A stretch of 32,612 bases of DNA, from the NCBI GenBank assembly GCA_001724215.1, contig MEDW01000018.1, positions 1-32,612 on the forward strand, written 5' to 3'. Source of the DNA: Erythrobacter sp. SCN 62-14. Lineage in GTDB: Bacteria > Pseudomonadota > Alphaproteobacteria > Sphingomonadales > Sphingomonadaceae. The notes beneath the pieces are model-generated. The model was not told the origin of the DNA and ran no database searches. It saw only the letters and a program-made list of their open reading frames with translations. This document shows, piece after piece, positions 1 through 32,612 of this stretch. Numbering within the stretch: position 1 is the first letter of the stretch; each line of letters starts with the position of its first letter. Made by a program: the position numbers and the translations under genes.

Positions 1-688
1 CCACCACGTTCCAGCGGTCCATCTGCGCCTGATTGATCGCCTGTGTGCCGTGATAGAGCCCCGATGTGTCGCCAAGGCCCACGGTGTTGCTGGTCGCAAA
101 CAGGCGGAACCACGGGCTTGGCGTGATAACGCGGTTCTGATCGAGCAGCGTCAAGCGCCCGTCAAATTCCAGCACGCGCTGGATCACGAACATCACATCA
201 GGCCGCCCTGCGTCATATTCGTCAAAGGTCAGCGCCACCGGATGTTGCAGCGCCCAGGGCAAGATACCTTCCTTGAATTCAGTGACTTGCAAGCCATCCT
301 TCAGCACAATCGCATCGCGCCCGACCAGATCGATGCGGCTGATATGCGCATCCAGATTGACGCGGATCGAGGGCCAGTTGAGGCGCGCTGCGACCTGTTC
401 GATATGCGTCGATTTGCCAGTGCCGTGATAGCCCTGCACCATCACCCGGCGATTATGGGCAAAGCCAGCCAGGATCGCCAGAGTGGTGTCGTGATCGAAC
501 ACATAGCTGGAATCGAGTTCCGGCACGTGTTCGCTCGCTTGCGAAAAAGCGGGCACTTGCCAATCGACATCAATGCCGAAGGTCTCGCGCACATCGATGG
601 TGGTGTCAGGCGCAGCTGGCATGGCCTTGTCGCCGGCGAATTCTTTGCGGATTGGTGAGTTCATTGCGCTGGAACGGTTAGAGGGCAT
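1..688 (-). CDS. cobS: Cobaltochelatase CobS-like AAA+ ATPase, N-terminal part (runs off the left edge)
   Basis: Reverse-strand translation reads ...FGIDVDWQVPAFSQASEHVPELDSSYVFDHDTTLAILAGFAHNRRVMVQGYHGTGKSTHIEQVAARLNWPSIRVNLDAHISRIDLVGRDAIVLKDGLQVTEFKEGILPWALQHPVALTFDEYDAGRPDVMFVIQRVLE; Walker A GYHGTGKS and the CobS-type context. Alternative start at 664. Confidence 0.9.
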   Translation of the reverse strand, partial: MPSNRSSAMNSPIRKEFAGDKAMPAAPDTTIDVRETFGIDVDWQVPAFSQASEHVPELDSSYVFDHDTTLAILAGFAHNRRVMVQGYHGTGKSTHIEQVAARLNWPSIRVNLDAHISRIDLVGRDAIVLKDGLQVTEFKEGILPWALQHPVALTFDEYDAGRPDVMFVIQRVLEFDGRLTLLDQNRVITPSPWFRLFATSNTVGLGDTSGLYHGTQAINQAQMDRWNVV

Positions 689-781
689 GAACGATCCTCG
701 CAAGGTGTGCCGTTACGGAAAAGTGCTCGCATTATTATGAGGGCGCTTTCGGTGCACCGCGATTGCCCTATAATGCGCCCC

Positions 782-1666
782 ATGGCGGACCCGATTGAAT
801 CCCTGCGATTGCGGCTGGTTAACAGGGTGCGCGGCGTGTTCAACGACACCGCAAGCGGTCAGGCCCCGGTTCCGCCTTCGGATGAGGCTTTGTTCGAGCG
901 CGATTCGCCGATCCGCCTGGTGCACGCCGATCTGGTGGGCATGATGAGCGGCGGGATCAGGGCGCTGCTGCTCCAGATGCTCCACCCCCACGCGCTGCAA
1001 GGCGTGCTTGATCATTCCAATTTCCGTGAGGATATGCACGGGCGCTTGCGGCGCACCGCGCGCTTTATCGCCACCACCACCTTTGCCCACCGCGACGAAG
1101 CGATGAAGGCGATCGACAGGGTCAACCGAATTCATGCCCGCGTCGGCGGGACTTTGCCCGATGGCAGCGCCTATTCCGCGACCAATCCGCGCACGCTGGC
1201 TTGGGTTCATGTTACTGAAGCGCAAAGCTTTCTGGCCGGATATCTGCGCCATGTCCGCCCCGATATGCCGGGCCACGAACAGGATGAATATTACCGCCAG
1301 TTTGCCATCATCGCGCGCGCTTTGGGAGCAGACCCGGTGCCCGAAACCCGCCGCGAGGCCGAGGCGATTTTCCGCGAATTGCGCGCCGATTTGAAAGCGT
1401 CTCCCGCCGCGCGCGAGGTGGCACAACTTGTTTTAAATCAACGCCCTAAAGGCACGCCGCCGGGCTTGCAGACGATGCTGGGTGCGGATGCTGTTGCCAT
1501 GTTGCCGCCTTTTGCCCGCGCGATGCTGGGGCTTGCGCACCCCGGCCTTGTTGCCATGCCGGCGCGGGCGGCAACATGGGGCATGGGGCGCACCTTGCGC
1601 TGGGCGTTCCGGCAAGATGGTGGCCGCCAAAATGGTGAGGCGCGGGCCAGCGCTAAAGACGCTTAA
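782..1666 (+). CDS. Oxygenase MpaB family protein (DUF2236)
   Basis: Translation MADPIESLRLRLVNRVRGVFND...SPIRLVHADLVGMMSGGIRALLLQMLHPHALQGVLDHSNF...FIATTTFAHRDEA resembles DUF2236. The ORF can extend to 707, but the family-like start is at 782. Confidence 0.85.
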   Translation: MADPIESLRLRLVNRVRGVFNDTASGQAPVPPSDEALFERDSPIRLVHADLVGMMSGGIRALLLQMLHPHALQGVLDHSNFREDMHGRLRRTARFIATTTFAHRDEAMKAIDRVNRIHARVGGTLPDGSAYSATNPRTLAWVHVTEAQSFLAGYLRHVRPDMPGHEQDEYYRQFAIIARALGADPVPETRREAEAIFRELRADLKASPAAREVAQLVLNQRPKGTPPGLQTMLGADAVAMLPPFARAMLGLAHPGLVAMPARAATWGMGRTLRWAFRQDGGRQNGEARASAKDA

Positions 1667-1720
1667 TGGCTGCTAATCAGCGTTAATTGCGCGCCAATCA
1701 CTTGTCGCGAAGGACAGACC

Positions 1721-2356
1721 ATGGCCGAATTCACTTTTTACACTGTCGCGATGAGCCGCGGACAGATTTCGCGCTGGGCCTTGCATGAAGCGGGCGCAGA
1801 TTACGATCATGTGATGATGGATTGGGACAGCCGCCCCGCCAGTTTCCAATCCATCAACCCGATGAACAAGGTGCCCGCCCTCGTCCACCACACACCCGCA
1901 GGCGATCACATCATCACCGAATGCGCGGCGATCAATCACTACCTTGCCGAAACCCACCCGGACAAAGGCCTGCTGCCTGAGCCTCACGAAAAAGCCGCCT
2001 ATTTCCGCTGGCTGTTTTTTGCCGCAGGGCCATTGGAACAGGCGGTGATGGCACAGATGCTCGGGTGGGAATTGCCCGAGGGCAAGGGATCGACCGCAGG
2101 CTTTGGCAGTCTCGAATTGACGCTGGCCGCGCTGGAGGGCTGGCTTTCGCAAAATGACTTTATCGCAGGGGCGCGCTTTACCATGGCCGATACCTATGTC
2201 GGCAGCCAATTCGTGTGGGGCCTCAGGTTCGGGACAATCCCCGAAAGCCCGGCGTTCAAGGCCTATGCCGCGCGGGTCACTGATCGGCCTGCCTACCGCG
2301 AAGCCAATGCGATTGATGCCGCGATTATCAAGGCGAACAAAGCCGGCAAAGCTTAG
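1721..2356 (+). CDS. Glutathione S-transferase family protein
   Basis: Thioredoxin-fold N-terminus (FYTVAMSRGQISRWALHEAGADY...NPMNKVPALVHH) and helical GST C-domain (FIAGARFTMADTYVGSQ). Confidence 0.9.
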   Translation: MAEFTFYTVAMSRGQISRWALHEAGADYDHVMMDWDSRPASFQSINPMNKVPALVHHTPAGDHIITECAAINHYLAETHPDKGLLPEPHEKAAYFRWLFFAAGPLEQAVMAQMLGWELPEGKGSTAGFGSLELTLAALEGWLSQNDFIAGARFTMADTYVGSQFVWGLRFGTIPESPAFKAYAARVTDRPAYREANAIDAAIIKANKAGKA

Positions 2357-2413
2357 ACCTGCGCGGGCTTAGGCTTTGCTTTTCTGGCCGCGCCAGCTTG
2401 GCTGGAAAGCTCA

Positions 2414-3010
2414 TCAACTAAGCGCGGCGCTGTTGCGCAAAAGCTGGTAGGCTTCGACCACTTCGCCAAGCTGCGCCTCGTGCCGGCGGTCCCCGCCATT
2501 GCGATCGGGGTGATAGCGCCGCACCAGTTCGGAATAGCGCCGCCGCAGCCGCGCGCGGTCGGTGTCGCTCCCCAGCCCCATCACCTCCAGCGCGCGCGCT
2601 TCGTCAGGGGAAAAGCGCGCCGCAGCAGCGCTTGCGCGTGCATGGCCTGCCGCGCGCGCCTTGATCCCGCGGGCCCGCGCCGCAATCGCATCCAAGGGAT
2701 CGGCAAAATCGGCCCAGCGCGGCACGCCATCAACGCCTGCATTAGGCCGGAACGCGCGCGTTTCGCTCTGCCAGCCGGCAATGGGCGACTGCGCAGCGAT
2801 AATTTCCTCAGCGCTCATCCCTTCAAACCAATCATAGCCTGCGTTGAATTCGCGCACATGTTCAAGGCAGAACCAACGCCATTCGCCCGGCCCGTCAAAG
2901 CCGTGGGGCCGCCTGCCCGGCGCACGAAATTCACCGGGCCGCGTGCAGCCGGGCGCCTCGCACAGGCGGTCTGCCGTTTCATAACGGCCATGAAAGCGGG
3001 GCTTTGTCAT
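2414..3010 (-). CDS. J domain-containing (DnaJ-like) protein
   Basis: C-terminal J domain with HPD: LEVMGLGSDTDRARLRRRYSELVRRYHPDRNGGDRRHEAQLGEVVEAYQLLR. Start at MTKPRFHGRYE (3010), not the longer ORF start. Confidence 0.9.
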   Translation of the reverse strand: MTKPRFHGRYETADRLCEAPGCTRPGEFRAPGRRPHGFDGPGEWRWFCLEHVREFNAGYDWFEGMSAEEIIAAQSPIAGWQSETRAFRPNAGVDGVPRWADFADPLDAIAARARGIKARAAGHARASAAAARFSPDEARALEVMGLGSDTDRARLRRRYSELVRRYHPDRNGGDRRHEAQLGEVVEAYQLLRNSAALS

Positions 3011-3094
3011 AAAGCGCTTGAGAATGGCGACCTGCTCCCCAAATTCCAAGGGCGAAAAACGAAACCCCGGTTGCTTTGAAGGAAACCCGACGCG

Positions 3095-3367
3095 ATGCCC
3101 GCCACCATGGCCGAACACATGCATGATCTGCTCACCGCAGCCTTTGCCCCGACCCGCCTCAATATCATCAACGACAGCGCCAAGCACTCGGGCCACATGG
3201 GCGATGATGGTTCGGGCGAATCGCATTTCACCATTGAGATCGAGGCCGCCGCCTTTGCGCCGATGAACCGCCTCGCCCGCCAGCGCGCGGTGATCGCAGC
3301 GCTCGGCGATATTGTCGGCCAGCGCGTCCATGCTGTCGCGATCAAGGCAAGCACGCCTGCCGAATGA
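3095..3367 (+). CDS. bolA: BolA family protein
   Basis: LNIINDSAKHSGHMGDDGSGESHFTIEIEAAAFAPMNRLARQRAVIAALGDIVGQRVHAVAIKA; divergent from the J-domain gene. Confidence 0.9.
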   Translation: MPATMAEHMHDLLTAAFAPTRLNIINDSAKHSGHMGDDGSGESHFTIEIEAAAFAPMNRLARQRAVIAALGDIVGQRVHAVAIKASTPAE

Positions 3368-3816
3368 GCCTTAACCCCAATCTGCGCCTGCGCCGCGCGG
3401 CGCGCATCATCGTGCTCGATCCGCAAGGCCGCGTGCTGATGTTCCGTTACGATGTGCCGGGACGCGCGCCGTTCTGGGTGACGGCGGGCGGCGAGTGCGA
3501 AGAGGGCGAGACTTTCGATGATGCCGCCCGGCGCGAATTGCTCGAAGAAACCGGCATCATCGCAGACCCCGGCCACCAGATCGCCCGGCTGACGCCCGAA
3601 TTCATCACAGTCGAAGGCGAGCCGGTTCAGGCCGATGAACGCTTCTACCTCGTGCGCGTGGCCGAGGCGCGCGTCGACACATCACGGCACACCGCGCTCG
3701 AACAACAGCTCATGACGCAGCACCGCTGGTTCACCCGCGCAGAGCTTGCCAAGTGGCCCGAAGCGGTGTTTCCTGCCAACATCATCCAGATGATCGAGGA
3801 AGCAGGCCGCCGATGA
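3364..3816 (+). CDS. NUDIX hydrolase
   Basis: Nudix box GGECEEGETFDDAARRELLEETGI; ATGA overlap with bolA. Confidence 0.93.
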   Translation: MSLNPNLRLRRAARIIVLDPQGRVLMFRYDVPGRAPFWVTAGGECEEGETFDDAARRELLEETGIIADPGHQIARLTPEFITVEGEPVQADERFYLVRVAEARVDTSRHTALEQQLMTQHRWFTRAELAKWPEAVFPANIIQMIEEAGRR

Positions 3817-4703
3817 TGACCGAGACCATCACCCCTGTCACCCATGATCTGGGCGCGTTTCAGGTGCGCCGCGTGCTGCCGTCCAAGGCGCGCACCATGG
3901 TGGGCCCGTTCATCTTCGTCGACCAGTTCGGCCCTGCCAGCCTGACCGGCGATGGCATGGGCGTGCGCCCGCACCCGCATATCAACCTTGCCACGGTGAC
4001 ATGGCTGTTCGACGGGGCGATTGACCACCGCGACAGTCTGGGCAGCTATGCCACGATCCGCCCGGGACAGGTCAATCTGATGACGGCGGGCAGCGGCATC
4101 GTCCATTCCGAACGCAGCCCTAGGCAAGAACTCGCCACCAATCCCGGCATGTTCGGGATGCAGACATGGCTGGCCCTTCCTGATGGTCAGGAGGAAATCG
4201 CGCCCGCATTCGAAGCCGTCACCGATCTCCCCTTGATCGAGGCGAGCGGAGCCAAGGCATGGGTGATCATGGGCGAATTGTGGGGCGCGAAAGCCGCCAC
4301 CACCACCTATGCCCACACCATTTATGCCGAAATCCTGCTGGATGCAGGCGGCACGATCCCGCTTGATGTGAGCGCCGATGAACGCGCCGTTATGCTGGTC
4401 AATGGCGATGCCAGCGTGGATGGCGCGCCGCTCACCCAATATGAACTCGCCGTGCTGGCTCCCGGCAAGGCGATGATGCTGGCCAGCCAGAACGGCGCGC
4501 GGGTGATGCTGTTGGGCGGCGAGGCTTTCACCAGCCCGCGCCATGTCTATTGGAACTTTGTCAGCTCGCGCAAGGAACGCATCGAGCAGGCCAAAGAAGA
4601 TTGGGCGGCAGGCCGTTTCCCGATTGTGCCGGGCGACACCCACGAATTTATCCCCTTGCCTGACAGGGCAAATCAGGCCAGCCATCCCCCCAAGGCTGAC
4701 TAG
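3813..4703 (+). CDS. Pirin family protein
   Basis: VRRVLPSKARTMVGPFIFVDQFGP...GVRPHPHINLATVTWLFDGAIDHRDSLG...GSGIVHSERSP is a pirin cupin signature. Confidence 0.93.
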   Translation: MMTETITPVTHDLGAFQVRRVLPSKARTMVGPFIFVDQFGPASLTGDGMGVRPHPHINLATVTWLFDGAIDHRDSLGSYATIRPGQVNLMTAGSGIVHSERSPRQELATNPGMFGMQTWLALPDGQEEIAPAFEAVTDLPLIEASGAKAWVIMGELWGAKAATTTYAHTIYAEILLDAGGTIPLDVSADERAVMLVNGDASVDGAPLTQYELAVLAPGKAMMLASQNGARVMLLGGEAFTSPRHVYWNFVSSRKERIEQAKEDWAAGRFPIVPGDTHEFIPLPDRANQASHPPKAD

Positions 4704-4724
4704 GCAGCCAAAAGGGAGAGAGTT

Positions 4725-5537
4725 ATGGACTATGCAGGCAAGGTGGCGTGGATCACCGGCGCCTCATCGGGGATTGGCGCGGCGCTGGCGCGGGAATTGG
4801 CCGCGCGCGGGAGCCATGTGGTGCTGTCGGGCCGCGACGAAGCGCGGCTGGCCGAAGTTGCCGCCGACTGCGGCGAGGCTTTGATCCTGCCTTTCGATGT
4901 GCGCGATGATGCCGCGCTGGCTGAGGCAAGCGCCAAGGCGATTGCGTGGAAAGGCGGTGTCGACATCGCCTTTGCCAATGCCGGCGTCTCGCAGCGCAGC
5001 CGCGCGCTCAAAACCGATATGCAAGTCTATCGCGATATTATCGACATTGATCTCACTGCCCAGATTGCGTTCTCGCAAGGGCTGATCGGCCACATGGCGG
5101 CACGCGGTTCCGGCGCGCTTGGCTTTATTTCCTCGATTGCGGGCAAGGTCGGGGTGCCGATGCGCACCGCCTACTCAGCCGCCAAGTTCGGCCTTGCAGG
5201 CTATGCCGATGCGCTGCGCGCGGAACTGTCCCAAAGCGGAGTTGCCGTCCACACTATCTATCCGGGCTCAGTCGCCACCGGCGTTTCCAGAAACGCGCTC
5301 ACCGCCGATGGCACGCGGCGCGGCAAGTCCGATCCCGCGATCGACAACGGCATTCCCGCCGATGTGGCTGCCAAGGCGATGCTTGATGCCATTGCCAAGG
5401 GCACACGCGAGATCATCGTGGCCGAAGGCGGCGAACTTGCCATGGGCGAGGCGCGGCGCACGCCCGATGCGCTATTTGATCAGGTCGCAGGCATGGTTGC
5501 CAAAGGTTACATGGAAAAGCTGGAGGCCGCCGAATGA
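4725..5537 (+). CDS. SDR family NAD(P)-dependent oxidoreductase
   Basis: TGASSGIGAALA Rossmann motif, NAGVSQRS, catalytic S...YSAAKFG. Confidence 0.93.
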   Translation: MDYAGKVAWITGASSGIGAALARELAARGSHVVLSGRDEARLAEVAADCGEALILPFDVRDDAALAEASAKAIAWKGGVDIAFANAGVSQRSRALKTDMQVYRDIIDIDLTAQIAFSQGLIGHMAARGSGALGFISSIAGKVGVPMRTAYSAAKFGLAGYADALRAELSQSGVAVHTIYPGSVATGVSRNALTADGTRRGKSDPAIDNGIPADVAAKAMLDAIAKGTREIIVAEGGELAMGEARRTPDALFDQVAGMVAKGYMEKLEAAE

Positions 5538-6430
5538 GCCGGTTTGAACAAAAGCGCGTGGCGCTGGCCAATGGGATTCATCTGGATGTGGTCGACGAAG
5601 GTCCCACTGATGCGCCGGCGCTGATTTTCCTCCACGGTTTTCCCGAAAGCCACCGCACTTGGCGCCACCAGATCGCGCATTTCCGGGATCGCTACCGCTG
5701 CATCGCGCCCGATCAGCGGGGCTATCGTGGCTCGTCGAAACCGCAAGCGGTCGAGGCCTACACGCCTGACAAGCTGATCGGCGATGTGTTCCTGCTGGCC
5801 GATGCGCTCGCCATCCCAAACTTCACGATTGTCGGGCACGACTGGGGCGGCGCGATTGCCTGGGGCGTGGCGCTGGCCGGGCAGCACGCGCGCGTGTCGC
5901 GTGCGGTGATCGCCAATGCGCCGCACCCGGCGGTGTTCCAGCGCCTGCTCTACACCAATCCGGTCCAGCGCGAGGCAAGCCAGTATATCCGCGGCTTTCG
6001 CGACACAGCCAATGATGCGCTGGTGAAAGATCAGGGGCTGACCGCCTTGCTGCTGAAAGAGGTCAACTGGGATCGCCCGTCTGCGATGGAGCCCGAGGAA
6101 CGCGACGCGCTGCTCCTCGATTGGCAAAACCGCGATGCAGCTTTCGGAATGCTCAATTACTACCGCGCCAGCCCGATTGATGTGCCCACCATGGATGCGC
6201 CCTTTGAAATCCCGCAAGGCTGGACGCCGCCAGCTCTCCCCAAGCTGACGATCCCCACGCTGGTGATCTGGGCCATGGATGATCTTGCCCTGCCGCCGGA
6301 AAATATCGAAGGGCTGGAACACATCATCGACCCGCTGACAATCGAGCGCGTGCCCGATTGCGGCCACTTCGTCCCGTGGGAAGCGCCGGACAAGGTGAAC
6401 GCTGCGATGGACGCTTTTCTGGGGCGTTAG
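5534..6430 (+). CDS. Alpha/beta hydrolase, epoxide hydrolase-like
   Basis: LHGFPESHRTWRHQIAHF, VGHDWGGAIAW nucleophile elbow, C-terminal CGHFVPWEAPDKVN. Overlaps the SDR stop. Confidence 0.92.
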   Translation: MSRFEQKRVALANGIHLDVVDEGPTDAPALIFLHGFPESHRTWRHQIAHFRDRYRCIAPDQRGYRGSSKPQAVEAYTPDKLIGDVFLLADALAIPNFTIVGHDWGGAIAWGVALAGQHARVSRAVIANAPHPAVFQRLLYTNPVQREASQYIRGFRDTANDALVKDQGLTALLLKEVNWDRPSAMEPEERDALLLDWQNRDAAFGMLNYYRASPIDVPTMDAPFEIPQGWTPPALPKLTIPTLVIWAMDDLALPPENIEGLEHIIDPLTIERVPDCGHFVPWEAPDKVNAAMDAFLGR

Positions 6431-6436
6431 AGTGTT

Positions 6437-6547
6437 CGGACCACCCGCCTGACTGCTGCGTTTTCTGACCCGCCCGGCCGCCATAGCATCATCGGATGAT
6501 TGGGGGCCGGGTCAGGGCAATGGCAAAGCGGTGTGCGGGGTGGTCTG
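6437..6547. repeat. Nested inverted repeat upstream of hisG (possible structured leader or ncRNA)
   Basis: CGGACCACCC (6437-6446) pairs with GGGTGGTCTG (6538-6547); CTGACCC (6465-6471) with GGGTCAG (6509-6515); ATCAT (6488-6492) with ATGAT (6496-6500). Confidence 0.6.
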
Positions 6548-6601
6548 AGCGCTACACAAGAGTTGCGGACTTTCCCCCCAGCCCCTAAGTGGCGCTGGCC
6601 T

Positions 6602-7264
6602 ATGACCGACCAATTGACCTTTGCCATTCCCAAGGGGCGCATTCTCGATGAAGCGCTGCCCGTGATGGCGCGCGCCGGGATTGAGCCCGACGCAGAGTTC
6701 CACGACCCCAAAAGCCGCGCGCTCACCTTCGGCACGAACCGCGCGGATATGCGCCTGATCCGCGTGCGCGCCTTTGATGTGGCGACATTCGTCGCCCATG
6801 GCGCAGCGCAGATCGGCATTGTCGGATCGGACGTGATCGAGGAATTTGACTATTCCGACCTCTACGCTCCGGTGGATCTCGGCATTGGTCATTGCCGCTT
6901 GTCAGTGGCGCGGCTGGCGAGTGATCCGGGCGCAGATGCGCTGCAAAGCCACCTGCGCGTCGCCACCAAATACCCTCACCTCACCCGCCGCCATTTCGAA
7001 GCGCGCGGCGTGCAGGCCGAATGTGTGAAATTGAACGGCGCGATGGAACTGGCGCCGTCGCTTGGCCTTGCGCGGTTGATTGTTGATCTCGTTTCAACCG
7101 GCAAGACGCTCAAGGAAAATGGGCTGGTCGAAACCGACCGCATGCTCGACATTTCCGCGCGGCTGATCGTCAATCGTGCGGCACTCAAAACCGATCCGCG
7201 CGTTGCCGATCTGGTCGCGGCGTTCCGCCGCGATGCCGAAGCCCGTACGAAAGCCGCCGCATGA
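6602..7264 (+). CDS. hisG: ATP phosphoribosyltransferase, short form
   Basis: [29 protein letters not shown]...[28 protein letters not shown]...[25 protein letters not shown]. Confidence 0.95.
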
Positions 7265-8556
7265 TCCCGATCCTTTACGCCAACCAGCCCGATTTCGAGG
7301 CCAAGTTCGCGCGTCTTGTCGAGGCTCGCCGCGAGACGGACAGCAATGTGACAGGGCAGGTCACTTCGATCCTCCACTCGGTCAAAACGCGCGGCGATGC
7401 GGCACTGGTGGAGTTTACCCAGCGGTTTGATGGCTATGGTTTGGCCAGCGATGCCGACTGGCAGATACCGCTCGATGACTGCGCGCGCGCCTATGCCGAA
7501 TTGCCGGAGGACTTGCGCGAGGCCTTGGATCTCGCCGCGGCCCGCATCCGCGCCTATCACGAAGCACAGCTGCCTGAAAACCGCGACTATGTCGACGCAA
7601 GCGGCGTGCGATTGGGAGCGATCTGGCGGGCGGTGGATGCAGCCGGGCTTTATGTTCCGGGCGGGCGCGCAGCCTACCCGTCGAGCCTGCTTATGAATGC
7701 CATTCCGGCACGGGTTGCAGGCGTTAAGCGCCTTGTTGTCACCACGCCCACGCCCAAGGGCGCAGCCAATCCGCTGGTGCTGGCCGCCGCGCACATCGCA
7801 GGCGTTGATGAAATCTGGCGCATTGGCGGTGCGCAAGCCGTGGCCGCGCTCGCCTATGGGACGGAGCGCATCCGGCCTGTCGATGTCATCACCGGCCCCG
7901 GCAATGCCTGGGTGGCCGAGGCCAAAAGGCAATTGTTCGGCGTTGTCGGTATCGACATGGTGGCAGGCCCATCGGAAATCCTTGTGATTGCAGACAGCAA
8001 GAACGATCCCGACTGGATTGCGGCGGACTTGCTGTCTCAGGCCGAGCATGATCCGACCTCGCAATCCATTCTCATCACCGATGACGCAGGCTTTGCCGCC
8101 CAGGTCGAAGACCGCGTGGATGTGCAGATCGCCCAGCTTGCCACCGGCAAGACCGCGCGCGCATCGTGGGATGCGCACGGGGTGGTGATCGTGGTGGAAG
8201 ACTTGGCCGCCCAAGCGCCCGCACTGGCCGATCGGCTGGCGGCAGAACACGTTGAACTTGCCGTCGATGATCCTGAGCCCCTGCTGCACGCCATCCGCCA
8301 TGCCGGCAGCGTTTTTCTTGGCCGCATGACGCCCGAGGCCGTGGGCGATTATGTCGCCGGTCCCAACCATGTGCTGCCCACCGGCCGCCGCGCGCGCTTT
8401 TCCAGCGGGCTTTCGGTGCTCGACTTCATGAAGCGCACCAGTTTCCTTGGCCTTGATGAGGCTTCCTTTGGCGCGATTGGTCCGGCGGCCGCGCGCCTTG
8501 CCCATGCCGAAGGCCTGCCCGCGCACGCCAAATCGGTCGAATTGAGATTGAAATGA
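7261..8556 (+). CDS. hisD: Histidinol dehydrogenase
   Basis: [24 protein letters not shown]..., [63 protein letters not shown]. Confidence 0.97.
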
Positions 8557-9035
8557 ACCACGCCCCAAAATCAAGCCAGCGGTCTTTGGCCCGCTCTGCC
8601 GCGCGTCTCGCCGCTGTTCAGGCGCTTTACCAGATGCAGATGGAAAAGACCGCGCTGGCCAAGCTTCTCGATGAATTCCACCAACACCGCTTGGGCCGCG
8701 CAGTCGATGACGAAGGCGAGGATGAGCCCGTCTACGCCGAAGCCGAGGTTGCCTTTTTCGATGATGTGGTGCGCGGAGTGGCGGCGCGGGTCGAGGAAAT
8801 CGACGCGCTGATCGCCTCGAAACTCGCCGCCGGATGGACCACCGCCCGGCTTGATAAGACCATGCTGCAAGTGCTGCGCGCAGGGACTTACGAATTGCTG
8901 GCGCGCGCCGATATCCCTGTGGCGGTGGCGATCAACGAATATGTCGAGGTCGCCAAGGCGTTTTTCGACGACACCGAAGCGCGGTTTGTCAACGGCGTGC
9001 TCGATGCGGTTGCAAAGGATGCCCGCACCGCCTGA
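8553..9035 (+). CDS. nusB: Transcription antitermination factor NusB
   Basis: ARLAAVQALYQMQM...LRAGTYELLARADIPVAVAINEYVEVAKAFFDDTEARFVNGVLDAVA. Confidence 0.95.
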   Translation: MNHAPKSSQRSLARSAARLAAVQALYQMQMEKTALAKLLDEFHQHRLGRAVDDEGEDEPVYAEAEVAFFDDVVRGVAARVEEIDALIASKLAAGWTTARLDKTMLQVLRAGTYELLARADIPVAVAINEYVEVAKAFFDDTEARFVNGVLDAVAKDARTA

Positions 9036-9113
9036 AAAGCACAATCAGGGTGACATGAAGCGGCCGCCTGTGCACAGGGTGTGGCTCTGGACCATCGCTC
9101 AGACTGGGACCTC

Positions 9114-9971
9114 GTGAACGAATCGCAATTTATCTCAGCCCTCAAAGCGCTGCCGCTCCATCCCGGTGCGCGCGGCCTGATGGATGATTGTGCGGTCATC
9201 AAAGTGGGAACCCAGAGCCTCATCATCACCACCGACATGATGGCCGAGGACACGCATTTCATGCCTGATGCCGACATGGCTGACGTGGCATGGAAGCTGG
9301 TGACGATGAATCTGTCGGATCTGGCATCGAAGGGAGCGGCCCCGATCGGGCTGCTGCTTGGCCATTCGCTCGGCCGGGATGATGCACGCTTTCTGGAAGG
9401 GCTGAACGAGGCGCTCACTGCCTTTGGTGTGCGGCTGCTGGGCGGCGACACGATTGCCGCAACGGGTGCAACCACCTTGAGCATGACGGCAATTGGCCGG
9501 GCAACCCATCATCCGGTTCCCTCACGCAAAGGGGCAAAGGTGAATGATGTGGTTTATGTCACCGGTGTGCTGGGGCGAGCGATGCTGGGGTTCGAGGGCG
9601 CAGCAGAGCACCTTGACGCTTTCAACCGGCCAAGGGCACGCCTCGACGAAGGCCGCGCGCTGGCGCCGCACGTCACCGCGATGATGGATATTTCCGACGG
9701 GTTGCTGCTTGATTGCTGGCGTCTGGCCGAAGCAGGCGGGGTCACGATCAGTCTCGATCCTGCTGCGATCCCGGTGGCCGATGCTGCCCGGCTCGACGAT
9801 TGCCTGCGTTGGGGTGACGATTATGAATTGCTCTTCACCGCGCCTGCCGATGCTGACTTGCCGGTTGCGGCCCATGCCATCGGAGTGGTGAACGCCCGTG
9901 CGGATACACCGCTGATCTTGGGTCAGACTCCGCTCACCAATCCCCAAAATCTCGGCTATAATCACGGCTGA
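9114..9971 (+). CDS. thiL: Thiamine-phosphate kinase
   Basis: DDCAVIKVGTQSLIITTDMMAEDTHF...VAWKLVTMNLSDLASKGAAPIGLLLG..., LLGGDTIA, MMDISDGLLLD. Start GTG 9114 (or ATG 9081). Confidence 0.93.
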   Translation: MNESQFISALKALPLHPGARGLMDDCAVIKVGTQSLIITTDMMAEDTHFMPDADMADVAWKLVTMNLSDLASKGAAPIGLLLGHSLGRDDARFLEGLNEALTAFGVRLLGGDTIAATGATTLSMTAIGRATHHPVPSRKGAKVNDVVYVTGVLGRAMLGFEGAAEHLDAFNRPRARLDEGRALAPHVTAMMDISDGLLLDCWRLAEAGGVTISLDPAAIPVADAARLDDCLRWGDDYELLFTAPADADLPVAAHAIGVVNARADTPLILGQTPLTNPQNLGYNHG

Positions 9972-10127
9972 ATGGCGCGCGCAGCGATCGGTGCCTTTAC
10001 CGGTCCACGCTGCGCTGTCCCGCTACCGGACAGGGCCAATCGGCGCTGAGGCTTTCTTAATCGCAATGTGTCATGACCAAGCCTGCAACAGGCTCGCGGA
10101 TACTGCGCGCCGAGGGGATAAGCCGCA

Positions 10128-11309
10128 ATGGACATGGCGAGTGCGAGAAGTTTTCGCACCTTTACTGGCAGGCCTCTGAACCCGAGGCGCCGCGCGCGCG
10201 CGCCGCTGCCGCATGGTGAATTGCGGCTGCTGACCGCCCCTGAAATCACAGCGCCAGAACTGATCCGGCAATGGGATGATCTGGTGGCTCAGGCCGCTGA
10301 ACCCAATCCCTTTTTCGAGCCGTGGCTGTTGCTGCCGGCGCTCGAACAATGGGGCCGCGCTCAGCAGGTGGTGATCAAGACATGGTTTGTCGATGGCCAG
10401 TTGTGCGGCCTGCTGCCGACCTTGCGCAGCGCCGAATATTACGGCCACCTCGTGACCCATGCGACCGGCTGGCTGCACGCCAACGCCTTTTGCGGTGTGC
10501 CGCTGGTGATGCGCGGGTACGAGGACGCATTCTGGCGCACACTGCTTGCGCATTTTGATCGCAGCCAGCGGCGGGCGCTGTTTGTGCACCTGCCTCAGCT
10601 TGCCGCCGATGGGCCGGTGGCGCAGGCGTTGGAACGGGTGCTGGGAGAAGACGGCCGCAGTCACTACATCGCCGGGGAACAACACCGCGCGCTGCTTGCC
10701 AGCGAGTTTTCTCCCGAGGCCTATCTGGCAAGCGCCATGTCCCAGAAAAAGCGCAAGGAATTGCGCCGTCAGCGCGCGCGCCTCGCCGAGGAGGGTGTTG
10801 TGACATTTGAACGGCCCGGCGATGCCTGCGACCTTGCGGCATGGACGGCAGAGTTCCTCGCGCTGGAGGCTGCCGGGTGGAAGGGTGAGGCGGGCTCTGC
10901 TCTTGCCAGCGCGGCCCAGACCCGCGATTTCTTCACCGCAACGTTGATCGGCGCCGCCGCCGCAGGCAAGCTTGAACGCCTCGCCCTCAGGCTCGATGGC
11001 CGGGCAATTGCCATGCTGGTCAATTTTATCACTCCGCCGGGCGCCTACAGCTTCAAAACCGCTTTTGATGAGGATTACGCGCGATTTTCGCCCGGAATGC
11101 TCTTGCAGCTGGAAAACCTCAGCCTGCTGGAACGCCCGGACATCGACTGGGCCGATAGCTGCGCGGCTGAAGGCCACCCGATGATCGAACGCCTTTGGCG
11201 CGAACGCCGCCGCATGGTGAGCCGCAATATCGCCATTGGCGGCCCGCTGCGCCGGGCCCTGTTTCGTCTGCTGATGGCCTATGAAACCCGCTCAAGGAGC
11301 CGTGCATGA
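10128..11309 (+). CDS. GNAT-fold acetyltransferase (CelD/BcsL, BioF2-like; Acetyltransf_6 type)
   Basis: WDDLVAQAAEPNPFFEPWLLLPALEQW...MSQKKRKELRRQRARLAEEG...YSFKTAFDEDYARFSPGMLLQLENL is characteristic of this family. Confidence 0.82.
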   Translation: MDMASARSFRTFTGRPLNPRRRARAPLPHGELRLLTAPEITAPELIRQWDDLVAQAAEPNPFFEPWLLLPALEQWGRAQQVVIKTWFVDGQLCGLLPTLRSAEYYGHLVTHATGWLHANAFCGVPLVMRGYEDAFWRTLLAHFDRSQRRALFVHLPQLAADGPVAQALERVLGEDGRSHYIAGEQHRALLASEFSPEAYLASAMSQKKRKELRRQRARLAEEGVVTFERPGDACDLAAWTAEFLALEAAGWKGEAGSALASAAQTRDFFTATLIGAAAAGKLERLALRLDGRAIAMLVNFITPPGAYSFKTAFDEDYARFSPGMLLQLENLSLLERPDIDWADSCAAEGHPMIERLWRERRRMVSRNIAIGGPLRRALFRLLMAYETRSRSRA

Positions 11310-12190
11310 ACGCTGTCACCCATTTCACCGAGGCGGCTGCTCTGGCCTCTTCACAAGTGTTCGCAGCGCCTGCGCGCGCGCAATTTGCCACGGCCTATCC
11401 GGAAAAGCCCCACATCCTCGCGCACAGCCTGACCCATCACCCGCTGCTTGAACTCGAAGCATTGGCGAGCCTTGCCGAACAGATCCCCTTGGCAAGCGTC
11501 GAATACAACCGCGGCGATTTGCCGATCGGGGTGGAAGGCAAACCGGGACCAACCGGCCTCAGCATCAGCGAAACCATCCGCCGCGTGGCTGAGGCCAATT
11601 CGTGGGCGGTGCTGAAGAATATCGAACAAGCCCCGGCCTATGCCGATCTGCTGCACGGCTTGCTTGATGAAATCCGCCCTGAAATCGAGGCGGCAACCGG
11701 CGCGATGCTGACCCCGCAGGGTTTTATCTTCATCTCAAGCCCCCATGCGGTTACGCCCTATCACTTTGATCCCGAACACAACATCCTGCTCCAGATCAGG
11801 GGGCGCAAGGTGATGACGCAGTTTCCCGCAGGCGATACGCGGTTCGTGCCGGATGAAGCCCATGAGGCCTATCATTCGGGCGGCCCGCGCGAGCTCAGCT
11901 GGGATGATGCGATGCTGCCCCATGGCCGCGAATTTGCGCTTGGGCCGGGTGATGCGTTGTTTGTCCCGGTGATGGCGCCGCATTTCGTCAAAAACGGGCC
12001 GGAGCCGTCAGTGTCGCTTTCGATCACATGGCGCAGCGAATGGAGTTACCGCGAAAGCGATGCGCGCATCATGAACGCGATCCTGCGCGAGAGGGGCTTT
12101 GCGCCGCGCGCTCCGGGCCGCTGGCCGCAGCAGAATTATGCCCGCGCCTATGCGTTTCGTTTGCTGCGAAAACTGGGCCTGACCGGCTAG
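11306..12190 (+). CDS. JmjC/cupin_8-like domain protein (putative Fe(II)/2OG oxygenase fold)
   Basis: VTPYHFDPEHNILLQIRGRKVMTQFP (HxD motif) and GDALFVPVMAPHFVKNG (distal His). ATGA overlap with the upstream acetyltransferase. Confidence 0.75.
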   Translation: MNAVTHFTEAAALASSQVFAAPARAQFATAYPEKPHILAHSLTHHPLLELEALASLAEQIPLASVEYNRGDLPIGVEGKPGPTGLSISETIRRVAEANSWAVLKNIEQAPAYADLLHGLLDEIRPEIEAATGAMLTPQGFIFISSPHAVTPYHFDPEHNILLQIRGRKVMTQFPAGDTRFVPDEAHEAYHSGGPRELSWDDAMLPHGREFALGPGDALFVPVMAPHFVKNGPEPSVSLSITWRSEWSYRESDARIMNAILRERGFAPRAPGRWPQQNYARAYAFRLLRKLGLTG

Positions 12191-12245
12191 GTCAGTTCAA
12201 ACCTTGCTTGACGGGCACGTAAAGCCTGGCGCATGGCCCACGGCC

Positions 12246-13163
12246 ATGAGCGATACACCTACAAATGAGCAACTGGTTGCAGGACTGATCCGCCTTCTGA
12301 CGGTGGAAAAGCGCGCCGCCGATATCTATGCAGGCCCGCCGCAAAAGGATGGGATTGGCCGCGTGTTTGGCGGGCAGGTGCTGGCGCAGGCCCTGCAGGC
12401 CGCGCAGGCCAGTATTGCCGATGGCAAGATCGCCCATTCGCTCCACGCCTATTTCCTGCGCGGTGGGCGCGAAGGCGCTCCGATCGAATATCGCATCGAG
12501 CGCGATTTCGACGGTCGCAGCTTTGCCAATCGCCGGGTAGTCGCCAGTCAGGAAGGCGAGGATGGCCGCGCGGTGCCGATCCTCAACCTGACAGCGAGCT
12601 TCCAGCTGCCTGAAGACGGCCTTGAGCACGTTGATTCGCCCATGCCCGATGTGGTTGGTCCCGAAGAGCTGCGCTCGGACATCGAGTTGCGCCGCGAAAT
12701 TGCGGCAAGCTGGAGCGCTAAGCTTTCCCAAGCGCAATTGGAGCAGATGCTGCGGCCACGTCCCATTGAAATGCGTACGATTGATCGTCTGCACTGGATG
12801 AGTTCAAAGCCGCGCGAACCACGCGCTCACACCTGGTTTCGGGTGGCAGCGCCAATCACCGGCAATGATGACACGCCGGAATTGCATCGGGCGATCATCA
12901 CCTATGCCAGCGACTACACCCTGCTCGGCACCAGCGCGCTGCCGCATGGCCTTTCGTGGATGCGCAACGAAATTGTCGGAGCAAGCCTCGATCACGCACT
13001 GTGGTTCCACAAAGATGCACGCGCGGATGAATGGCTGCTCTATGCGACCGATGCGCCCTGGTCAGGCGGCGGGCGTGGTTTCAATCGCGGGCGGATTTTC
13101 AACCGCGCTGGCGAGCTCGTCGCCAGCGTCGCGCAGGAAGGCATGATGCGGAAACGTCGTTGA
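12246..13163 (+). CDS. tesB: Acyl-CoA thioesterase II
   Basis: GRVFGGQVLAQALQAAQASI...SLHAYFLRGG...PIEYRIERDFDGRSFANRRVVASQ, C-terminal SLDHALWFH...YATDAPWSGGGRGFNRGRIFNRAGELVASVAQEGMMR. Confidence 0.95.
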   Translation: MSDTPTNEQLVAGLIRLLTVEKRAADIYAGPPQKDGIGRVFGGQVLAQALQAAQASIADGKIAHSLHAYFLRGGREGAPIEYRIERDFDGRSFANRRVVASQEGEDGRAVPILNLTASFQLPEDGLEHVDSPMPDVVGPEELRSDIELRREIAASWSAKLSQAQLEQMLRPRPIEMRTIDRLHWMSSKPREPRAHTWFRVAAPITGNDDTPELHRAIITYASDYTLLGTSALPHGLSWMRNEIVGASLDHALWFHKDARADEWLLYATDAPWSGGGRGFNRGRIFNRAGELVASVAQEGMMRKRR

Positions 13164-13167
13164 GTTC

Positions 13168-13416
13168 CGCATCGCATCCGCGATGCGAAATCCTCGCTCA
13201 CGCGACCTGAAGGTCGCATCGCTGCGGGCGGGCAGTCGCCCTTGCGACACCTTTGGTGTCGACCAGACCAGTTTCGGTGGCACTTGCCCACCGCAAGGCC
13301 GAACAGCCCTCAAGCAGAGCAGCGGTAGGGCAACAAGAACGCCCTCAAGCAGAGCAGCGTTAGGCAGCTAAGGACTCCGTGTGAGCGAGGAGACCGCACC
13401 CGCGGAGGCGGGTGCG
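13168..13416. repeat. String-of-hairpins (BIME/MITE-like) element filling the convergent tesB/uspA intergenic region
   Basis: Perfect 11-bp inverted ends TCCTCGCTCAC (13191-13201) and GTGAGCGAGGA (13381-13391). Hairpins at 13168-13187, 13202-13217, 13226-13241, 13245-13261, 13275-13293 and 13395-13416. Internal 35-bp tandem repeat. Confidence 0.75.
13308..13372 (+). repeat. REP-like tandem repeat, array 1 (about 2 units, 35-bp period)
   Basis: CCCTCAAGCAGAGCAGCGGTAGGGCAACAAGAACG / CCCTCAAGCAGAGCAGCGTTAGGCAGC; CCT at 13308 and 13343. Confidence 0.9.
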
Positions 13417-13423
13417 AAAAACA

Positions 13424-14239
13424 TCAATGCGCCAGGAACATCGGCATTTGCGGATCGGTCAGCGAATGGCGCGTCACTCCGCCAAACAGCATTTCGGCGA
13501 AGCGCGATTGGCCATAGGCGCCCATAATCAGCATCGAACAACCGCGCATCTGTGCTGCGGAAAAGAGCGTGTCGGACACGCGCGCTTCCCCGCGCGGGAT
13601 TTCGACAATCTCGGCCTCGATACCATGGCGGCTCAGATATTGCGCGCCTTCCAAGGGAGGGAAATCAAACCGCCCCTCTCCGCGCTTTTCCTCGACAGTG
13701 GCAAGGTACACCTTGCTTGCCGTCTTGAGCAAAGGCACCGCATGGCGCAGCGCGACACAGGCCTCGGCAGAACCATTCCAGCCCACCAGCATCGGTGCAT
13801 TCACGTCGAGCCGTTTGGTATCGGCAGGAACCACCAGCACCGGCACAGGCGCTTTGAGCGCAAGGCTGCCCACCATGCTCGATGGCCCACGCGAATCTTC
13901 GCCCGCGTCATGCGGACCCACCAGCACAATATCCGCCAGCGCCGCCTGTTCCAGCAAGCGATGTTCAGCCGCGCCATAAACAAAGCGCCAATCCCAAGAG
14001 ACATCCTCATTCTTGAGTGTGCCCTCGATTTCGGCGCGCAGCTTTTCGGCCGCTTCCTTGATCACCGGCATGGCCGCCGCCATAGCTGAGCCGTAAAAAT
14101 CACCCGGCGCAAACACCTCGTAGGAAATCGCTTGCAAGCAAGTGATGTGACCATTGCTGGCGCGCGCCAGATCAAGCGCAACCTGCAGGCGCGCGGTCAT
14201 GGCGCGGTCATTGGCGATGTGCAGCAAGATCGACTTCAT
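13424..14239 (-). CDS. Universal stress protein, tandem UspA domains
   Basis: MKSILLHIANDRAMTARLQVALDLARASNGHITCLQAI..., second domain with GWNGSAEACVALRHAVPLL and LIMGAYGQSRFAEMLFGGVTRHSL. Confidence 0.93.
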   Translation of the reverse strand: MKSILLHIANDRAMTARLQVALDLARASNGHITCLQAISYEVFAPGDFYGSAMAAAMPVIKEAAEKLRAEIEGTLKNEDVSWDWRFVYGAAEHRLLEQAALADIVLVGPHDAGEDSRGPSSMVGSLALKAPVPVLVVPADTKRLDVNAPMLVGWNGSAEACVALRHAVPLLKTASKVYLATVEEKRGEGRFDFPPLEGAQYLSRHGIEAEIVEIPRGEARVSDTLFSAAQMRGCSMLIMGAYGQSRFAEMLFGGVTRHSLTDPQMPMFLAH

Positions 14240-14296
14240 GGCGTGTGTTCTCCCGAATAATATCCCCGGCAATAGGCCGCAACAAAGGGCGCTACC

Positions 14297-14310
14297 TTGA
14301 TCGGGATCAA
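14297..14310. promoter_or_regulatory. FNR/FixK-type (Crp-Fnr family) binding site, TTGATCGGGATCAA
   Basis: Perfect 14-bp palindrome-type match to TTGAT-N4-ATCAA between divergent uspA and the carotenoid oxygenase. Its centre is about 64 bp upstream of the uspA ATG. Confidence 0.75.
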
Positions 14311-14395
14311 AATTGCTCACGCATCTGATTCGTCCAAATCGCGTCCGCTTGCAAGCTGCCTGACTTGCGGTAGTCTGTGCGGACGGGAGAGTATC

Positions 14396-15991
14396 ATGCA
14401 GATCACGCGCCATCCACCTGTCAAAACCTCGCTGGAGCCCAGCAACCACCCCTATCTGACGGGCCCATGGACCCCGCTTCACGAAGAAGTGGACGTGGCC
14501 GAATTGCCGGTGATCGAAGGGGAAATCCCCGCCGATATTGACGGGATTTACCTGCGCAACACCGAAAATCAGGTGCATCAGCCGCTTGGCCGCCATCACC
14601 CCTTCGATGGCGATTCCATGATCCATCAGGTGAATATCAGCGGCGGCAAGGCGAGCTATCGCAATCGCTTTGTGCGCACGCATTGTTTTGAGGCCGAACA
14701 GATCGCCGGGCGAAGCCTGTGGGGCGGATTGATGGACCCGGCAGGCACGTCACAGCGCCCCGGCTTTGGCGCGCACGGCAGCCTCAAGGACACCGGATCG
14801 ACCGACATCATCGTCCACGCCGGGATTGCTTACGCCACGCTTTACCAATGCGGTGAGGCATGGATGCTTGATCCTGTCACCCTTGCCAATCTGGGCAAGG
14901 CGCCGTGGGGGCCGCTGGATGGCATCTCGGCCCATCCCAAAGTGGATGAAGAAACCGGCGAGATGATGTTCTTCAACTATTCGAAACACGCCCCTTTCAT
15001 GCATTATGGGGTGGTCGATCGGACGGGCAAGCTGGTACATTATATCCCCGTAGCCCTACCGGGGCCGCGCCTACCGCATGATATGGCGATCACCAAGAAC
15101 TGGTCGATATTGAATGATATGCCGCTGTTCTGGGACACAGAATTGCTGACCCGCGATATTCACGCCGCGCGCCTGCATGATGGCATTCCCACCCGCTTTG
15201 CCCTGATCCCGCGCCATGGGAGCCCGCAGGACATCCGCTGGTTCGAGGCCAGCCCCACCTATGTGCTCCATTGGACCAATGCGTGGGAGGAGGGAGACGA
15301 AGTCATCCTCGAAGGCTATCACCAGTCAAAGCCGATGCCCGATCCGCTGCCTGAAATGGGCCGTTACAGCCACATGATGGCCTATGTGGATGAACACTCG
15401 TTCCAATCGCGGCTGCATCGCTGGCGGTTTAACCTCAAAACGGGCGAAACCCGCGAAGAACGCCTCAGCGAGAAGATCGTGGAATTCGGGATGATCAATC
15501 CCAAATTCGCGATGAAGAAAAGCCGCTATGTCTGGTCCACCACCACGCGGCCCGGCTGGTTTTTGTTCAACGGCTATGTGCGCCATGATACCGAAACGGG
15601 CGAGGAACAGGTATTCCGCTTGCCCGAGGGCGTCTATGCCAGCGAAAGCCCGATGATCCCTCGCAAATCCGCCTCAAGCAGCGCAGCGGTAGGCGGACAA
15701 GTAACGCCCTCAAGCAGCGCAGCGGTAGGCGAACAAGAAACGCCCTCAAGCAGCGAAGCGATAGGGCGCGAAGACTCTGGCTACCTCATCACCTTCCTGA
15801 TCGACGAGAACTCCGGCACGTCGGAATGCGCAATTCTTGATGCAAGCGACATCGCCAAAGGGCCGATCTGCCGCCTTGCTCTGCCGCACAAGATCTGTTC
15901 GGGCACGCATTCGGTGTGGGTCGAACACGATCAACTGCGCCGCGATGCTGCCATTGCTCAGTCGGCGCGCGCACAGGCGGTGGCCTGCTAG
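14396..15991 (+). CDS. Carotenoid oxygenase family protein (carotenoid/lignostilbene cleavage dioxygenase-like)
   Basis: YLTGPWTPLHEEVDVAELPVIEGEIPADIDGIYLRNTENQVHQP...HHPFDGDSMIHQVNISGGKASYRNRFVRT..., SAHPKVDEETGEMMFFNYS, LPHDMAITKNWSILNDMPLF, GTHSVWVEH. Confidence 0.92.
   Translation: MQITRHPPVKTSLEPSNHPYLTGPWTPLHEEVDVAELPVIEGEIPADIDGIYLRNTENQVHQPLGRHHPFDGDSMIHQVNISGGKASYRNRFVRTHCFEAEQIAGRSLWGGLMDPAGTSQRPGFGAHGSLKDTGSTDIIVHAGIAYATLYQCGEAWMLDPVTLANLGKAPWGPLDGISAHPKVDEETGEMMFFNYSKHAPFMHYGVVDRTGKLVHYIPVALPGPRLPHDMAITKNWSILNDMPLFWDTELLTRDIHAARLHDGIPTRFALIPRHGSPQDIRWFEASPTYVLHWTNAWEEGDEVILEGYHQSKPMPDPLPEMGRYSHMMAYVDEHSFQSRLHRWRFNLKTGETREERLSEKIVEFGMINPKFAMKKSRYVWSTTTRPGWFLFNGYVRHDTETGEEQVFRLPEGVYASESPMIPRKSASSSAAVGGQVTPSSSAAVGEQETPSSSEAIGREDSGYLITFLIDENSGTSECAILDASDIAKGPICRLALPHKICSGTHSVWVEHDQLRRDAAIAQSARAQAVAC
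15671..15779 (+). repeat. REP-like tandem repeat, array 2 (3 units, 36-bp period), in frame inside the carotenoid oxygenase CDS
   Basis: CCTCAAGCAGCG at 15672, 15708 and 15744; encodes SASSSAAVGGQV-TPSSSAAVGEQE-TPSSSEAIGRED. Confidence 0.95.
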
Positions 15992-16101
15992 GCCCTCGTC
16001 GACCGGGCTTGCGCGCTGGTCCGTCGGGGCTTGTCGGCCCGCGCGAGCGGCCCTAGTCGGTGCATTATTGCTTAATTTGCACCTTAAGGGCCTTTTGCGA
16101 A

Positions 16102-17940
16102 ATGATTTCCCGCTCGATTGTCCGCGCTGCATTGATCGCCACCAGCGCGCTTACGCTTGCCGTCACCCCCGCGCTTGCCCAAAAGCAGCGCACGCCCAGC
16201 CCCGCCGTCGCCGCAGCGCAGGCCGAGGCGGAACGCGCCAAGCTGTTTGCCCTGTTTGAAGACGCTGACGAGCGCGAATTGGCGCTCAATCCCTTGTCGC
16301 GGCTGTTTCGCGGCGATGATGAAAATGCGCGGCGGCTGGGCGATTACCTGACCGATGCCTTCTTCATCGCTGGCCGCACCGACACCCAGCTCAATCTGGC
16401 GAAACTCGCGCTGATTGATCGCAGCAAGCTCGCTCCCAATGACCAGCTTGCCTATGATGTGTTCCGCTACAATCAGGAACAGGCCCTGCGCCTCAGCAGC
16501 GATGAAATGCGAGCCCTTACCGAAGTGCGCCCCGTCAATCACTTCACCGGCTTTCACACCTTCTATCCCACCTTTGCCAGCGGGACGGGCGCTGCGCCCT
16601 TCAAGACGCTCGCCAATTACGAGGATAACCTTGCGCGCCACGACGATTACATCGCCATCACCCTGCGCGCGATTGCCCGCAGCCGAGAAGGCATGGCAAG
16701 CGGCGTGGTGGAAACCAAGCTTACCATCAACAATGTGATCGAACAATTGAACACGCAGCTCGCCATCCCGGTGGCGGAATCGCAATTCATGGGCCCGGTG
16801 CGCGATTTCCCCGAAGGCATTACCGAGGCTGACCGCGCGCGGTTAACCGCCGCATATGAAGCCAAGACCCGCGAGATTTACGCCGCCCACACGGCGCTTC
16901 GCGATTTCCTGCGCGATGAATATCTGGACGCTGCGCGTGACAGCTTCGGCCTCAGCCAGATGAAAGGCGGCGCTGAACTTTATGCGCTGCTGGTCGAGCA
17001 GACCACCACGCTGCCATTGGATGCGGAAACCATCCACCAGTTGGGCCTTAAAGAAGTCGCCCGGATCAAAAGCGATCTTGAAGCGATCAAGGCCGAGGTG
17101 GAGTTTCAAGGCACGCTCAATGAATTTTTCGACTATGTGCGCACCGATCCCAAGTTCCAGCCTGAAAGCCGCGAAGCGCTGACGCAAAGCTATTACCAGA
17201 TCGGCCGCGAGGTTGACGCTAAGATCGCGGATTATTTCTCGCTGGTGCCGAAATCGCCGCTGGAAATCCGGCCCTATGACCCTTCGACCGAACAGTTTGA
17301 GGCGGGCGGCTCCTATATGCCCGGCACACCCGATGGTTCGCGCGCAGGGGTGTTCTATTTCAACGCCTATGATCTGCCGAGCCGGCTGACGACGGGCAAT
17401 GTGACGCTGTACTTGCACGAAGGCGCGCCGGGGCATCACTTCCAGATCAACCTTGCGCAGGAAGATGAAAGCCTGCCTGCCTTCATGCGCTTTGGCGGGA
17501 CGACCTCTTTTGTCGAAGGCTGGGCGCTTTATGCCGAGACTCTGGGCTATGAAATGGGCTTTTACGAAGACCCGTGGAACCGTTATGGCACGCTGCAGGA
17601 CGAACAATTGCGCGCGATGCGGCTGGTGGTGGACACCGGCCTTCACGCCAAGGGCTGGAGCCGCGACCAAGCCATCGACTTCATGCTCGAAAATTCCGGC
17701 ATGACCCGCACCGAAGTGGTGGCCGAGGTGGAACGCTACATCGCGATGCCGAGCCAAGCGCTTGGCTACAAGATCGGCGCGCTCAAAATTCAGGAATTGC
17801 GCCAGCGTTCACAGGACAAGCTGGGCGCGAAATTTGACATCAAGGCGTTCCACGAGCAGATCCTCAACACCGGCGGCCTACCGCTCGCAGTGCTTGAGGA
17901 CAAGATCGACCGCTGGATCGCCGCGCAGGCCGCGCGCTGA
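16102..17940 (+). CDS. DUF885 domain-containing protein, exported
   Basis: Signal peptide MISRSIVRAALIATSALTLAVTPALAQ; YLHEGAPGHHFQINLAQE (HExxH-like HEGAPGHH) and SFVEGWALYAETLGYEMGFYEDPWNRYGTLQDEQLRAMRLVVDTGLH. Confidence 0.93.
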   Translation: MISRSIVRAALIATSALTLAVTPALAQKQRTPSPAVAAAQAEAERAKLFALFEDADERELALNPLSRLFRGDDENARRLGDYLTDAFFIAGRTDTQLNLAKLALIDRSKLAPNDQLAYDVFRYNQEQALRLSSDEMRALTEVRPVNHFTGFHTFYPTFASGTGAAPFKTLANYEDNLARHDDYIAITLRAIARSREGMASGVVETKLTINNVIEQLNTQLAIPVAESQFMGPVRDFPEGITEADRARLTAAYEAKTREIYAAHTALRDFLRDEYLDAARDSFGLSQMKGGAELYALLVEQTTTLPLDAETIHQLGLKEVARIKSDLEAIKAEVEFQGTLNEFFDYVRTDPKFQPESREALTQSYYQIGREVDAKIADYFSLVPKSPLEIRPYDPSTEQFEAGGSYMPGTPDGSRAGVFYFNAYDLPSRLTTGNVTLYLHEGAPGHHFQINLAQEDESLPAFMRFGGTTSFVEGWALYAETLGYEMGFYEDPWNRYGTLQDEQLRAMRLVVDTGLHAKGWSRDQAIDFMLENSGMTRTEVVAEVERYIAMPSQALGYKIGALKIQELRQRSQDKLGAKFDIKAFHEQILNTGGLPLAVLEDKIDRWIAAQAAR

Positions 17941-17991
17941 TCGCATGGCTGGGGCCTCGGCTCGTCGTATCTCCTGACCCGGTTGCCTGCA

Positions 17992-18026
17992 GCTTGGATG
18001 GCCGGGCAGGGCCTGTTCATCCAAGC
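17992..18026. repeat. Perfect 8-bp inverted repeat upstream of the ompA-like gene
   Basis: GCTTGGAT (17992-17999) and ATCCAAGC (18019-18026). Confidence 0.55.
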
Positions 18027-18094
18027 GCAAGGTTGCAGCCAGCACCCGTTGTCGACAATTCACCAGAACGCCTGCTGCAAGGAGCCCTGCCGCC

Positions 18095-19000
18095 ATGATC
18101 ACCCAATCCCGTCAGTCATCTTTGCTCGCCCTCACCGGCCTGCTGGTCGCTGCCACCAGTGCGGCCCCTGTAGCAGCCCAGCCCGCCATGCCGGCACAAG
18201 GCAGCGATGTGCTCACCACTGTGACGGGCAATCTGCCCACGATGGCGGAAATGGAAGCCGGACCGCGGGTGGAAGGGATTATCTCGGCGCGGCGCGGTCA
18301 GGCCATGCAGATTGTTGCTGAAGACGGCACGACCACGTCGATCACGCTCCACCCTGAAACCACCATCCGCACGCGCGGCGGGTTTCTTGGCATCGGCAAC
18401 AGGAATTTTGATCAGAGCGCGCTGATCGCTGGCCTGCCGGTGGCAGTGCGCACGATGCAATATGGCGGCGGGCTGGTGGCGAGCGAAGTGCGCTTTACCA
18501 AGGATGATCGCCAGATCGCAGCCATGATCCGCGGCGGAACGGCGGCCCAATTTGCCGAACAAGGCGCTGCCATCGAGGCCAACGCGGCTGCCACCGAGGC
18601 CCTGCGCGGACGGCTGGGCGATATCGACAAGTATAATCTCAAAGCCACCACCAATGTCTATTTCGACACCGGCAAGGCCGCACTGACCCCGCGCGCCAAG
18701 GCCGAATTGTGCGAAGCCTCGCGCGCGGCCGAAATGAATGAAAATTCGCTGATGCTGGTGCTGGGATACACTGATTCCACCGGCAGTGAGGAAGCCAACC
18801 AGCGTTTGAGCGAGCGGCGCGCGGCAGCCGTGGTAAACCATCTGCAACAGGTCTGCCGCTGGAAGCCCTACCGGATGCTGACGCCGACCGGCATGGCGAT
18901 GAGCGATCCGGCTGCCGACAACAGCACCCCTGCGGGCCGTGCGCAGAACCGCCGCGTGTCGGTCAATGTGCTGGTGAGCAAGGCGCTCGACGGGCAGTAA
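18095..19000 (+). CDS. OmpA family protein, exported
   Basis: N-terminal signal sequence; C-terminal NVYFDTGKAALTPRAKAEL...LGYTDSTGSEEANQRLSERRAAAVVNHL...GRAQNRRVSVNV. Confidence 0.92.
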   Translation: MITQSRQSSLLALTGLLVAATSAAPVAAQPAMPAQGSDVLTTVTGNLPTMAEMEAGPRVEGIISARRGQAMQIVAEDGTTTSITLHPETTIRTRGGFLGIGNRNFDQSALIAGLPVAVRTMQYGGGLVASEVRFTKDDRQIAAMIRGGTAAQFAEQGAAIEANAAATEALRGRLGDIDKYNLKATTNVYFDTGKAALTPRAKAELCEASRAAEMNENSLMLVLGYTDSTGSEEANQRLSERRAAAVVNHLQQVCRWKPYRMLTPTGMAMSDPAADNSTPAGRAQNRRVSVNVLVSKALDGQ

Positions 19001-19028
19001 GCCCCCCCGGCTGCCGCGCGGCGGCATT

Positions 19029-20990
19029 TCACCCGCCCGCGTGGTAGAAATCATAGACCTTGCGCGCGACAGCGGCGCTGACGCCGGGGGCGCGTTGCAG
19101 GTCTTCGAGGGCGGCGGCGCGCACTTTGCTGGCCGTGCCGAAATGCAGCAGCAGCGCGCGTTTGCGCGCCGGGCCGATACCGGGGATTTCATCGAGCGGT
19201 GAGGCGGTGATTGCCTTGGAACGCTTGGCCCGGTGTGCGCCGATGACATAGCGGTGCACTTCATCGCGCAGGTTCTGGAGGTGGAACAAGAGCGGCGAAT
19301 TCACCGGCAGCATTTTTTCGCGCCCGTCGGGAAAATGGAACACTTCGCGCCCTTCGCGCCCGTGATGCGGCCCCTTGGCAATGCCGATCACCGCGATCTC
19401 ATCAGCAATGCCGATCTCTTCGAGCACGCGCATCACGCTCGACAGCTGCCCTTTGCCGCCATCGATCAGCACCAGATCGGGCAGAATGGTTTCGTGGCCG
19501 CCGGGCTTGGCCTGCGCGTCCTCCCCTTCCTCGCCAAAGCTGCGAAACCGCCGCGCCATCACCTCGCGCATCATCGCAAAGTCATCATTGGACTGCGCCT
19601 CACGGATGTTGAACTTGCGATATTGGGATTTTTCAAAGCCATCGGGCCCCGCCACCACCATCGCGCCCACGGCCTTGGCGCCCTGAATGTGGCTGTTGTC
19701 ATAGATTTCAATGCGAGCGGGCGGTGCGTCCAGCTCCAGAAACTCGGCCAGTTCGCGGTTCAATTTCGCCTTGGTCCCCGTCTCGGCCAAACGCCGTTCG
19801 AGCGCTTCGACAGCGTTGCGTGTCGCCTGCGCCATCAACCGCCGCCGATCACCGCGTTCGGGCACGGAAAGCCGCACCTTGCGCCCTGCGACTTCGCTAA
19901 GGGCTGCCTCGATCAATTCGGCTTCGGGCAAGGTGCGGTCAACCAGAATGGTCGGCGGGGGCGGCACTTCCTCGTAGAATTGCAGCATCACCTGCGCCAG
20001 CACTTGGGCTTCGTCCACGTCAGCGGTGTGGCGCGGGAAAAACGCGCGGTGGCCCCAGTTCTGCCCACCGCGAATGAAAAACGCCTGCACCCCCATGATT
20101 CCGCCCTTGGCCGCAAGCGCGAAGATATCGGCATCGCCAAGGCCCTGTGCGTTGATCGCCTGTGAGCCCTGAATAAAGGTCGCTGCGCGCAGCCGATCCC
20201 GCAGCATGGCGGCACGCTCGAAATCGAGGTTTTCCGCAGCTTCAGCCATCTGCTTTTCAAGGTCCGCCTGCACCTTGCCCGATTTTCCAGCGAGAAAATC
20301 CTTCGCCTGCCCCACCAGCGCGCTGTAATCCGCTTCGCTGATGCGGCCCACGCAGGGCGCCGAGCAACGCTTGATCTGATAGAGCAGACAAGGCCGGTCG
20401 CGCCGATCATAGAAGCTGTCGGTGCAAGACCTCAGCAGGAACAGCTTTTGCAAAGCGTTCAGCGTGGTGTTGACGCTGCCCGCGCTGGCGAATGGCCCAT
20501 AATAATTGCCCTTGGCCCGGCGCGCGCCGCGATGCTTGTGGATGCGCGGGAAGGCGTGATCCGAACGCAGCAGGATGAAAGGAAAGCTCTTGTCATCACG
20601 CAGCAGCACATTGAAGGGCGGGCGAAACCGCTTGATCAGCTGCGCTTCCAAAAGCAGCGCCTCGGCTTCGGAATTGGTGGTGATGATCTCCATGCTGCGC
20701 GTCTGGCTGACCATGCGCTGGAGCCGGTTGGTCAGCTGGGCAACTTGCGTGTAATTCGCCACCCGCGCCTTCAAGGAACGCGCCTTACCAACGTAAAGGA
20801 CATCGCCGCGCGCGTCGCACATCCGGTAAACACCGGGCACGGGTTTGAGCAGCCGCACAGTTTCGCGGATCGCAGCCACCCCGGCCTCCAGATCGGGCTG
20901 AGCGCGCGCGACTGTCGAGGCAGCGCGCGCCTCGTTGAAGCGGTCGCTGCCTTGCGGATTGTGCGGGGTTCCTGCCGGGGTCTTGGCCAT
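19029..20990 (-). CDS. uvrC: Excinuclease ABC subunit C
   Basis: GIY-YIG domain PGVYRMCDARGDVLYVGKARSLKARVANY, UVR motif, RIEIYDNSHIQGAKAVGAMVVAGPDGFEKSQYRKFNI, LVLIDGGKGQLSS, C-terminal HhH. ORF extends to 21026. Confidence 0.97.
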   Translation of the reverse strand: MAKTPAGTPHNPQGSDRFNEARAASTVARAQPDLEAGVAAIRETVRLLKPVPGVYRMCDARGDVLYVGKARSLKARVANYTQVAQLTNRLQRMVSQTRSMEIITTNSEAEALLLEAQLIKRFRPPFNVLLRDDKSFPFILLRSDHAFPRIHKHRGARRAKGNYYGPFASAGSVNTTLNALQKLFLLRSCTDSFYDRRDRPCLLYQIKRCSAPCVGRISEADYSALVGQAKDFLAGKSGKVQADLEKQMAEAAENLDFERAAMLRDRLRAATFIQGSQAINAQGLGDADIFALAAKGGIMGVQAFFIRGGQNWGHRAFFPRHTADVDEAQVLAQVMLQFYEEVPPPPTILVDRTLPEAELIEAALSEVAGRKVRLSVPERGDRRRLMAQATRNAVEALERRLAETGTKAKLNRELAEFLELDAPPARIEIYDNSHIQGAKAVGAMVVAGPDGFEKSQYRKFNIREAQSNDDFAMMREVMARRFRSFGEEGEDAQAKPGGHETILPDLVLIDGGKGQLSSVMRVLEEIGIADEIAVIGIAKGPHHGREGREVFHFPDGREKMLPVNSPLLFHLQNLRDEVHRYVIGAHRAKRSKAITASPLDEIPGIGPARKRALLLHFGTASKVRAAALEDLQRAPGVSAAVARKVYDFYHAGG

Positions 20991-21055
20991 GGGCTGCAAA
21001 TAGGGATCGCCGGGGGCCGTTGGCAAGCGGGCCTTGCGCGCCTATCGCCAGCGAC

Positions 21056-22267
21056 GTGAGCAATTATGATGTGATAATTCTGGGCGCGGGCGCTGCCGGG
21101 CTGATGTGTGCAGGCGTTGCGGGGCAGCGGGGCCTGCGCGTTGCGGTGCTGGAACGCGCCGAGGCACCGGGCAAGAAAATCCTTATTTCGGGCGGCGGGC
21201 GCTGCAATTTCACCAATCTGGGAGCAGGCCCTGCCAATTACCTCTCGGCCAATCCGCATTTCGCCAAGTCTGCGCTCGCCCGATACACGCCTACCGATTT
21301 TATCGCGCTAGTCGAAAGGCACGGCATCGCATGGCACGAAAAGACGCTGGGCCAGCTATTCTGCGATGGTTCAGCGCGGCAGATTGTCGCAATGCTGCTG
21401 GCGGAATGTCCGGCGGACACAGTGGACGTGATCTGCAACGCCGATGTCAGCGCCGTGGCGCGGGGCGACGACGGGGCGTTTCAAGTCACCGCCAGCGGCA
21501 AGGATTACACCGCGCCCGCGCTGGTGATTGCCACCGGCGGGCCTTCGATCCCCAAGATGGGGGCAACCGGCTTTGCCTATGATCTGGCGCGGCAATTTGG
21601 ATTGAAGGTGGTGGAGCCGCGCCCCGCCCTTGTCCCACTGACACTGGGGGGTGAGGATGTGCTGTTCCGCGAGCTTTCCGGTGTGGCAGCGCCGGTGCGG
21701 GCGCGGGCCGGTGCGGGCAAACAAAGGGCAGAATTTGCCGAGGCGGCGCTGTTCACCCACAAGGGACTATCCGGCCCAGCCATCCTGCAAATCTCGTCCT
21801 ATTGGCGGCATGGCGAGGAAATCGGGATCACTTTTCTGCCCGATGCGGGCACCGACTGGCTGATCGCGGCCAAGCGCGACCGCCCACGCGCATCCTTGCG
21901 CACACTGCTGCGCGAGGCTCTGCCCGCGCGCCTCGCCGATGCACTGGCCGACAAGCTGGCGCTGGAACGCGAACTTGGCAATCTGCCCGACAACGCCCTG
22001 CGTGCAGCGCAAGCCCAGCTGGCCGACTGGCGCTTTACCCCCAACGGAACCGAAGGCCTCGCCAAGGCCGAAGTCACCAGCGGCGGCATTTCCACGGCCG
22101 AGCTATCCTCGCAGACGATGGAAGCAAAGCGCGTGCCCGGCCTTTATGCCATTGGCGAGGCGGTGGATGTGACGGGCTGGCTTGGCGGTTACAATTTCCA
22201 ATGGGCCTGGGCCAGCGGCCACGCTTGCGGAAGTGTTATAGGTTCGCCTACCGCTGACGCTGCTTGA
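21056..22267 (+). CDS. NAD(P)/FAD-dependent oxidoreductase, BaiN/HI0933 family
   Basis: SNYDVIILGAGAAGLMCAGVAGQRGLRVAVLERAEAPGKKILISGGGRCNFTNLG...GLYAIGEAVDVTGWLGGYNFQWAWASGHACG; GTG start likely. Confidence 0.92.
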   Translation: MSNYDVIILGAGAAGLMCAGVAGQRGLRVAVLERAEAPGKKILISGGGRCNFTNLGAGPANYLSANPHFAKSALARYTPTDFIALVERHGIAWHEKTLGQLFCDGSARQIVAMLLAECPADTVDVICNADVSAVARGDDGAFQVTASGKDYTAPALVIATGGPSIPKMGATGFAYDLARQFGLKVVEPRPALVPLTLGGEDVLFRELSGVAAPVRARAGAGKQRAEFAEAALFTHKGLSGPAILQISSYWRHGEEIGITFLPDAGTDWLIAAKRDRPRASLRTLLREALPARLADALADKLALERELGNLPDNALRAAQAQLADWRFTPNGTEGLAKAEVTSGGISTAELSSQTMEAKRVPGLYAIGEAVDVTGWLGGYNFQWAWASGHACGSVIGSPTADAA

Positions 22268-22310
22268 GGCGGGCTTGGTTCGCCTACCGCTGACGCTGCT
22301 TGAGGCGGGA
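22241..22310 (-). repeat. REP-like tandem repeat, array 3 (2 units, 36-bp period), opposite orientation
   Basis: GGTTCGCCTACCGCTGACGCTGCTTGAGGCGGGCTT followed by GGTTCGCCTACCGCTGACGCTGCTTGAGGCGGGAGT. Confidence 0.95.
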
Positions 22311-22339
22311 GTGACTCTCTCACCCCCTTAGGCCAAAAA

Positions 22340-25276
22340 TCAAAACAGCTTGCGGACCTCAAACCGGAAATTGAGGCCAAGCGGGTCGATCAGGAGCGGC
22401 TGATAGGCAAGCGGTGTGTTCCCGAGCTGATCGCGCACCTGCAATTGCTGATCAAACAGGTTCTCCGCGCGCAAGGTGAGGCGCAGGTTCTTGGCGAACC
22501 CTTCTTTCTGCCCAAGCAATTGATCCATATTGAGGAACAGCCGCAAGTCGATTGTCACAAGATCATCGAAGAACAGATCGGAAGCGCCGGGCAGGCCTGA
22601 ACCATCCAGCCGCGTGGGCCCAGTGTAGCGGCCCGAAGCGCGCACGCCGACACCCTTGCCGAATACGCCGACTTCCAGCCGGCTGGTGTTGCGCGGGAAG
22701 CCGAAGCGGCCGGTGGCAGCGCCATCAAGCTGATCAAGCGGTGCGACACCTGGTGCGATCAGGATCTGGTTTTGCAGTTCGATCGTGTGGGTGAGGTTGG
22801 CAAAGTAGCGCCAACCCTGAAAACTGCCCGGCCCGAAGCCACCCGGACCACCGCGCGGCGGGCCGCCTGTGGGGGCCCCGCTAGCCGGAGCGCCGCCGCC
22901 CGCACCACCGCGCCCGCCAGCGCCGCCGCTGAACAAGGACGGATCAATCGCACAAATCTGCGTGCGAACCTGCGCTAGGCGTTCGCGGTCCACCGTGCCA
23001 TCGGGCTTGCGAACGCGGGCAAGGAGTTGTTCAAAACGCGCCGGGTCAAAGCCGGGGAAGCGCTCGGACAGATCCTCGCCGTTCTCAATCGCATCGACGA
23101 TGCCAGTGATGAATTCGAGGCCATCTTCCTTGCACAACCGTTCGCGGAAGGCGAGGAACTGCTCGCGCTGCATCGCGCTCGGCGCGCCGCCTGCACCCGG
23201 CGCAGGACCGCCTGCGCCAGCCGGAGGTCCTCCAGCCCCGCCGCCGGCGCCTGCCGCCATGGCGGCAAACATTGCGCCGCGTCCGCCGCGACCACCACCG
23301 CCCGCAGCGCCGCCTTCGCCGCCGGTTTCCTTGGGTCCGCCAAAGCTGCCGCGCGTGGACAGGGTGAATTGCAAGCGATCAGACTTGGTCTCAGCAAAGC
23401 TGACCGCGCGCTGATCAATGCGGATCAGCCGCCCATCCTGATCACGCGTGACCCGCCCCGGAAAAGCCGCTTCGATCGCTTGCGTGATCTGCGGGAAGGG
23501 CGAGACAACATTATCCGAACGGTTGCGGATGTACTCCACCGTCAGGCGGGTGTCCTTGATCGCTGGCAGTTCCCAATTGGCGGCAAATTTCCAGTCACGC
23601 TGGGTTTCGGCCAGCAGATCGGGATTGCCGCCCGTCACCACTTCGGCCAGCACGTTTTCGCCGCGCACGAAATCGAACACCGGCACGTTGAAATTGAGGA
23701 TGATCGGGTTGCCAAGCTGCGCCAGCCCCGGCGCGACTTCACGGTAAATATAGGTCGCCGAAACATCGAGCTTATTGCTCGGCGCCCAGGTGAGGCCCGC
23801 GTTCCAATCGCCCAACAGGCCAAAGTCCGACAAATCCTCCAGACCCGCCTGCGCGTTCAGTGTAAGGCTGCCGATCGCCTCGCCAAAGCCAGTGCGGGTG
23901 CTGGTGATCGGCACCACCAGATTGGCGCTCGATGCTGCACGTCTGCGGGTGAGCTGCACATCCTGCGCGCTCAGGGTGTCGCTGCTGTTGATCTGGCGCC
24001 AATCCAGCGCTGCGGTAAAAGTCGCCAGCACATCGCCAGCCGGAAGATGCGCGACTGGCCCATCGAGCGTGTGGAGCGATGTTGCATCAATATTCTGGCT
24101 GCGCGCGGTTTCAAACCCTGCATCCAGCGCCCGCGGCAACACCGCGTTGATCGGCAAAAGCCCCGCAGCCGCATCGGCAATCAGCCCGCTGGCGTCAAAG
24201 CGCCGATCAATCTCGGTGGTGCTCTCGCTCAGCGAGGCATCAAAGGTGCTGGTCAGACGGAAGGAATTGACCGGCTTGGTCAGCGAGCCTGCCGCCGAGA
24301 CCCGGTCAGTTGACGTGCGCCGTTCCAGCGGACTGGCCTCGCCAAAGGTGCGCCGCGCACTGTTTTCATCAGGGTCGATCAGGGTGATGACATTGAGGCC
24401 ATCGAGATCGCGGCGCTGGGCGCGGGTGTAATTGACATTGGCGCTGACCGAAGTGCCGGAATTGATAAACGCCTTGGCCCAGCTCGCATTGGCATCAATA
24501 TCCAGTGTGTCGGGACGCAGCGAGCGGAATGGCGCCTGTTCGGGATCGCCGACAATCTCGGACACCGAACCGGGCACCTGAATGATCGAGCGTTCATCTT
24601 CTGTCAGGATGGTCTCATCGCGGACTTCGAGATTGAGATTGATGCGCCCGCCATCGGCAATCTTGAGATAGCCCAATTGCTGGCGGTTGGTGAGCTGCCC
24701 GCCGCGCGACGGCGTTGCCAGTTCAAATTCGCCCTGACGGTTCGAATAATTGTCTTTCAGCACCAGGTTGATCACACGGCGATCAGGCGGAAAGCCAAAA
24801 CGCAGCGCGACTTCTTCGGGGAACACCTCGACCTTGGCGAGGGCTTCGGGCGGATAGGCGGCGAATTCGCGGAATGAAGCGATGCGGATGCCATTCACCA
24901 GAATGATCGGCTGACCACCGCCGCCGCGCCCACGCGCCGAACCGGTCTGCGCCGAAATCTGCGCGATCAGTTCGGCAACCGAAGTCACGCCTTCCCCGGC
25001 AATCGCTGTTTCATCAAGCGTCAGCAGCGGGGCCTGATCCACCACCAATTGTCCGCGGGTGCGACGCCCGCTGACGATGATTTCGCTGGTGCCACGCGGC
25101 ACGACGGGATCGGCCTCGGCCTGCTCGGGATCGATCTGCCCGGCACTTTGCACGGCGAGGGCGGCATCGGCCTTGACGCTGGCATCATTGGCAACACCCT
25201 GCGCGGTCACTGCGATCAGGCTTGTCCCGGCCACGCCCGCGCGCAGCATCCAGCGAGAAGAAACAGAGAGGTTCAT
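22340..25276 (-). CDS. TonB-dependent receptor with Gly-rich inserts
   Basis: Signal-like N-terminus [29 protein letters not shown]; plug region [44 protein letters not shown]...[53 protein letters not shown]; barrel-like C-terminus ending [11 protein letters not shown]. Confidence 0.88.
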
Positions 25277-25497
25277 TGCCAAGCCTTCACAAGTTTGGTC
25301 GAACACGGCCAAGCATGCCCCCGACCGCGCGCGAAAATCATTCATTTTTCCGGCTTGTTGTGCGGATAAAGTCCCCCGCCCGCCGTTTGGTTTGGCCCCT
25401 TAACGCACGAGTCTTCCCTTTTGTTCACACCATCGCTAAACGGCGCGCAGGTATCGACCAGCGGTTTTTGCGCCGCACCATCATTCAAAGGGATTAC

Positions 25498-25743
25498 ATG
25501 GCCAAAGAAGAACTCCTCGAAATGCGCGGGCGCGTGGTGGAACTGCTGCCCAATGCGATGTTCCGGGTGGAGCTTGAAAACGGCCACGAAGTGCTCGGCC
25601 ACACCGCTGGCAAGATGCGCAAGAACCGCATCCGCGTGCTGGTGGGCGATGAAGTGCTGTGCGAACTGACGCCCTATGATCTGACCAAGGCGCGCATCAC
25701 CTATCGCTTTATGCCGGGCCGCGGCGGCCCCGGCCCGCAATAA
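25498..25743 (+). CDS. infA: Translation initiation factor IF-1
   Basis: [71 protein letters not shown]. Confidence 0.98.
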
Positions 25744-25748
25744 AAGCT

Positions 25749-26312
25749 TTGCATCTCACCCTTGCATCAGCATCCCCGCGCCGCCGCGATCTGCTGGCGC
25801 GGCTGGGGATTGCGCCCGATGCGGTGATCCCTGCCGATATTGATGAAACCCCATTAAAGGGCGAGCTTCCCCGCGCCTATGCCTTGCGCATGGGGCTGGA
25901 AAAGGCGCTCGCCGTCGAGGCAGACGGGTTCGTCCTGGCGGGCGACACCGTGGTGGCAGCAGGCCGCCGCATCCTGCCCAAGACCGAGGACGAGACCGAA
26001 GCGCGCGCCTGCCTCGAACTCTTGTCGGGCAGGCGGCATCAGGTGCTCTCCAGCGTTGCCCTGCGCAGCGCAGACGGCAGCGTAAAGACGCGCCTTTCGG
26101 AGAATATTGTGCGCTTCAAAGTGCTCTCTGAAGAAGAAATCCACGCCTATCTGGCCAGCGGCGAATGGCGCGGCAAGGCGGGCGGATACGCGATTCAGGG
26201 CGCAGCCGAAGGGTTGATCCAGTGGATCAGGGGGAGCCATTCCGCGATCATGGGCCTGCCGCTTTATGAAACGCGCGGGCTGCTCAAATCGGCGGGGTTT
26301 CGCATTGGCTGA
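25749..26312 (+). CDS. maf: Maf-family nucleotide pyrophosphatase
   Basis: LTLASASPRRRDLLARLGI, LAGDTVVAAGRRILPKTEDETEARACLELLSGRRHQVLSSVAL, GKAGGYAIQGAAEGLIQWIRGSHSAIMGLPLYET; TTG start. Confidence 0.94.
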   Translation: MHLTLASASPRRRDLLARLGIAPDAVIPADIDETPLKGELPRAYALRMGLEKALAVEADGFVLAGDTVVAAGRRILPKTEDETEARACLELLSGRRHQVLSSVALRSADGSVKTRLSENIVRFKVLSEEEIHAYLASGEWRGKAGGYAIQGAAEGLIQWIRGSHSAIMGLPLYETRGLLKSAGFRIG

Positions 26313-27258
26313 GTGGTTGGTCGAACAGGGCATCGGTGAGACCCGCTCGCTGCTGGTCGAAGGCGACACGGTGCTCGCCGCGACGCTTGCATGGAACGGC
26401 GAACTCACCGCTGGCACGCCAGTCACCGGCCAACTGGTGAGTAAGCACAAGGGCAGCAAGCGCGGGGTCGTGCGGCTGGATACCAACCCTTTCACAGGCC
26501 TCGAAGTGTTGGTCGATCACCTGCCACCCGATGTCACCGAGGGCGCGCGTCTCGCGCTCACGATCACCCGCGCCGCCATCGCCGAACGGGGTCGCTTTAA
26601 ATGCGCGCAGGGGCGCGTGGGTGTCGTCACCACTCCCGAAAGCGCGCAAGGCAGGCCGGTGCAGCACTTCCCCGCAGGCTTGTGGGAAGAGGTATGGCAC
26701 GCCGCATCCTGCGGCAGCATCGCCTTTGTGGGCGGCGAAATCCTTGTCAGCGTCACGCCTGCCATGACAGTCATCGACATCGACGGCAGCGCAGCCCCGC
26801 GCGAGCTGGCGCTGGCCGCCATCCCGGCAATTGCTCAGGCGCTCAGGTGGTTTGACCTTGGCGGGAACATCGCCATCGACTTTCCCACGCTGCAAGCCAA
26901 GGCGGATCGACGCGCGGTGGACGAGGCGCTCGGAGAGGCGCTTGACGGATGGCCGCACGAATGCACCGCGATGAACGGCTTTGGCCTTGTGCAACTGGTG
27001 GCGCGGGCCGAAGGGCCGAGCCTGCTGCACCGCTTTGCCACCTCGCGGGTGGGAATGTGCGCGCGGTATGCGCTCAGACAGGCCGAACGGGCCGAGGGCA
27101 CAGGACGCACCTTGCTGCTGACAGTCCACCCCGCGCTCAAGGCCAAGCTGCGCGAAGAATGGCTCACCGAACTCGCCCGGCGCACGGGGCGCGCAGTGCG
27201 GCTTGAGACCAGTCCCGCTCTTGCGCTCGAAGCCCCGAGCGCCCAGATCATCACCTAA
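26305..27258 (+). CDS. Ribonuclease E/G family protein (short form)
   Basis: MTVIDIDGSAAPRELALAAIPAIAQALRWFDLGGNIAIDFPTLQAKADRRAVDEAL matches the RNase E/G catalytic core around the two Asp residues. Start TTG 26305 overlaps maf. Confidence 0.82.
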   Translation: MAEWLVEQGIGETRSLLVEGDTVLAATLAWNGELTAGTPVTGQLVSKHKGSKRGVVRLDTNPFTGLEVLVDHLPPDVTEGARLALTITRAAIAERGRFKCAQGRVGVVTTPESAQGRPVQHFPAGLWEEVWHAASCGSIAFVGGEILVSVTPAMTVIDIDGSAAPRELALAAIPAIAQALRWFDLGGNIAIDFPTLQAKADRRAVDEALGEALDGWPHECTAMNGFGLVQLVARAEGPSLLHRFATSRVGMCARYALRQAERAEGTGRTLLLTVHPALKAKLREEWLTELARRTGRAVRLETSPALALEAPSAQIIT

Positions 27259-27446
27259 TGACCCAGTCCGCCGCCAAGCCCTGCCCGATCTGCCGTCGTC
27301 CGCGCCATCCCGATCACGCGCCGTTCTGTTCGCAGCGTTGCCGCGACCGCGATCTGGCGCGCTGGTTCTCCGATTCCTACGCTGTCCCCGGCCCGCCAGC
27401 AGACCCAGAACAAATCGCCCACAGCGATTGGGACAAAAACCCATAG
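27258..27446 (+). CDS. yacG: DNA gyrase inhibitor YacG
   Basis: CPICRRPRHPDHAPFCSQRCRDRDLARWFSDSYAVPG; zinc-finger and family-typical C-terminus. Confidence 0.95.
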   Translation: MTQSAAKPCPICRRPRHPDHAPFCSQRCRDRDLARWFSDSYAVPGPPADPEQIAHSDWDKNP

Positions 27447-27543
27447 AATCCCCTTGCCAAGCGCCGCCCGCTTCGCCATAGGCGCGCTCTCATTTGCTCG
27501 CCGGGCCTTGCGATACGCGCTAAGGAAGGTGGCTGAAGCGAAT

Positions 27544-27618
27544 GCCCGAGTAGCTCAGGGGTAGAGCAGCGGATTGAAAATCCGCGTGTCGGTGGTTCAA
27601 ATCCGCCCTCGGGCACCA
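27544..27618 (+). tRNA. tRNA-Phe (anticodon GAA), CCA encoded
   Basis: Acceptor GCCCGAG/CTCGGGC, D-arm GCTC..GAGC, anticodon arm GCGGA-TTGAAAA-TCCGC, T-arm GGTGG-TTCAAAT-CCGCC, then A-CCA. Confidence 0.96.
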
Positions 27619-27657
27619 TTCGCCGGAAGCCAAGGCCGAGCTGGGAGTGCACACCTG

Positions 27658-28458
27658 ATGTCCCGTCGCACCAAACTTTATGAAGGCAAGGCCAAGATCC
27701 TCTATGAGGGGCCTGAGCCCGGAACGCTGATCCAGTATTTCAAGGATGACGCGACCGCCTTCAACGCCGAGAAAAAAGGCACGATCAACGGCAAGGGCGT
27801 GATCAATAATCGCATCAGCGAACACGTCTTCACCCGCCTTGCCCACATTGGCATCCCCACGCACTTCATCCGCCGCCTCAATATGCGCGAACAATTGGTG
27901 CGTCAGGTCGACATCATCCCGCTGGAAGTGGTGGTGAGGAATGTCGCGGCCGGATCGCTGTCCAAACGCCTCGGCATCGAGGAAGGTGAGCCCCTGCCCC
28001 ACACCCTCATCGAATATTATTTCAAGGATGATGCACTGGGCGATCCGCTGATTGCCGAAGAACACATCGCCTGTTTCAACTGGGCGAGCCAGGAGGAAAT
28101 GCAGGATATTTCCTCGATGGCGATCCGCATCAATGATTTCATGTGCGGGATGTTTGCCGCGATCGACATTCGCCTGATCGACTTCAAGCTCGAATTCGGA
28201 CGGATCTATGATGGCGATTACAGCCGCGTGATCCTTGCCGATGAAATCAGCCCGGATGGCTGCCGCTTGTGGGATATGCACACCGGCGAAAAGCTCGACA
28301 AGGACCGGTTCCGCCGCGATCTCGGCGGCGAAGAAGAAGCCTATCGCGAGGTTGCCCGCCGTCTGGGACTTCTGAACGGCGAGGATAATGGCCCCGGCGA
28401 AGTCTTTGATATGTCGCACGCGCGTTCGCGCCTGCGCGGCGCGCCGCCCAAGAAATAG
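27658..28458 (+). CDS. purC: Phosphoribosylaminoimidazole-succinocarboxamide synthase
   Basis: [52 protein letters not shown]..., [35 protein letters not shown]. Confidence 0.98.
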
Positions 28459-28473
28459 AGCTCTGATCACGCC

Positions 28474-28511
28474 AGCCATATTGCAGCGAATATCGCGGCA
28501 ATATGGCTTTC
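28474..28511 (+). terminator. Probable transcription terminator hairpin after purC
   Basis: 11-bp perfect inverted repeat AGCCATATTGC (28474-28484) and GCAATATGGCT (28498-28508) followed by a short T-rich tract (TTTCCCTT). Confidence 0.6.
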
Positions 28512-28608
28512 CCTTGCCCCACGAGCCTGCAATAGTTTCACATCTAACTGTCAGGCTTTGCCCGCAAAGCTTTGGCATCATTGGTCGCATGGGCGGGGGA
28601 ATATTCGC

Positions 28609-30660
28609 ATGAAGGCTTGGAAAGCCGCGCTGGTTGCAGGGTTGCTGGCAGCCTCAAGCATGACACAGGCCCAAGAAGCCACCATCGCGCTCACCCCTGC
28701 TCCTGAATGGGCACAGCCGCTTGCTGAATTGCCCGTGCCCGACGATGCGCAAGGGCCGTTCTTTGTGCGGCAGGAAAACACCATCACCCGTCTTTCAGCC
28801 ACCGGACAGGCCAATTATTTCAGCCGCACGCTGCGCATTCTCCAACCACAAGCCCTGCAATTGGGCAATGTGGCGATCACCTGGAATCCGGCGGCAGGCA
28901 CACCCGAAGTTCACAGCCTGCGCATCCGCCGCGGCGAGCGGGTGATTGACGTGCTGGACAAGACGCAGTTCGAAATCATGCGGCGCGAAGATCAGCTTGA
29001 GGCCGCCATGCTTGACGGCCTGCTGACGGCAACCTTGCGGGTTCCTGATCTGCGGATCGGGGATGATCTGGAAATCACCTACACTGTGCCCGGCCATGAT
29101 CCGACGCTTGGTGCGACCAGTCATGGAATGATGTTTCTGGCTGATTCGCCGCCCGAAGGGCGCTTCCGCCTCGAACTTGCCTGGGAGGATGGGCAGGAGC
29201 CGAAGACCCGCCTGACCGATGATTTTTCGGCAATTGCCAACAAGCAAACCAATCGTCTGGTGGTGGCAATGGACAATCCCGATCCCGTGGTTATGCCGGC
29301 CAATGCCCCTGCGCGGTTCCAGTGGGCGCGCGTGATCGAATACAGCGATTTTTCCGATTGGAGTGCTGTTTCGCGGCGTTTTTTCGAAATGTATGCAGCG
29401 GCCAGCGCCTTGCCTGCTGATTCTGCGCTGAAGCAGGAGGCAGCCGACATCGCCGCAGCCCATTCCGGCAAACTTGCCCGCGCGCGCGCTGCGCTTGAAC
29501 TGGTGCAGCAGCAGGTGCGCTATGTCTATATCGGGCTTGATGGCGGCAATTACACGCCGGCCAGCGCTGATGACACGTGGGATCGCCGCTATGGCGATTG
29601 CAAGGGCAAGACCGTGATGCTGCTCGCCTTGCTCAGCGAACTGGGCATCGAGGCCCATCCCGTGCTCGTCAGCAACAGCCTTTCCGGCGACGGCTTTGAC
29701 AGCCGCCTGCCCAATCCGGGCCTGTTCGATCATGTGCTGGTGCGCGCCAGGATTGATGGCAAGACCTATTGGCTCGATGGCACTTTGCCCGATGTGATCG
29801 GCGCACGAACAACCCCCTTGTTCAGCTACACATGGGTGCTGCCGCTCTCAGCGCGCGGATCCGATCTGGAACCGGTCAAAGAATCGCCGTTCGACGTTCC
29901 GCAGGAAATGGAGCTGTACGAGATCGATGCAAGGGCCGGCTTTGACGAACCGGCCCGCTGGACGCACACCACAGTGCTGCGCGGCGCGGCGGCGCTTGAA
30001 CAGCATATGGTGGTCACTTCGGTGAGTGCAGGTCAGCTTGAAGCGGCCGTGCGCAACAATCTCACCGGATCAGGCCAATGGGACAGCGTGGAGAGTGTCA
30101 AATACCGGTTTGACCGCGCCAAGGAAGCCAGCATCCTGACCATCACCGGCGTGGCTCCGGTAAAATGGGAAAAGGTCAGAATGGGCGGCTTTATCTATCG
30201 CTTGCCCGGCGGCGGGTTCAGTCCGCCCGAACGGCGCCAACGCGGCTCCAGCGCAGACAAGGACGTGCCCTTTTACCAGCCCTTCAGCTACACTTGCCAT
30301 GTCACCAGCTTGCGCCTGCCGCAGGACACGGATCTGCGCAATTGGCATTTCAATTCCACCTTCGATACGATGCTCTATGGCCGGGCCTATTTCCGCGACA
30401 TGGAACTAAAGCCCGATCGCAGCTTGCGACTGGTGCGCGGCAGCAGGGTCGAAGAAGCGGAAATTGCCCCGCAAAAAGCCGCGCGCGACAATCAGCGCCT
30501 GGCCGATTTCGACGATTCTATGGCGGTCGTCATGTATTACCCCGATGAGATCGCAGAGAAGCGGAATTCGCGCCGTTCGGTTCCGGCAACGTGGGAATTT
30601 GACTGGACCGGGCGCGATGCGCCGTGTCTGCCGCCTGATCTGCTGAAACCGCAGCGGTAA
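28609..30660 (+). CDS. DUF3857 / transglutaminase-like domain protein, exported
   Basis: Signal peptide MKAWKAALVAGLLAASSMTQAQEA; ARAALELVQQQVRYVYIGLDGGNYTPASADDTWDRRYGDCKGKTVMLLALLSELGIEAHPVLVS...FDHVLVRARIDGKTYWLDGTLPD (Cys-His-Asp transglutaminase core). Confidence 0.92.
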   Translation: MKAWKAALVAGLLAASSMTQAQEATIALTPAPEWAQPLAELPVPDDAQGPFFVRQENTITRLSATGQANYFSRTLRILQPQALQLGNVAITWNPAAGTPEVHSLRIRRGERVIDVLDKTQFEIMRREDQLEAAMLDGLLTATLRVPDLRIGDDLEITYTVPGHDPTLGATSHGMMFLADSPPEGRFRLELAWEDGQEPKTRLTDDFSAIANKQTNRLVVAMDNPDPVVMPANAPARFQWARVIEYSDFSDWSAVSRRFFEMYAAASALPADSALKQEAADIAAAHSGKLARARAALELVQQQVRYVYIGLDGGNYTPASADDTWDRRYGDCKGKTVMLLALLSELGIEAHPVLVSNSLSGDGFDSRLPNPGLFDHVLVRARIDGKTYWLDGTLPDVIGARTTPLFSYTWVLPLSARGSDLEPVKESPFDVPQEMELYEIDARAGFDEPARWTHTTVLRGAAALEQHMVVTSVSAGQLEAAVRNNLTGSGQWDSVESVKYRFDRAKEASILTITGVAPVKWEKVRMGGFIYRLPGGGFSPPERRQRGSSADKDVPFYQPFSYTCHVTSLRLPQDTDLRNWHFNSTFDTMLYGRAYFRDMELKPDRSLRLVRGSRVEEAEIAPQKAARDNQRLADFDDSMAVVMYYPDEIAEKRNSRRSVPATWEFDWTGRDAPCLPPDLLKPQR

Positions 30661-30733
30661 GATTTGCCCAAGCGGCGCTGTGGGCGCTAGGTTGTTCAGT
30701 AATGGGCAAGCCTCAAACTTCGATCTGGCGGTG

Positions 30734-32612
30734 ATGCTGCGCCGTTTTGTCACTCTTGCGCTGGCCTGCGCCCTTGGCCTGTCTGCTCCGTTTCTGCTCG
30801 CGCCCGTCCCGCTCGCGGCTGAAGATGCGCAGACACAATCATGGCCGCATCAGGCCAGCGACATTCCCGCCGATCCTGCCTTCATCTTCGGCACGCTGCC
30901 CAATGGAATGCGTTATATTCTAAGGCGCAACACAACGCCCGAAGGCACCGCGCTGGTCAGGATGCGGATCGCCTCAGGCTCGCTCGAAGAACGCGAGCAC
31001 GAACGCGGCCTTGCCCATTTCCTTGAACACATGGCCTTCAATGGCTCTACCGGCATACCCGAAGGCGAGATGGTCAAGCTGCTCGAACGCGAAGGGCTAG
31101 CCTTTGGGGCTGATACCAATGCGTCAACAGGGCTTGAGGCAATCACCTATATGCTCAACCTGCCGCGCAATGATGAAGCGCTGCTCGATACCGCGCTGAT
31201 GCTGATGCGCGAAACGGCCAGCGAACTGACCATCGCGCCCGATGCGGTGGAACGCGAACGCGGCGTCATTCTTGCAGAAAAGCGCGACCGATCAGGCTAT
31301 GCCCAGCGCGCGCTCGAAGCCAATATCGCCTTTATCGCGCCAGGCGCCCGCTATGGTGAGCGGCTGCCGATCGGTATTGCACAGGTAATCGAACAGGCGA
31401 CGGCTGAGGACATAAGGGCGCTTTACGAACGCACCTATGTGCCTGCGAACACCACGATCATCATCATCGGCGATTACCCGGTTGAGATGATGCAGGCGAT
31501 GATCGAGGCGCGCTTTGGCGATTGGCAAGGCCCGCCCGCACCGCGCCGGATGGATGCAGGGCCGATTGATACCGCAAGGCGCGGCGAAACGGCGATCCAC
31601 CTTGATCCAGCCCTTTCCGAAACCGTAACCCTCACCCAGCTTACCCCATGGCGCGAACGACCCGACACCATGGCCCAGCGCGACATCGCGACGCTGCGGC
31701 GCATCGGCTATGCGATTGTGAACCGCCGCCTTGCCCGGCTTGCCCGCAGCGCGAATGCGCCTTTTCGCAGCGCCTCGTTCGGCACCAGCGATCTGCTGCG
31801 CGCAGCTCGCCTGACCAGCCTCACCGTCGCAACCGAGGATGGCGCTTGGGAAAAGGGGATGCTGGCCGCCGTGCGCGAGGTGAACGAGGCACTGACTTAT
31901 GGCTTTTCGCCCGCTGAGGTCGAAGAACAGGTCGCCAATTGGCAAAGCGCGCTCGAAAATGCCGCGCGCGCAGCCGAAACCCGCAGCCATGCGACCTTGA
32001 TGGGAACAGCGCTTGCGGTGCTCAGCGATGACATCGTGCCCACCACTCCGGCGCAAGACCTTGCCTTATTCGAATCCCTGCGCCCGGCGATCACCGCTGA
32101 GGCCGCATGGCGCGCGATGCTTGATGATGCCTCGATCCTCTACGATCCGCTGATCCGCTTTCAGGGCCGCACCGCACCCAAGGGCGGTGAAGAGGCGCTG
32201 CGGGCTGCCTTTGTCGCGGGCATGGAATTGCCGATTTCCGCGCCGGCCGACAGCTTCACTCAGCCCTTTGCCTATCAGGTGTTTGGCCCGCCCGGCACGA
32301 TTGTGAATGACGAGGTGGAACCGGAATTCGGTCTCAGGCTGATCCGTTTTGCCAATGGTGTGCGCCTCACGCTCAAACAGACAACAGTGCGTGAAGATCG
32401 CGTCGCAATCGGTTTCGCGCTCGACGGCGGCGACTTGCTCAACACCCGCGAGGCGCCCTTGCGCACCGCGATGGTGAGCGCGCTCGCCGCCGGAGGCCTC
32501 GGCCGCCACAGCCGCGATGAACTGGCCAGCGTGCTTGCCGGACGCAGCGTCACCATTGGCCTTACGAGCAACAGCGATGCCTTTGGTTTCAGCGCCACCA
32601 CCACGCTGCGTG
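30734..32612 (+). CDS. M16 family (insulinase-like) metallopeptidase, exported, partial at right edge
   Basis: MLRRFVTLALACALGLSAPFLLAPVPLAAEDA signal; FGTLPNGMRYILRRNTTPEGTALVRMRIASGSLEEREHERGLAHFLEHMAFNGST with HxxEH (HFLEH). Absent from the ORF track because it runs off the window. Confidence 0.93.
   Translation, partial: MLRRFVTLALACALGLSAPFLLAPVPLAAEDAQTQSWPHQASDIPADPAFIFGTLPNGMRYILRRNTTPEGTALVRMRIASGSLEEREHERGLAHFLEHMAFNGSTGIPEGEMVKLLEREGLAFGADTNASTGLEAITYMLNLPRNDEALLDTALMLMRETASELTIAPDAVERERGVILAEKRDRSGYAQRALEANIAFIAPGARYGERLPIGIAQVIEQATAEDIRALYERTYVPANTTIIIIGDYPVEMMQAMIEARFGDWQGPPAPRRMDAGPIDTARRGETAIHLDPALSETVTLTQLTPWRERPDTMAQRDIATLRRIGYAIVNRRLARLARSANAPFRSASFGTSDLLRAARLTSLTVATEDGAWEKGMLAAVREVNEALTYGFSPAEVEEQVANWQSALENAARAAETRSHATLMGTALAVLSDDIVPTTPAQDLALFESLRPAITAEAAWRAMLDDASILYDPLIRFQGRTAPKGGEEALRAAFVAGMELPISAPADSFTQPFAYQVFGPPGTIVNDEVEPEFGLRLIRFANGVRLTLKQTTVREDRVAIGFALDGGDLLNTREAPLRTAMVSALAAGGLGRHSRDELASVLAGRSVTIGLTSNSDAFGFSATTTLR

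Follow-up and report, generated by a model that had tools for sequence, protein, structure and literature searches.

A small REP-like hairpin, probably copied in frame into a predicted loop of an Erythrobacter carotenoid oxygenase and into other genes

A carotenoid/apocarotenoid oxygenase gene of Erythrobacter sp. SCN 62-14 contains three in-frame units of a hairpin-forming repeat of about 36 bp that is dispersed throughout the same genome, largely outside genes. We consider it highly probable (roughly 0.86) that the segment is a propagating REP-like hairpin that was copied into the gene, its surviving copies lying in permissive loops, in one frame, and changing in number by whole codons. A first-pass annotation of this DNA had proposed invasion of a loop by a REP-like element. 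That proposal is supported here and refined, in that the invasion appears to be recurrent, other genes are affected as well and the tags that define the GTAG and CGTC repeats are absent. The evidence strongly supports an invading element and weakly supports any account of how that element moves.

The stretch of DNA analyzed (32,612 nucleotides; hereafter the window) corresponds to contig C18 in a draft genome of 2.80 Mb, with its nearest named homologues in Erythrobacter and Porphyrobacter. Its relevant features are as follows.

14396-15991, + strand: CDS of an RPE65-family carotenoid/apocarotenoid oxygenase (PF03055, E=7.8e-116)
15662-15667, + strand: host Arg-Lys codons, 5' of the insertion site (homologue alignment)
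15672-15707, + strand: hairpin repeat unit 1, in frame (covariance model match 15667-15698; TRF)
15708-15743, + strand: hairpin repeat unit 2, in frame (covariance model match 15703-15734; TRF)
15744-15779, + strand: hairpin repeat unit 3, in frame (covariance model match 15739-15770)
15770-15787, + strand: host EDSGYL codons, 3' of the insertion site (homologue alignment)
13303-13369, + strand: pair of tandem units with a 35-bp period, in the intergenic region separating the convergent thioesterase and Usp genes (covariance model)
22242-22310, - strand: pair of tandem units with a 36-bp period, flanked by convergent genes (TRF, covariance model)

The oxygenase reading frame is open from 14297 (14297-15991), and translation probably begins at the ATG at 14396, a methionine shared by homologues. 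The three 36-bp units begin at 15672, 15708 and 15744 and encode SASSSAAVGGQV-TPSSSAAVGEQE-TPSSSEAIGRED, exactly as first read, and the segment noted earlier between PMIPRK and EDSGYLITF is the peptide SASSSAAVGGQVTPSSSAAVGEQETPSSSEAIGRED. TRF describes the array as having a period of 36, 2.6 copies and a score of 160; in unit 3, the host sequence GAAGACTCT stands in place of the element tail. The AlphaFold model of the protein (32 sequences; mean pLDDT 85.9) matches the fold of carotenoid and stilbene oxygenases in the PDB (RPE65 fold). Its pLDDT falls below 50 only at residues 427-455, which lie within the repeat-encoded residues 425-458 and between two beta strands. The repeat-encoded segment is predicted to be a disordered loop, in line with the earlier suggestion of a tolerant surface loop; its low model confidence hints at a surface position. 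The model of PheS, another host of the element, was poor (mean pLDDT 49.4) and was left out of the argument.

Alignment bears out the expectation that related oxygenases would lack the segment: the majority of homologues have an empty 12-codon site reading RK-GATS-EDDGYL. The insert had been put at about 36 residues, whereas the net gain relative to empty sites is 30 codons (42 vs. 12). Sixteen of the 59 aligned genes, including that of the window, are filled at the same codons, either with one to four short units or with a longer form of the element (L045 and L070).

The element comprises a covarying outer stem enclosing the core CTCAAGYAGCGNAGCGRTAG, followed by the tail AACAARRAC, with a core consensus of CTCAAGYAGCG-N-AGCGRTAG and a tip of GC-GNA-GC. 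Because conservation begins at about -4 and ends at about +33 in a profile of 85 single copies, being limited to that interval, we regard the element as a bounded unit of about 36 bp. Stem pairing was assessed on a gap-free alignment of 38 units against 500 shuffles and slid controls. The outer stem shows 43 both-side changes compared with 15.8 +/- 3.0 in the shuffled alignments, none of the 500 reaching 43, and covariation in the slid controls is far lower. The abundant copies outside genes retain this stem covariation. The unit had been called palindromic, and it does form a hairpin, albeit an imperfect one in which a short outer stem (4-6 bp) is combined with a small inner hairpin. At the tip, 173 of 178 units have the triplet GNA, where N may be A, C, G or T, closed by two G-C pairs. 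GNA loops closed in this way form DNA mini-hairpins of extraordinary stability (PMC4686876), which would point to a single-stranded DNA form, although an RNA role is also conceivable. A search of window positions 12500-23000 against Rfam gave no match near the gathering score.

The genome census, based on searches and retrieved stretches, yielded 46 matches to the covariance model at E about 1e-3 or better and 43 BLAST matches to the 111-bp oxygenase array, the best other copy having E=5.9e-29. These dozens of copies, many of them outside genes, provide the further occurrences that the first-pass annotation had suggested searching for, and their number indicates dispersal far beyond chance. 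Both copies previously noted elsewhere in the window were confirmed. The copy near 13308, wholly between genes, consists of the two plus-strand units at 13303-13369; that near 22241, across a gene end, spans 22242-22310 and overlaps the end of an HI0933-like oxidoreductase ORF (21020-22267), the final codons and stop of which come from the repeat (22242-22274).

By covariance model, the element is present in 86 of 100 Erythrobacter genomes and has a patchy distribution beyond the genus, being found in 51 of 151 genomes of the larger family and 16 of 289 across the class Alphaproteobacteria. Among all arrays, 112 of 141 were not called within a CDS. A 1.7-Mb genome from another alphaproteobacterial family (G307, L319; GC about 49%) carries 29 copies with an identical core and with tails of ACATATAT or AGAATAAAT, unlike the Erythrobacter tail. 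Conservation of the core thus reaches far outside Erythrobacter, and the tail differs by lineage.

In-frame copies also occur in the genes for PheS, PutA, an SLC13/DASS transporter, UvrB, a cyclophilin and a DUF1905 protein. In-gene calls combined a home-made codon model with homology; the UvrB copy (L025) is below the codon-model thresholds and is in frame by homology, and two loci called in-gene by the codon model with four mismatches (L101 and L145) were discarded as not being genuine copies. Empty PheS sites span 10 codons; filled ones show several classes of junction within one loop, with five changes on a gene tree of 31 genes. The oxygenase and these six others all use the SSSxAVG frame, so that seven of eight host genes share it, a bias with p of about 0.0015 under the simplification that four frames are equally likely; both reverse frames of the element are open in 97% of copies. 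The eighth gene encodes a predicted membrane protein (L172:1455-2255) in which the copy is read in another frame (LKQRSGR).

In line with the earlier remark that a period of 12 codons preserves the frame, unit spacing within genes is 36 bp in 11 cases and 33 bp in one, all multiples of three. Outside genes the spacing is mainly 35 bp, and only 6 of 38 values are multiples of three (Fisher p=1.5e-7, although related arrays are not independent and the true weight is lower).

The oxygenase loop may have been entered once or repeatedly. One ancestral insertion, followed by many losses or by between-species transfer through local homologous recombination, would account for identical 3' junctions in nonadjacent species (the window gene, L036 and L044; also L040 and L043), the identical junctions of distant filled alleles reading GREDSGYL and GEQEGYL. 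It would also account for the restriction of EDS, in place of EDD, to filled alleles. Against such a history, a tree of the 59 oxygenase genes built without the insert requires 12 gains or losses, and collapsing weak branches leaves nine (under 80) or six (under 95), so that at least six changes are left. Filled and empty states are scattered almost randomly on this tree, 7% of shuffles needing as few changes. Moreover, the empty sites are outgroup-like (RKGATSEDDGYL) and bear no footprint, the filled sites comprise several 5' and several 3' junction classes as well as the long form, and the PheS loop likewise has several junction classes. Differing junctions together with footprint-free empty sites favor repeated gain, and we regard a single insertion as unlikely, if worth serious weighing; the oxygenase insertion looks recurrent. 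As some distant species share junctions, however, local gene conversion may make independent insertions look more numerous than they are.

Selection on the hairpin itself or on its peptide would offer other explanations. The hairpin, in-gene copies included, could be a selected regulatory or structural nucleic-acid element, such as an mRNA 3'-end stabilizer, an attenuator or a nucleoid-protein site. Intergenic copies are indeed commoner at gene 3' ends, 37 lying between convergent, 37 between unidirectional and 16 between divergent genes, and the core is conserved across alphaproteobacterial families. We nonetheless find such a role rather improbable, since copy number ranges from 0 to more than 40 between species of one genus, unlike that of a conserved regulatory site, and presence within genes is patchy. 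That the linker is adaptive, its peptide being useful to the oxygenase, PheS, PutA and others and its duplications selected, would fit the single dominant reading frame and arrays as long as three to four units in the oxygenase and three in the SLC13 transporter. It is very unlikely given that most relatives lack the insert, that the host proteins are unrelated and that junctions and lengths vary. We give almost no credence to an ordinary Ser/Ala-rich low-complexity linker grown by replication slippage with no mobile element. The unit is tandem and its number varies by species, as slippage would have it, but it recurs in other genes and, dozens of times, between genes, and the segment is missing from close homologues. 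Intergenic copies and covariation of the outer stem rule out a low-complexity coding repeat, and neither homologues with the segment in unrelated codons nor a lack of copies elsewhere, both of which were looked for, was found.

Under the preferred reading of an invading hairpin, a short REP-like unit of about 36 bp would propagate and copy itself into genes, and selection would remove most of the in-gene insertions. Surviving copies would sit in permissive loops, in the frame predicted to encode the flexible hydrophilic linker SSSxAVGxQ, and units would be gained by tandem duplication or lost, each time in whole codons. The host protein would presumably tolerate the linker rather than use it, and the same loops may have been entered repeatedly, as opposed to one entry followed by losses. 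Copying could tentatively be ascribed to a single-stranded DNA hairpin capped by the GNA mini-hairpin. It is similarly conceivable, though far from assured, that the element represents a RAYT-less alphaproteobacterial hairpin family, its GNA-capped core conserved between families, that spreads as single-stranded DNA and re-enters a few loops (those of the oxygenase, PheS, PutA and SLC13) across species, these loops then being true insertion hot spots at which new peptide segments arise.

Searches for a mobilizing enzyme found none for the element. Y1/RAYT-type transposases are rare in the genus (7 of 100 genomes), and the sole Y1 transposase of the present genome looks like part of an IS200/IS605-like unit, its 2-kb locus containing no match to the core; RAYT as the mobilizer is accordingly unsupported. 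Spread by phage or plasmid was also rejected, as the element had no phage match and only two weak plasmid matches, both in Rhodobacter. Inspection of the PheS and oxygenase sites by eye gave no consistent target-site duplication. A comparison of filled and empty PheS sites revealed no clean duplication common to them; AAGAC is repeated in two species but also matches the element tail.

With respect to known systems, the element fits the generic description of a REP (20-40 bp, dispersed, palindromic and mainly extragenic). Rickettsia palindromic elements (RPEs) are short palindromic DNAs found in frame in unrelated protein genes (PMC10969869; PMC3733652). The analogy drawn with them in the first-pass annotation is one of behavior, with in-frame insertion at tolerated sites of unrelated genes (eight here) and empty sites. 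RPEs are described as being about 150 bp long and belong to obligate intracellular hosts, whereas the present element is about 36 bp long, has another core, is mostly intergenic and resides in free-living Erythrobacter, and it is set apart on this description. RPE-4 and RPE-6 are CGTC REPs.

CGTC and GTAG REPs have been reported in genes of several bacteria, and in E. litoralis and S. alaskensis Di Nocera et al. (2013; PMC3733652) described CGTC REPs inside the genes for tRNA synthetase and TruB. Like the present element, CGTC REPs are small dispersed alphaproteobacterial hairpins that are also intragenic, and some copies have the long apical module of the element's long form. They are characterized by a terminal CGTC tag, an AT-starting stem of 8-9 bp, a CCA tail and head-to-head dimers, none of which the element shows; it has instead CTCAAG..TAG, a 3' AACAARRAC tail and head-to-tail tandems. 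GTAG REPs and REPINs resemble it in size, palindromy, dispersal, gene 3'-end preference and a GTAG motif within the unit. Here that motif lies within the hairpin, preceding the outer stem on the 3' side, and 27% of single copies have ATAG instead; the terminal GTAG next to the stem and the RAYT gene flanked by repeats that define GTAG REPs were not found. MITEs are likewise noncoding, dispersed and hairpin-forming and may fuse with reading frames; the element is far shorter, with no consistent target duplication seen.

Searches with the element core strings found no match in open-access full text, though subscription papers and supplements may differ. The hairpin family is apparently unreported, whereas invasion of genes by REPs is itself already known. 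In-frame gene invasion by small palindromes, best known in Rickettsia, thus extends to free-living bacteria, with a different hairpin and many pairs of species with empty and filled sites. Culturable hosts make it testable how RAYT-less REPs multiply, and whether new protein segments can arise from such inserts or these are only tolerated noise. For annotators, a linker that differs between orthologues may reflect a recent DNA insertion.

Classic CGTC REPs are also present in the SCN 62-14 genome (L324-L333; e.g., G000:C4:5797-5878 and C9:29041-29138), often arranged in facing pairs with about 70-95 bp between them; two palindromic families thus coexist. Their tips are GNNA as opposed to the GNA of the element. 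The long form of the element (..AGCGGTTGCGAAGCACARCCGNAGGYTGAACC..) was observed at L166, L238, L241, L244, L246, L258 and other loci, and its apical module also occurs inside elements with CGTC stems; a module common to both families suggests loop exchange between them. In addition, window positions 13170-13420 hold a second intergenic mosaic of palindromes and CCTCGC..GCTGCGGGCGG that flanks the intergenic copies, and 15 of 29 copies of the hairpin element in this genome have a GCTGCGGGCGG-like motif nearby.
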